From Schizochytrium sp. TIO01 (lineage: Eukaryota > Sar > Bigyra > Thraustochytrida > Thraustochytriidae), in contig SMSO01000031.1 in the NCBI GenBank assembly GCA_004764695.1, positions 122,600 to 186,599 on the forward strand: DNA of 64,000 nucleotides, read 5' to 3'. Each line of letters begins with the position of its first letter. Positions within the stretch are counted from its first letter, which is position 1. The position numbers were made by a program, and so were the translations under genes. A model generated the notes under the pieces. It did no database searches, was not told the DNA's origin, and saw only the letters and a list, made by a program, of their open reading frames with translations. Positions 1 to 64,000 of this stretch are shown here, piece by piece.

Positions 1-1
1 G

Positions 2-1894
2 TCTCTTCTACGCAACACACGAAGTAGTACCAGTGACTGCAGTGAGGAAAACAGTGACGAGGATTCCTCCAAGCGTATGTGGAAGGGACCTCCGTGTGCA
101 TACGCGATTCCTGGAAACCATGATTGGTTTGATGGCCTGGGCACTTTTATGCAATGCATTTGCTATCGGGACTGGTTTGGTGGCTGGCGACTTCCACAAA
201 CCAAATCTTATTTTGCGCTCAAACTTTCCCATGGATGGTGGGTGTTTGGTCTCGACTTTGCCCTTGAAGATGATATTGATGGTCTTCAGTATCAATATTT
301 TGCTTCCGTGGCGCACCATTGTCTGGGCGACCACGATCAAGTCATTCTATGTTCGCATGAGCCCACCTGGGTGCTTGACGCGTACTTAAATGATCCACAC
401 CCTGAAGACCAGCCAATCTCGAGAACCTCTAAGAATCTCAAACAGCTTATGCGGCGTCATTTGCGCGGCCGCGTAGCCATGCGCATTGCTGGAGATGTAC
501 ACAACTACATGCGTCATGACGCTGAGGAACCTTTGCGCGAATCTGCTCTTCGTGCTGGTGCTGCCCCTCACGTAATTGTTTCTGGAGGTGGAGGTGCTTT
601 TCTACACCCTACGCACCCTTTCCCTGAGCGCTTCAAGGAAACAGGTGCATACTACAACCTTCAAAGTGCATACCCCACGTTTTCGGAGTCGCGCATGATT
701 GGTATGAAGAACCTCGGCCAGGGTTTTCGCATGCAAAATTGGAAATTTGACATTGTTGGATCTACTGCTTACTTTCTTATGATCTGCAGTTTTTTTCCTC
801 GCTGTAATCTCGACCACATCATCAAAGCACCGAGATTCTATCCTGAAGGTCTTCATGCGTTTGGATCAGAAATCTTGCTTGTTTTTGGCGAACTGTTCTC
901 TGATGCTGTGGTGTCCCTGATTGCTACTATTGGTATCTTCATTGTGTCATTTTCCTTCGCAGACTACCATTATGGCTTATTCCGCCAAGTGATTATTGCT
1001 ACTGTGCATACCCTCGCACACGTTTTCTGTGCAGTTTCGCTGTTCCTTTTACTCGAAATTGTTGCAGAACTGTCCATCCAAGACGGACTCGCAGGTCGTG
1101 GCTATGATTCAATCTTCGAAATGTTTCAGAGCTTTGAGAGACGCACCATGCCTGAAGCATGGTGGACCACTGGTCTTTTGGAGACCTCGCTGCGCTCAAT
1201 ATTGAGAGTCTTTGATCTTCCTGAGAATATGGCCACAACTCGCGTTCAGGTATGCCAAGGCAAGGTGCCGCGCCCAGGTGATAGTTGCCCTTTACCCTCA
1301 CTAGATTCGCTCTCTCGGTTTGATATTTTCAGCTACTACCTTGGCAACTATTTGTACATGTACATTGTTGCTGCAGATCTCTGTGCAATGATCTTCGGCC
1401 TTTACTTGTACATTTGCGTCACATTTTTCAAGCTGCACTGGAATGAGGCCTTTTCAGCAATTCGTTGTGAGGACTACAAGACATTCATGCGCTTTCACAT
1501 TGACACTAACGGTGACCTACATGTCTACGTTCTCGGTATTGATCGTGTTCCCCGTAAGTGGCGAGATGACGCGCGCTGGACTTCCACCTGGTCCCGTCTT
1601 TTGAGTAAACATCTTACCTCAGGCAAGTCAAGCATTGATGAGTTTGACCCATCAGTTGCTTCATTTGGAGCAGAGTTTCCAAGTCGCTGGATTCCGGCAT
1701 ACACGCGCAACCGAAAACATCGTAAGAAGCAAGAGCCTCGTATCGTGGACTACTTTTGCATTCCAAAGAAGAAGAGATGGACTAAATTGCGTCGCGGCCA
1801 ATCCACCATTGCTAAGCGGGATTGGTGGGAGCCATTCGATAATCTCGAACAGCGCAAGTTTATCCGTCGGGTTCCGTCAATGGCTGTTTCCTAA
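2..1894 (+). CDS. Calcineurin-like metallophosphoesterase with membrane segments (5' partial)
   Basis: The frame is open to the left edge, so the N-terminus and the first metal-binding motifs lie outside the window. What is visible starts with GNHDWFDGL, a metallophosphoesterase GNH[D/E] motif, followed by a CSHEPTW block in the position of the family's histidine motif and AGDVHNYMRH, matching the GDxH/GHxH metal-ligand motif. After the catalytic domain (about the first 230 visible residues) come hydrophobic stretches consistent with about four membrane helices, roughly residues 290-360 and 450-490, then a basic C-terminal tail with KKKRW and RNRKHRKK. A membrane-anchored phosphoesterase is supported; the substrate cannot be told. 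An internal ATG at 77 exists, but the residues before it are also open and Ser/Asp rich, so it is probably not the start. The downstream neighbour is convergent. Confidence 0.85.
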   Translation, partial: SLLRNTRSSTSDCSEENSDEDSSKRMWKGPPCAYAIPGNHDWFDGLGTFMQCICYRDWFGGWRLPQTKSYFALKLSHGWWVFGLDFALEDDIDGLQYQYFASVAHHCLGDHDQVILCSHEPTWVLDAYLNDPHPEDQPISRTSKNLKQLMRRHLRGRVAMRIAGDVHNYMRHDAEEPLRESALRAGAAPHVIVSGGGGAFLHPTHPFPERFKETGAYYNLQSAYPTFSESRMIGMKNLGQGFRMQNWKFDIVGSTAYFLMICSFFPRCNLDHIIKAPRFYPEGLHAFGSEILLVFGELFSDAVVSLIATIGIFIVSFSFADYHYGLFRQVIIATVHTLAHVFCAVSLFLLLEIVAELSIQDGLAGRGYDSIFEMFQSFERRTMPEAWWTTGLLETSLRSILRVFDLPENMATTRVQVCQGKVPRPGDSCPLPSLDSLSRFDIFSYYLGNYLYMYIVAADLCAMIFGLYLYICVTFFKLHWNEAFSAIRCEDYKTFMRFHIDTNGDLHVYVLGIDRVPRKWRDDARWTSTWSRLLSKHLTSGKSSIDEFDPSVASFGAEFPSRWIPAYTRNRKHRKKQEPRIVDYFCIPKKKRWTKLRRGQSTIAKRDWWEPFDNLEQRKFIRRVPSMAVS

Positions 1895-2160
1895 TAATAT
1901 AGTCCTTTGATAGCCTTTAGTTTAGTTCAGCGGATCCCTTTGTATGATATACTCTGACTAGAGACAATATGAAAGCAAAGTCGTGTCTAGTATGAAGAAA
2001 GAACGAATGACTTTGTTTCGTTGCTCTTTCTCACACACAAAGTGATTGTTGAAATATATTAAAAATGAAATACTATCTTTTAATTAAGTTGCGCTAGACA
2101 GTCGTTTGCTTTATGCTTGCAAAGGCAGAGGTTTTATGAGAATAATTTTCAAAGACACAT

Positions 2161-3303
2161 TTAATTTGAGGACAAGGTGCCTCCATCTTGATTTGTTGCT
2201 ATCGCGTGCTCTAGCATTTCCTTGTACTGTGTAACTTCCATGTCTTCCCATGTCGGCTGCTCAAGAGGTGCAAAAATTTCCTCTCGAAGTTGAGTGAGCG
2301 TGCGTTCCTCAACCTCGGAGAGGTCGTCAAGGTTAGTTGCTGCGTGGAGATTGACCTTCATCATCTCAACATTTTCTGCGCCTACAAGAGTGCTGGGAAT
2401 CCGTGGTTCGCGCAACGAAAAGTTGACTGCAAGTTTTGGCAAAGACACATTATTTTCCGCACATAGAGCTACTGCTTTACGGGCGGCCTCTTTAACAGGG
2501 GCGTGGGCAGGGTGCCATTGGGGCGGGCCATTTGGCGTTAGGAGGCCCATTGAAAGTGCGCTTGCATTCATCCACTCAACATTTTTGGTGCGAAGAAGCT
2601 CCATAAGCTCAGCGTCTTCAAAAAGAGTGGTGTCATTGAGAGAATAATGGCAATAAAACAAGCACATGTCGATTTCTACTTTGCTCCTCTTGAGAATCTC
2701 GCGATGAATTGAAAGAGGATATCCGGTGATACCAATCCGCTTAATTTTGCCAGCTTCCTTTGCCTTCTGTAGCGCAGGGAGAGTTTCTTCCAAAATGATA
2801 TCTAGCGAAGGTGCGTACTCTGGATCATGGATTTGCATGACATCGATATACTCGACCCCAAGGTGCTCCAAGGCATCATCCACAGCGCGCAGTGTGCGCT
2901 CCGCGGAGAAATCAAACATCTTGCGAACCTCTTTCTCATAGCGCCCACATTTTGTGTGGAGATAATATGCCTGACGCGGAATATCACGTAGTGCTAAGCC
3001 AAGGCGCTTCTCAGACATACCCTGGCCATACCAGTACGCTGTGTCGATGACGTTGACTCCGTTACGCAAAGCCGTCTCTACCACGGCATGAACATTATCC
3101 TGTGACACCTTGTTATACACGTCTCCAAAAGGACTTGTACCAAGGCCTAGAATTGATAATAACCGAGGTTTGGTCTTGCCGTCCGCCAAGGTATGCTTCC
3201 ACGGCGCGGCGCTTCTGTAAACCATACGCTGGCAGGCCTCCAGGTCATGAAAGCCTTCCACGAAGGTATCCGGAAGCCTCGTTTCTGATGCTGTGGAGGC
3301 CAT
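2161..3303 (-). CDS. Aldo/keto reductase, L-galactose dehydrogenase-like
   Basis: A 380-residue NAD(P)-dependent oxidoreductase with the aldo/keto reductase (beta/alpha)8 barrel. The catalytic tetrad is visible: Asp and Tyr in DTAYWYG, Lys in HTKCGRY and His in MQIHDPEY. The segments GLGTSPFGDVY, GMSEKRLGLAL and RIGITGYPLS resemble plant L-galactose dehydrogenase and fungal D-arabinose dehydrogenase more than the classical aldose reductases. In plants this enzyme makes L-galactono-1,4-lactone for ascorbate; whether it does so here is inference from similarity. The frame extends four codons upstream to a TTG, so the start is placed at the ATG at 3303. Single exon. The metallophosphoesterase ends 266 bp away on the other strand. 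Confidence 0.88.
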   Translation of the reverse strand: MASTASETRLPDTFVEGFHDLEACQRMVYRSAAPWKHTLADGKTKPRLLSILGLGTSPFGDVYNKVSQDNVHAVVETALRNGVNVIDTAYWYGQGMSEKRLGLALRDIPRQAYYLHTKCGRYEKEVRKMFDFSAERTLRAVDDALEHLGVEYIDVMQIHDPEYAPSLDIILEETLPALQKAKEAGKIKRIGITGYPLSIHREILKRSKVEIDMCLFYCHYSLNDTTLFEDAELMELLRTKNVEWMNASALSMGLLTPNGPPQWHPAHAPVKEAARKAVALCAENNVSLPKLAVNFSLREPRIPSTLVGAENVEMMKVNLHAATNLDDLSEVEERTLTQLREEIFAPLEQPTWEDMEVTQYKEMLEHAIATNQDGGTLSSN

Positions 3304-4845
3304 TCTCGCGCGCAAGCCTCTGAGGAACCGTGAGAGTACCGTCGTGGCAGACTCTACTCCACAATGAAAAGATGCCCCGCTGGCGTCGTACGAGTTTAAT
3401 AACGAGCCTTCTGTCTCAGAGAATTGAGTTTTGTGGAATTATTGCTTCACTTTCGATTTTCTTTTGGCAACCCAACAAATGGATATTCTTTTTCTTTTCA
3501 TCTCCATTTCCTTTCTTTCTTTTAATATTATCCACTTCTACTTCTAAGGCTCATCCTTAAAAAAACTCGCGGGAGAGAGCATAGGAGAGAAGGGCGAAAA
3601 TATGGGGGGAAATTCTACTTCTCCTCACAAAAACATTGTGTCGGCGAGTTTTCTGATATGCATTTTATAAGATAAATGGCTTTAACTGTGGGGAGTGAAA
3701 TGACATTCGGCTTTAAATACAAAAGTCTTTATGAATTTTGTTACTGGTTTTATAAATAACACACAGTGATGACTCTCCTCTACTTCCACTGAAAACAATT
3801 AAGTGCACTGCCACTAGGCCTCCTCACAAGGTATATACAGGAGAGCTTTATAGTTGCACATAAACGACTATGAAGTTTGTATACTTAAATCGCATAGACA
3901 CTAATACCAGACTATTCTTGCGAACCTTGGCAAAGCTACCTAGGTTTCTGCGCTTGGACAATCAAAATGACGCAATATTGGACAAGTAAATGAAAGGCAT
4001 TTTGGATAGAGAACTATTTCCTGGTTTTGAAATATCGATTTGAAGACTTAATTACTTCATAATTGAACATAATCAATCAAGGAAAGCAAAGCAATTCTGA
4101 GCATATTCTCAAAACTTTTGGGAACGAACCACGTACAGAACATGGTTCTTACGTGCTCCTGTGAGGTCTCTGTATGCCAATAGAATCGCTGTGGTCTGTG
4201 CTCACGTTGTGAATGCAATTGTCCCAAGAACGAAGTGCCACTTGAACAGCAAGGTTGGTAGACCTAAGAACGCGAGAAAGCAGAGACCCCAACGTCAAGC
4301 CTCAACCATGGAGCGCAAGTCGAGTCGAAACCATAGAATCTTCTAATTCTTCACCAAAACGAAAAGTTCGTAGGCTTTTGCAGTTTGTTACTGTTGACGT
4401 ACCTGACAATGATACAAACAGGTCCTTAGGTGGAGATGCTGGGTCAGAACCAAACCTTTCAGAAAACAATGACGAAGGTGCTGCAAGTATGGAGAACCCA
4501 ACATCTAATCCGAAGAAACCACAGTCTCTGGAGACCTGTCTTCGCAAAGCCAAGGCTGAAACCAAGGATATGTCAGAGGGAAACGAGTTGGTCGGCATCC
4601 TTGTTCTTTGAAAAGTCTTTATTCTTATGAAGTTATTTATTCCTTGGGCTCCATAGGTAAGTTATCTGGAAGATGGTGCAGATCTTGCAATGACCAGAGG
4701 CCACGCCAGGGAGTGACCGTACCAACCCCTGTACGAAAGAGGTGTGCATAGCGCTGGGAAGTCGAAGGAGGCCGGTTTTCATGTCGAATAGCCACAGCAG
4801 TGCTTCGTTCACCCGACTCAGGAGAACTTGAAAATAGGCCTGTCA

Positions 4846-4870
4846 TTATGTTATGTTATGTTATGTTATG
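4846..4870. repeat. (TTATG)5 microsatellite
   Basis: Five perfect tandem copies of TTATG, followed by a diverged TTCTG. Confidence 0.95.
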
Positions 4871-5651
4871 TTCTGTGATTTATTTATTTATTTTAGTTAA
4901 AAGTCGGGACAAAAAAGCTCTTTCCCTCTCTCTTTACCCAGAAAGATGAAATAATCCAACCCGGGAAAGACCCAAAAGTTTAAACGTTTTAAAATTAAAA
5001 ATTTAAAATAAATTAAAGTAATAAAGGCGAGATTGATTAGATCAGACAAGATCTTGGAGTCCTGACACTCCACTCCTCCTTGGCACCTGCTCTCCCTCGA
5101 GGTCGTGATGTATGGCGGCATATGCCAATACAACAGCACGCCATGCTACTGTTGAAGGCAGAGGAGCCACCTACGCTCGCCTGGCAGGCGCAGAGTATGG
5201 AAGCGGAAAGTCTCTGGCAACACAACGGTGTGCGAATTTGTTTCTCCAAAGACCAGTAACCAACCCGCGAGGTTCTTGCCTCACGTGCCGCCCCACCCAC
5301 ACGCAAGCAAGGCGCGCTTTCGTCGCACGTGTGCATGCATAGCTCAAGCGAAACGAACACCGTCAAGTGCATCGGTCGATGAGCTGATTCGATTGGATAG
5401 CTAGTTAGTTAAGTTATCCATCGCCATCTCATCATGCACAGACACAATCTGTCACCGGCATGGAATCAGTTGCCAGCCTTGAACAAAAGCAGCAACTGCT
5501 TCGCAAGCCGTGCTGCCATAGTCCAGAGAAAACTCACGAGGCCGGCTATCTCGAGGCGTAGATGGGCTCGTTCGGAGCAAGGCGAAGAACTGAAGAAGTT
5601 GTGCGAATACAGCGAAAGTAGAACCTGCATGTGCTAATAATTAGTATGAGC

Positions 5652-5714
5652 AGAAGAAGAACAAGAACAAGAACAAGAAGGAGAACAAGAATGAGAACAA
5701 GAACAAGAACAAGA
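5652..5714. repeat. Imperfect (AAGAAC)n purine-rich microsatellite
   Basis: A run of AAGAAC/AAGGAG-type hexamers with no pyrimidine other than C and a single T. It lies about 230 bp upstream of the PAP2 start and is probably transcribed leader or promoter. Confidence 0.9.
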
Positions 5715-5939
5715 GCCGTCGTCAAAAACCAGCGCTCCAACGCAACAAATCAGGAATACGAATCGGCACGGAGATCAGGCCGACCTGGCCTAGATGGCCT
5801 CCTGAGCCCACGCCTCGGCACAGTGAACGAAAGGAGCGATCTGAGCGAGAAGCACCTGCTTGTGGTTGGCGAGCGAGCCAGAGCAGCTTGAGGGGTAAAA
5901 CAAGGGCCACATTGGCTCAAGGTCAGGTCCAAGGAAACG

Positions 5940-7568
5940 ATGGCGTCCGCTGCGACAGGCCTTGCGCCAGGATCGACTGGCGTCACGCCGCCAACATCAA
6001 ATGCGGCGGCGAAGGAGCGCCGTGCAGAGCTCGGAGCGCGGTCACATGCCTCGCTAGAGGAAGAGGAAGAGGAAGAGGAAGACTCTTTTCAGGTCCGAGA
6101 TCTTCTCGTGTGGAGCGCCGAGGATAGTGCCGCACGAACTCCGCTTCAACCTCGTCGTGGTGAGGCTCGATTTGCGTATCGCGAGGCGAGTTTTGACGCC
6201 GTCGGAATTTTTTATACATTCTGTCTCTTCACGCTGCTCGCTGTCGCTGAGCTGGTCATGAAGCCTCATCTCGAGAAAAACGGCTTGAACTTGATTTTGC
6301 AAATGCAGCGCGACGGCACTGGCGCATATGTGAAGTTTTTTGATCTTTTTGGCTTCCCGCCCGCAATCTGGGGCTTCATGCCTGCTGTGGCTTTGGCTAC
6401 AGCTCCTGTGTGGCGACCCGTTGCAGCTCGAATCATGCTGCTCCACGGTGTAGGCCTCGTATTTCAATGGGCGCTGGACATAGTATTTAGGCAGGGTCGA
6501 CCCTTCTGGATTGATAAAAAGGTCAAAATGTGGCATTGTCCTTACACCTATGGTTTCCCTTCAGGGCACGCATTGCTGCTTTTGCTTGTCGTGGCTCCTA
6601 TAGTTGAGGAGTTGTGGGCTCGCACGAAGCGCCCACACTCGCCTTGGCACACACGCACAGGTAGCTTACTAGCGTTTGTGGGCTCCAGCTGCCTCGTAAC
6701 GGCATACACAATCTGTCTTGTGGGTCGACTATACCTGGGCACGCATTTTCTACACAGCCTTCTCATGGGCATTGTCTGCGGTGTTTTACTACTGAAAATA
6801 TTTACCAAACATAATACTGCTATTTTAATTGATCGCATCGCGCTCTCAGTCGAGCTAGACGGCGCGGCATCGCTACCAATGCGCACATTTGAAATCTTTT
6901 TGCGTGCTGTCGGAACTGCGCTTCTACTGCTCTGCCTCTGCAAGGCCTTGCTCGCATTCTGCGAGCACATCTCAGCGCAGGACCCCGATCCGGTGCACTG
7001 GGCTGAGCGCGCCAATCGCGAGTGCAATGTAACTTTGCACACCATGGAGGGCTCTGATGTCAAGGCCCGCGATGGAATTGCTATAATTGTTGGATGGATT
7101 GCAGCTGTTTCACTCGTGGCCCTTCGAGCTGCTGGAGTATCAACACTGATTGATGAGGATGACGACGATGTGCACAGTCCTTATGACGACGATTACGATG
7201 TTGAGGGTATACATCGGCACAACCCTCACTTCAAGATGAGCGAGGTGCGAACCCGCCGGGATTCGTACGGCGCCACTCACAGCGCGCGCCGCTCATCGCT
7301 CTCACAGATTGATGAAGATGAGGAAGGCATGTCCCCACTTTCATCCTCTGAGGCAGGAGGGCTCAATCATGGTCGCCGTAACCGCTACCGCAACCGTGGT
7401 TGGTGCAATGCCAACTTCCTCATCGCAACCTCTGCTCTGTGCTTCCAGGTGGGTGTCAATTACATGCTCGCTTACACATTGCATGCCTCTTCTCTAGGAC
7501 GGATGATTGCGGTGATCCTCTCTCTCTACGCTTTTCCACATGTCTTCTTTATTCAGCCGGTGCATTAG
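5940..7568 (+). CDS. PAP2-superfamily phosphatase, glucose-6-phosphatase-like, multi-pass membrane protein
   Basis: 542 residues, single exon. After a 60-residue hydrophilic N-terminus with a Glu run (about residues 40-47), hydrophobic segments alternate with the PAP2 signature: RQGRPFW (motif 1), YGFPSGHA (motif 2) and GRLYLGTHFLHSLLMG (motif 3). The catalytic pair His (PSGH and THF) and both Arg residues are present. Spacing, and the HFLH string in place of the usual HxxxD, resemble glucose-6-phosphatase (HFPH) more than lipid phosphate phosphatases. In motif 1 the usual Lys seven residues before the Arg is Asp. A cytosolic-looking Asp/Ser-rich loop at about 400-475 precedes two more hydrophobic segments at the C-terminus. 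The likely role is dephosphorylation of a sugar or lipid phosphate at an internal membrane; the substrate is undetermined. It is convergent with the SPRY gene, 119 bp away. Confidence 0.85.
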   Translation: MASAATGLAPGSTGVTPPTSNAAAKERRAELGARSHASLEEEEEEEEDSFQVRDLLVWSAEDSAARTPLQPRRGEARFAYREASFDAVGIFYTFCLFTLLAVAELVMKPHLEKNGLNLILQMQRDGTGAYVKFFDLFGFPPAIWGFMPAVALATAPVWRPVAARIMLLHGVGLVFQWALDIVFRQGRPFWIDKKVKMWHCPYTYGFPSGHALLLLLVVAPIVEELWARTKRPHSPWHTRTGSLLAFVGSSCLVTAYTICLVGRLYLGTHFLHSLLMGIVCGVLLLKIFTKHNTAILIDRIALSVELDGAASLPMRTFEIFLRAVGTALLLLCLCKALLAFCEHISAQDPDPVHWAERANRECNVTLHTMEGSDVKARDGIAIIVGWIAAVSLVALRAAGVSTLIDEDDDDVHSPYDDDYDVEGIHRHNPHFKMSEVRTRRDSYGATHSARRSSLSQIDEDEEGMSPLSSSEAGGLNHGRRNRYRNRGWCNANFLIATSALCFQVGVNYMLAYTLHASSLGRMIAVILSLYAFPHVFFIQPVH

Positions 7569-7687
7569 ACTAGACTCGAAGGCTAGCACTAGGAAAGCCT
7601 GCCTACATCAACATCGACTCATCAATCAATCGATCGATCGTTGTTTTTCAATATACGGAATAGACTTTCTCTTGCCAATCTTCAGTT

Positions 7688-9148
7688 TTAGTCCTCTCCC
7701 GCCGCTGCCTCTTCATCTTTTTCAACTGCTTCAACTGCTAATGCTAAAGCTGCTGTTGCAGCTGCTGATTTACCCTCTTTGTCCGCAGCCGCAGCAGCAG
7801 CTGCTGCCGCCGCTTCTGAAGCCGCTTGCTGGCGAACTGCAGCAAGCTCGCTCAAGGGTTGACTTCCTGTAGGTAGCGAAAATGAAAACGCTGGACCAGG
7901 GTTAAACTCTACACACGACGTCTGATACAATGAGGCTGTTGCGAAGAACCCTACCTTATCACTCGCCATGCCTTGAAAGGCGATACCCTGGTCCTCTCCA
8001 TTCTTATAAAATCGAATGAACGAATCTTGGCCGTCAACCTTAATCTCCATTCCAATTACATCACCCTTGCCAAAACCTGACTTTCCATACGGCTCGCGCA
8101 GGCCATCATTCACTTTTGAGCCATCTACATCGCGGTATCCATACCCACTTTTATGGAATCCCACCGGTGCCTCAATCGGCGATGTGTACTGCATCCAGCC
8201 AAGTCGCACATGTCCAGCAATCTTCACGTCCTCAGATACTGCCATCTTTTTCACGCGCATTTCGCAAAACCAGTGGCCGCTCATGACGCCATAATTCACA
8301 CGGCATGACCTAAATCCTTTGTGTCCACTCACCATAGTTCCGTCACTGCCCAGCGTTAGCTTATTCGCACAATCTGACCTCGAGAAGGTGATCTTTTCCT
8401 CCGTCACCGGCCGCAGGTCACCGCCAAACACAATCTGAGCATAAGGATCTTTTCGACTCCCACCCCGGCGTCTTGTGGGACCATCATCATCATCATCTTC
8501 TTCTTCTTCTTCTTCTTCATCGTCATCTTCATCGTCATCATCTAGCTCCTCCTCATCAACAAATTCATCATCATCATCATCATCATTCGAAAGACCTTCC
8601 TCGCCAGTGTCTTTATCACTTTCAACGTCCATTTCATTTTCCTCGTCATCATCAAATCTTGACCGGGACTTCTTGCTCTTTTTCCCTCCAGTCTTTTTCC
8701 TGTCACTCTTTTTACTATTGCCGTTTTTACTTTTGTCGTTATCGATATCGTTATCGTCGTCTACATCGGCATCCTCCAGGTCGTCGATGCGACGGCGCTT
8801 GCGACTTGAGGCAGAACTCTTGGAAGTAGACTTAAGCTTAGGTTTAGACTTGCCGTCAGATTTGATTCTAGCGTCAGACTTGGACCGCGTCGAGCCCGGG
8901 CTCAGGTCCACTCCAGCAGCCTCGGCAGCAGCCTTTTCGAGCGCCTTCTGCAGCTTCGATGGCCTGCCACGCTTACGCCGGGGCCACGTGCCACCAGCAG
9001 CAAGAGTTGCTGCCTCTGCTGCTCGTAGGAGGGGCCCTGAACCCCCAGAAGGAGCTCTACGAGCGCTCTTCATACGGAGCCGGGGCGGCGAGGTAGCGTC
9101 GTTGTCAACCTCATGATCTGCGTCGCGGTGGTCCTCTCCACGCGCCAT
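7688..9148 (-). CDS. Ash2-type SPRY-domain protein with AT-hook and acidic region
   Basis: 486 residues, ATG at 9148. About residues 55-70 hold an AT-hook-like KRGRPSKL, then Lys/Ser-rich sequence and a long Asp/Glu run (about 190-230). From about residue 245 to 430 lies a SPRY domain whose details match Ash2/ASH2L: GHKGFRSCRVNYGVMSGHW, RLGWMQYTSPIEAPVGF, GYGYRDVDGSKV, GFGKGDVIGMEI, IRFYKNGEDQGIAFQGM and a FNPGPAF end. Ash2 is a core subunit of COMPASS/MLL histone H3K4 methyltransferases. The N-terminal PHD-like/winged-helix part of animal ASH2L is absent; the AT-hook may supply DNA binding instead (inference). The C-terminus is an Ala-rich helix in the place where animal ASH2L binds DPY30. 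Nuclear. Confidence 0.87.
   Translation of the reverse strand: MARGEDHRDADHEVDNDATSPPRLRMKSARRAPSGGSGPLLRAAEAATLAAGGTWPRRKRGRPSKLQKALEKAAAEAAGVDLSPGSTRSKSDARIKSDGKSKPKLKSTSKSSASSRKRRRIDDLEDADVDDDNDIDNDKSKNGNSKKSDRKKTGGKKSKKSRSRFDDDEENEMDVESDKDTGEEGLSNDDDDDDEFVDEEELDDDDEDDDEEEEEEEDDDDDGPTRRRGGSRKDPYAQIVFGGDLRPVTEEKITFSRSDCANKLTLGSDGTMVSGHKGFRSCRVNYGVMSGHWFCEMRVKKMAVSEDVKIAGHVRLGWMQYTSPIEAPVGFHKSGYGYRDVDGSKVNDGLREPYGKSGFGKGDVIGMEIKVDGQDSFIRFYKNGEDQGIAFQGMASDKVGFFATASLYQTSCVEFNPGPAFSFSLPTGSQPLSELAAVRQQAASEAAAAAAAAAADKEGKSAAATAALALAVEAVEKDEEAAAGED
8473..8587. repeat. Trinucleotide-type tract coding for Asp/Glu runs
   Basis: Plus-strand CAT/CTT/TCA repeats that on the coding minus strand give the acidic segment of the SPRY protein. 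The antisense frames read as Ser-rich or His-rich open frames and are shadows. Confidence 0.9.
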
Positions 9149-10837
9149 GCGGCCTGATTAAAGAAGGAGATAGAAAAAGCAGAGTGACTTTGAATGCGAA
9201 CAAAATCTAGATTTAGCAGCGGCTGCGGCTCAGCCTCCTTCACGTGAGGGAGAATCAAGGGGTTCTCCGGTCTGAACGTCTGATTTTTGCTGAGCTCGCC
9301 TGCTTTACCGCAAACTTTAAAGACCGCCCTCTATTCTTTGAGCGCATCGAGACTGAGAATATGCGTAAATACTACTAGGACTAATTTTTTGTGGCTTAAC
9401 AATAAATCTTTTTGTAAAATTTAACCAATACCAAAAGGAAACTTCATGAGCATTTGGCAATCAATGTAAACGAAGCAGTACCAAGCATTGTAGTGCTTAA
9501 TTGAGTAGTTTCTAAACAAGTGCGCTCCTACAAACAATTAAAAATAATCCAAATGCTCACCGAACGTAACAGGCAATGAAATGAAGTGTCGAAATGAAAA
9601 GTTTCTTGAGTTTGTTAATCAAAAATAATAACAATTTGATTGAAAAATTAAAATAGAAATAGAAATATTTAGGTCTTCCATACCTGCTACAATCCTTGCA
9701 GATGCGAGGCGCCTATTCAAAACTCAGGCTGCAAACAATAATAGCGTACTGATATTTAAAACATTGCAACTCTGTGATACAGGGCTGCAATACCACTGGT
9801 ATTTCTAGATTATCCTATCGGTGTTCGATCATTCCAAGCAAATAATAACAACAGCTTTCAAACGCAAACGCAAAGAAGAATTCGTACTTCAATTTTTTGC
9901 CTCTGGAGGGCAAGCAACAATATGATCTTGAGTGAAATGAGCAAGCTCTATAGTGCTGAACCTGCTATTAAACATGCCTTGGTGATGACCATCGTACCGT
10001 TGTTAGTGAGAAGTAGATATCTACCTAGGTAGTAGAATAGCTCACAAGCAGAACTTGGCTTGATTGCTTATTCGTTATGTGTACAAACTTCGTTTTTGAA
10101 GTGTCGACCAGGATCCTCGCGAAAAGGGTTGCTTCAAAAGCCTGAGTGGGTTCTTCACTTTGTGGAATCAAGTCAAACTCGGATCAGATACGGAGCAAAC
10201 AAGCCTGAAGGACGTCATCTTCAAGACAATTGCGTACCTGTGAACGTGGAGCCCCAGGTATGGCGGTACTTTATAGGTTATGCAAAATTTTTATTTCCAA
10301 GGTTAATCACTCGTGGCGATAAATTTACCTTACTTCATGTGCGCATGTGCAAGGCAATTCTGGGCGCAACTCAAGCTACAATAAGTTAATTCAATCTTCG
10401 TACCGCGATCATTCTTTAATTTAGTGCCCCACTTTTCATCGATAGAATAAATGTAAGAATCATGAAAAATTAAGAGAGATAATTATTATTGACATCATCC
10501 AAAAGCAAAAAAGAAAGGGTCAATTTTCAATAATATTGCAGAACCCATTTTGAAGTTCCCCTGGTTCCCACCCTTTCCTTCTCTTGAGAATTGACAACCG
10601 CCAAGTTGAAGCCCTGGAATTCTTGAGCCTGCGTTTATTTCACGACACGAGAAGAAAGTAGAAAGTGTTTGCCAATCTATTAAGTAGAGTACAAGAACAA
10701 AGAAAATAGTGCACGCGCAATATTATTATCGCAATCATTCTAAACTACCAATTGGGGGTTTAATGCTGAGAAAAAACAAAATCAAAATCGTAGCACTCGT
10801 CCCTTGGCCTTTATTGAAATAATATACAGCTACTGTC

Positions 10838-10880
10838 TAACCTCACCTCCCCTCACCTAACCTCACCTAACCTAACCTAG
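10838..10880. repeat. Interstitial telomere-like CCTAA/CCTCACCTAA tract
   Basis: Degenerate tandem words CCTCACC, CCTAA and CCTCACCTAA. On the minus strand this reads TTAGG alternating with TGAGG, close to telomere-type repeats (TTAGG/TTAGGG). Confidence 0.7.
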
Positions 10881-10903
10881 CTCTCCTGTCCGACACCTCC
10901 TGT

Positions 10904-10929
10904 GTATTGTATTGTATTGTATTGTATTG
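10904..10929. repeat. (GTATT)5 microsatellite
   Basis: Five tandem GTATT copies, shortly after the telomere-like tract. Confidence 0.95.
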
Positions 10930-11887
10930 GCATAATACATTCATCCTGCCTGTATCCAGACCCGAAACCCAATAACTCATATATCATCCTCTTTCTCTTT
11001 CTCCTGAGTTCGCCATCCTTGCCAGACTACCTCTGCACGCTTTACAGCACAAGCTACTCTGCAATAGCCTTCATCACGAGAAAGAGGCATCATGGTACCA
11101 AGTCCATCTTATCTATCATACACTGTGAAAAATGCACAACATCGAACTCCGCATAAAGAATCCCGGCAAAGCAACTTGGGCAGTACAAAGACACACAACC
11201 ACGACGAATCGTGGCCGGAAACGTTAAGCAAAACAAGCGTTCACTTTTGCAAAATGCAGAGTTGACATTTCTGGCTAGAATTCATGCTCTCAATAAACAT
11301 ATAGAATCCCAACCGGGTTGCCTCTTTGAACCTCGCCAAGACAAACTTATTGGGATTGTTATGCCGAGGTAGGTATAAGTAGGTATGGACTTAGGGTTAG
11401 AGGATTTGGCCAGGTAGATAGGTATAGGTATAGATAATGAATATAGGTACCTACCTGCTAGCAGTTCATTGTACTTATATTTGGGTTGATATTCTCAGCC
11501 GAATTTCTGCATGGAATTTTGAATTTCCGCTTTCAGAACTGCAAAAGCTGTCTCACGCTGTGAGACACCGTGAAGGGGCCGCGAGGCAGTGCAGACGTGG
11601 GAAGAAGGATACCGGTGGAAGCGGGGCCTGGGTGACTGGAGAAAACTCTCAAAGTCAGCAACTTGCAGGAATTCCTCATCGCTGTTGTTCACTTCGTCTT
11701 CAGAAGTCTTGATTGACAAGGTCAAGATTGTCAACAACTTGAACCAGGCTTCAGGTCAGACTGACTTTGGAATCTACGCGTCGAGAAGATCGTGAACGAA
11801 TTGAGGAGTTTACATCCATAGAAAGCTTCGCTACAAGGCAATTTGTATAGTGTAAGGAGCAGCAGCTTTCTCGGTGGTTGGTTAGTT

Positions 11888-13801
11888 ATGGGCAACACAG
11901 CCTTCAGCGGACTCCCGCCTCCTGAGCCGACGGGTCCATCATGGGTCTTTGAAGATGAGCATTTGCAGGCTGCAGATGAAGAACTTTACACACCATCAGC
12001 ATGTGTACATGAGACGGCTGATGTAAAAGGGAATTCCACATCTAGCATGACCCATGCAGGTATCTCTCCAGCAGAAACAATGGCTTCGCAAACTCAACCT
12101 GACGGCTATATCTTTAATGTTGGAAATTATCGACGATCAGATATTATCACGCGTAAGCCAGAAACTGCGGAGTGGTTCCACAGGGGCATGAATTGGATGT
12201 TTGGCTTCCATCACGAGCACGCTATCTCTTGCTTTCGCAAGAGTCTGCAAATCGAGCCTGATTTTTGTATGGCTTGGTGGGCCATTGCACTATGCCATGG
12301 ACCGAATTATAACGTTCACCAAAACAATGGATATTTCGAACTCAGCAAACAGGAGGATGGATTTCCCTCTCAAAAACGAGCCTACGAGGCAATCATAAAG
12401 GCTCATGAGTTTAGACGCAACGCTAATCGTGAGGGACGCGCTCTTATTGAGGCCCTTCGAATCCGATGCATCTGGCCAGCGAGTGATTTTGCACCACTTC
12501 TTCTCGAACCGTATAGTCAAGCCATGCGCCTGGTTTTTCACGATTACCGCAACGATGCCGAGGTTGCCTGTCTCTTCGTTGACTCGCTTATGCAGCTGTC
12601 GCCATGGCAGCTTTATGACCGTCATACTGGACAGCAGGCTCCACAAACTAGCGAAATCAACGATATCCTTCTTGGAGCACTTGATCAATTTCCACGTCAT
12701 CCAGGTATTCTTCATTTATACATCCACCTCAAGGAAATGAGTCCTGACCCAGAGGTCGCACTCCCCATGACAAATATTTTACGAGACCCCAACGAAGTTC
12801 CTGATTTGGGTCATCTTAAGCACATGCCCACTCATATTGATATGCTAGTGGGTCACTATTTGGAAGCTGTACAGGCCAGCGAACACGCGGTACGTGCCAA
12901 CCTTCGTTACATCAAGTATGCACATGAAGTTGGCGAAGACTACTTCTTGTATATTGGTTATGTAGCCCACGATTTTCACATGTATGTTTATGCGGCGATG
13001 ATGGCTGGCATGGAGGAAGTTTCTCGCAAGCAAGCCTTAGCCCTGCGTGGCTTTATTGAGGACTCTGTGAGTATTCACCGAACGCGAGCGGTTGACCTTG
13101 ATCTCTTTCACGCAGTCTTCTTCCATGTTCTCATCCGCTTTGGTGCTTGGGAGGAAATCCTGCAGCAGGACTTTCATCCCGACGTAGAAGCCTTTTGTGC
13201 AAGCAATACAACCTTACGCTATGCTCGAGGGCTTGCTTTCGCAGCTCTTGGAAAATGCCAAAATGCTCGGGATGAGCAATCCATTTTTGAAAAGATGAGA
13301 CCTGTTGAATCAGTACGTGTCCGTGTTCTTCACAACAACAAATCAGAGCACCTTTTAGCGGTTAACTCCGCCATGCTAGAAGGTGAAATTTTATATCGCG
13401 AGGAGAAGTTTGAAAGCGCTTTTTCTCACCTTCGTCGGGCAGCTCACTTGGAAGAGTCGCTTGCCTACGACGAACCGTGGGGACAAATGCAGCCTATCCG
13501 TCATGCCCTTGGCGCGCTTTTACTTGAGCAAAATCGCATCCAGGAGGCCGAAGAGGTCTATCGGGCAGACCTCGCCAGGTATCCTAACAATATTTGGGCT
13601 CTCACAGGTCTTCGGGACTGCTTGCGTAAACAAGTTAGTAAGTCGTCTGGTCAACTTAATCAAGAAATTGAGTCTATTGAAGCTGCTTTAGAAGAGGGTT
13701 TAAAAACTGCTGACGTGAAAGTCGCTCATAGTTGTGCTTGTGCAGGCCGCTCATCTTGCTCAAGTAGCTCATCTTGCCACGCGCCCAAATCCTCAATTTA
13801 A
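11888..13801 (+). CDS. Tetratricopeptide-repeat protein
   Basis: 637 residues from the ATG at 11888; the frame is open further upstream but only from a TTG. After about 95 polar residues there is a conserved-looking block, AEWFHRGMNWMFGFHHEHAI, followed by SCFRKSLQIEPDFCMAWWAI, a helix-turn-helix pair typical of TPRs where repeated units are processed as a sequence. Further TPR-like pairs occur around residues 170-215, 370-430 and 500-570, with FESAFSHLRRAAHLEESLAY and LLEQNRIQEAEEVYRADLAR as the clearest. The C-terminus is Cys/Ser rich. Similar all-helical TPR proteins occur widely in bacteria and protists without known function. It is a predicted protein-interaction scaffold, soluble, without signal peptide. 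Single exon, not clustered with related genes. Confidence 0.75.
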   Translation: MGNTAFSGLPPPEPTGPSWVFEDEHLQAADEELYTPSACVHETADVKGNSTSSMTHAGISPAETMASQTQPDGYIFNVGNYRRSDIITRKPETAEWFHRGMNWMFGFHHEHAISCFRKSLQIEPDFCMAWWAIALCHGPNYNVHQNNGYFELSKQEDGFPSQKRAYEAIIKAHEFRRNANREGRALIEALRIRCIWPASDFAPLLLEPYSQAMRLVFHDYRNDAEVACLFVDSLMQLSPWQLYDRHTGQQAPQTSEINDILLGALDQFPRHPGILHLYIHLKEMSPDPEVALPMTNILRDPNEVPDLGHLKHMPTHIDMLVGHYLEAVQASEHAVRANLRYIKYAHEVGEDYFLYIGYVAHDFHMYVYAAMMAGMEEVSRKQALALRGFIEDSVSIHRTRAVDLDLFHAVFFHVLIRFGAWEEILQQDFHPDVEAFCASNTTLRYARGLAFAALGKCQNARDEQSIFEKMRPVESVRVRVLHNNKSEHLLAVNSAMLEGEILYREEKFESAFSHLRRAAHLEESLAYDEPWGQMQPIRHALGALLLEQNRIQEAEEVYRADLARYPNNIWALTGLRDCLRKQVSKSSGQLNQEIESIEAALEEGLKTADVKVAHSCACAGRSSCSSSSSCHAPKSSI

Positions 13802-14392
13802 TAATAAGAAACATTTTTCTTTTCTTTTTAACTAAGATAAAGTCAGTTCTTCTTACTGTAACTCATCACCTTGTCTTTTCTACGGATGCACTGGCTTAAA
13901 TGCACCTGCTACACAATAACGAAATGTATGCTTATTTCGTATCGAGTTCGACCCGCAGCTCTGTTTCGCTACCACTTATGCTATGCAATCCGAATGCTTT
14001 TGTTTGAGTCTGTCTTGCATATCTCAAAAGTAAGACGAAGTAGCGTAGGGAAATCTGCCCCAGCACTGCCCAGATTGGACCCATCAGCATCGTAACTGTC
14101 TAGCACTCCTCACATAACAATACAGAATCTCTTTTCCCCAACATGTTTTCAACACGCACATTCAATATCATCCTCATAGTATTCTTCGAAGCAGATGCAG
14201 CGACTTGCCACTTTCAGCCACAGTCGTCAGTCCTTGTAGTCGGGAAGTGTTATCATGTGCCGCACGTGAAAACCAAACTATGAAGACTCTCACAGTTATC
14301 AGGAGAGAAACTCGGCGAAAGACCTAGGAGTTGATAGTAATGGAACTATTGGCGTTTCGCGCACCGTGCACATTCTAAAAATTAGTAAATAA
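13802..14392. other. Intergenic, nothing recognised
   Basis: Ends, leader and promoter sequence between two same-strand genes. No repeats or conserved RNA seen. Confidence 0.5.
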
Positions 14393-17300
14393 ATGTGTGA
14401 ACAAAACCAAGAAGCAAACGCAAGCATTGCACTCAAGGTTGAGAAAGCCTGCGGACAACGATCCGCTATGGTGGTGCACGGCGTGCCTGACCTCGTGCGC
14501 GGGCAGGCGCGCCGCTGCTCGTGCGTGGTGCCGAATGTGTTCGTGCACAGCGCGGCTTCAAGTGGCCTTGACGAACGTGACGTAGAGGTTCAGAATGATG
14601 AACAACCTGGGGAAGTCGACGCAGGCCTACGCGAGGAGCAACAAAAAAACAGTAAATTTGCAGACCATTGGCAGAAAAAGACTCCTGTCAGCGCGGACTC
14701 GAGATCCTTCAAACTGGGAATGGAAATGTTTGCAAGAAGACCTCAAGAGGCTGTGCATTACTGGGCCGAGACTGGTGTCTTGGGAGTTGAGAACCCTTGT
14801 GATGCAGCAATTGCAAAATTTCTTTATGAACACCGTGAACTTGACCGAGCAGCGCTTTGGGAGTTTCTGGCGCCTTCAAAGCCGGTCCTTGAAGCATTTG
14901 TACGTCTTTTTGATATTCGGGACCGACCTCTTGACGAAGCCATGCGCGAGGTGTTTGGCACGATGGGATTATTTGCACATCGCAGAGATGGCGCTGCCGA
15001 TGAGCTCGGTATCGGTTCACCAGGGGTCAGTGGAAGCTCGTGGGGTCATCGCGCCGGGCCAAAGTCTATCGGATCCCTTTCTAAGAGATCGTCACAGCAA
15101 TCCAAACGCACGAACAGACGATTCTCGGTTAGCCTATCCCGCCGCGCATCCTTTTCTACCTGCTCGCGAAGCTTGGACGATGCCACGAGCACCGCATTTG
15201 GCTCTGAAAATGGAAATTCTATGGACGGAGACTTTGACTTTGACGGGGAAGATACGTGGCGAACTCCTGACCGAACCCTGCAAGAAAATCGTCGTGTTGC
15301 CTTTCGCGTCTTCTCAAATTGGTATTGGGCTTTGAACGAAGATATCATCAGCGCTTGGTACATGGATGCAAATGTCATCTTTGCTGTAGTCCTGCAGCTC
15401 GCAAGTGTTAGTGAGAGTCGCATCGCTCATGTGGATCGTCGCCGGGCCACACGAGGCCACGCTACACATGATGCAGACCTAGAGGCTGCTGGTCTAGATT
15501 TTATAGAGACATGCCAAAACATCATGATGTCCCTTGGGGCGCCTCGTCTCAGAGAAGAAATGTTGTGGTCCATCTTTGAGCGTGTCTATACCCAGCCTTT
15601 CACTCCCCTACCCTGTATCTCATATACATTACATGATTCACTACCGTCTTCGCCCAGGGCTTCTGTTGACGAAGGCCCTGACGAACCTGATAATCCATCC
15701 ACAGGCGCATGCAAAGGCTATCTTTGGTTACCTGCACTCAATTTCTTGCCGAACCCGTCAACCCGGCGCTGGGTTGTGCTTGTTGACTGGGTTCTTTACG
15801 TGTATAGCACTACTAGTGAACCAAAAGAGCTATTATTCATTGCACCTCTTAATAACGTTGAGCCGGAATTGTTCCTCCCTAGTGGCGTGAGTTTAAATGG
15901 TACCATTAAACTTGCTCTCGCAAAAGGAATTAAGGAGGAGGCAGCAGCGGCCTCTACAACACAGACTTCTCGTCGCAAAAAAACGCATAATTGGCTTTCG
16001 AAAATGCGTCTTCCACTAAATAGTAGCAAACGCAACATGCAAAAGGATCGCGAGCGAGCCTGTCAACTGGATGGACCAACGCTCATGTCTCCATCACATG
16101 CCCCCTTTTCTAAAGCACATGGTCCCACAACTAAATCGACTTCATCAGGCTCTCCAACGACGTCTTCGAATAGAAAAGCAGCAGCGCCGGTCATGATGCA
16201 CGAGCTAAAGCTTGAAGCAGCTACTCCCTCTGATGCACAACGCTGGTTAGATGCTTTTCGTGGGGGGCTACATTCCTCAACTGGTGCTCAAAGTGCAGAG
16301 TTCGCTGCTAACATGGAGCGGTATTGCCAAGAAGATGCCGCAGCAGCTGCTGGGGCTTCCAAGTCTACTTCCCCAGCCAAAACAAAGATTCTTCACGAGC
16401 TGGAATGGGCAAAGAGACGCGGGGATTTGGTGCAAGGAAAGTTGTGGATAAAAAAGCCCGCATTTAAAAACAAAGAAGTAGCTCAAGGTAAAGAGCTCAA
16501 GGCACTAGATGAGCTATACACTTCCAGATTTACTGAACGGTATTGCTCGCTGTTAGGTAATCAATTTGTGGTGTCCCACGATGCAACCGCGCTTGACCAC
16601 CATGGTGTTATTGACCTTAGTAAATTACGTATGCTAGTGCCTACCAACAATAAGTGGGCAAAAGAAAAAGAACTGTTTCCCTTCGAGCTTGTGGATAGTA
16701 ACCTCCATGTCTTGTGCGCTTGCGCCGCAAGTTCACTGAAAGACTATGTGCTTTGGTTTAATGCGTTTACTCCACTTCTCCCATCCAAAGGTCGAGCAAA
16801 GCAGAACCCACAAGAGAACGATGCTGCGGTGGGTAAAGAACCAAGACAAAGTTACCAAGACAATGCAGTTGCTGTGCTATTGGATGAAACAGGGAATAGG
16901 AACATTATTACTCAAGACGTAGATTATTTGGACCAGAATTCTGATCAAGATGAACAAGACTCGGTTTATAGCGGGCTAAGTAGCAATAATGAGGAAGAAG
17001 AAGACAATGACCAACACGGATATCAACATGATCAAGCTAAAGACTGTGTTGTACCCCAAGATTTCCTTGCGTCTGACGAACCACCCGCCCCAGCACGCCC
17101 CAGTGCAAGAGCTCCATCCCCACGTGATCCTCCCATGCACTCCTCGTATCCTCGCGAAGCGCAAACTTCCTCACATTCTCGCACTTCCATGTCTCTTCGG
17201 GACGGTGCTGCTGCGTACTTTCATCAGGAAGAAGAGGAAATGAAAGAAGTTGATGACTTAAACTCATCGAAAGAAAGCCAAGCACCGTCACGGGTAGCGC

Positions 17301-18076
17301 AAATGTCAACACGCTCATTACAGCAAACCACATATCAATCACTGTATCAAGAACAACCCCAACAAGAAACGCAGTCTTCCCAATGCGCTGCAGACGAAGT
17401 GATAGGAACGAATGATAGTGAATCTGTTGTCTCAGAAGTTGACTCTGGCAGTAACGGATTAGCTAGTCTTCCGCAAACAATTGATGACATAACATCTGCG
17501 TATGCAAATATAATTGGCAAGGCTACGGCTCTCTTGAATCGTGAGATCGAAAGTTCTCAGGATTATACCTCAGTCTCTTTCACCGCACCGTTACCTTCTC
17601 TAAACCCTGATTTGTACCCTGACGATGCCTTTTCTGAAGACACGAGAACTCCTGATAATAGAGATGCCTACTTTCCTTCAGAAACACCCCCGTTTTCGGA
17701 ACAAGCATCGTTTGATTCTCTTCCTAAACAAGAAAAGAAACGGCGTCGAGAAAACACTCCCCAGGCTATGCTCAATGGATCATCGTTTGCATCCGTTGCC
17801 TCTTCAGCTACCTTTGCATCAAGCAAAACTGCTCCGTCTTCTTTGGGAACTTCTCAGAGAACTGTGTACAATGTTGACGAGGTTCCCACCTCACCTACTG
17901 AATATTCGTATTACTTGCCAAGATACGGTACTCCTCAAACGGAAGACGACTCAAGTTCGCTACAATCATCATATTTAAGATACCCAGACCCATCACTACA
18001 AGAATATGACTCTGGATATAATTCTCGCCCCCCTATGCGTGCAACACCACCTGCGCCACCATACAGTTATCGCTAG
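14393..18076 (+). CDS. Degenerate Sec7-like domain protein with two PH domains
   Basis: 1227 residues, single exon. Residues about 105-200 match the first half of a Sec7 domain (ARF-GEF): VHYWAETGVLG, AIAKFLYEHRELDRAALWEF and VLEAFVRLFDIRDRPLDEAM correspond in order to the Sec7 helices. Then about 100 Ser/Arg-rich residues replace the region that normally carries the FRLPGEAQKIDR block with the catalytic Glu. The second half resumes at about 303-405, ending FIETCQ..GAPRLREEMLWSIF, the usual Sec7 tail. A PH domain starts at CKGYLWLP (439) and is split by a basic low-complexity insert, closing at about 625; a second spans about 678-796. The last 430 residues are Ser/Gln/Asp rich and look disordered. 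A membrane-binding, probably non-catalytic relative of cytohesin/BRAG-type GEFs is inferred. Confidence 0.7.
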   Translation: MCEQNQEANASIALKVEKACGQRSAMVVHGVPDLVRGQARRCSCVVPNVFVHSAASSGLDERDVEVQNDEQPGEVDAGLREEQQKNSKFADHWQKKTPVSADSRSFKLGMEMFARRPQEAVHYWAETGVLGVENPCDAAIAKFLYEHRELDRAALWEFLAPSKPVLEAFVRLFDIRDRPLDEAMREVFGTMGLFAHRRDGAADELGIGSPGVSGSSWGHRAGPKSIGSLSKRSSQQSKRTNRRFSVSLSRRASFSTCSRSLDDATSTAFGSENGNSMDGDFDFDGEDTWRTPDRTLQENRRVAFRVFSNWYWALNEDIISAWYMDANVIFAVVLQLASVSESRIAHVDRRRATRGHATHDADLEAAGLDFIETCQNIMMSLGAPRLREEMLWSIFERVYTQPFTPLPCISYTLHDSLPSSPRASVDEGPDEPDNPSTGACKGYLWLPALNFLPNPSTRRWVVLVDWVLYVYSTTSEPKELLFIAPLNNVEPELFLPSGVSLNGTIKLALAKGIKEEAAAASTTQTSRRKKTHNWLSKMRLPLNSSKRNMQKDRERACQLDGPTLMSPSHAPFSKAHGPTTKSTSSGSPTTSSNRKAAAPVMMHELKLEAATPSDAQRWLDAFRGGLHSSTGAQSAEFAANMERYCQEDAAAAAGASKSTSPAKTKILHELEWAKRRGDLVQGKLWIKKPAFKNKEVAQGKELKALDELYTSRFTERYCSLLGNQFVVSHDATALDHHGVIDLSKLRMLVPTNNKWAKEKELFPFELVDSNLHVLCACAASSLKDYVLWFNAFTPLLPSKGRAKQNPQENDAAVGKEPRQSYQDNAVAVLLDETGNRNIITQDVDYLDQNSDQDEQDSVYSGLSSNNEEEEDNDQHGYQHDQAKDCVVPQDFLASDEPPAPARPSARAPSPRDPPMHSSYPREAQTSSHSRTSMSLRDGAAAYFHQEEEEMKEVDDLNSSKESQAPSRVAQMSTRSLQQTTYQSLYQEQPQQETQSSQCAADEVIGTNDSESVVSEVDSGSNGLASLPQTIDDITSAYANIIGKATALLNREIESSQDYTSVSFTAPLPSLNPDLYPDDAFSEDTRTPDNRDAYFPSETPPFSEQASFDSLPKQEKKRRRENTPQAMLNGSSFASVASSATFASSKTAPSSLGTSQRTVYNVDEVPTSPTEYSYYLPRYGTPQTEDDSSSLQSSYLRYPDPSLQEYDSGYNSRPPMRATPPAPPYSYR

Positions 18077-18989
18077 GTTTTATGCTAATATGCCCTTCCC
18101 GCAAGAACGAATGGCAAACCTGCATCTGTATATTTCCGATCAAAGGTTCTAGCAGTATTAGTCTTTCTTGCAAACGATTCGGTTTGCCTCCCTAAACTTT
18201 GACGGATTAACAGCACACCAACGATTTTTTGATAAAACATGAAGCAACTTTCACTGAGTTTCTGTTGTAAAAGGCGTGCCATGACCCTCCTGCTCTCAGA
18301 TTCTACATAACTCAAAGGAGAATATTAAGTCCAACCAGTAGCTGCTCCCGCTTCTATGAGAAGAAATAACAAGTAGCAATAGTGAAGGAGGCACAAGCCA
18401 AAAAAACTAATATTATTCAGACAAGGAAAAGCCATCTCAGAACATGTCAAGTTCCTCCCTTATGGTAACGATTTTTTCACAACCGCTCTCAGAATTTTAA
18501 AATCATTACCTCAATGTAAATTTCACCCCAACTGAGACTGCTTAATATCTCTGCAAATTCCTTAAGAGCTCAGGTTCTAGTAGCTATTGCTAGAAGGTGG
18601 AAGGAAACAACCATATTCCTATTCCACCATATGTTACCTAATTAAAAAATTTAATTAAAATTTCATTCCCCAAACATAGTAAGTAGTGCTACGATCCTCC
18701 TTTTTCTTTTCTTTTTCTTGTGCATTCCCAACGGTCATTAAAAATTGCACTGCCTAAGAGTGAGCTTTTGGGCTTTAATGACGCCACGTGAAATGAAATG
18801 AATGTTGGACTTGGGCCACTGCAATCAATCTCTTGCAAGAACAGAACTTGCCGAGTGGGGGTTGCTCGGCGGCGTGCGGGCGGGAACTTGGCCTTCTGCC
18901 CGAGGTGGAGAACGAGGCAATTCTAAATACTACTGGCCGAGAAGAAGGCCAGGCCAGAAGAGGTATAGCGTTAAGACGACGGCTCCATA
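18077..18989. other. Intergenic, nothing recognised
   Basis: AT-rich to about 18780, then a more GC-rich leader before the large EF-hand gene. No open frame with family similarity. Confidence 0.5.
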
Positions 18990-21900
18990 ATGAGCCAAAG
19001 GGGAAGCGCACGCAATTCGCTTTCAGAAGGCGATCGTGTGCTGGCACATTTTAGAGGAAACGTGGACGCCAAGGAATATCCTGGAGTGGTGAAGAGAGTC
19101 CATAATAATGGGGCTATCGATGTAGCTTATGATGATGGTGACTTCGACAAAGCACTGCCAGCTTCCGTGGTACGACCTGCAAACCAGGGCAAAACAAGTC
19201 CTCGACGTGCACGCACTCAAAGTCGAGAACCCGACTCATCGTCAGCTGATGATACAACAGGAAATGTATCTCTTGCTAAAGGTGATCGGGTTCTGTGCAG
19301 GTTTCGAGGCAAAGGTGATGAGTACCCGGGTACAATCACACATGTGTACACCCGCACAGGGTCTATTGACGTGGCCTATGACGATGGAGATAAGGACATC
19401 CGCATTCCTATATCTGCTGCTCGTCCTTTAGAACAGCGAGCAAAACCGAGATCAGGGAGATCTCCACGGCAACATGATGGAATTGAGGAGGAGGTACTAA
19501 GTGAAGAAACTAGAGCACCAAAAAGCAGATCGCCACGTCGTAGCAGAACTACTAGCTCTTCACGAGGGCGCTGGAAAGTTGGGACCCCTGTTCTAGCCCG
19601 ATTCCGAGGAAAACCAAATGCGAAAGAATATCCGGGAAAGATTGCAAAAGTACACGGTGATGGAACCCTAGATATTCATTACGATGATGGAGATGTAGAT
19701 CAGCACATGGACCCTCAATTTGTCACAATGAGGAATAGCTCAGATGTGTCACAAAGTGAAGAAGAGGAGGAAGGTGAAGATTCAAACAACGAGGAGAATC
19801 AGAATAGGCACAATCACGCAAACTCTGGTGAAAAGGACAAACCATGCAAGTTAGTAGAGAGACTAGCTCAGGCAATCTTACAATCAGAGACGTTTGCACC
19901 AGGTGCCCAGGTTATTGTGATGCAAGCAGGGCAGTCTCGATCAGGTGGAAGGCGGCGATCTCAATCGGGAGTCATTGACGGTGTAGATAAACGAGGCAGC
20001 TCATTAACAGTGACACTTGAAGATGGAACAACTTTAAACAATGTGCCGACATCAGACGTTCAACTTGATAATGCAAGTGCAGTTTCTTGGCAACGTCTTC
20101 GAACTCTTCTTAAAAATTCTTGTGAGGATGATCGTGGATCTACCTTGCCTCGTACGGGTCTCGTTGCTGCTCTCAGTGATGCGCTAAACATGCGCATCTC
20201 CAAGCGTGAGTCACTCCAGGCCGTAGAATGCTTCCCGAGCTCAGATCGAAATTCAAAAGATTCTATTAATTTGCGTGGATTCCTCGCAGCGATCAAAAAT
20301 GCTCTTGATGATCTTAAAAGGGCAACAGAGCACACTGGCAGAGGAGATGACCGAAGTGAAGAGTCCGAGGTTACCACCCCTGCATCGCCGGCCCTACGAT
20401 ACGCGTTGAGTGCACTCATTTTGCAAGGTACAGACCAAAGTAAAACCTTGAAGAAGCTTCTTGGAAAGCGCTTCACCATTTCCGAGTTCCGAGATATTTT
20501 AGAAAGCATTGGGGCAAAAAAATCTCTCATTAACGCAGCAGGTTTAGCATGGATTCATCAAGGATTAGATGTGCGTGGCGATGGAACTGTGTCTGGTGAA
20601 GACTTTCTGTACTTCGCTAGTTGCATGAATGTAAGAGTAAACCAAAGTAGCTATGAAGCTTTGGATCGAGCGCGAACAAGGTTGCAGGCTAAAAATGGGA
20701 CCGAAAAGATTCTACGTAATCTTTACAAAGAGTTTGAAAGAGCTGACTCAAACAATTCTCAATCACTTGACATCAAAGCGGCGAGAGCAATCTTGCTTAC
20801 GGCAGGAATCGAGAAAAGGGATGTGGAGGGTATTCTTAAAATTGATTTTACCACTGCGAAGGATGTTCTCTCAAAGGCTCAGAAAAAACGTGGAAAAGGA
20901 GGACAATCTTCAGAGGAAGACTCAGACGACTCAAGTGGTTCAGATGACGCCACGGGCACTGCTCAGCTCAACAAAACAAACACACTGCGTGGAAGCAAAA
21001 TGTCAATTAATAACTGGCGTCTCATGAAGAGAAGCGGGCCAAGTACTTTCGATTATAATCCTTTCATTGGAGCCATGGCGGTGCCTGGAATGAGCGAAAC
21101 CCAACTCCAAGCGACTATCCAGCCCATTTTTAAGACGCCTAACTCTTCAGAATGGTTATCAAAGCTCGCTAAAAAGAAAGTATTACCTGAAGCAACTTGT
21201 ATCGAACAGCTGACCAATCGATTTGGTCTGATATGCACTCCTGAGGTACTTTCCCGTTGCGCATATCACGCCAAAGCACTCCAAGCAAAGTCGCAAGATG
21301 GATCACAAATTGATACAGGGATTCTGCGAAAATGGCTTGTAAAAATGGATGTATGCACTGCCAAAAGTGGGCGTGTGAAGAAGTCTGTGCTTGCCCATTA
21401 CCGAAAGTATCTGGGAAACGATGCCAAGAAGATCAATGCGTTGCTTCAGAAATATCGCAAAAATGGGCAAGGCAAAGATGAAGACGAGACGAAAAATAGC
21501 GATAGTGAAAGTGATAGTGATGCAGGCCGTTCTAGCCCAAAGGCATGGCTAGCGCGTGCAGAATTTATGAAAATGGTGGAAACTGAGAAACCAAAAATGA
21601 TGAAGGAGCCCGCGCTTGTCCGTGGCGGACTTGAACTTTTTGGCATTGGCCCGGAAGGTAGTGTAGATGTACGTTCATTAACACGAGCACTCAGCTCTGG
21701 GGACTCAGGAGAAGAATCAGATGTTTCAGATGATGGTGATAAGAAATCTGAGGAAGATGCAACAAGCAGTGAGGGCGATTCTGAAAGCTCCGAGGACTCT
21801 GGTTCGGATTCAGATACCCAAGGCAGCAGCAAAGGGGAAGTTTTCTTGGCTACACAGGCACGAAAGCACATTCTCAAAGCAACACAGAAAAAGCTGCCAA

Positions 21901-24900
21901 AGGGATCCAAGGATCCAGCAAAGGCTTTAGCTAAGGCACTTCGATCTCGAGGTCTCGTCGAAAACGAAGAAAGTGACCCAGAGGGGCTACGCAAATTCCT
22001 ATCAGGAGAACTTGAGCTTGATGATAAAATCGTTGATGTTCTTGAATTCTCATTTGAGAAGAACATAGTGGGGTTTATTTCATTTGTAGATGGACTTATG
22101 ACCCCGAACATCCCAAAACCCTCTAGCACATCGGCAGGTGCCCTCACCAAACTGCGGCTTGCTGCACTCTCTCAAGAGCAAGCAGCGCTGGCAGGCAAAC
22201 ATTATGGGCTTTTAAATAGCGACAAGCCTCTAAAGACTCGAGTTCGTCAGCTACTCAAAGCGAAGGCGCCTAAACTTGCGACCAAAGACAGAATCCAGGC
22301 TCTGCTAGAAGAGGCATCTGATGAGGACAGTCTTATTCAAATGCTTGCAAAGAAATACCGCATTAAGATTCCACCAAACCTGCGTCTCGAACTTGAAAAG
22401 CAAGATTCTGCGAAGTCGGGAAATGTTAATGCCAAAAAGGCTATAACTATTGCATCCAAGCTCTTCTCTGCAAAGCTGGATAAGTCCCAGATTGAAGCTT
22501 GCTCTGCGCACTTTGCTCAGGGCGAGAATCTTTCTTTGCGTGCGCTAGTAGCATGTATTCAGCCGAAAATCTCTAGGGGGGAGCTTCTGCAGAAATTAGC
22601 AACTGCAAATAATCTAGCTCTCGACTTTGCTCAAAAGAGCCTCTTTGATCTGGTCACTGAGCAGCTCGGAGGAAAAGCGAAGGCTGCAGAGGAAGCCAAA
22701 TTTGTCTATGCTTTGTACTCCTTAGGTACTTGTCTTACAGTGGAAGATATATATGCTATTGCGAGTGCACTCTCTGGAAAGACTAGTGATGGGCGTGTGC
22801 GTCTCATGGGATTAATAAAGCTTATATCTGTAGGATCTAAAATGACAAAGAGCTCAAATGGGGACAGTGACCAGTCATCTAATGATGAAGATAGCGATAA
22901 AGATGGAAGTGGTAGCGAGACATCAGAAAGTGGAAGCTCTAGCGACTCTGATAACGGTAGCAAATCTGACGAGGATAGTAGCAGTGGCTCAGATGAAGAT
23001 GATAAAAAGTCTAACAAAGGCACCGGGTCACGATGGTTCTCAAGTATTCGCAACAAGAGTCGAGAACTCTTAAAAAGGTCTGCAGATGCGGGTAGAGATG
23101 ATGCTCAATCAGATTCTGAGGGAGAAAGTAGTAAAAGTGGAAATGATTCCGAGGGAGAAAGTGATGAGGAAAGTATAGATGATTCCGAAGAAGAAAGAGC
23201 CACATCACCTCGACGCCGAGGAATCAAGAGCTTGATGTCTAAAGAGTTTCAACAGCGTCTTCTTGCTATTGAACCCAAAACACGTCAAACCATAATGCAA
23301 CATCTTCAAAAGGCAAGTAAAACTAATGAAGGCAAGGTGCCCGCTAAGTTACTACTCAAAGAACTTTCATTGAAAGCAGAAAAACTCAGTAAAGAGGATC
23401 TAGCTCTAATAAAGGCAATGTTTACCTATGATTCAGGTGGAGACGTTTACCTGGATGATGCAGCTCTAGTGCTACAAAGTATACCTACCAAGGGGCAAAG
23501 ACGGGTTCTGTCTAAATTTGTTGAAGAATTTCATCAATTAGAAAGCAAGAAACAAACAATGCTTCTACGGGATCTTCAACAAAAAGGCAAAACAAGAACA
23601 ATGAAGCACGGTCGATTCATAAAATTGCTGAAAACACATGGATTCAAGACTATTGGTAGCAAAAAATCATTAGAGGCATGTTTGAAAATTGTCCAGAGCC
23701 CTGCGTCTCTAGGAACAGTGGACACCATTTATTTTGCCAAGATCATGATGGGTTCGTGTGACCACCAGAGGCTAGCTTTAAAACTGCGGCACTCCTGCAC
23801 ACTTTTACAGGATCTTCGTGGCGTGGATCTTCGTGCTATTTGCAAATCCCGAAGGAATGATAAAATGAAGCTGGACGACTTCATAGATTTCATAGGGCTA
23901 CTTGGGATTCCACTAGCAGAAAACGAACTGCGTTGCTTCACAAACGAGTCGCAAAGTTCACGAACTTCAGCAAAAGATGGTGAAAGTGACGGAGAAGATG
24001 CAGAAGATGATGAAGAAGATGGAAAGGGCTTCCCATACTACACTTTGCATCTACTCGGGGAATTTGCCAAAGGCAAAGGAAAATTCCACGGTAAGAATCG
24101 ACAAGGGAAGCAAGGTGTCACCAATGAACCAGCATTCTCGGAGTCTGAAGAGTCAGCTTCCTCAAATGAATCTGAGAACGAGGATTCCAGTGACGATGGT
24201 GATTCCAGTGAAGAAGACGGTGAAAAAAAGAAACGAAGAAATCGTCAACGCTCTAAATCCGGTACAAACAAGACGAGTCAACGAAAGAATAGACGCAAGT
24301 CAAATATGGGTAGTGATAGCGAAGATTCAGAAGATGACTCAGATGAATCTGACGGTTCTCATGATAGTGAAGATAATTCGTCCTTCTCTGGAGAATCATC
24401 TGGATCTAGCAGCGGTAGTGAGAGTAGAAGTGGGAAGTCGTCTGCTTACTCGAGCAAAGGTTCAAGCGAGTCGGATGATGAATTAGCGAGTATTGGCTAT
24501 AGCGAAAGTGAGTCAAGTAGGTCATCGGGAGATGAAAGTTGGGGTTCATCTCGACACCGACGTGCGTCGCGATCACGCTCTCGTTCGCGTTCACAATCGA
24601 CAATCCGTCGAGCGACAAAAGCAAAGATGGACCAACGCTTCAAACGTGCACTGGAACACTCCCTCCGCCGTGCATTTGAGGTTCTCGATGATGAAAATAA
24701 CCGTGCACTAGATCCCAGAGAGTTAGGACGAGCTATGCTTGCAATGGGCCGTGAGTGCTCTGAGCTAGAAATCCGACAGACTGGTCAAGATTTAGGCTTC
24801 GAAGGAAAGCTCACGAAACATAGCTTTGTTAAGATGGGGGTAGCACTTGTCCATGCACAAGCGGGTAAATTATCGTCTCAACGTGAACAAGAGATGCGCA

Positions 24901-26636
24901 ACGTCATGGAGCGCATGGACCAGACTGCATCAGGAACACTTTCGATCCGAGAGTTTCTTAGAGCATTGTATATTCTGTACAAAGAGGGAATGACAAAAGA
25001 AGAGGCAAAGTTAATTGTCAAGCTTGCTGACATCGATCGAGATGGAACTATCCAATATGCTCGATTCATTGCAATGTTGAAGCTAGGAACTTGGTCTAGC
25101 TTTGATAAAAAGGTTTGTGCTGCGACTCTCAAACTTATACAAGGCCCTGTATACGATCCATCAGCGTATTTAAAAAAGTACGTTCGTACACCAAGTAACT
25201 ACCGTCCTCCAGTCATGCAAGAACTTGACAAAACTGAGACAAATGCTACTGCTTCGGTGCTTGTGGAGCCTTTGGCCCGAGACTCGCGAGTGACAGAGGC
25301 ACGGGCTATGGCAAAAGCTCGAATTTCAGAAAGTACTCAGACGTTGCAAGTCCAGCTCCGGGTGGCTCGCGGTATCCCTGTAATTGCCGACGAGAAACTT
25401 GCGCAGCGCGTTCTTGAGCGTCGTGCACGTGTTTGTCTTTGGAGAAAGCCCATGTCACTTAGTACCGAGAAACAGGAAGGCGGAAACGCAGATAGCTCAG
25501 ATGACGAGGACAATGCCAACTCTAGCGGGGAAGAGGGGGACGACATTTTTGCGTTGAAGAAGGATTTACAGAAAATTCCTGATACTCATCTTAAGTATGC
25601 CGGCAATCCACATGTACTAAAGGCAAACTGGGATCGCTCTGAAGAAGACAAATGGTACTTTGTACACACACGCCCTACAATAGGAGCCGGGGCTTTGGAT
25701 GAGCTTTTGGTGCGCATCCCTGAAGGTCTAACTGATTTGTGTCAACTACGAGACGAAACCTTGGTGCTTCTGGTGGAGCTATCCGTCATGCTCGAAACTG
25801 GGCCCGACGAGCGAGCACCTCCAATTGAAATGAGTTGTGGTTGGTGTGTTTTTGAAATTCCTGATCTTGACCGTGCAAGTTATGATGGCCACGAGCTACG
25901 CAGTCGTGTGATGGGAGGTTCTCCTCTTAACCCTTTTGACATTGCCAAAGATGACATCCTTGCGCGGCGCCATGGCTGGAGAGCACTGCGGCGATCTCTT
26001 AGCTCCGTCGAAACTGTTCCAGAAATTCGTCTTCGCTGCCAAAACATGCATCGAGCCAGTCGATATCGCAAGAATGCCTTGCGCCTTCTCCCGGCACCAT
26101 TCATCACACCAAGAGCAGCCCTTCCCCTCCTTAAAATTTATATGCAGTTACGCGCGGCATTGGAGGCTACGAGAGACGAAAATCGTCATCTGACAGCTCT
26201 ATCAACGTCTAAGCGTGACAAGCAATATGCCAAAGCTCGTGCAGATGGCGATGCAGTGAAATTTGCTCCAGTACTTCGAATCTTTCCTCAAATTCTCCAA
26301 GACCCAGATCTACTTGCACTTATTGCTAAACGCTGGTATGCTCTTAGCACTAGCTCGCGCCGTGGTAGAAAGCGAAAGCATGCCGCTTTCCAACGTACGG
26401 TTCTCAGTATCTGGCCTATGTTGTGCGCAGTTGAGCGTAAAGGCGATGCAAACCTCATGTCTCCAACAGCACGAAAAACTCGCAAAATGGTCAAGCCAAC
26501 TGCAGATTTTTTCTTCTCTTCTATCCCATCGGCTTCCGCAGTGCACAACGGTAAGACCTCTACTAGCACTACAACTCGTGACGATGCCTCAACATTGCTC
26601 TTTCGACCTTTTAACATTCGCGAAGCCACCATATAG
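18990..26636 (+). CDS. Giant Tudor-like / EF-hand / nephrocystin-1-domain protein
   Basis: 2548 residues in one exon. Three Tudor/SH3-like barrels at about 11-63, 97-148 and 197-250 share GDRVLxxFRG...YPGxIxxV...YDDGD. EF-hand-like modules follow, mostly degenerate: DVRGDGTVSGED near 530 and DSNNSQSLDIKA near 590. The clearest are near the C-terminus, DDENNRALDPRE, DQTASGTLSIRE and DIDRDGTIQYAR (1890-2030), the last with Arg in place of the final Glu. Between modules lie Ser/Asp/Glu linkers resembling CK2 target sites, and an RS run near 1855. From about 2110 to 2540 the protein matches the C-terminal nephrocystin homology domain of NPHP1: SCGWCVFEI, then LRCQNMHRASRYRKNALRLL, then FPQILQDPDLLALIAKRWYAL, in the same order. 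NPHP1 acts at the ciliary transition zone. A Ca-responsive ciliary or basal-body scaffold is inferred. Confidence 0.8.
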   Translation: MSQRGSARNSLSEGDRVLAHFRGNVDAKEYPGVVKRVHNNGAIDVAYDDGDFDKALPASVVRPANQGKTSPRRARTQSREPDSSSADDTTGNVSLAKGDRVLCRFRGKGDEYPGTITHVYTRTGSIDVAYDDGDKDIRIPISAARPLEQRAKPRSGRSPRQHDGIEEEVLSEETRAPKSRSPRRSRTTSSSRGRWKVGTPVLARFRGKPNAKEYPGKIAKVHGDGTLDIHYDDGDVDQHMDPQFVTMRNSSDVSQSEEEEEGEDSNNEENQNRHNHANSGEKDKPCKLVERLAQAILQSETFAPGAQVIVMQAGQSRSGGRRRSQSGVIDGVDKRGSSLTVTLEDGTTLNNVPTSDVQLDNASAVSWQRLRTLLKNSCEDDRGSTLPRTGLVAALSDALNMRISKRESLQAVECFPSSDRNSKDSINLRGFLAAIKNALDDLKRATEHTGRGDDRSEESEVTTPASPALRYALSALILQGTDQSKTLKKLLGKRFTISEFRDILESIGAKKSLINAAGLAWIHQGLDVRGDGTVSGEDFLYFASCMNVRVNQSSYEALDRARTRLQAKNGTEKILRNLYKEFERADSNNSQSLDIKAARAILLTAGIEKRDVEGILKIDFTTAKDVLSKAQKKRGKGGQSSEEDSDDSSGSDDATGTAQLNKTNTLRGSKMSINNWRLMKRSGPSTFDYNPFIGAMAVPGMSETQLQATIQPIFKTPNSSEWLSKLAKKKVLPEATCIEQLTNRFGLICTPEVLSRCAYHAKALQAKSQDGSQIDTGILRKWLVKMDVCTAKSGRVKKSVLAHYRKYLGNDAKKINALLQKYRKNGQGKDEDETKNSDSESDSDAGRSSPKAWLARAEFMKMVETEKPKMMKEPALVRGGLELFGIGPEGSVDVRSLTRALSSGDSGEESDVSDDGDKKSEEDATSSEGDSESSEDSGSDSDTQGSSKGEVFLATQARKHILKATQKKLPKGSKDPAKALAKALRSRGLVENEESDPEGLRKFLSGELELDDKIVDVLEFSFEKNIVGFISFVDGLMTPNIPKPSSTSAGALTKLRLAALSQEQAALAGKHYGLLNSDKPLKTRVRQLLKAKAPKLATKDRIQALLEEASDEDSLIQMLAKKYRIKIPPNLRLELEKQDSAKSGNVNAKKAITIASKLFSAKLDKSQIEACSAHFAQGENLSLRALVACIQPKISRGELLQKLATANNLALDFAQKSLFDLVTEQLGGKAKAAEEAKFVYALYSLGTCLTVEDIYAIASALSGKTSDGRVRLMGLIKLISVGSKMTKSSNGDSDQSSNDEDSDKDGSGSETSESGSSSDSDNGSKSDEDSSSGSDEDDKKSNKGTGSRWFSSIRNKSRELLKRSADAGRDDAQSDSEGESSKSGNDSEGESDEESIDDSEEERATSPRRRGIKSLMSKEFQQRLLAIEPKTRQTIMQHLQKASKTNEGKVPAKLLLKELSLKAEKLSKEDLALIKAMFTYDSGGDVYLDDAALVLQSIPTKGQRRVLSKFVEEFHQLESKKQTMLLRDLQQKGKTRTMKHGRFIKLLKTHGFKTIGSKKSLEACLKIVQSPASLGTVDTIYFAKIMMGSCDHQRLALKLRHSCTLLQDLRGVDLRAICKSRRNDKMKLDDFIDFIGLLGIPLAENELRCFTNESQSSRTSAKDGESDGEDAEDDEEDGKGFPYYTLHLLGEFAKGKGKFHGKNRQGKQGVTNEPAFSESEESASSNESENEDSSDDGDSSEEDGEKKKRRNRQRSKSGTNKTSQRKNRRKSNMGSDSEDSEDDSDESDGSHDSEDNSSFSGESSGSSSGSESRSGKSSAYSSKGSSESDDELASIGYSESESSRSSGDESWGSSRHRRASRSRSRSRSQSTIRRATKAKMDQRFKRALEHSLRRAFEVLDDENNRALDPRELGRAMLAMGRECSELEIRQTGQDLGFEGKLTKHSFVKMGVALVHAQAGKLSSQREQEMRNVMERMDQTASGTLSIREFLRALYILYKEGMTKEEAKLIVKLADIDRDGTIQYARFIAMLKLGTWSSFDKKVCAATLKLIQGPVYDPSAYLKKYVRTPSNYRPPVMQELDKTETNATASVLVEPLARDSRVTEARAMAKARISESTQTLQVQLRVARGIPVIADEKLAQRVLERRARVCLWRKPMSLSTEKQEGGNADSSDDEDNANSSGEEGDDIFALKKDLQKIPDTHLKYAGNPHVLKANWDRSEEDKWYFVHTRPTIGAGALDELLVRIPEGLTDLCQLRDETLVLLVELSVMLETGPDERAPPIEMSCGWCVFEIPDLDRASYDGHELRSRVMGGSPLNPFDIAKDDILARRHGWRALRRSLSSVETVPEIRLRCQNMHRASRYRKNALRLLPAPFITPRAALPLLKIYMQLRAALEATRDENRHLTALSTSKRDKQYAKARADGDAVKFAPVLRIFPQILQDPDLLALIAKRWYALSTSSRRGRKRKHAAFQRTVLSIWPMLCAVERKGDANLMSPTARKTRKMVKPTADFFFSSIPSASAVHNGKTSTSTTTRDDASTLLFRPFNIREATI

Positions 26637-27811
26637 TTTTCTACACCAAATCTCAGCTTGAGCAGTAACATTATTTTCTTTCCCTGTCGTTTCATCTAAC
26701 TGCAGAGTATTGTTCTATATCCTTGACTCAAGCATGCAGGAATGCGTACATGTACTCATCATCGTTGATCTCCCTACCCCGTTGTCAGGTCTTGCATAAT
26801 CGTCGACACAAAACAGTCATGATATTTCACTACCCGCCATAGCATCACCACCTAGCGCGCTTTCACATTTTCCCTTCATATCCATAGCACCACCCAAATC
26901 CTACAACCTAGTTTGCTTTTTTTGCAGCAAGCTAAAACATCTAGTTCAAGCACAAAAGAACAAGCCAAATCTCCCCTGATTCATCTTAATTGATCACAAT
27001 TAATCTCATCGTCCCAGTCACCGACGACCCGACCCCGCTCCCGTTCCAGATGTTCTAGATTTGGTACCAGATTTCAGCTCGGTACTACTTTGAGCGAAGT
27101 AGGAAGAAAAGGCAGAGATAGAAGATATTTGGGCAAACACGAATCAACTATTTGACAACTCTCGACTCATTCCCACCAGGCTCCGCCAGCTTTGCGAGAG
27201 CGCTTCCGCGCCTCTAAGCCCCCCCCGCCTCCGCTGGACCTGCTGCCGTGCTCGCGAGAGAGCTGAGTCCACGGTGGGTTCCGCGAGGCCGAGCTTCGTT
27301 CGGAGTTCGTTGTAATTTGTCATTATAATCGTTGCTGATTCATTCGCTCTTCGGTCCTCATCTCCGAATCCTTAACGTGAGGTCTATCGAGCTCACTCTC
27401 CCGGACCGCTCCACTGCCTTCTGCGAGGCGCTTGGATCCCGAGTCGACGCTTGGATTAAGCGAGCAAGTGCCGCTGCTTAAGTTGCCAAAGTAGCGGAGA
27501 GTCGGCCTGGAGAACTGGAGAACGTGTGAATCGACCGTACTACTGCTGTCGGTTAACGTGGGTTTCAAAAGAGGACCGCTTTTTGGCGACCAAATCCGTT
27601 TCTCTGCTCCGCACCTGCACTCTGGACCTCGCTTTCCGCACACCCATTGTATTTCCACTAGCAAGAGGCCCAACTCAGCTTTGGTCCAACGCCGCGACAG
27701 TTCTGCCTTCCAGAGTGGTCTCTAGCTGCTTGAAAATTCTAAACCCTTCCTTATCTTAGCTGCTGAAGAGTTCTTGAGCTTGGACTTAAAGGAGAACTTC
27801 TCTAGCCCACG
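26637..27811. other. Intergenic, probable long 5' leader/promoter
   Basis: Composition shifts from AT-rich to GC-richer near 27170-27300 (CCCCCCCGCC, CGCGAGAG words) ahead of the next gene. No gene supported. Confidence 0.5.
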
Positions 27812-30800
27812 ATGCCCGGCAACGATGGTTTGCCGCCTGGCTGGGAGATGTCAATTGACGAAGAGACGGGACGCACGTTTTACATCAATCACAACACCAT
27901 GCAAACCAGCTGGACACCCCCCGTAGAAGAGCCACTCCCACCTGGGTGGGAGCAACAACGTGATGGAGAAGGCCGCATCTTCTTCATCAACCACAACACC
28001 CAGCAAACTCAGTGGGAGGACCCTCGCCTGTCATTTGAGGATGCGCCGTCGATCTCGTACCCTTCATTTGATAATGATAACGCACAAAGTAGCGGCCCTG
28101 GTTATGATTCTGGCTACTATTCGCAGTCTATGAACAGTAGCTATGGGGCAGGGGGCAATGTGTCGAGCAACGGCAGTGGCAAGGTGTCCTGCTCTGCATG
28201 CACATTTGAGAACTCTCCTTCGGATACCGCTTGCTCCGTTTGTGGCACAGATCTTCCTAAGACAAATGCCAATAGTGGAGGTAGTAGCTACGAATCTGGC
28301 GCAAGAGCTGGCGGTTCCGATGAAATTGATGCTGCCACAGCCGCAGCCATCGCTGCTGCACAAGCTGAGGATGAGGCGTACATGTCTCAAACTGGGAGCG
28401 CTAACGAGTATATTGAGGTAACAGACCCTCGGGAATTGGAGCCCTTTGCTGTACCGGATGAATATTCGATGATTTGTACACTCTGTGCCAAGCCATTTGA
28501 CTGGAAGAATCGCAAACATCATTGCCGCTGCTCAGGTGGTCTGTATTGCCAAGACTGTAGCTCACACAAGGTTCGCTTTGCTGTTCGTGGCGAAGACGTC
28601 AAGGAGCGCCGTGTGTGCGATATTTGCTTTGAACACCAAAATGCTGGTGACCGTCACTGTTATTTGCGGTATATAGGTATTTTACGCGATGCTGGAGGTG
28701 CACGCCGCAAAGATCGTTTTCTAGCATTTAAGGGTGTTGCTCAGATGGTAGAAAGACTTCCCAATGCCATGCAGCCTCACGCTAGCGTTGAGGATCAAGC
28801 TATGGCTAGCCGCACGCTACACCAGATTGAGCGTTGTGGTGGCGCAGCAGCATTTTGCGAGCTTGTGTCCCCGGATAATGAGCGCGAAGCACAGATCGAA
28901 AGCTGTCGTGCGGTAGCATGCATGGCCGAGGTCGCAGCAAGCTCACCAAGCGGAAGTGAGGCATCTCTTTCAAGATCACGCTTGCGTAATGATCTCTCCG
29001 AAGGTTCCGTTGCAATGTCTTCAATCGCGAGCATGCTGCGCCCAGACACACCATGGGAGGCACATATGCATTTGGCCAAAGCATTTTACCTTTTAGGAGA
29101 TATGTCTGAAATTCAGCTTTCTGTACGCAAAATGAATGTGATCGGGCCTCTTTGTGAAGATCTGCTTGCCTCTGAAGAGCAACTGCAAAGCTGGACAGTG
29201 CGCGCCATATCGCGTCTCATTGATAACAATGCTGATAACGTCGAAGCTATGCTTGAGGCAAACGGCATGCAAGCCCTAGTTCTCTTGCTGACATCCAATG
29301 ATGACCTTGTCAAGGAGCACGCCACAGCAGCGATTTGCTCTGGTCTTCAGCTGGAAGTAACTAATCCTGGCCGAGGTGGTATGCTTGCATCTCGAATCCG
29401 GGATGCTATAGTAAATTTGGGCGGTACCAGTGCCTCTGTCGCGCTTCTAGGGTCAAACAATGCAACTGTTGCCCGAAGCGGCTTGCGTTTGATTATGCAC
29501 CTTTCCAATGGCCAAGCTGAGGTTGTGCGAGCTGCTGGTGCAGTCCCACTTGTGGTAGCGCTACTTGCAAGTCGTGATAGCGAAATTCAAGCAAGCGCTG
29601 CTCAGTTATTGCGAAATATTGCGCAATGCAGTATGGCAGGCAGTGCTGAGGTTTTGGAGAGCGGTGGCCTTTCAATGACAATTCCACTCTTGGGAGCTCC
29701 AGATTCTCAAACACGTAGCAATGCCGCATCCTTGTGTGAAATCTTCGCTGCTGATGAGCAGGGGTCAACAAACATTATTGAAGCCCATGCGGTGCCGGCT
29801 TTAGTTAATCTTGTGCGGGATAGTGACAACTCTGTGCGAGGACCAGCTGCAGGGACTCTGGTTCAGCTTTTGCAATGCGGATCCCACGAAAAGCAGATTG
29901 TAGTTAATGCTGGTGGTGTAGAGGCTCTTCTCGGACTTGAGAATAGTTCTGATCCCATGGTTTTGCGCCAGCTCGTTGGCGCAGTGTATTCATTTGTTTC
30001 GGACGCCTCGCTGCTGGAAAGTTTATCACGACGCATTGCCCCTCCTACTATGGCAATGAAACTTTTAGGCCTTCTTGGAGGACAACACGCACGTTCCTTG
30101 GACATGCACACCATCGAGATGCTTCTTCTAGTTGTTGCAGTTCTTTGTGGCGCTCGCGATGGAGACCAATTGAAGACTGATGCAGAGCTTGCCGAAGCTA
30201 CACCTACTGAGACTCAGACACGGGACTTGGTTGCAAGCAATGGCTCACAACTAATCCTTCCCTTGCTTTCATCTTCGCGCGATCAGCCTGCCCTCGTCCT
30301 CGCTGTTTTCCGCCTGCTTCTCTCAGTATGCAGCTCCATGAACGGCGCCACCGCTGTCGCTAAAGCAGGAGGTATCACTGCAGTTGTACGGGCACTTGAC
30401 GATTCTCTTCATGTCGAGGCCTCCGACGCCGACGCTGGCAACCTCGTTACACAGCTTCGCCAATATGGAATTGCGCTCTTTGGTCGTTTATGCAGTGGTG
30501 GAAACGCCTCCGGGGGTCGTTCTGATACAATCTCCACAGCAACTGCTGACGATGTGCGCTATGGTGTCCGTGCCATCACGCGTGTGCTGGATCAACCAAA
30601 CCATGCTGCATCTGACCACGAGCGTCTCGCGATGCAACTGTCAGCTGTACGTGCACTTCGAAGCCTGTCTTTTCACAGTGGAAATTGGGAAGCCATTGCC
30701 TCTGTTGCACTGCCTCAGCTGATTGAAATGCTACTGAGTAATGACTCTCAATCAACTTTGCTGGCAGACATTGCTTCAGTAATTTCTAACCTTGCTAAAT

Positions 30801-33800
30801 TAGAGAAGCACTCAGACATGGTCCTTGATGCAGGTGCGGTTTTTGCTCTTCTTGGTTTGCTCTCCGAGAAGGAAGGGGAAGCCGTGGAAGCAGGCTTGCG
30901 GACGCTGATTGCCTTAGCGGAATCATCTAAGCGTTGCCGGTTAGCTATTGTTGACCAAGGTGCTGCACCAAAGCTTTTGCATCTCGCCGAACAACGCGAG
31001 TCGCCAATCCCGGAGCTTGCTCTCAAATGTCTTTCCACTCTTGCCAAAGAACCTGCTAATGCACCAAAGATCACTGCAGAAACTGGCGCCACAGACTCGC
31101 TCTTACGTCTACTTAAATCACCGGACTCCAATGTTTCAGAACAGGCGATGGAGATTCTGCTTGCCGTTGCTAAAGACAGTGATACACTGTGGCAGCAACT
31201 TGTGGTCAATGCGGATATCGAGTCTGCAGTTGCGTTGCTGAAGCTAGGCCCTCCGCGAGTTCAAGGTCAGGCGTGTTCTACGATTGCAGCTTTGTGTGGA
31301 GACTCTCCTGGGTATGCTCTGTGTGCGTCGCCCACAATCCTTGAAGTTCTCCCTGTGATCGTGCAGCTTCTGACTCCTCCTGAACACTTCGGTGCAGACA
31401 AGTCCGAGTCACCTGCCAAGGAGGCTGCTGCGGCCTGTGCTCTGCTCTCTGGATCTTCTGTAGCCCGTGAAGCGCTCGTAGCTGCTGGGGTTATCCCGAG
31501 TCTGGTGGCGTTGCTTCTGCGTGAGCGTCGCCTAGGCCGGCCCCGCTCGGCAACATCCGAGCATACTCTTCGTGCTTTGTTTTCTTTGAGTTCGTCTGCT
31601 GCTTCTGAGGAAACTTCAGAGCAAGATAGTCCTAATCTTTCACTCTGGACAGGTATTCAAAAACTTGGTAAGCGCCGTGATGCTATTGACGCAGTCATCA
31701 CAATTTTGGATGCTCATATTCGAGACACCACTCCGACGCCAAGTGGATGCGACCGCATGGATATATGCGAAGAGGCAGTCGTGTTGCTCGGACGCCTTCC
31801 AGGAGCCCTGACTCCGAACGAGGTCACACTTATCGGACGATCTGCGCGTTCCATTAACTTGGTGATGGGCGAGGTATGCCCTGAGTCTCTTATGAAGGCA
31901 TGCTTGCAAACCTTGGGACGCCTCTCAAAGGAACCTTCGTTAGTGCAGGTTTTGACGGCAGCAGGCACAATCCGTACGGTTTCGCGTCTCTTGGAACCAC
32001 TTCTTAGCAGCGAAGATACGAGCCAGGATATTCATGTGGAAGCCAGTGTTACACTTCAAGCGGCCAAACTCATCGCTTCTATCGTACATGATGCCCATGA
32101 TCGAAGTGTGGATGATGCCATCATCGGTACCAAGGCCATTCCTGCTTTGGCTGCCCTTCTTACTCGTACTGATGAGTTGTTTCCTGCTCATGAGCATGCT
32201 GAAGCTGCTCTTTCTGCAGGGCTTGAAGCCATTGCTTCACTAGCTCGAGGTGGTCCTGCTGTGCAAAAGGCTATTATGAAAAGTGGTGATAGTGTACTGC
32301 CAGCCTTGGCCCAGGTTGTGGATCGTTTTGACCATGATGGAGACGAAAGTTTGCCCCGCGCTACATACGCTTTTGTTACGCTATCGCGCCTGGCTACTCT
32401 TGGCGAGCATCGGCACGCTATTGTTTCAGCAAAGCCGAGCTTGACGAATATTGCGTGTCGCGTGTTTGAGTCTACCGAAGATGCAAAACTTGTGCAAGCA
32501 GCCACTCAGTTCGTGGCGGATCTCGGTCCGTCAGTGCTAGATGGCCAAGTTGTTGAGGCGCTTGTATGTAAGGTTATCTCAAATGAGACCTTTTCGAACT
32601 CCCGAGGCCCTGCTCTACAGGCGCTGGGAGTTTATGCAATGGACCCGGCCCTTGGTGAGCAAATGCTAGACCTCGGTATCCTTGACACAGTAATTGATCT
32701 TTTGCAAGAGGACAGTCCCGAAGGAAAGCCTGGAGTCCATGTACGTAGTGCAGCAACTCTCTTGCGTCTTTTGTGTAGCCTTTCTGCAATACGTGGTGTC
32801 CAGCCAAAGCAGCCCCATGATTTGAGTAAACCTGCTGCAAACGGTGCAACAACCGTCAATGGTCAAGACGAAGATTGTGAAAAGGAAGGCGATATGGATG
32901 ATGAAGCTACTGAGTCTGAGTTGCCAAGCCCTAGTGCCCCCGAGTCTAACGGAGACAATGAAGCTGCTGCCATGAAAAACCTAGAGCGATCTGTTGATGC
33001 CTGCAGCGCTGTAATTCTTGGTGAGAAGAACTACCCTCCCAGCGTTGTTACTGAAGCACTTCTAGGTTTAAATATGTTGGTGCTGACCAAGGAGGCTCGT
33101 GAGCGTGTAGCAAAATTGCCCAAGCTCCTGCAGATGCTGAAGAGCATAGCAATTAGCGCAGCCTCTGAAACCTTTGCTGCTCAAACGGCTGCGAATGTGG
33201 TCCGCTTTATTGGTACAGGCGAGGTTCTAGAACAGGAAAGGTCTCGTCCTCGTGGTCCTCCGCCCCCGCTTGCTGCAGGAGCTGGTCCTAAATCATCACC
33301 TACGTCACCACCACCGCCTGCACCCGGGTCAGTGTCTTCAAGCGTGTCCTCGCCAGTCTTGAAACCTACGAATGGGTATGCAACTAAGCCTCCTGCACAA
33401 GCTTCGACTTTCGCGAGCTCAGCTAGTGTGGCAAGCAGCAGCAGCTCTAGGCCTGCACCACCGCCTATGATGTCATCCCAAAGTTCCCTTCCCCGTTCTT
33501 CACCTCTGATGGCGCCCCGGCAGCCACCATCTGGCCCTCCTCCACCCATCAGTGGAAGTGCCAACTCAGGTACCTTGCTTCCCACATACAGCAATACTTC
33601 TATGAACTCTTCATTCAGGCGCACTCCATCGTCATCCCAATATACGTCTGGTGGTGGTAACGGTGGTCGCTCGCTATCATCATCCTCATCAACCGCAATG
33701 TCTGACGAACAGTATGCCATGCGTCTTCAAGCAGAAGAGGATCGCCGTGCTCGTGAGCAACAGGCAAAACGGCCGGCCTCAACTCCTGCACCAGCTGCTC

Positions 33801-34054
33801 AGCCCAAGGCCTGGTCTTGCAGCAAATGCACATTTGAAAATGGTTCTGACAAGGCTAAATGCGAAATGTGCGATACAGCACGACCGGGAGGTGCAGGGTC
33901 ATCGTCGAATGCAGGTGGAGGCGGTTCTACTAGCAACTTGGTGCGCGTAAAGTGTCCAAACTGTGGTACTGTACTTGGTGCTCCTTCTGGTGCTCAAATG
34001 TTTCAATGTATGCAGTGTCACACTACATCAGCGGTGAGTGCTCATCGATGTTAG
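27812..34054 (+). CDS. WW-WW-RanBP2 zinc finger-FYVE-armadillo-RanBP2-LSD1 zinc finger protein
   Basis: 2080 residues, single exon. Two WW domains at 5-38 and 41-75 (LPPGWE...FYINHN..TSW and LPPGWE...FFINHN..TQWEDP) bind Pro-rich ligands. A RanBP2-type finger (CSACTFEN...CSVC) lies near 125-150. A FYVE finger at about 210-280 has CTLC, the RKHHCR phosphoinositide-binding signature and a RRVCDIC end; the leading WxxD Trp is absent (FAVPDEYS). About 1400 residues of armadillo/HEAT-like repeats follow (ALVLLLTSNDDLVKEHA, GAVPLVVALLASRD and similar). A Pro/Ser-rich linker (1810-1950) leads to a second RanBP2 finger (CSKCTFENG...CEMC) and a C-terminal LSD1-type finger (VKCPNCGTVLGAPSGA..FQCMQC). 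The likely role is an endosomal PI3P-binding scaffold with ubiquitin-binding fingers, by domain knowledge; the partners are unknown. Confidence 0.88.
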   Translation: MPGNDGLPPGWEMSIDEETGRTFYINHNTMQTSWTPPVEEPLPPGWEQQRDGEGRIFFINHNTQQTQWEDPRLSFEDAPSISYPSFDNDNAQSSGPGYDSGYYSQSMNSSYGAGGNVSSNGSGKVSCSACTFENSPSDTACSVCGTDLPKTNANSGGSSYESGARAGGSDEIDAATAAAIAAAQAEDEAYMSQTGSANEYIEVTDPRELEPFAVPDEYSMICTLCAKPFDWKNRKHHCRCSGGLYCQDCSSHKVRFAVRGEDVKERRVCDICFEHQNAGDRHCYLRYIGILRDAGGARRKDRFLAFKGVAQMVERLPNAMQPHASVEDQAMASRTLHQIERCGGAAAFCELVSPDNEREAQIESCRAVACMAEVAASSPSGSEASLSRSRLRNDLSEGSVAMSSIASMLRPDTPWEAHMHLAKAFYLLGDMSEIQLSVRKMNVIGPLCEDLLASEEQLQSWTVRAISRLIDNNADNVEAMLEANGMQALVLLLTSNDDLVKEHATAAICSGLQLEVTNPGRGGMLASRIRDAIVNLGGTSASVALLGSNNATVARSGLRLIMHLSNGQAEVVRAAGAVPLVVALLASRDSEIQASAAQLLRNIAQCSMAGSAEVLESGGLSMTIPLLGAPDSQTRSNAASLCEIFAADEQGSTNIIEAHAVPALVNLVRDSDNSVRGPAAGTLVQLLQCGSHEKQIVVNAGGVEALLGLENSSDPMVLRQLVGAVYSFVSDASLLESLSRRIAPPTMAMKLLGLLGGQHARSLDMHTIEMLLLVVAVLCGARDGDQLKTDAELAEATPTETQTRDLVASNGSQLILPLLSSSRDQPALVLAVFRLLLSVCSSMNGATAVAKAGGITAVVRALDDSLHVEASDADAGNLVTQLRQYGIALFGRLCSGGNASGGRSDTISTATADDVRYGVRAITRVLDQPNHAASDHERLAMQLSAVRALRSLSFHSGNWEAIASVALPQLIEMLLSNDSQSTLLADIASVISNLAKLEKHSDMVLDAGAVFALLGLLSEKEGEAVEAGLRTLIALAESSKRCRLAIVDQGAAPKLLHLAEQRESPIPELALKCLSTLAKEPANAPKITAETGATDSLLRLLKSPDSNVSEQAMEILLAVAKDSDTLWQQLVVNADIESAVALLKLGPPRVQGQACSTIAALCGDSPGYALCASPTILEVLPVIVQLLTPPEHFGADKSESPAKEAAAACALLSGSSVAREALVAAGVIPSLVALLLRERRLGRPRSATSEHTLRALFSLSSSAASEETSEQDSPNLSLWTGIQKLGKRRDAIDAVITILDAHIRDTTPTPSGCDRMDICEEAVVLLGRLPGALTPNEVTLIGRSARSINLVMGEVCPESLMKACLQTLGRLSKEPSLVQVLTAAGTIRTVSRLLEPLLSSEDTSQDIHVEASVTLQAAKLIASIVHDAHDRSVDDAIIGTKAIPALAALLTRTDELFPAHEHAEAALSAGLEAIASLARGGPAVQKAIMKSGDSVLPALAQVVDRFDHDGDESLPRATYAFVTLSRLATLGEHRHAIVSAKPSLTNIACRVFESTEDAKLVQAATQFVADLGPSVLDGQVVEALVCKVISNETFSNSRGPALQALGVYAMDPALGEQMLDLGILDTVIDLLQEDSPEGKPGVHVRSAATLLRLLCSLSAIRGVQPKQPHDLSKPAANGATTVNGQDEDCEKEGDMDDEATESELPSPSAPESNGDNEAAAMKNLERSVDACSAVILGEKNYPPSVVTEALLGLNMLVLTKEARERVAKLPKLLQMLKSIAISAASETFAAQTAANVVRFIGTGEVLEQERSRPRGPPPPLAAGAGPKSSPTSPPPPAPGSVSSSVSSPVLKPTNGYATKPPAQASTFASSASVASSSSSRPAPPPMMSSQSSLPRSSPLMAPRQPPSGPPPPISGSANSGTLLPTYSNTSMNSSFRRTPSSSQYTSGGGNGGRSLSSSSSTAMSDEQYAMRLQAEEDRRAREQQAKRPASTPAPAAQPKAWSCSKCTFENGSDKAKCEMCDTARPGGAGSSSNAGGGGSTSNLVRVKCPNCGTVLGAPSGAQMFQCMQCHTTSAVSAHRC

Positions 34055-34938
34055 TTTCTACAACATCTACAATTATAAACTTGCGAGCTTTATAAACAAA
34101 AGAACACGTTTTCTTAACCCAAGTCGTGCTCTTTATTACTAGCTTTTGAAAAAGTCTAGAAAAAATAAAATGCAAAAAGTTATTATCTTATCTTATCTTA
34201 TCTTATCTTATATATATATAGATATATATCATCGTTCCTGTAACATTGAGAAAAGTAAACTCACAATCTCGGGAAGCGTTTTATCTTCCGAATGTATAAA
34301 GAATAAAATGTCATCTCAAGAAACCAACATTCCTCCCTCGCAGAGTATCGTGTTCCACAAGAAGGTAGTAAAGTCCTTGCAGAGGTTGATGACCAGCTCA
34401 AATTTGCAGGTGAGCGTGATGCAGCATGGCTTGAAGCCTTAGCTACTCTTCAATATTTTTTGAATAATATTTTTTGAACAAAGAACAAGATTCTGCCACG
34501 ATGACTTGGGCAATCTGAAGATTTCCCAAAAGAAGAGCCTGCAACGAGTACGACTAGTCAGTCTTAAGTAAAGCAAGCGTAGGAACTTTAATCAGGCCAA
34601 GCGATAGAAAGGATCAATTTAGAGTAAAAGAGAAATATACTAATTTCATTGACAACAAAACGAAGAAACAGAGATTATATGTTGGAACTCCTTTTAAAGA
34701 GTTTCATAGGAAGTGGGTGTGATAAAAGCTTTTCTTTGAGCCGGTGTGTGTTGTTGTTGTTGTTGGTATTTTCATTGCATGCAAACGTCAAGACAACGAC
34801 TCAAAACGATTCCAAAGAGAAATGCGGTAGCACTAGCAGTAGGCATAAAATCTATACAGGCAAGCAAACAACACATGACCAAACTAGAAGGTTGCGAACA
34901 TGCTTGCGATGACACAGGTTGCACATCTCTCTCAATTT
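34055..34938. other. Convergent intergenic region
   Basis: Between two convergent genes. Contains the TCTTA repeat at 34186. A short frame at 34308-34442 (ATG, 44 codons) has no recognisable match. Confidence 0.5.
34186..34229. repeat. (TCTTA)5 followed by a TA-rich tract
   Basis: Five perfect TCTTA copies directly followed by an alternating TA run, in the probable 3' UTR of the FYVE protein gene. Confidence 0.95.
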
Positions 34939-37755
34939 TTAGGCAATCACACAGCAGCCTTCCGCCTGAGGAGCACCTCCGTTACCAATGGTGGGAAGGT
35001 TAAGCGCGCCTTGGCCAATTAGCTTGAGGTTTGCCTTGTAGGCGGCGCCGTCCACAGCATCGATTGGGTATGAAGAGGAGGTGGTGAGGGGGAGGTCGAC
35101 ACCGACATTTGACAGAACCTCAATCCAATTACGAACCTCTGAGATATGAATGTTCTCCATGAGGTAGGTCACCTGGACATTCGGGTCTTCTGGTTTTTTG
35201 CCAGGGTACGTGGAAAGTGCAGCAATCCAACCGTCGTGCTCATTGTATGCAATACTCTCCACCTCTTCGTAGTTAACAAAGTGCTCAGTCTGACGACCCA
35301 TGGGGTCGTACAGGTAAAGACCCTTGCTACCAACGACAAGGAGCAGGGGCACACGCTGGGCCTTGGAGTTGAAGGCGACAACGCGGTCAGCGCCGATGAG
35401 ACCGTCGTCGGGCGGGAGATACTCAGCTGCACGTTCCAAGAACTCACGACGAGCATCCTCGATACGCAACAGGTCACGGGCATCCTTGATGAAAACCTTG
35501 GTCTTACCCATCTCGTACTTCTTGACACCGCCCTGCGAGAGAATATAAGTTGTCGCCTTGCGGGTGTCAGGCTGCCAGTGGTCCGTGCCCTGAACGGCGC
35601 ACTTGAATTTAGCAGCAAACTCATCATAGGTCATGCGGAAGGCGTATCCGGCACGACGCACAATCAAGTTCTCAGCAATGCCCAAGTAGCGGACCTGGGA
35701 AATCACCATGTCGCGTTCAAACATACCAGCGCGCTTCATTTCGTTGGGCTTGATACAACGAATGTAGTGCTGGTTGTTCTTCTTGAGGGTCTCCATAAGG
35801 GCGGCCACAGACTTTTTGTACTGCATGCAGGTCGTAGGCGGCCGCTTGTTCGTCGTGCGGCTGTCGTCCACAGCTGGGTGACCCTTGAACAACGACTTGG
35901 CAACCGGGTTGCGCGAGGTGTGGTAGACCACTTGCACAAGATCAGGGAAGAGGGTATCCTTGTTGGAGTCAAGCATACCGTGGGTGTTATATTGGACGAC
36001 ACCAGCATAGTGATGAATCTCAAAGACGCCCGGCTCAGCACGAGCAGGGACGGAAAACTCGTTCGTGCGAATGTTAGACTGGAACTTCTGGTACAGTGTA
36101 GAGTCGTTCGCCTGCGGGAAGATGCTCTGCTCGTCAATGAGGGAGAACATACCGCCACGACGGTCGATCAGCTCGACAATAGGGCTGTTATCGAAGAAGT
36201 TCACGGGGACCCATGAGATGTTTTCGCGCGCGTACTCAGCCTGCTCTCCCTTGAGGGTGAGCTCGATGAAGAGCGCATGGAGCTTCTCGTTGGTGTAGTT
36301 GATGCAAAGCTGCTCAAAGCCGTTCACACCAAGGATCTCAAAACCATAAATATCCAAGACACCAATGCACGTGGAGAACTGATCTGTGTGGATGGTCTCG
36401 TTACAGCGAGTTACAATATAGTCAAAAAGACGACCGTAGAGGGATTTAGCTAGCGAGTCGCGAGCAAAGGCGGCCTTTTCGGCATTGAGGCCAGTCCGCA
36501 CGCTCTCAGAGGCGGACTTTACGGTACGGTGCGTAAGCGCAGTCTGAAGATCCTGCTCGTTGACGCCGAGTAGAGATGCGGCTTGGGAAAGGGCCTGGTG
36601 ATTGTCAACCTGAGAAGTGTCGCGTCCCTTAGGGCTGAAGGTGACGTTACCGAGGTGCAAGATACCACCGAGGATGGAGAAGATGGCGGCCTGCTCCTCG
36701 CCCTTCATGCCGATAAACTCCATCGCCTTGCTTGTGTCAGAAAAGTCACTGCCATCATCGATGCTACGCACAGAAGCTGAGGAGGGGTCTGAAAGGTAGT
36801 TGAAGTCGCCAGCGCTGGAGGATAAGCCAAGTTGAGAGCGAGCACGGCTGTCACTCAAAAGCTGGTAGAAAATATGAAAGTTGCGCTCACCCTCTTGCTG
36901 CAAAGTCACACGGGTCTTCTCCAGAAGATAAGTGGAGATGGAACCACCACTGGGGTCACCATACAGAAAGTTAATGGCGAAGTATTTACCGAAACGAGAA
37001 GAGTTATCATTTCGGCGAGTCTTGGCGTTACCAAAGGCCTCGAGAAGCTGTATTGTTTAGAATTCATATGAATTAAAGTAAGGACACGTATAAGTTAGTT
37101 CGATGATCATGCGTCTCTCCATTCTCCTTGGCATGGAGTGTTGTATTCTTAAGCCCCTTGCCCCCAACACTGCACCTGCCACCTCCACAGTTCCTATTTC
37201 CTTAGCCTGTGCTTGTTTGTAGCAGCGCCCCGTTTCCTGCAACTCGCCGATATAGTTTATTTGGCTTTTCTTTAATACAGAATTCAACTGTCCGTCTGTA
37301 CATCTATTTTTATGTAGTCTTTAACGTACCGGGTTGGTCTGGAGTAGCTCCTCCTTAATGTGCTGTACCTGCTTGGATTTGCTGGCCATGGCCGCGACGT
37401 ACTCCATGACGGTCTTGGATGCCTCCGTCTTACCGGCACCAGACTCACCAGTAATGATAACACACTCGTTGGAGGTGTTGAGCATCATCGAGCGGTAAGC
37501 CATTTCTGCGATTCCGTATACATGTGGAGAGCGCTCGTAAAGCTTCTTGGACACATAGGAGCGGATCTTGCTTTGGCCGTAGAGCCCATTGATCATGTGA
37601 TACGGGTTCACCACCAGGAGCACCTCTCCGATATAGGTGTAAATTTCATCGGCACGGTGCCTTGCTGCGAGGGCCTCAACGATCTCATCCTCCGTCGACC
37701 CGTCGAGGAGAACGAGATCATTCACAACTCCACTCTTGGCGCCACGGTACGACAT
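34939..37755 (-). CDS. Short-tailed myosin with a C-terminal CaaX box (two exons)
   Basis: Joined exons 37755-37330 and 37047-34939 give 844 residues. The motor has P-loop GESGAGKT (103-110), switch [10 protein letters not shown] just after the intron, switch II LDIYGFE, and [13 protein letters not shown]. The exon join restores the invariant [12 protein letters not shown] block. After the motor (KTKVFIKD) there is only a short helix without a clear IQ motif (consensus IQxxxRGxxxR), then a myosin-I TH1-like lipid-binding domain ([20 protein letters not shown] onward). The protein ends GCCVIA: Cys-Val-Ile-Ala fits a CaaX prenylation signal, with a second Cys before it. The motor most resembles class I. 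Actin-based motility at membranes is expected; prenyl anchoring is inferred. No coiled coil, so presumably single-headed. Confidence 0.9.
37048..37329 (-). other. Myosin intron
   Basis: 282 nt, phase 0. Donor CCG|GTACGT at 37329, acceptor AATACAG| ending at 37048. An in-frame stop follows the donor directly (GTA CGT TAA), and only removal of the intron reconnects the conserved motor sequence. Confidence 0.92.
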
Positions 37756-37783
37756 TCTGCTCTCTCCGTTGGTACCCCGTCAA

Positions 37784-37823
37784 CGTCCTGTTAATGCTCT
37801 GATCGTCCTGTCAATGCTCTGAT
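37784..37823. repeat. 20-bp imperfect direct repeat
   Basis: CGTCCTGTTAATGCTCTGAT is followed directly by the same word with one change (T to C), about 30 bp upstream of the myosin start codon. Confidence 0.85.
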
Positions 37824-38005
37824 CCCTGCCCCTGTAGCAGCCGCAGTAAACCCGGCACCAGGCGGGAGCACGCACGAGCAGTCAATTGACTCTTCCCTGC
37901 TTCGCAACCTGGGAGGACCTGCACAACCTGCCTTACGCAGACTTAGCCAGCAAGCCAGCCAGCCAGCTCGCCCGTCGACCGACTGACCGACCGACTGTCA
38001 GGGTC

Positions 38006-38046
<41 letters not shown>
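38006..38046. repeat. (GCAA)n microsatellite
   Basis: About ten tandem AGCA units, preceded by CCGACTGA-type and CCAG-type words. Confidence 0.95.
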
Positions 38047-38229
38047 TTAGTTAGTTAAGTTAGCTCTTTGCTGATGCCAGAAGTCGCCCATGTGCAAACC
38101 TCATCACCGCTCGACTTACACTTTATGCCAAAGTTAAACCCAACTCGACAGCTTCTTCTTCTAAACCTGCCTAGCAAACCACCACCGCCACCTGGAAGTC
38201 AGCCATTCAGCCCTAGAGTGTGTGTCAGT

Positions 38230-38306
38230 GGAGAGAGAGAGTGAGCGAGTGAGTGAGTGAGCGAGTGTGAGTGAGAGTGAGTGAGAGTGAATGAGTGAGC
38301 GAGTGC
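38230..38306. repeat. (GAGT)n / (GAGC)n purine-pyrimidine microsatellite
   Basis: Imperfect GAGT, GAGC and GTGA units. A similar tract recurs at 40352. Confidence 0.93.
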
Positions 38307-40351
38307 GATCGACGGTCAGAGCACCTCAGAGTGGACGGAAAACAAGCACGCACGCTCCTCATTTCGCCTATCTGACTCCTACGTGCACGTGTTTTGCAAG
38401 CGCTTGCTTCCTCATCAATCATTATAAACAACCAAGAATAAAAAAACGTTTTAGCGTGGAAAAGGGGCAAAAGCAGAAGAGAATATGATTATGCATGTAC
38501 ACGTTCAACTTGCAACACGCAGGCGAAGCGAAGGACTGGGCTTTCTTTCACCTCAGGCAGACAGCCAACAAAGAAACAAAGAAACAAACGAAGAAAGCAA
38601 GAGACAGACGCAAGCCAGGAAAGAGGGCTCCCGCGAGTCAGAGGCAACTTCTGCCGACCTTTCATTGAGTAACAACTCGGGTGAAAACGCAAGTTGAAGC
38701 AATTGCCCGCCCATAAAAAAAACAATTAAAAATGCAATAAATGGTCAAGCGCGTTCAGGTTTCATGAAATGATACCTTCAAGCTGCTCAATATTCCAAAG
38801 CGAGTGGGGAGAACTCGGCCGCAAGAGCTCAGGCCTTGGCAGGTGCTGAGGTCTGCACGAATGGCGAGAGCTGCAGCAGAAGAGACCTCGAGGAACTTGA
38901 AGAAGACTTACTTGGAGGTCCAAGTTGAGACGAAGCAGAAGTCGGAGAGGAAATAGGTTTTCCAACACTTTTCACTTTCTTTTTCTTTTCTTTTTTTCTT
39001 CTTTTGGGATGAAAATAGTATAAGTTGTTGAACGAGAGATTGAAGCAAACATCATCATCAATTCAAGTTTGCACAGAAAGGCTTTGTTCAAGAAACGGCT
39101 GGGCTTGGAGAGCTCAAGGTGCGTGGGAGGAAACTGCTGTGGTTGTTGGCTGCTGGTAGACAGCTAGCTATCAGAGGCCTGGGAAACGAATCGAATGAAG
39201 GTACCTGCGAAGCAGACCTTGTTTTTTTAACCCGAGATAGATTGAACATCATCGTGAAAGTTTCCAAACTAATGGTAGTTTTTAAGAGAAAGGCGAAAGG
39301 GAATGTACCTACAATTCATCGCATTACTACCCACGCCAGATCCTTTCGACGGAGGCTTTCAAGCTTAAGTTGCTCTGGATCATACTGCAAAGCGGTTTGG
39401 CCTTCGTGGCAGCAGATAGCCATCCTCGTGAGACCTGCGTTTCCCCTTCATTCCTTAGAAGCAGTTTCCCTCCATTCTGCCCAAGAGAGAAACTTTCATC
39501 GATCAAGTTTCCTCATTCGTCAACCTGAGCTTGAACTGGCAAAGAAGATAAACTAAAGTACTGTCTTATGCAAAGAAACAAACTCGAACAAACACTTTTG
39601 AGGCAGAAAATTATAATATACCTAATAAACAACTTGGACGTCGAGAAAAGCTCCTACGAAAGTGAACAAGACAGATTTAGACCTTGAAATGCGAGCTGCT
39701 TGCCGCAGTCTCAGGCAAGCGCTGCAAAGCCGTCGTCGGATCAAACAATGGGTGCTTGGCGGTGCACATTGTTCCAGTAGCTGCACCAAGGCCACGCAAA
39801 GATGCATCCGTCGCCACCGATGAGTTCGAGCTTATTATTTATTGCCAGTGCTGCTTTAAAGATGGGCGAGATCGCCAAGCGCGTGCAGCTGGGCGTGCGC
39901 CACTGTCTCGCGCAGGATGAACGGTTAATGACAGAACCAACGCAGGAACGGAGAGCCACCACGACCATCGATGCATACCCACCCATCCACCATATCTGGG
40001 CCGCACGCATCATCGCGCACGAAGGAGCTAGCTCACATTGACATGGAGTAGTTGGCTGCGCACGTGAATCAGGGCCAGAAGCACCGTTGTTGTGATGCCA
40101 ATGGCGGTTCTCCGCTCTCGACGGACTCGACCCCGTACCGCGAGCTCGATACAAACTTGGGCGACTGATGCGGTGCTCGGTTTCTTCGAAGGATCGATGC
40201 GAGCCCAAATTGGGTGCCAAGCCACAGCTCTGCAGCAAACTCGTCGAGGGGGGATGCAAATGCAAGGGAGATCAAATGACGACGGCGATTCAACGGAGAT
40301 CCCATGAAGCAGAAAGCGCCAGATTGGGGCGTGCGTAGGTACCCACTGCCA

Positions 40352-40437
40352 CGAGCGAGTGAGTGACTCAGAGTGAGCGAGCGAGCGAGCGAGTGAGTGA
40401 CGTAGAGTGAGTAAATGAGAGAATGAGCGCGTGAGCG
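40352..40437. repeat. (GAGC)n / (GAGT)n microsatellite
   Basis: Same repeat family as at 38230, about 2.1 kb away in the same orientation. Confidence 0.93.
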
Positions 40438-40457
40438 CACTCTGTTCTAGGAGGGAA

Positions 40458-40823
40458 ATGGTCTTGAACTTGGAGGCTGGCAAAATCGCGAGCCTGATTC
40501 GCACACGTCATGTTCGCTACCAGAAGCCCCTGGGTCTCGCGTCTAGCAGTATCAGCATGAGCTGCTTCTTGTCAAGCTTAAGACTTGAAGGTAAACCAAA
40601 CACCTTCAGCAGGCCCGAAATCTTCGACAAGCTCAAAGTTCAAGCTGAGAAAAAGAAAACTGCACAAGATGTCGATTCTGACCTTTTTGATTGGGAACGA
40701 CTCAAGAGGAACAAAAGACGCCTTTCTTGCCCAATAAGAGCTTTTCTAACTCGCGCACAGCAAGCAGTTTACGCAACTTGCTCAAACTGGGGGGCAATCT
40801 TTAAAGATATTCGAGAGCTCTAA
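40458..40823 (+). CDS. Possible small hypothetical protein
   Basis: 121 codons from an ATG at 40458. The frame extends upstream only from GTG and through repeat sequence. The second half is basic and looks helical (FDKLKVQAEKKK, WERLKRNKRRL). I recognise no domain. It may be chance; listed because it is the best ATG-started frame in this stretch. Confidence 0.2.
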   Translation: MVLNLEAGKIASLIRTRHVRYQKPLGLASSSISMSCFLSSLRLEGKPNTFSRPEIFDKLKVQAEKKKTAQDVDSDLFDWERLKRNKRRLSCPIRAFLTRAQQAVYATCSNWGAIFKDIREL

Positions 40824-43088
40824 GCGATGCAACAGGCTAAATTGTAACCAATTTAATTCTTTTGACGATTTGATAGCCTTGTGCTCAGCGCAGCCGGCAA
40901 ACTGTGTGTAAATACCTAACTCGTAATATACCCACTCCAGGCACGTGCGAGCCGGGACATTAGCAAAGAAATATAATCTAGGGGGAGTACTTGGGGAAGG
41001 GACAAGTAAAAACTCAAAAAGTCGAAAATAGGCCTCTTCCACAGAATAGACCGCCTTGAGGAGGCGCGTGCACACTTTATAGGAATCCATTTATCCTCCA
41101 AGTTTTATGAATCCAAAACGAGCTTTAAAGCCTGATGTTGGAAACTATCTGCATAAGGACAACTATATCAAGACCTGTGACGAGACGTGGCCTGTTATGC
41201 GCGTCGCTCGGAAGGCAGGAACCTCGGTTCTCCTTATAATGTTTTGCATATCACAGTAGGAATGATGCGTGGTACTTATTGGAGAACTGGATGGGATGGT
41301 GCAAACCTGGCGGACTATTATGGCGGCAAACATTCAAGTCTGAGTCGGTTCCTGGAAATCTCTTCTTTTGCAGTCTAAGGATCAAACCGTTGCTGAAGAA
41401 TGGAATTAAACGAATAACTGTGGAGGTGCCTGGGACTTGTAATGGTGTTTGGGAGCAAAGGCGGCGAATGGAAAGCCGCCCAGAAATCGAATTGAGCGTT
41501 CAAGCTGTCTACCCTTCACAGTGGTCACGAATAATCAAGTATAAAATGTCCTCTAGGAACCAATTAGTTAATGCAGCGAAAAACTTCAAATTATAAACTC
41601 AAGAAGATCAAACTTTTGAATTAAAAAAAAAATACAGTTCATAAGTGAAGGATAAAGATACCAATATAACGATCAGAACAACTTCAACATCTTGAGTGAG
41701 CACCTACGTAGCATGATCTTCTCTTCAACAATCAAGAGTGCTGGTAACTGTTGTATAGCATAGTTTGACCAATTTGAGGTTTGAACACTCGAGAAGAGCT
41801 GGAGCATAGCACTCAATTGACTTTGAGTGTGAAGCAAAATAACGCCTGCTTATAATTGTTCTACTAGTCGCTTGTCACTAAGTGACTCCTTGCATGAAAT
41901 GAACAGTTCATTACTATGAAAAATGCCTCGTGACCCTACAGTTGAGTCGGCAAACATCAATTAGCTTGATCCAGCTCTAAGGATTCAATTCTAGAGACGA
42001 GGTGGCAAACGCGGCGTTAAGTGGGTAGAAAAATGTAGGTAGGTGATATATGAAAAATCACTGCAGTGTAGAAGGAGCGCTCTTAGTAAGCTACTTTCGT
42101 TTGTACAACGTGATGATTGAGATTTAAATAGTATAGATCAATAAATCTCCATTTTTTCAGAAATGTGATGTTGTTTGGTCTGTATCTATGATGATGGGGA
42201 TGAGCAACCGGTTGTAGTTTGTCATTTGCACCAGGATAAGACATCTGATAAGGGCCAATCATGATGCCCTTGTCTGCGATTTCGTTTTCACATAGCCACA
42301 AACATAAACTGATCAATAAGTCAAACAGTGATTGTTTGCATCAAAGGTTATATCTATCTTACAGTCTTGTCAGCTCGAATCTATTTATTTATGTAAAATT
42401 GACTTTATAATCTTGCTTCTCTGCAAAATCATATCATCGGCACTTTGTATAGTGTAACACATTGCTTTTTTAATTATTTTTAGAGTGAGCATGTGCATGT
42501 AGCGAGATTGACATTTGTCCTTGTTTACGTAAAGCCAACGCAGCTATAGGTTTGCCATAATTTCACAATCATGACACACACGCCCAAGGTTAATCATGGC
42601 ATCCAAGATTTACGCCTTAACCTCAGGAATTCTAAATTTGTCAAATTACATAGGACCAGATGTCATGCATCGAGATTCTCTACGATGACTTGGCCTAGCT
42701 GACAGCTCTGCTCCGATTTTCGAATTGTCGCTATATTCGCCTTGATGGGTCTCATCTTTGGGAATAGAACCAACATTCACTTCTACTTTTGACTCCATGA
42801 ACGATATCTATATATATGTTATATAAGGAAAAGAATAAAGATCTGCATAGTATCATATGTAACAAATAAATAGCAATTCAAGTTGCGCAACAACGGAATA
42901 AAATTCACGAATCCTTATCTCTCTCGAATACAAAAACCGGATACAAACGCCAAACTTGCCGGAGAAGGCTTGCACCATCGTCACCGCCAGCGAGTCTCCT
43001 TCAGTGGAGTTCGCAGCGGAATCCTTGCAGCTTGTCTGCGTCTCTTCTGTTGCTTTGTTAAGTATCCGCCCGCTTGAATATCTCATCC

Positions 43089-45527
43089 ATGGGTGGCTCG
43101 GAATCTCGCGATGCTGCCTCTCGAGCCTCCAGCGTAGGGTCTTCGCGTGGGCTCCAATCTCGCCAGTCCAGCTCGAAGTGGTCCCCCTCATCTTCGATTG
43201 GCGCGTGGGACGCGATCTTCGTCGTGGATTCTGGGAATCGCTTCTTTGAAGACGACGAAACAAGTGACAACGACAATGAAATCGAGAGCGCAGAAACTCA
43301 CGGTTCCTTTCTTGCAGAGGCCTGCGTTCAGGAGTTGCGTCGTATGAGGCCCTCGTGCCATATTTCTGTAGCGCCGAGGTCATCTTCAGGCTGCCGAGCA
43401 CATGCTTTTAGCGGTGGTCTCAGGTCTGCAACAGCGTGGTTGAGGGATTCTTGCGAAGATCGCAGCGCGGCACGCATGAAAAGGGTTTTGGTTATTGGCG
43501 CAGAAACCGCTACAACATGGTCATCAGCAACTAGTGTACTACCACTTTTACGCGCGGATCCTAATGAACTACCGAGTGCCCTTGGCCCTGCTGCGACTGG
43601 ATCTGCAACAGCTACTGGGCGTTTGGCCGCGAATGGCCACGCTAGTTCAAAGCAGCATAACGAAGACAGTAGTGGGGATGTGCACGGACCAGAGACAGGA
43701 TCTATTGTGACAATAGCAGAGCTCTTGGCAGATGTCGTGGGCAGTATGCAACCAAGACCTGGGCTTTGGTTGTGCCCATGCGATGGTATGATTTTAGCTA
43801 GGTTGCCAGCAAAGGTGCCCTCCGCAACAGATGCTTTTGCACTTGTTACAAATGTTCTTAGACCACAAGAGGCACGCCGCAGGTTTCGTGTAGCATTCGA
43901 TCCAGTGAATAATACCGTGGAGAGTCTTATTCGACCTGAAAATGGACCCGATGACACTGGTGACGGGGCCTGCCTCCTGTTCTACATGAACTTCGAGCTC
44001 TGCGAAGAAATTGTCGCCCTTGCTGAACGGGTCGGTGGCGAAGAGTCTCTGGACGTTATCAGTGACGCTCTTGAGGTACTCACGGAAAATTGCACGTCTG
44101 ACAGCTATATGACTATGCGGGGCTCAAAGGTCAGCGCTTTAATCAAGGAGGAGGTGTTCAAGGCATTACATGGAAAATTTACATTTGTGGCAGTCCCTAC
44201 AAGCGAAGACTCAGTTGTAGTTAGTTGGCCACAAAATCCCGAAGAGCTACTCGAACTTCACAATGACACCTCTGATGACCTGCTTGAAGCCCTCGAAGAC
44301 TTTGGATTTGAGTTCACCGATAATTCGGATATTGTTGAGTCTGTCGCTGGTGTGGCGGCATCTCGCCAGGTGCGAGGAGATTCTGCTGATTCAATAAGCA
44401 GTGGGCTTTTTAATGGTGCCTCCGGAGGGGGGATACCAAGGGTGCACTCACGTAGTGGTTCTATGCACGACAACGCACATGTATTCCTTAAACCTGGTAC
44501 CAAAGTGTTGAATAGCTTATTAGTTGGCCAGGGCAGTGCTGAAGCTGGCAGTCTAATTGAAAATTCACGGCTGAGCGGACGGTGGTCTATTGGCACGTCC
44601 AGCATTGTTACTGATTTGCAGCGCACAGCACTTAGGCGGAATTTGCATGTCGGAGATGGCGTGTTCTTGCAAGAGGTTGTATTAAACTCTGGTGGGCATG
44701 TTCTGGTTGTTTATGGTATTCAAGACGAGATGGAAAAGCCCTTCTTCATGGGAAAGCCCATGGACCAACTTCTGCGAATGCTTAACTGCGACCCAACTTC
44801 CCTAGGTCTCTCTAGTGCATCAGCTTCTATTAACCTGCAAGACATGCCTCTGTATCCTCTACGCGCAAGCTCTAGGGATGAGCTTCATTTAGCGCAATTT
44901 TATCTCCTTCAGGTCCTTGCGCAACGCATCATGCAGGTTTCCCCTTTGCTCCACTATCGTGCTCGGAGTGCCTGGTGGGCTTCCGAACGGGTCTCGCTGC
45001 GTTATGTGCAGACTAACTATGATCCTCTCAGGCAGAGTCGCGAAAGACATGCCTTAGCGACTCGAATCCAAGCATTCTTAATTGTTGCCACTCTCTTGGA
45101 GCATGGTCGGGCTGGTGTCGATCGCAGTTTAGGCCGAATTCGAAAGCTACTTAGTCAAGGGAATGATCTTGATGCCTTGTTAAATGTTCTAGACGGTGTT
45201 GCTGCAAATGCTCGTAGCAAGGCTGTGGTTGCAGCAGCTGCACTTGGCTGCATTGCCGCATCCTTGAGGCAACGACATGCTTACGCGTGCGCGAAATCGT
45301 CCCAAAAGGACGCGAATGTGCATTCCAGCTCTGTAAATCTTACTGCAATATTTGCACCTGCCCTTGAAAAGATGGGTTCAGCAAGGGCTGAAGCTGTACA
45401 GCAAGCAGCACGACTTCGAAAGTCTCTATCGCACAGTGCAACTGATGAGGAGGTGGCAGTCCAATATGATGCATTGGCGCGTGCTGCTTCGGTAAAGCGC
45501 TCTCATTCACGGAACTCGAGTTGCTGA
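43089..45527 (+). CDS. GDP-fucose pyrophosphorylase / L-fucokinase-like protein, probably degenerate
   Basis: 812 residues, single exon. The frame opens with a TTG at 43074, but the first ATG is 43089; MGGSES would suit N-myristoylation. An N-terminal WDAIFVV block and RVLVIGAE at about 131 align with the start of the fucose-1-phosphate guanylyltransferase/fucokinase domain (WDAIxLT... and RxLxIHAGG). LWLCPCDGMILARLP and the FKALHGKFTFVAVP segment follow in family order. The region from about 468 (VLNSLLVGQGSAEAGSLIE, then SRLSGRWSIGTSSIV) looks like the beta-helix repeats, then GKPMDQLLRML and ASERVSLRYV. The HAGGxSxRxP-type nucleotide-binding motif is not conserved (it reads IGAETATTW), and no GHMP kinase domain follows. 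Fucose salvage by relatives is established; activity here is doubtful. Confidence 0.6.
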   Translation: MGGSESRDAASRASSVGSSRGLQSRQSSSKWSPSSSIGAWDAIFVVDSGNRFFEDDETSDNDNEIESAETHGSFLAEACVQELRRMRPSCHISVAPRSSSGCRAHAFSGGLRSATAWLRDSCEDRSAARMKRVLVIGAETATTWSSATSVLPLLRADPNELPSALGPAATGSATATGRLAANGHASSKQHNEDSSGDVHGPETGSIVTIAELLADVVGSMQPRPGLWLCPCDGMILARLPAKVPSATDAFALVTNVLRPQEARRRFRVAFDPVNNTVESLIRPENGPDDTGDGACLLFYMNFELCEEIVALAERVGGEESLDVISDALEVLTENCTSDSYMTMRGSKVSALIKEEVFKALHGKFTFVAVPTSEDSVVVSWPQNPEELLELHNDTSDDLLEALEDFGFEFTDNSDIVESVAGVAASRQVRGDSADSISSGLFNGASGGGIPRVHSRSGSMHDNAHVFLKPGTKVLNSLLVGQGSAEAGSLIENSRLSGRWSIGTSSIVTDLQRTALRRNLHVGDGVFLQEVVLNSGGHVLVVYGIQDEMEKPFFMGKPMDQLLRMLNCDPTSLGLSSASASINLQDMPLYPLRASSRDELHLAQFYLLQVLAQRIMQVSPLLHYRARSAWWASERVSLRYVQTNYDPLRQSRERHALATRIQAFLIVATLLEHGRAGVDRSLGRIRKLLSQGNDLDALLNVLDGVAANARSKAVVAAAALGCIAASLRQRHAYACAKSSQKDANVHSSSVNLTAIFAPALEKMGSARAEAVQQAARLRKSLSHSATDEEVAVQYDALARAASVKRSHSRNSSC

Positions 45528-46860
45528 TTAGCCTACACTTCTTCTCCTAGCTTCTTGGATACAGTCATTTTCAACCTTCACATTTCCTTTTCTCTCTTCT
45601 TCTGCCTTCGTAGCGCTAAATAGTTTTATGTGGGGGGGCGTCATCATCATCATTACTCAAAAGCTACAGCTTGGTTTTCATGTTTACAAAGCACGGCGCA
45701 TCTAAATCTCTTGATCTTGTAGTGCATCATGGCCACTGTTGCGAATCATAACAATGAATTGTACTAACCTTCCCCTTTATTTGGATGCTTTTCGAGCGTC
45801 CCTAGGTACCGACCGCTGTGTCTATCCCAAGGAAGAACTGATCTATCGGGCACATTTCGTTCACTTGACTCTCCGCAGTTTATCCTCCAAGTTGAATATC
45901 ATGACAAATACACCAATACACAGTCGCAAGCAAGCACACGAACCACAAACGAACCAAAAGCACGCTATAAACCGCGCCTTGACCAAACATCAATTCTTGC
46001 CAATTTCCTGTCGTATCTGCCAAAGATTGCTCCCTTCCACCAATGAAAAGAAAAGAAAAAGTGCCTGATTCGCAGTGCCGAGAAAGATGCTGCCAGAAGC
46101 CCCACGTTGCAAATTTTATAGGTTAAACCAATTCTAAGTGCCAGAAGCACAAAAAGCATCCATTGCGCTAACCACGCTAGCACACTCTTACGACTACGCT
46201 AGTACCAAGTCTTGAATTCTCCATGTTCATGTCGTCCTTCTACGATACCGTCATCCTTGAGATCAGACCTGGGACTTGGAGATTAGACGGAAACATTATG
46301 CAAACTTCAATGAAAAGATTCCCTGTACCCCATCTTCGACACGATGCCGCTCTTGAAGAAATCGCGTCTGAAGAGTTTCACGACTCTGAAAAGAACAAAT
46401 CGTCGTCTTTCCAGCTGCTTACGTCTTCGTGTAACGCGTAACCCCCCATATTAGTTTAACGTAACCTCCAACTCCCGGAGAAACTCTGTCTTGCACAACG
46501 TTATCATTCCCACTCCCATGGCCAAGCCCGATCGTGATCAAAACCAACCCGGACGAAAGTCCAATCGGTATGTAACTATCACGAAATAAGCCTTCAGTAT
46601 TGCGTGTATGCGAGGTGCCACAGGTTCCTACGTACACGTTTAGATAGTTGGTACCGGTGTAATGTGCAGCATAGTTCGGGAGATTAACTTGAGTAGCATA
46701 TTTTTACCGAACTCGCTTCTTATTTAGGTGTATGAAAAGTTTTTAGTTTTCATTTTTTCTGGATTTGGTTTCGATCTTCGAGTCGTTTGGCTATGAACAA
46801 AAGGAGGAACAATCAACCAAACTACGAACTGCGAGGATCATCGCAGAGGTCTTTCGCACG
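45528..46860. other. Intergenic, nothing firm
   Basis: Open frames at 45739-46068 (+), 46223-46441 (+, ATG, 72 codons) and 46419-46637 (-) have no recognised similarity. Confidence 0.45.
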
Positions 46861-48394
46861 ATGGCAACAAATCCTGCCGACGAGGCATCTGCGCCGATGC
46901 TTGGCGAAGAAGGTGCTATGGACGAATTCGTCGCCGAGCTCAAGAGTGTCAGGGACGACTTGGTCTCCGGACGCGAGCTGTAAGTTTTCAATCGTGAGCC
47001 GCCCCTTTCATGGCTAAGCCGTGAACAGCGGGCTGCTACTCAGAGGACCTCTTCTGGCCTCTAGAGGTGGCACATCTTGGTCCTCGCCAGGTTAGCGGAA
47101 ATATTTAACTAACGTTATGATGCTTGTTCTATTTAATCCCTGGTGACACCGCTTCATGTGGACTAAAACTTGGGGCGGGTGCTGGTACTGGCGCTGGTGG
47201 TTGGCAACAACGTGACAAATTGATGACATGTACTTATGTTTTTGATCCGATATCTTGCAATCTCTTTCTTTCTGGTGGGGGTGTGGGCGAATCCCTTTCA
47301 CTCTTCTCAATCTGATACGACCTCTGTTCGACATTCATTTTTTCTTATGATCTGGCAGCGTGCAAGAGTTTCAAAAACTCATGGAAAGGTCAACCGGCCT
47401 ACAGAACAAGGTTAAGTCAATTTCTTTGCGCACGCAGCGTGAGCTCAAACTTTTGAATGGCCGCCTGAAGAACCTTCCAGCTTCGGAAAGACCCAAGGCG
47501 CAAGGTGCAATAAATGCCCTCGCAAGACAGCTTGAGGGTCTCCGAGAGGTGCGTCCAGAGACGCGCTCTTTCTTCTCCCGTATCATGCTGGGTCGCGTCA
47601 ATGTCAAGTGCTTCTCTGCACCAGAACGCGAACGCTTGCGTGATGAGTACAACAAGTTCAAGCTGCGGACGAATGCCATCTTTGTGTTTTTCCCGCTTGT
47701 GGTGCTTCTGTTCCACTACTACCTGCGCCATGAGTGGCTTGACACGCACTGGATCAACATTCTCCACCACCTTTGGCTCATGTACTATTTCGTCTCGCTG
47801 GCTCTTCGTGAGAACATTCTTTTGGTCAATGGTAGCGATATTCGTTCTTGGTGGATTTACCACCACTACCTCTCAGCGGCTGGCACAGTTGTTTGGCTGG
47901 TCTGGCCTCCGACCGATCTTTACATCAGCTATATCCCTTACATCACTTATCTGGTTTTCTACACTGGCCTTGTGCAGAGCATGCAGATTCTTTTCTACCG
48001 TCGGCGCGATTACGCAAACCGGGCTTTGGGGAAAACAGGCCATATGGACATTTCTTATCCTGAAACTTTGACCGAGCTGCCGAAGGAGCTCTTAGTACTT
48101 GTGCCGTTCCTCCTCTTCAGCCACATTTGGCAAATGATACTTGGTCTCTCCTTCCTGCACACACTCTTTACTGAGTGCGATCTTTTTGGCAAGCACTGGA
48201 CCGAATACCGCGAGGAGCTCCAGGTAGCCACTTCTGGGCTTCTCAGTCTCTTCCTTGGTGCAGGTAACTTTGTAAGTACCGTACTCACTGTGTACAGCAA
48301 GACAAACAAGAAACGTTCACTTCTTTTACAAAAGTGTGATGATGAAAACCTTCAGGGTCTTCTCGATACATCTGAAACTCGCAAGCAAAAGTGA
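46861..48394 (+). CDS. TMEM120 (TMPIT) family membrane protein, two exons
   Basis: Exons 46861-46979 and 47359-48394 give 384 residues. The short first exon ends GAGCT|GTAAGT, phase 2, and rejoins as REL-VQEFQKLM. An N-terminal coiled-coil-like helix (about 20-110) is followed by about six membrane helices. NGSDIRSWWIYHHYLS and ALGKTGHMDISYPET align with the conserved TMEM120 blocks NGSRIxxWWxxHHYxS and ALGERHTMDL. TMEM120A/B are inner-nuclear-envelope/ER proteins; the structure binds coenzyme A and resembles ELOVL elongases, while a proposed mechanosensitive channel role is disputed. The two adjacent His residues fit that fold. Convergent with the UBC9 gene. Confidence 0.9.
46980..47358 (+). 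other. TMEM120-family gene intron
   Basis: 379 nt, donor GTAAGT, acceptor TCTGGCAG. Splicing at phase 2 removes an immediate in-frame stop (CTG TAA) and keeps the N-terminal helix in frame. Confidence 0.88.
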
Positions 48395-48832
48395 TAATGT
48401 TAAAACAAAAAAAGCATAAATATAAAACAAATATACAAGATACTAGTATCTATTCATTAAATTAATAATAATAATTGGACACTAGGAATTCAATAACAGA
48501 GCTTCACCTCTTTTTATGGTTTGGTTGAAGTTGAAATGGCACCACCCACCATGATAGCATCCTTTGCTCTGTATCCTCCACACATGAAATCAACCTACCT
48601 CCAGTATTTATCTATAAGTTCATTTGCTGAAAAGCAGGAACAACTAAGGTCGGATGCGGCTTCAAACAATAAGCAGGTCAGCAGAGCCCTTGGTTAGATG
48701 GGACCATTGACACATCTTATGCAAAAAAGTCAGGTGACAAGAAGATCGAAGCAAACAAATTGACACATAGAAAATAGACTGGGATGGAATTAAGAGCATG
48801 GCGAATTTATCAAGAAAGGGGAATAGAAGCAT
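48395..48832. other. Convergent intergenic region
   Basis: AT-rich 3' ends of two convergent genes; nothing else seen. Confidence 0.5.
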
Positions 48833-49648
48833 CTACAAAGCACCATTAACAGAATAAAGCCTGGCCTGATCGCGGATGCGCTCCCGGTAAAGGTCGGGGT
48901 CAGTGTCAAGAATATGAGATGCTTGACTCTGTGCCGGATCATCATTATTCGGATTATCAAGAAGCTCCTGCACACCAAGGAGAATCTGTTTAAGTGTAAT
49001 AGAGGGCTTCCAGTCGGACGAAAGAATGCTCAGGCAAACACGGCCAGAAGGGTAAACGTTGGGGTGGAAGATGCAAGGGTTAAAGTATACCTCCGGGTGT
49101 CTGAGCGGATAATCCGTGTCAAACTTAATCTCCACATTGAACAGGCCACCCTCCCAATCGGTACCTGCTTTACCAGGGATGCCAGCAACCCATTCCATAA
49201 GATCGGCACTCCCATCGTCCTTCTTCTTGGGGCGTGCGTGGAAACCTACAGGGTGGTCCTTGCGCCATGCTGAGCGTTCAGACTGTATTATTCACAATAA
49301 AATAAGAACGAAAACGCATGTTAGAAATCTGCTTGATCAACTCAACCAACACAACTCAAAACATATGAGATGATAGATGGTGTCGGTGCTCTATTATCCT
49401 GAACAACAGAACCAAAACCTATGATCTTGCTCATTAATTTCAGGCTCTGAAAGCTGACTTTCATATCTTGTGTGAGCCGGAGAATGATTTACCAAGATTT
49501 CCTCCCTTTGCAAGCTCATTTCTCTCCATAAGACTACAAAGTCCTTTAGATCCGCCTTGTAAGTCAAGAGGGAACTTCGGCCTCGTATGCTCTCCATGAG
49601 CTGCCGCCTGTTACTCACCTTAAGCCTGTCCGTCGCCATACTGGACAT
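48833..49648 (-). CDS. UBC9: SUMO-conjugating enzyme E2 (UBC9), two exons
   Basis: Exons 49648-49619 (10 codons) and 49282-48833 give 159 residues, against 158 for human UBC9. The N-terminus MSSMATDRLKSERSAWRKDH matches UBC9 position by position across the splice, including the basic AWRKDHP patch that binds SUMO. The active-site Cys is in PSGRVCLSIL, with the upstream HPN. WKPSITLKQILLGVQELL and DPAQSQA are UBC9-specific. It accepts SUMO from the E1 and transfers it to lysines in PsiKxE sites, mainly in the nucleus. The ATG is that of exon 1; the frame continues open upstream but that is leader sequence. Divergent from TFIIS, with about 0.8 kb between the starts. Confidence 0.95.
49283..49618 (-). 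other. UBC9 intron
   Basis: 336 nt, phase 0, donor AAG|GTGAGT at 49618, acceptor AATACAG ending at 49283. The same AATACAG acceptor word occurs in the myosin intron. Confidence 0.93.
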
Positions 49649-50459
49649 CGTGGGCCGCTCTCGGGGTCTCCCGTGAGGTTTCTTGAGCAGCAAAGATGTT
49701 CTCAGAAGTAGAGCTCTACTTCTGGCACTTCGTCGCAAGGTCCAACTGGGATTTCCAGGTCCTTCCACTCGACCGCACCACAGCACGCTTCCCCCTGCGT
49801 CTCCTCCACCAGGGTTGAGGTTTTGCTCGCAGCTTTTCACGCCGTCCTCGTCTTCTTCAACACGCTTTGGTGCCTCCTCATTGTTCATATTATATCAACC
49901 GATTAAGAGTTAACTAACAAGTTGACTATGTCAGCATTTTGAGAGCACTGCCTTCACACCTACGTTAAGGGTTGTTGCGAATCTTTTTGAGACCGAGGAT
50001 TTGAGTGGACTGCTTCATTGAATCACCTTTTGATGAGCTTGTATCCACGGCAACGAAACCAAGGATCGGTATAATGCTTCATGTCGAACCGACACCACAT
50101 CAGACAATTCGCGCAACCTGTGGCACCGTCGAAGCCTCCACCTAACGTAAACCCTAGCCATTGAGATTGATAAGGTTTTTCCATAGACCTCATATTGGGG
50201 TAGCTTACTATGACTTTAAATACACCTTAAATCTATAAAGTAGTTTATAGATTTGTTTCATAGTATGGGATGGTTTTATAAGTGGAGAATTGACCAAATG
50301 AACCTTAAAAAGGGCGAACCGGCATCGGGGCTCCAACCATCGCGCGGCAGAGCTCGAATTCCGAGGCCTAAATTCGTGCTCAGAGATCCTGCGCGGTGAC
50401 CATCATAAAGGCGTCGCGGTGATCTGATCGCGAGGGAAACTGAAGAAGAGGTTTTCAGG
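49649..50459. other. Divergent promoter region of UBC9 and TFIIS
   Basis: Shared 0.8 kb between divergent start codons. A repeated TATAGATTT/AAATCTATA inverted word lies at about 50226-50255. No gene supported. Confidence 0.5.
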
Positions 50460-51371
50460 ATGGCAGACAATCGAAACAGCGCCGCGGAGCTCGTGCGGCT
50501 TCGCGAGCAGCTGAAGAAAGACCTTGACGAGACCTCCGCGGTGCTCACGCTGCTCGAGACCATCGGTAACGTGCAGGTTTCGCGCGAGGGCTTGAAGGCC
50601 TCCGGCATTGGCAAGACGGTCGCCAAACTCGCCAAGGACTCGCGCCCCGAGGTCGCAAAGGCTGCAAAACCCATTTTGGGAAAATGGAAAACGCTTGCCA
50701 AGCTCGAAAAATCTTCTTCGTCAGGATCACTTCCAGTGGATGCTAAATCTGATACCAAGAGCGAACCAAAGCCTGAGGACGAAGTCGATGAGGAGACTAC
50801 AGTGGCACCTGCTCGCAAGGCTGGTCCTGGCTTGGTCAGCATCTCGGCTCCTAGTGACCCGAAACGCAAGAAAACCTGCGATTTGCTGCTAAAACTTTTT
50901 ACTGAGGATGAGGCTACTTTCGGCGCGAAGAATACACGTCTTGCGTCCATGCACATTGAGAGCGCCATGTGTGAGGCTTTTGGGGCCAGCACAGATGCTT
51001 ACAAGTCCATGTACCGCACTTTGAAGGCTAATTTAGCTCGCTACGCGGAGCTTCGTCACAATATTATTGACGGCAGTTTGCCTGTTTCTGAGCTTGTGCG
51101 TATGTCTCCGGACGATATGTTGCCTCAGGACAAGAAGGATGAGAAGCAGAAGGAGCTTGACGAAGTCTTCCAGGCTTCTCAGCAAGATTGGCTTGATAAG
51201 AACCGTGAGGAGATCATGAAGGCTGCTGGTGTGGATGTTAACGGAGGTCTTTATATTTGCAAGTGTGGCTCCAAAAAGACCACCCATTATCAGAAGCAAA
51301 CACGGTCTGCTGATGAGCCTATGACTGTCTTTGTCAGCTGCCTTACCTGCGGTAAACGCTGGCGCTGTTAA
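50460..51371 (+). CDS. TFIIS: Transcription elongation factor TFIIS
   Basis: 303 residues (human TCEA1 has 301). Residues about 1-85 form the N-terminal LW domain (LKKDLDETSAVLTLLETI, VAKLAKDSRPEVAKAAKPIL). A charged linker leads to the central domain that contacts RNA polymerase II (RKKTCDLLLKLF through RYAELRHNIIDGSL). The C-terminal zinc ribbon has CKCGSKKTTHYQKQTRSADEP and CLTCGKRWRC. The Asp-Glu pair in RSADEP is the catalytic element that enters the polymerase and stimulates transcript cleavage during backtracking. All hallmark residues are intact. Nuclear. Single exon. Confidence 0.96.
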   Translation: MADNRNSAAELVRLREQLKKDLDETSAVLTLLETIGNVQVSREGLKASGIGKTVAKLAKDSRPEVAKAAKPILGKWKTLAKLEKSSSSGSLPVDAKSDTKSEPKPEDEVDEETTVAPARKAGPGLVSISAPSDPKRKKTCDLLLKLFTEDEATFGAKNTRLASMHIESAMCEAFGASTDAYKSMYRTLKANLARYAELRHNIIDGSLPVSELVRMSPDDMLPQDKKDEKQKELDEVFQASQQDWLDKNREEIMKAAGVDVNGGLYICKCGSKKTTHYQKQTRSADEPMTVFVSCLTCGKRWRC

Positions 51372-52260
51372 AAATTAAACCGCCAACGGCAACAAAACCT
51401 ATTTCCTATCACCAAAATTACTAATGATCATCATCATAAAACTGAGCATGAAAGGACCATCAAGGCGCCTTCGCTTACGCCTCTCGTAAATCATACAACA
51501 TCAGCGACACAGAAAATCCCTTCTCCTCAAATAAACGTGCAAGCAGTCTGGATGTTCTCTTCTTCGTGGTACCTGTGAAATGTTCTTCTTTGCCTCTTTT
51601 GCTAGTGCTGATATTCCTATCCAAGGGTGTGTCCGTCATCGTTAAATGTTGTCCAACTTTCACAAGTTGAGCTGGGCGTGTTTGTGTTCATATAATGCCT
51701 ATATGATGGTTCTAGGACTTATATAGCTATGCGTAAACTGGGTTTTCAATGAAGAAAAGTGACAGGTTATATAATTTAAAAAAAATATATAGAAGCTCAT
51801 GAGCAAGCTGGTGAATGCCCTTCACCGCATCATGAACTGCTTGCGAATCATGGACTTCTTTTTCCAATACTCTCTCGTGTAACTCCGCTTGGTGTGGTTT
51901 GTTTTCTAGTGGAGGCGTCAGAGTGCCGAATGAAAGGGTTTCGTTGTGGTGCTTTATACAGTCATTATTGTCTTCTCGTTTAGAGTGTCTCATCAAGAAT
52001 GGTGAATGGGGATAGACCTCATTGCAAGAATACTGTTTGTTTCGGCATTTCGCACCTTGCATGTGAGCACCTCCAAGCTCGAAAGAACGAGGCGACGCGC
52101 ATATAATAATTCCAATAACAAGAATAAAATGATCTACCTACTGTTTATCCCAATTGAGAAGCCCCTTTCTCCTTGGCACTGAGATCAAGGTTTGTTTAAG
52201 TGAACTTGGTCAAGAGTGTATTTGTATTATCCATCTCAACTACTGCAACAGACACTTGTT
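51372..52260. other. Convergent intergenic region
   Basis: Contains an ATG-started minus-strand frame at 51727-52062 (111 codons) with a helical second half (LHERVLEKEVHDSQAVHDAV) and no recognised domain, and a smaller one at 51475-51663. Either could be chance. Confidence 0.4.
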
Positions 52261-52959
52261 TTATTGTGCTGTTCGGCGCGCCTCGCATAGATGGCAGTCG
52301 GAAGCGTGGTATTTTGGATGTTGCTCTTCTACAGGAACCATATAGACGTCAAAGTTCCTCTCACGCAGGTGACTTAACACGCCGGGTTCTGCTTGGGCGT
52401 TTCGTCCCCATGCCATCACCACGCTACCGCCAGGTGCGAGCAGAAAGTCGCACCATTCAGCAATTTTACCTGCCACTTCAGCAAGGTACATAACTTCTCC
52501 AATGAAGATTGCATCGAAGCTAGATTTCCATACAGCCGGAGCCTTCGAAGGGGATTTCGAGAGGTCCAATTCTGCTGCCTCAGCAACTTTCTCAAGTTTG
52601 TTACGCACAATGTTCTCTCGGATTAGTGGCAAGCAAATTTCGAGGTCCGTAACAAGTACATGAGATGCACCCATTTTACCAGCAAGTATGCTCAGAATTC
52701 CAGTGCCAGCGCCTAAGTCCACAACGCGCTTCCCGCGGCAAATTCTGTCGGCCTGTGGCGCCAAGCCTAGCCAATGGGCAGCCACAAGACTTCCATCCCA
52801 CACACACGTGCCAATAGCGGCAGGCGTTTGACCGATTTCTGCCACTATGAGCTTTTTGCCATCTGCCGATTTCGCATCACAAACCTCCACCTCCAAGGTA
52901 TAAGGCCGCTCACGGCGCTCCTTCTCAGGTCTGCCCTCTAGTTTCCACGCAGCAAACAT
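52261..52959 (-). CDS. METTL21-type (Methyltransf_16) protein methyltransferase
   Basis: 232 residues, ATG at 52959. SAM-binding motif I is RVVDLGAGTGILSILAGKMG and the acidic strand-2 end is TDLE. The post-motif FDAIFIGEVMYL matches the [D/E]xx[Y/F] signature (EVMY) of the METTL21/VCPKMT/FAM86 lysine methyltransferases. IGTCVWDGSLVAAHWL matches the N-terminal segment in which that group carries a conserved Trp. Family members trimethylate lysines of chaperones, VCP and eEF1A/eEF2; which substrate applies here cannot be told. No targeting signal is visible, so it is presumably cytosolic. Single exon, convergent with TFIIS. Confidence 0.88.
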   Translation of the reverse strand: MFAAWKLEGRPEKERRERPYTLEVEVCDAKSADGKKLIVAEIGQTPAAIGTCVWDGSLVAAHWLGLAPQADRICRGKRVVDLGAGTGILSILAGKMGASHVLVTDLEICLPLIRENIVRNKLEKVAEAAELDLSKSPSKAPAVWKSSFDAIFIGEVMYLAEVAGKIAEWCDFLLAPGGSVVMAWGRNAQAEPGVLSHLRERNFDVYMVPVEEQHPKYHASDCHLCEARRTAQ

Positions 52960-54743
52960 GGTACTATTTAAAGTAATTGCTTAGTTGCTTATCCTGTGCC
53001 GCACAAAGTGGCAAAAGAGGATCAATGTTGAAGATACTTGACTGTTGTCACAATCGTCATCAGCCCATTAGAATTGTTACCAATTCGGTAAGAGAAGCAC
53101 CACAAGAAGCTGGCACTTTCAATGGCAAAGAGAAGCGATGCTGATAACTCAGGCTTTGAAGTATATTGAACCGGATAAATCGTAGGCAGTGATCAATTGA
53201 TATCTGCAGAATGGCCTGCAGAACGTGGCTCGCCACTCCGATTGAATACTCCAGATTTATGGAAATGGTTTTTCTCGTCCTAGCTTGTCCCAACCATTTT
53301 GATTGCTCTGATCACCATTGCGGTAAACACTGAGCCTCTGGAGTTGTCGGTGACCACCCGCGGATGCGACAGACCCGCTGAAGAAGCCTTGTTTCAAGCA
53401 GATACTGCATCTCAGTTATTTTGGGGGCTCAGTTTCAACATCTTTCAGTATATCTGCCTTGCATTTAACCTTTGTTTGGAAAAGATTCAAGGAAGAAACT
53501 TTCAATAACCCTGCTACCTGAGCGCTCGTTCAGTAATGAACAGAATTAGAACGGTTTTAAACTGTTTAAAAAGTCCATCTTCTCTACTACTATGCTGGCA
53601 TGAGCACCACTGGGTAAGTAAGTACCTATGAACAGGAGAACAACAATAAATCGGGAATGCTGCACGAATGGAAGCAGGTCTGCTTCGTACATTTTCAATG
53701 CTCCTATGTAAGTTTGCTGGTATGTGTGATTTATGTATAGTTACTATGGGCCAACCTGGCAATTATATGGCTGGTTTGATACGTAGCATTTCTAATTTTC
53801 GTGCACATGTTTCAACAATGATTTAAAATAACTCATCATTGTACATGACGCAGCTATGTCCATATTGTACATTTGTAGTATCAGCTTTGCTTGGCTTTTT
53901 CGCTTCAAGAGAGCCTGATTTATTACCTGCATGCAAGGCGTGACTTATGTCAGGGTCTATGGCTCATCGCTGTTGGCCTCGTTTAAAGGGAGGATAATTT
54001 GTTAAATCTCCGACTCTTACGCTAAGACAAGAAGAGATGCTCGTTATAAATTATATTACAGGTGTTTCCTAAATAGTGATTCTTTTTAAAATCATCTGCT
54101 CTATGCTTGCATTAGAACTAAATTATTCCTCCTCCATCAGTGTATCAGCATCAGCGTCGAACAGTTCAATGAATTATTCGTTTGGAAATTAGAAAATACT
54201 CGATACCTTGAATTAGTGCCTATAAGTCTGAACGACTCTTTGAGGCAGCACTTTTATTTAATTTAAGCTGTCTGAGGGCTCGTTAAAGCCTGTGAATAAG
54301 CCTGTGAATAAGCCTGTGAATAAGCCTGTGAACCTCATTTATTTTTTTAAGTTGCGTGCTCCAGACCTGATTGTTTTCTCGTCAAGCAACGACTGAATGA
54401 ACAACGGTATTCTAAAAGTTCGGAATCGGTATCCTATTCTGATTTCAGTAGGTATTGTCTTTATTTGCGAGCACCGTATAACCCTACGGGTACATCTGGA
54501 AACGTTATAGCATTTCTTGGAGTTGCGAAAGGCAGTCTAGCTAGTGTCTCCTCAAAGGCTCTCTTACTATCTCTTCAGAATTTTTAGTCCAAGGAAAAAA
54601 TCTGATAGAACCCATTACTAAGACACAGCTAATACTTTCCTTACGAGTACGTGACTTTGTCCAGAAATAGCCTTTTAGTACACTTTCCAATTTAAGACGT
54701 AGTACTTTTCAAAAGTACTACATCTAAGCTCCTTACCACTCCG
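52960..54743. other. Intergenic region before the tandem kinase array
   Basis: AT-rich; no gene supported. Contains a 12-bp tandem repeat at 54289 and, at the right end, the left boundary of the duplicated unit (54743/54744). Confidence 0.5.
54289..54333. repeat. 12-bp tandem repeat, CCTGTGAATAAG x3.7
   Basis: Three perfect copies plus a partial fourth. Confidence 0.95.
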
Positions 54744-54796
54744 AGGAGGTAGCCAGCTAGCAGCACAGACATACCTTTTATTATTTATTTTATCAC

Positions 54797-57378
54797 TTAT
54801 TGTAGCCTTTCAAAAGCTCGCCGACAATTGCTCGATGACGGAAATCGTTGGTGTGCGTCCGAAACACACTCACGTGCACCCAACTTGATAAGAATCTGAG
54901 ACACTTTGTCATTCCGCGATAAATTGAAAATTGCCCCGCATGCTTGTTCTTGCACGTCTGCATTGGTTCGATGTGCGCGCATGGCGGCCACAATCTCTGC
55001 GCCCACATTCAAATCTTGTCCCAGGATCTCTTTGTTGCGATCATTATTTACAGCAAGATTCCACAATGCCGCGCATGCGTTCTTTTGCACGTCTGCATTG
55101 GTTCGATGTGCGCGCATGGCGGCCACAATCTCTGCGCCCACATTCAAATCTTGTCCCAGGATCTCAGCGTTGCGAACATTATAAGCAAGATTCCACAATG
55201 CCCCACATGCGTACTTCTGCACGCCTGCATTGGTTCGATGTGCGCGCATGGCGGCCACAATCTCTGCGCCCACATTCAAATCTTGTCCCAAGATCTCAGC
55301 GTTGCGATCATTTAGAGCAAGATTATTCAATGCCCCACATGCTTCTTCTTGCACGTCTGCATTGGTTCGATGTGCGCGCATGGCGGCCACAATCTCTGCG
55401 CCCACATCCAAATCTTGTGCTAGAGTAATTCGGTTCTTCATATTACTGAACGCGAGGGTCCTGACACAAGCACATGCTGCGGCCTGCACCGCTGCTTCGC
55501 TCGCGTGCTCTTGCATAATACTTAACAGTACCGGGCCGATATCATAGGTCGTCATTGCAGCTTCAGTATATTCATTGGTAGCTTCACGATGAAACGCGAA
55601 ATGGAATATCCAAAGTGCTTCAGAAATCACTTCGGTGTCGCGTTGCTCTTCCTTTAGGATTCTCTGCAAATGAACAAGAACGCCCCGCTCACGAACAACT
55701 CTCCTCAGCTCATCATCGCCACCTGCGGTCTCAGCAGCTTTGAATTCACCTTCCAGAGCATCATGCAAGATCTGCAGTGTTCGTAGCAGATCCGTTCGAT
55801 CGCCTCGCTCAGCCAGATCTCGAACTAGACCCCGCACCATTTCGACATTCACATTTCGTTTTGCAGATGTGCGATGGTTTTTCTTTCTGAATGCAGCCGC
55901 AAGCCCGCGAATGATACGGCTCGATCGGCGTTCAGCACCTAGAGACTCGAACCTCTTTAGAGCCTCCTCAGCAGTTGGTCTGTTTGCAGGTTCATCGTCC
56001 CAACAAGACTCCATGATGCGGACTATCCAGAGTTTCACAGGTATTTTCTCAGATATTTCAGGACGCTCGCCTGCGAGAACCCTGCATTCAAGCTCTCCTG
56101 GTTGATACACGAGATGCTTGTATGGCGTCTCCTCGTGGTACATCTCCCATATAATCAGGCCTAGAGAATAGATGTCTGCCTTTGTTGTCCAACGAGCTGG
56201 AGCTTGAAGTACTTCTGGAGCCATGTACACCGGGGTTCCGGCCACCGAAATGCTGTCTGCAAAGCTTGTATTCGGGCTCGTTCTGTCTGCAAGACCAAAG
56301 TCTGCGAGTTTTACTAAGCCAAGATCTTGACTGAGAAGCACATTGGCAGGTTCCAGATCACCATGAATCACATTTTCACTGTGCAGATAGCAGAGCCCTC
56401 GCGTGACACCGCGCAAAATGGCCTCTTTATCATCAAGTCCAAGGGTAGTGCGTGTGCCGCTCGGTTCGGTCCCGTGCAGTAACTCATCTAGAGGGAAGTC
56501 GCATTTGTCCATGACCAAATGAAACCGGTTCCGAATGATGCATGTGCCAAGAAGGCAGACGATGTTTTTGTGCTTCAAACCTTGCCAGCTTTGGGCCTCT
56601 TCCATCAATGCCTTTTGCTCAGCAAACTGAAGGCGACCACGGATTTGTCGAACTCTCTTGATAGCAACTGATAAATTTATCCCATCCTCGCCTTGGAGAA
56701 CACCTGACAGGACTTGGCTGAAGCTGCCTTCACCAAGAATATGTTCTGGATAATCTATGGTAACCTTTTCCGGTGGTATTGTGGCCATCTCAGATTCTTG
56801 AGTTTCTCGCAGTGTACGAATAAGCTCTTGCAGCGTTCGTCGCTGTCTTTGCGTCCCAGCACGACCTGCTATGATATCTGCAAGGCTGATGTCAGGATGG
56901 TCTTTGAGCAATAACAGTATGGCTTCAACTTGGTCGTGACCTTCGTCTTGGTATTGCTTGATCATGTTTTCAAGACGAAGGTGGTCTTCTTCGGCATCGT
57001 CAAGATCAATTTGCTCAATGGATGCAGGAGGGGATGGGAACTCGAAGCGGATTCGGCAAACTTGGATCAATGTTTGCAGACGCTGCTCTGCATCTGCGAG
57101 CACTTGAGTAGCTCGCTTGGTTGTAAAATTATGGTAGATCTATTATCACTAGGATCGAAGAATTCGCGAAGTAGCGAGATGATGTTGCGTAGACTAGCCT
57201 CTACCTGAATGAAATTAATATCAGCATTTTGCTGGGGCTCCAGGAAACTGGCAAGCTTGGTGAAGACATTGTTGAGATGTGCAGCTCTTCGGCGGCACGT
57301 GTGTGTATGCTCGAGAAGTGTCGCGGCCTCGCGGGCTAGCTGAAGCGAAGAAGTGAAGTTTGGCAGAATGCTCGGCAT
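54797..57378 (-). CDS. TKL-type kinase with N-terminal helical domain and 4 near-identical armadillo repeats, copy 1
   Basis: The N-terminal frame (first ATG at 57378; open upstream without ATG to 57499) and the kinase frame (stop at 54797) are offset. Removing 57149-57094 (GTGATA...CGCAG) joins them into 841 residues. N-terminal helices (LQLAREAATLLEHTHTCRRR, ASLRNIISLLREFFD) resemble the four-helix bundle found in MLKL and related TKL kinases. The kinase domain (about 191-463) has GEGSFSQV, the VAIK lysine, an alpha-C Glu, DFGLAD and MAPEVL, but the catalytic loop reads HGDLEPAN: Gly replaces Arg and Glu replaces the usual Lys. An armadillo-like region follows, ending in four 44-45-residue repeats (QDLNVGAEIVAAMRAHRTNA...). 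Soluble signalling protein; role unknown. Confidence 0.8.
54887..55417 (-). repeat. Armadillo-repeat coding array, 4 units
   Basis: Four units of 132-135 bp, each beginning QDL[N/D]VGAEIVAAMRAHRTNA. Variation is concentrated after that block (VQEEACGALNNLA, VQKYACGALWNLA, VQKNACAALWNLA, VQEQACGAIFNLS). Confidence 0.95.
57094..57149 (-). other. Frame break in copy 1: short intron or frameshift
   Basis: The upstream frame stops at 57067 and the kinase frame is closed upstream by TAG near 57145. The GT...AG segment of 56 nt is the best phase-matching splice I find (exon 1 ends in phase 1). CAG|GTAGAG upstream with acceptor GAGCAG is an alternative of about 110 nt. It is short compared with the three firm introns (282-379 nt). 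Confidence 0.45.
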
Positions 57379-58756
57379 GTTATGCAGACCTGCGTGACTC
57401 AGGCCGTGCTGGAGAGCTCGGGCAGTACTGGTTGCTCTGAGAAGATGGTCTGCCAATGCATTAGCAGCCCATGTCTGAACATCATCGTGCTCAAGATTTA
57501 ACTACTACCTACAACCTACTATATACCCTACGATATACGTGCTGCTATTAGTTGGTACCTAATGGTGCTATGGACTACTAAGGGCACTCATAGAGCCGCC
57601 TAGGAGGTTTTCTTTTTTCTTTATTTGAAGGAAACATTCAGTTATGCTACTCTCACCGTCAAAGGTTTTCTTTCTCAAAATGCTGGGGGACAATTAAAAT
57701 CAAAGCATTGTATAATACTTCCTCTTGGACCAGCATGAACAAATCAAGTTCCACCCATCTCACCAAGAAGACAAAGTGGCTCACTGCTAGTATATTCCAG
57801 TTTTCGAGAGACTTTCCAAAGCTAGTTTCTACAAAAGCCCTACTATGCTTCAATTTGATGTTTTAATCAGAATGAGTATGGATAGGATCAGCCTTCGAGA
57901 GAAGTAACCCATTCAATAAGGCTTCGCATTGTTGGAGTATCCTACCGACTGAAAGATTCTTCGTTTATTTTATTATATTTTATTATTCCTAAGTAGCCTA
58001 ATGTGTGCATTACCGCTCTTGAAATAAATAAATTCTACTTTTAGAAAATACTAAAAAAAGTAGGTACACTTGAGAAAGATTATCATGTATATATGTTACA
58101 CCTAGCGTAGCCTAGAGTAAAATTAGCAATATTATTATTCACTACCAATAAAACACACTTTTTTCTTTCTTTTTATTGTTATTTTGTTTTTTAAACTTAT
58201 GAACAAAAAAATATATAAGAATGGCTAACAACATGCAATATAGGATACTAGTAGGTAGCTAAAAATGATAATAATCTCTAGAGTAAGATATGATTCTAGC
58301 TAGCGTAACACTATTGCTATTCACTACCAGTTTTTTTTAGATTAAAAAAAGTTAATTTATAAAATTACAAAACAATTATGTGCCGTCTTCTTAGCTTTTG
58401 TGGCACATGTTCGAACAAGCACGCAAATATATCAGATTTCCAACATGGCTAACGCCATAGATCTTCGCAGCTCAATTATGATTGTTTTAGGCTTGCTGAT
58501 CATCAGCATGCGTTCTATACAAAGCAACGCAGCCTGCCTTCTTCATCGAGACCATCTCAATATGCAACTTAAACTAACTTGATCGGCAGTTCTCTAGCTA
58601 GAAAAGCGAGGGGAATGCCTAGGTATGACATTTTTCTAAAACGCCCTTTGTCCTTTTCTTTCAGCCCCTGCGATGGTACCCGTAGGTACCTGCCTGCATA
58701 CAAAGGAGGTAGCCAGCTAGCAGCACAGACATACTTTTTATTATTTATTTTATCAC
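57379..58756. other. Spacer between kinase copies (5' region of copy 1)
   Basis: About 1.4 kb, very AT-rich at 57950-58400. The part right to 58703 is repeated in unit 2 with no difference found on comparison. It should contain the kinase promoter. One small plus-strand frame (58445) is listed separately; another (57659-57853, -) has no recognised feature. Confidence 0.6.
58445..58582 (+). CDS. Possible small peptide with signal-like N-terminus
   Basis: 45 codons from ATG. A hydrophobic core (SIMIVLGLLIISM) after a short polar start, followed by SNAAC, has the look of a signal peptide or single membrane helix. An identical frame occurs in the second unit because the spacer is duplicated. May be chance. 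Confidence 0.2.
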   Translation: MANAIDLRSSIMIVLGLLIISMRSIQSNAACLLHRDHLNMQLKLT

Positions 58757-61700
58757 TTATTGTAGCCTTTCAAAAGCTCGCCGACACTTGTTCGATGACG
58801 GAAATCGTTGGTGTGCGTCCGAAACACACTCACGTGCACCCAGCTTGATAAGAATCTGAGACACTTTGTCATTCCACGATAAATTGAAAATTGCCCCGCA
58901 TGCTTGTTCTTGCACGTCTGCATTGGTTCGATGTTCGCGCATGGCGGCCACAATCTCTGCGCCCACATTCAAATCTTGTCCCAGGCTCTCTCTGTTGCGG
59001 TCATTTAGAGCAAGATTCCTCAATGCCCCACATGCTTTTTCTTGCACGCCTGCATTGGTTCGATGTGCACGCATGGCGGCCACAATCTCTGCGCCCACAT
59101 TCAAATCTTGTCCCAGGATCTCTTCGTTGCGATCATTATTTGCAGCAAGATTCCTCAATGCCCCACATGCGCACTTTTGCACGTCTGCATTGGTTCGATG
59201 TTCGCGCATGGCGGCCACAATCTCTGCGCCCACATTCAAATCTTGTCCCAAGATCTCAGCGTTGCGATCATTTAGAGCAAGATTATTCAATGCCCCACAT
59301 GCTTGTTCTTGCACGTCTGCATTGGTTCGATGTGCGCGCATGGCGGCCACAATCTCTGCGCCCACATCCAAATCTTGTCCCAGGATCTCTTTGTTGCGAT
59401 CATTATTTGCAGCAAGATTCCTCAATGCCCCACATGCGCACTTTTGCACGTCTGCATTGGTTCGATGTTCGCGCATGGCGGCCACAATCTCTGCGCCCAC
59501 ATTCAAATCTTGTCCCAAGATCTCAGCGTTGCGATCATTTAGAGCAAGATTATTCAATGCCCCACATGCTTGTTCTTGCACGTCTGCATTGGTTCGATGT
59601 GCGCGCATGGCGGCCACAATCTCTGCGCCCACATCCAAATCTTGTCCCAGGATCTCTTTGTTGCGATCATTATTTGCAGCAAGATTCCTCAATGCCCCAC
59701 ATGCGCACTTTTGCACGTCTGCATTGGTTCGATGTTCGCGCATGGCGGCCACAATCTCTGCGCCCACATTCAAATCTTGTCCCAGGCTCTCTCTGTTGCG
59801 GTCATTTAGAGCAAGATTATTCAATGCCCCACATGCTTGTTCTTGCACGTCTGCATTGGTTCGATGTGCGCGCATGGCGGCCACAATCTCTGCGCCCACA
59901 TCCAAATCTTGTCCCAGGATCTCTTCGTTGCGATCATTATTTGCAGCAAGATTCCTCAATGCCCCACATGCGCACTTTTGCACGTCTGCATTGGTTCGAT
60001 GTGCGCGCATGGCGGCCACAATCTCTGCGCCCACATTCAAATCTTGTCCCAGGATCTCTTCGTTGCGATCATTATTTGCAGCAAGATTCCTCAATGCCCC
60101 ACATGCGCACTTTTGCACGTCTGCATTGGTTCGATGTTCGCGCATGGCGGCCACAATCTCTGCGCCCACATTCAAATCTTGTCCCAAGATCTCAGCGTTG
60201 CGATCATTTAGAGCAAGATTATTCAATGCCCCACATGCTTGTTCTTGCACGTCTGCATTGGTTCGATGTGCGCGCATGGCGGCCACAATCTCTGCGCCCA
60301 CATCCAAATCTTGTCCCAGGATCTCTTTGTTGCGATCATTATTTGCAGCAAGATTCCTCAATGCCCCACATGCGCACTTTTGCACGTCTGCATTGGTTCG
60401 ATGTTCGCGCATGGCGGCCACAATCTCTGCGCCCACATTCAAATCTTGTCCCAGGCTCTCTCTGTTGCGAGCATTTACAGCAAGATTATTCAATGCCCCA
60501 CATGCTTGTTCTTGCACGTCTGCATTGGTTCGATGTGCGCGCATGGCGGCCACAATCTCTGCGCCCACATCCAAATCTTGTCCCAGGATCTCTTCGTTGC
60601 GATCATTATTTGCAGCAAGATTCCTCAATGCCCCACATGCGCACTTTTGCACGTCTGCATTGGTTCGATGTGCGCGCATGGCGGCCACAATCTCTGCGCC
60701 CACATCCAAATCTTGTGCTAGAGTAATTCGGTTTTTCATATTACTGAACGCGAGGGTCCTGACACAAGCACATGCTGCGGCCTGCACCGCTGCTTCGCTC
60801 GCGTGCTCTTGCATAATACTTAACAGTACCGGGCCGATATCATAGGTCGTCATTGCAGCTTCAGCATACTCATCGGTAGCTTCACGATGAAACGCGAAAT
60901 GGAATATCCAAAGTGCTTCAGAAATCACTTCGGTGTCGCGTTGCTCTTCCTTTAGGATTCTCTGCAAATGAACAAGAACGCCCCGCTCACGAACAACTCT
61001 CCTCAGCTCATCATCGCCACCTGCGGTCTCAGCAGCTTTGAATTCACCTTCCAGAGCATCATGCAAGATCTGCAGTGTTCGTAGCAGATCCGTTCGATCG
61101 CCTCGATCAGCCAGATCTCGAACTAGACCCCGCACCATTTCGACATTCACATTTCGTTTTGCAGATGTGCGATGGTTTTTCTTTCTGAATGCAGCCGCAA
61201 GCCCGCGAATGATACGGCTCGATCGGCGTTCAGCACCTAGAGACTCGAACCTCTTTAGAGCCTCCTCAGCAGTTGGTCTGTTTGCAGGTTCATCGTCCCA
61301 ACAAGACTCCATGATGCGGACTATCCAGAGTTTCACAGGTATTTTCTCAGATATTTCAGGACGCTCGCCTGCGAGAACCCTGCATTCAAGCTCTCCTGGT
61401 TGATACACGAGATGCTTGTATGGCGTCTCCTCGTGGTACATCTCCCATATAATCAGGCCTAGAGAATAGATGTCTGCCTTTGTTGTCCAACGAGCTGGAG
61501 CTTGAAGTACTTCTGGAGCCATGTACACCGGGGTTCCGGCCACCGAAATGCTGTCTGCAAAGCTTGTATTCGGGCTCGTTCTGTCTGCAAGACCAAAGTC
61601 TGCGAGTTTTACTAAGCCAAGATCTTGACTGAGAAGCACATTGGCAGGTTCCAGATCACCATGAATCACATTTTCACTGTGCAGATAGCAGAGCCCTCGC

Positions 61701-62676
61701 GTGACACCGCGCAAAATGGCCTCTTTATCATCAAGTCCAAGGGTAGTGCGTGTGCCGCTCGGTTCGGTCCCGTGCAGTAACTCATCTAGAGGGAAGTCGC
61801 ATTTGTCCATGACCAAATGAAACCGGTTCCGAATGATGCATGTGCCAAGAAGGCAGACGATGTTTTTGTGCTTCAAACCTTGCCAGCTTTGGGCCTCTTC
61901 CATCAATGCCTTTTGCTCAGCAAACTGAAGGCGACCACGGATTTGTCGAACTCTCTTGATAGCAACTGATAAATTTATCCCATCCTCGCCTTGGAGAACA
62001 CCTGACAGGACTTGGCTGAAGCTGCCTTCACCAAGAATATGTTCTGGATAATCTATGGTAACCTTTTCCGGTGGTATTGTGGCCATCTCAGATTCTTGAG
62101 TTTCTCGCAGTGTACGAATAAGCTCTTGCAGCGTTCGTCGCTGTCTTTGCGTCCCAGCACGACCTGCTATGATATCTGCAAGGCTGATGTCAGGATGGTC
62201 TTTGAGCAATAACAGTATGGCTTCAACTTGGTCGTGACCTTCGTCTTGGTATTGCTTGATCATGTTTTCAAGACGAAGGTGGTCTTCTTCGGCATCGTCA
62301 AGATCAATTTGCTCAATGGATGCAGGAGGGGATGGGAACTCGAAGCGGATTCGGCAAACTTGGATCAATGTTTGCAGACGCTGCTCTGCATCTGCGAGCA
62401 CTTGAGTAGCTCGCTTGGTTGTAAAATTATGGTAGATCTATTATCACTAGGATCGAAGAATTCGCGAAGTAGCGAGATGATGTTGCGTAGACTAGCCTCT
62501 ACCTGAATGAAATTAATATCAGCATTTTGCTGGGGCTCCAGGAAACTGGCAAGCTTGGTGAAGACATTGTTGAGATGTGCAGCTCTTCGGCGGCACGTGT
62601 GTGTATGCTCGAGAAGTGTCGCGGCCTCGCGGGCTAGCTGAAGCGAAGAAGTGAAGTTTGGCAGAATGCTCGGCAT
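58757..62676 (-). CDS. TKL-type kinase with N-terminal helical domain and 14 armadillo repeats, copy 2
   Basis: Paralogue of copy 1 in the next tandem unit. The N-terminal and kinase frames are offset at the same site (62448-62391); removing 56 nt gives 1287 residues. In the kinase frame before the array I count only three residue differences from copy 1 (Glu/Asp in RDLADRG, Asn/Asp and Thr/Ala in EATDEYAEA), and the N-terminal frame is the same. The same HGDLEPAN catalytic loop is present, so the change predates the duplication. The array has 14 repeats instead of 4, mostly alternating two repeat types. The last repeat (GAIFNLSWNDKVSQILIK) and the C-terminal cap correspond to copy 1. Both copies keep full-length frames, so neither looks decayed. 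Confidence 0.82.
58847..60715 (-). repeat. Armadillo-repeat coding array, 14 units
   Basis: 1869 bp. Type A units end VQKCACGALRNLAANNDRN (135 bp); type B units end VQEQACGALNNLALNDRN (132 bp). A+B dimers of 267 bp recur in the middle of the array. Two A-type units are adjacent near 60000. Confidence 0.95.
62391..62448 (-). other. Frame break in copy 2, identical to copy 1
   Basis: Equivalent of 57094-57149 (62392-62447). The same candidate 56-nt GT...AG segment is present, with the same stops in the two frames. Confidence 0.45.
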
Positions 62677-64000
62677 GTTATGCAGACCTGCGTGACTCAG
62701 GCCGTGCTGGAGAGCTCGGGCAGTACTGGTTGCTCTGAGAAGATGGTCTGCCAATGCATTAGCAGCCCATGTCTGAACATCATCGTGCTCAAGATTTAAC
62801 TACTACCTACAACCTACTATATACCCTACGATATACGTGCTGCTATTAGTTGGTACCTAATGGTGCTATGGACTACTAAGGGCACTCATAGAGCCGCCTA
62901 GGAGGTTTTCTTTTTTCTTTATTTGAAGGAAACATTCAGTTATGCTACTCTCACCGTCAAAGGTTTTCTTTCTCAAAATGCTGGGGGACAATTAAAATCA
63001 AAGCATTGTATAATACTTCCTCTTGGACCAGCATGAACAAATCAAGTTCCACCCATCTCACCAAGAAGACAAAGTGGCTCACTGCTAGTATATTCCAGTT
63101 TTCGAGAGACTTTCCAAAGCTAGTTTCTACAAAAGCCCTACTATGCTTCAATTTGATGTTTTAATCAGAATGAGTATGGATAGGATCAGCCTTCGAGAGA
63201 AGTAACCCATTCAATAAGGCTTCGCATTGTTGGAGTATCCTACCGACTGAAAGATTCTTCGTTTATTTTATTATATTTTATTATTCCTAAGTAGCCTAAT
63301 GTGTGCATTACCGCTCTTGAAATAAATAAATTCTACTTTTAGAAAATACTAAAAAAAGTAGGTACACTTGAGAAAGATTATCATGTATATATGTTACACC
63401 TAGCGTAGCCTAGAGTAAAATTAGCAATATTATTATTCACTACCAATAAAACACACTTTTTTCTTTCTTTTTATTGTTATTTTGTTTTTTAAACTTATGA
63501 ACAAAAAAATATATAAGAATGGCTAACAACATGCAATATAGGATACTAGTAGGTAGCTAAAAATGATAATAATCTCTAGAGTAAGATATGATTCTAGCTA
63601 GCGTAACACTATTGCTATTCACTACCAGTTTTTTTTAGATTAAAAAAAGTTAATTTATAAAATTACAAAACAATTATGTGCCGTCTTCTTAGCTTTTGTG
63701 GCACATGTTCGAACAAGCACGCAAATATATCAGATTTCCAACATGGCTAACGCCATAGATCTTCGCAGCTCAATTATGATTGTTTTAGGCTTGCTGATCA
63801 TCAGCATGCGTTCTATACAAAGCAACGCAGCCTGCCTTCTTCATCGAGACCATCTCAATATGCAACTTAAACTAACTTGATCGGCAGTTCTCTAGCTAGA
63901 AAAGCGAGGGGAATGCCTAGGTATGACATTTTTCTAAAACGCCCTTTGTCCTTTTCTTTCAGCCCCTGCGATGGTACCCGTAGGTACCTGCCTGCATACA
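62677..64000. other. Spacer 5' of kinase copy 2
   Basis: Repeats 57379-58702 with no difference noticed. Includes the second copy of the small frame at 63743-63880. Confidence 0.6.
63743..63880 (+). CDS. Possible small peptide, second copy
   Basis: Same 45 codons as 58445-58582; see there. Its preservation says little, because the whole spacer is duplicated. Confidence 0.2.
   Translation: MANAIDLRSSIMIVLGLLIISMRSIQSNAACLLHRDHLNMQLKLT

Follow-up and report, generated by a model that had tools for sequence, protein, structure and literature searches.

Kinase-armadillo genes with shuffled repeats and a variable groove face, a candidate recognition receptor family in a thraustochytrid

Tandem genes of Schizochytrium sp. 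TIO01, a single-celled marine protist related to water moulds, encode kinases joined to armadillo (ARM) repeats that change in number, move between gene copies and differ most along one helical face. The best explanation, which we regard as fairly probable, is that they belong to a thraustochytrid family of diversifying recognition receptors, in which an ARM groove would be carried on a TKL-like kinase. This reading draws on four features that the sequence shows: the domain architecture, the turnover of repeats, a hypervariable face and, in the present assembly, a chimeric unit. The pattern is real and coherent in an unexpected organism; the two copies in the window are probably damaged, and one of them may be an assembly duplicate. 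The window is the whole 64,000-nucleotide stretch that was analysed (C30:122600-186599), and the genome searched comprises 64.06 Mb in 37 contigs.

Within the window, kinase and ARM repeats are encoded by two minus-strand ORFs, 54797-57103 (unit 1, 768 aa) and 58757-62401 (unit 2, 1214 aa), and both domain families surpass the Pfam cut-offs in each. Unit 1 carries 4 repeats and unit 2 carries 14, each of 44-45 aa, those of unit 2 being of two types that mostly alternate. Tandem Repeats Finder scored the arrays at 798 and 2900-2965, far above chance, and the long plus-strand ORFs lying over them (54931-55428 and 58866-60845) were regarded as a mechanical reflection of the repeats. A third unit begins 55 bp past the end of the window (C30:186654-190706, window-equivalent 64055-68107); it is open throughout as a single frame, 1350 codons long, and its 14-repeat array is identical to that of unit 2. 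No fourth kinase-ARM frame was found in the 4.7 kb at C30:191796-196500. The first two ORFs differ in length by 446 codons, exactly 1,338 bp. The 5' anchors follow each other at 5298 bp for both neighbour pairs, and the corresponding 3'-end spacings are 3960 and 5298 bp; since 1338 bp is the difference between the two 3'-end spacings, the length change is located in the ARM array, and spacer and kinase contribute net zero. ORFs, repeat counts and length difference confirm an earlier note on this DNA, which had described two near-identical head-to-tail units with 4 and 14 repeats and a 1338-bp difference. The features are collected in the table.

Table. Features of the tandem array, in window coordinates
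Feature	Position	Strand	Remark
Unit 1 open frame (from last upstream stop), kinase + ARM	54797..57139	-	N-terminal domain in other frame
Unit 1 ARM array, 4 repeats	54881..55411	-	coordinates computed from residue numbers
Unit 1 kinase domain PF00069	55955..56743	-	residues 121-383 of 768-aa ORF
Unit 1 N-terminal helical domain	57121..57378	-	first Met of conserved start to 10-bp deletion
Unit 2 open frame, kinase + ARM	58757..62437	-	chimera: unit 1 (5') / unit 3 (3')
Unit 2 ARM array, 14 repeats	58841..60709	-	same as unit 3 array
Unit 2 kinase domain PF00069	61253..62041	-	
Unit-1/unit-3 crossover interval in unit 2	61106..61615	-	kinase end + linker
Unit 2 N-terminal helical domain	62419..62676	-	up to same frame break as unit 1
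Exact tandem duplication, 5,806 bp recurring 5,298 bp on, into DNA past window	55809..61614	.	zero mismatches

Relative to unit 3, units 1 and 2 share a 10-bp deletion that breaks the frame where the N-terminal helical domain meets the kinase. The longer form is kept in several other copies, which marks the deletion as the derived state. Units 1 and 2 are therefore probably not the intact genes for which they had been taken; judging by the reading frames, they are probably 5'-broken derivatives, with unit 3 the open member of the array. They could be pseudogenes; alternatively, translation might begin at an internal ATG, or splicing might bypass the deletion. Downstream of the break, a comparison of units 1 and 3 across 555 codons gave 8 replacement against 6 silent changes (ratio 0.43), too few to decide. 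The N-terminal piece encoded in the window lacks its last helix.

Alignment of the three units revealed no substitution in unit 2 that differs from both of the others. In its upstream part and most of its kinase, unit 2 equals unit 1 and differs from unit 3 only, down to window position 61615; from 61106 on, it matches unit 3 throughout ARM array and spacer. This pattern would result from one very recent unequal crossover between units 3 and 1, and duplication during assembly could also be the origin of unit 2. If the latter were true, unit 2 would be absent from the organism, the 5.3-kb exact duplication would be an artefact, for instance of a repeat or haplotype path joined wrongly, and the real locus would hold units 3 and 1 only. 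An assembly loop would indeed give a 5298-bp periodicity without one mismatch across 5,806 bp and leave unit 2 without any private difference; however, the same pattern is the exact expected product of one recent unequal crossover, and we consider an assembly error rather unlikely. Moreover, units 1 and 3 by themselves still have 4 versus 14 repeats at 98.7% identity in the N-terminal and kinase region, so the central finding would hold without unit 2.

Searching the genome itself returned at least 101 matches at E ≤0.001. Profile runs on the loci counted 321 repeat domains over 21 loci, 48 of them at one locus, and with a 22nd that is ARM-only by profile (C30:230216-232300) the family comprises 22 loci of 2-48 repeats each by profile count. 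It is a birth-and-death family. N-terminal domain, kinase and ARM repeats share one open frame at 10 of the 22 loci, the minus-strand one on C24 reaching the edge of the DNA analysed, and 12 of the 22 are broken or incomplete. Units 1 and 2 and three loci at C30:738-754k have broken frames; the N-terminal domain is missing at C30:1311k and C31:3713k; and no kinase was detected by profile at C30:5209k, C31:4196k and C30:230k. At C30:5209k and C31:4196k the DNA flanking the kinase is directly joined, at the same query positions in both, so the kinase was lost at the same junction. At C34:4357056-4360973 and C30:7261849-7264476 the three parts are in one frame and the arrays are broken further on. 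Such damage, at 12 loci including both window units, is what one would expect of a decaying multigene family, in which tandem duplication would bring about repeat expansion and exchange as neutral side effects, and the variable face would reflect relaxed constraint in dead copies. Against this view, all three parts are open in 10 loci and the 48-repeat frame runs for 2322 codons without a stop; the substitution patterns given below also bear on it.

The repeats and the kinases of these genes give conflicting pictures of relatedness. Leaving its own array aside, the nearest relatives of unit 3 by N-terminal and kinase sequence are three genes at C30:740-755k (92.3-93.2% nt), to whose repeats those of unit 3 have means of best identity of 85-87%; for the gene at C30:748-750k the two values are 93.2% and 86.8%. 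Compared with the gene at C30:242-244k, the N-terminal and kinase region of unit 3 is 80.3% identical and its repeats reach a mean best identity of 93%, with a maximum of 97%. A repeat at 94.7% identity was likewise found between unit 1 and the gene at C30:237-239k, which has 73.6% identity to unit 3 in the N-terminal and kinase region. The conflict is compatible with repeats moving among the copies of a single 67-kb cluster. Average repeat identity (nt) is 81% within a gene and 70% between genes, but between young genes the two come close, for example 85% within unit 3 versus 84% between unit 3 and C30:241k. Mean amino acid identity of repeats within a gene reaches 0.80 in unit 3, three other genes having values of 0.79, 0.77 and 0.78. 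Among the open members that diverge most it falls to 33-44%, so these are not undergoing homogenisation. Collectively, the confinement of the length change to the ARM array, the range of 2-48 repeats across loci and the exchange of repeats between copies bear out the earlier proposal that the repeat domain is the variable part of these genes.

In order to locate the variation within the repeat, 272 repeats were analysed, that is, the 321 minus the 15 of unit 2, which are the same as in unit 3, and minus those with at least 8 gaps. Entropy was highest at positions 33, 23, 29, 26, 38, 22 and 19 of 44, and most core positions were almost fixed. With the exception of 38, these top positions share a single face of helix 3, and a periodicity test spanning positions 18-34 gave a permutation p of 0.00035. 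An ordinary amphipathic helix contributes to the periodicity signal. In the model of family member P0007, residues 679-692, which correspond to the helix-3 stretch, form a helix with a local pLDDT of 92-97. The Hondaea profile, built from 6 proteins with 24 of 28 repeat domains kept, is alike (Spearman 0.85, in part through shared fold constraint), and there positions 16, 2, 38 and 5, outside helix 3, also rank high. Positions 19, 23, 26, 29, 30 and 33 make up what we take to be the ARM groove face, following the numbering of designed ARM proteins; the position numbers do not appear in the excerpts of PMC10684580 and PMC6838082. According to the excerpted text of PMC3885797, a concave groove is lined by the stacked long third helices of ARM proteins, with a WxxxN motif in helix 3 contacting the peptide in the case of karyopherin alpha. 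Family repeat positions 26 and 30 have the spacing of this motif. The variable face of helix 3 is thus a probable binding face.

Selection was assessed by a single-step test, in which spanning trees of distinct repeats were built within each gene and only codons differing by one nucleotide were counted. For the groove set we observed 85 replacement and 8 silent changes on edges of ≤12 nt (tight cut; omega 2.95, p 6.7e-4) and 179 and 23 on edges of ≤20 nt (loose cut; omega 1.99, p 5.3e-4). The set was fixed after the variable positions were known, so these p values are not fully independent; nor are the edges of a within-gene tree. By the same counting, the opposite face of helix 3 gave an omega of 0.50 at the tight cut (22 replacement and 17 silent changes) and 0.33 at the loose one, and the convex face of helix 2 gave 0.73 (34 and 23) and 0.97, respectively. 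With positions chosen from Hondaea alone, omega at the tight cut was 1.71 for the top 7 (p 0.039) and 2.27 for the top 10 (p 0.001), and at the loose cut 1.04 (p 0.44) and 1.30 (p 0.045), respectively. Use of the repeat-wide silent rate as divisor produced larger ratios, from 2.0 to 4.7, and placed the groove set above 1 in 13 of 14 computable genes, with 4 of 18 saturated.

Single-step counting was chosen after a different result had been obtained by averaging multi-step paths, where the helix-3 face gave omega values of 1.20 and 1.10 (p 0.15 and 0.20, not significant), and 0.98 when restricted to the open genes unit 3, C30:241k and C30:235k. Silent changes at this face are approximately doubled, which pure relaxation does not predict and which path averaging can produce. 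The positive selection expected at the variable positions is thus seen by single-step counts and not by averaged paths; the case for diversifying selection on the groove face is moderate, not conclusive, and the signal depends on the counting method. An averaged-path omega near 1 at the variable face is also what neutral decay would give. On the other hand, the core remains conserved (averaged-path ratio 0.28-0.32), as does the opposite face of helix 3 (omega 0.33-0.50), and the groove set carries a replacement excess by single-step counts. We therefore regard decay as an unlikely account of the family, and retain that of diversifying receptors.

The closest solved relatives of the kinase by sequence are RIPK1 (5.5e-28) and LRRK2 (1.3e-27), non-TKL kinases ranking lower, and we call it TKL-like on the strength of these best PDB matches rather than of a tree. 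The window units retain the catalytic-loop and DFG aspartates and have HGDLEP in place of the usual HRDLKP. Alignment A1 has 10 rows, four of which (P0001, P0002, P0003 and P0007) have lost the DFG aspartate, so the family mixes possible kinases and pseudokinases. The N-terminal region of the P0007 model is helical, with a pLDDT of 57-77. Kinship of this domain with MLKL did not emerge from the comparisons: Pfam, PDB profile, own-genome search and hhalign gave no significant match. The MLKL_N family matched 1 of 12 members at E 0.036, hhalign of the domain against two proteins that carry MLKL_N gave scores no higher than those of shuffles, and PF22215 had no match in the genome itself. When the domain was searched for elsewhere, the query itself was the sole return among 136 candidates. 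Nearly all of the best 50 matches in a fold search with the P0007 model were kinases; this search was set aside because the matched kinase part is itself poorly modelled there.

To look for homologues, 7991 candidate proteins, those sharing most words, were scored. Of the best 9 matches, Hondaea accounts for 6 and 'lgn' contigs for 3; below them the score falls from 458 to 209 bits, and generic kinases follow (best 120 of 924). Among the matches listed, the same architecture of N-terminal helical domain, kinase and ARM repeats, which the earlier note had suggested seeking in related genomes, is present in Hondaea fermentalgiana and in the 'lgn' contigs. A fungal host of the DNA was excluded, as the named close homologues are proteins of the thraustochytrid Hondaea. 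Four 'lgn' proteins match four of the paralogues over gap-free alignments at 99.1-100% identity, P0001 being cut short, which makes 'lgn' look like another isolate of the same species. Identical repeat numbers across sources had been named as evidence against a variable array; they were found in all four of these divergent paralogues over the part covered, young arrays like those of the window falling outside the comparison.

Such stability of divergent open members in two sources is also consistent with an ordinary signalling kinase whose ARM repeats dock endogenous partners, the diversity then reflecting many paralogous partners rather than foreign or non-self recognition. ARM arrays commonly dock cellular partners, and the nearest solved relatives of the ARM region by sequence are LRRK2, Vac8, plakophilin and catenin. 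Conserved partners, however, would hardly explain fast repeat turnover, exchange between neighbours and the replacement excess at the groove, and docking of this kind seems to us distinctly unlikely to account for the family.

We propose that each receptor of this diversifying family would consist of an N-terminal helical domain, a TKL-like kinase, in some members a pseudokinase, and an ARM solenoid whose groove would bind a peptide or protein target. Selection would diversify the helix-3 face of the groove, and unequal crossover, both inside a copy and from copy to copy among tandem and neighbouring genes, would add, remove and swap repeats, so that new grooves could arise while the kinase stays nearly constant. 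Binding probably alters kinase activity or N-terminal assembly and so would start a signal. Defence or self/non-self recognition would be the most economical use of such diversity. In its broadest form, which we put forward tentatively and hold to be possible, the proposal is that thraustochytrids run a previously undescribed NOD-free recognition system, in which a kinase-ARM family would obtain new grooves by shuffling repeats among genes in tandem; it would be the equivalent, in single-celled stramenopiles, of immune or allorecognition receptors that shuffle repeats. Among the results listed for open-licence PubMed Central, none reports such a receptor in thraustochytrids; a search there for a thraustochytrid armadillo-kinase gave no match, and the papers returned for hypervariable armadillo repeats are unrelated by their listing.

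Several known proteins resemble parts of this architecture. The ARM region is closest to the ARM domain of LRRK2 (5.4e-11), but here the kinase precedes the ARM repeats, and no ROC-COR, LRR, ANK or WD40 domain was matched by Pfam. RIPK1 differs in its partner domains, none of which was found by Pfam. The family shares with MLKL-type proteins a helical N-terminal domain ahead of a TKL-like kinase, and some of its members are pseudokinases. Brown algal LRR-ROCO candidate immune receptors are likewise from stramenopiles and, as far as the excerpts of PMC11378527 describe, have a shuffled repeat domain under diversifying selection; there, exons are shuffled, whereas here the repeats stand in one uninterrupted open frame, and neither ROC-COR nor LRR was matched by Pfam in the window ORFs or six homologues.

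The earlier note had likened the array to fungal NLR-type proteins. In the portions consulted of PMC12222747 and PMC4986451, fungal NLRs with high internal repeat conservation include the HNWD family of Podospora (het-d, het-e, het-r) and NLRs with ANK and TPR repeats. The present genes have in common with them an N-terminal domain, a central signalling domain and C-terminal repeats that are alike within a gene and vary in number, as well as repeats that recombine both inside a gene and from one gene to another, and a binding surface, putative here, of which a few positions are hypervariable (same portions of both papers). In this respect the comparison stands. It fails for the central domain, which is a kinase: Pfam detected no NACHT or NB-ARC in 9 full-length proteins (E up to 0.01 for the window ORFs, up to 10 for six homologues), so the kinase-ARM family is not an NLR family. 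Its repeats are ARM instead of WD40, ANK or TPR, their mean identity within a gene is at most 80% aa, at or below the 80-85% criterion given for fungi in the text available, and the family is known from sequence alone. Taken together, the family appears to work like the repeat-shuffling fungal NLRs and to recall the brown algal LRR-ROCO receptors, and is a member of neither. If true, a kinase-based ARM-groove class would join the few families that make recognition diversity by repeat shuffling, and the 272 natural repeats, with their conserved frame and variable groove face, would offer a natural parallel to designed ARM peptide binders.

Two paralogues of the kinase-armadillo (kinase-ARM) family lack the kinase, and long ARM arrays have been retained in both, the locus on C30, the contig that holds the window, being a single open frame of 2322 codons with 48 ARM repeats. 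The kinase appears to have been lost at a common junction in the two paralogues, which could possibly serve as kinase-less receptors or decoys.

Coordinates of kinase-less paralogues and of further features of the window
Feature	Position	Strand	Handle or context
Kinase-less paralogue	G000 (own genome), C30:5209124-5216089		L026, L040
Kinase-less paralogue	C31 (another contig):4196363-4198964		L035
Short tandem repeat, CTAAC-type units	window 10837-10879		internal to contig
Open frame, 2080 aa	window 27812-34054	+
Perfect tandem repeat, 12-bp period, 3.9 copies	window 54286-54332		a short way downstream of unit 1
Open frame, 165 aa	window 54931-55428	+	antisense to unit 1 ARM array
Open frame, 659 aa	window 58866-60845	+	antisense to unit 2 ARM array

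Within the window, the two antisense frames are probably mechanical mirrors of the ARM repeats. Arm matches fall within the 2080-aa frame. On visual inspection its product resembles an ordinary, separate protein of the ARM type, with WW-like and zinc-finger-like stretches. The CTAAC-type repeat is telomere-like.

In the thraustochytrid Hondaea fermentalgiana, one deposited protein (record P0006) carries a mitochondrial carrier domain together with kinase-ARM family sequence, a combination that probably reflects a gene-model fusion.
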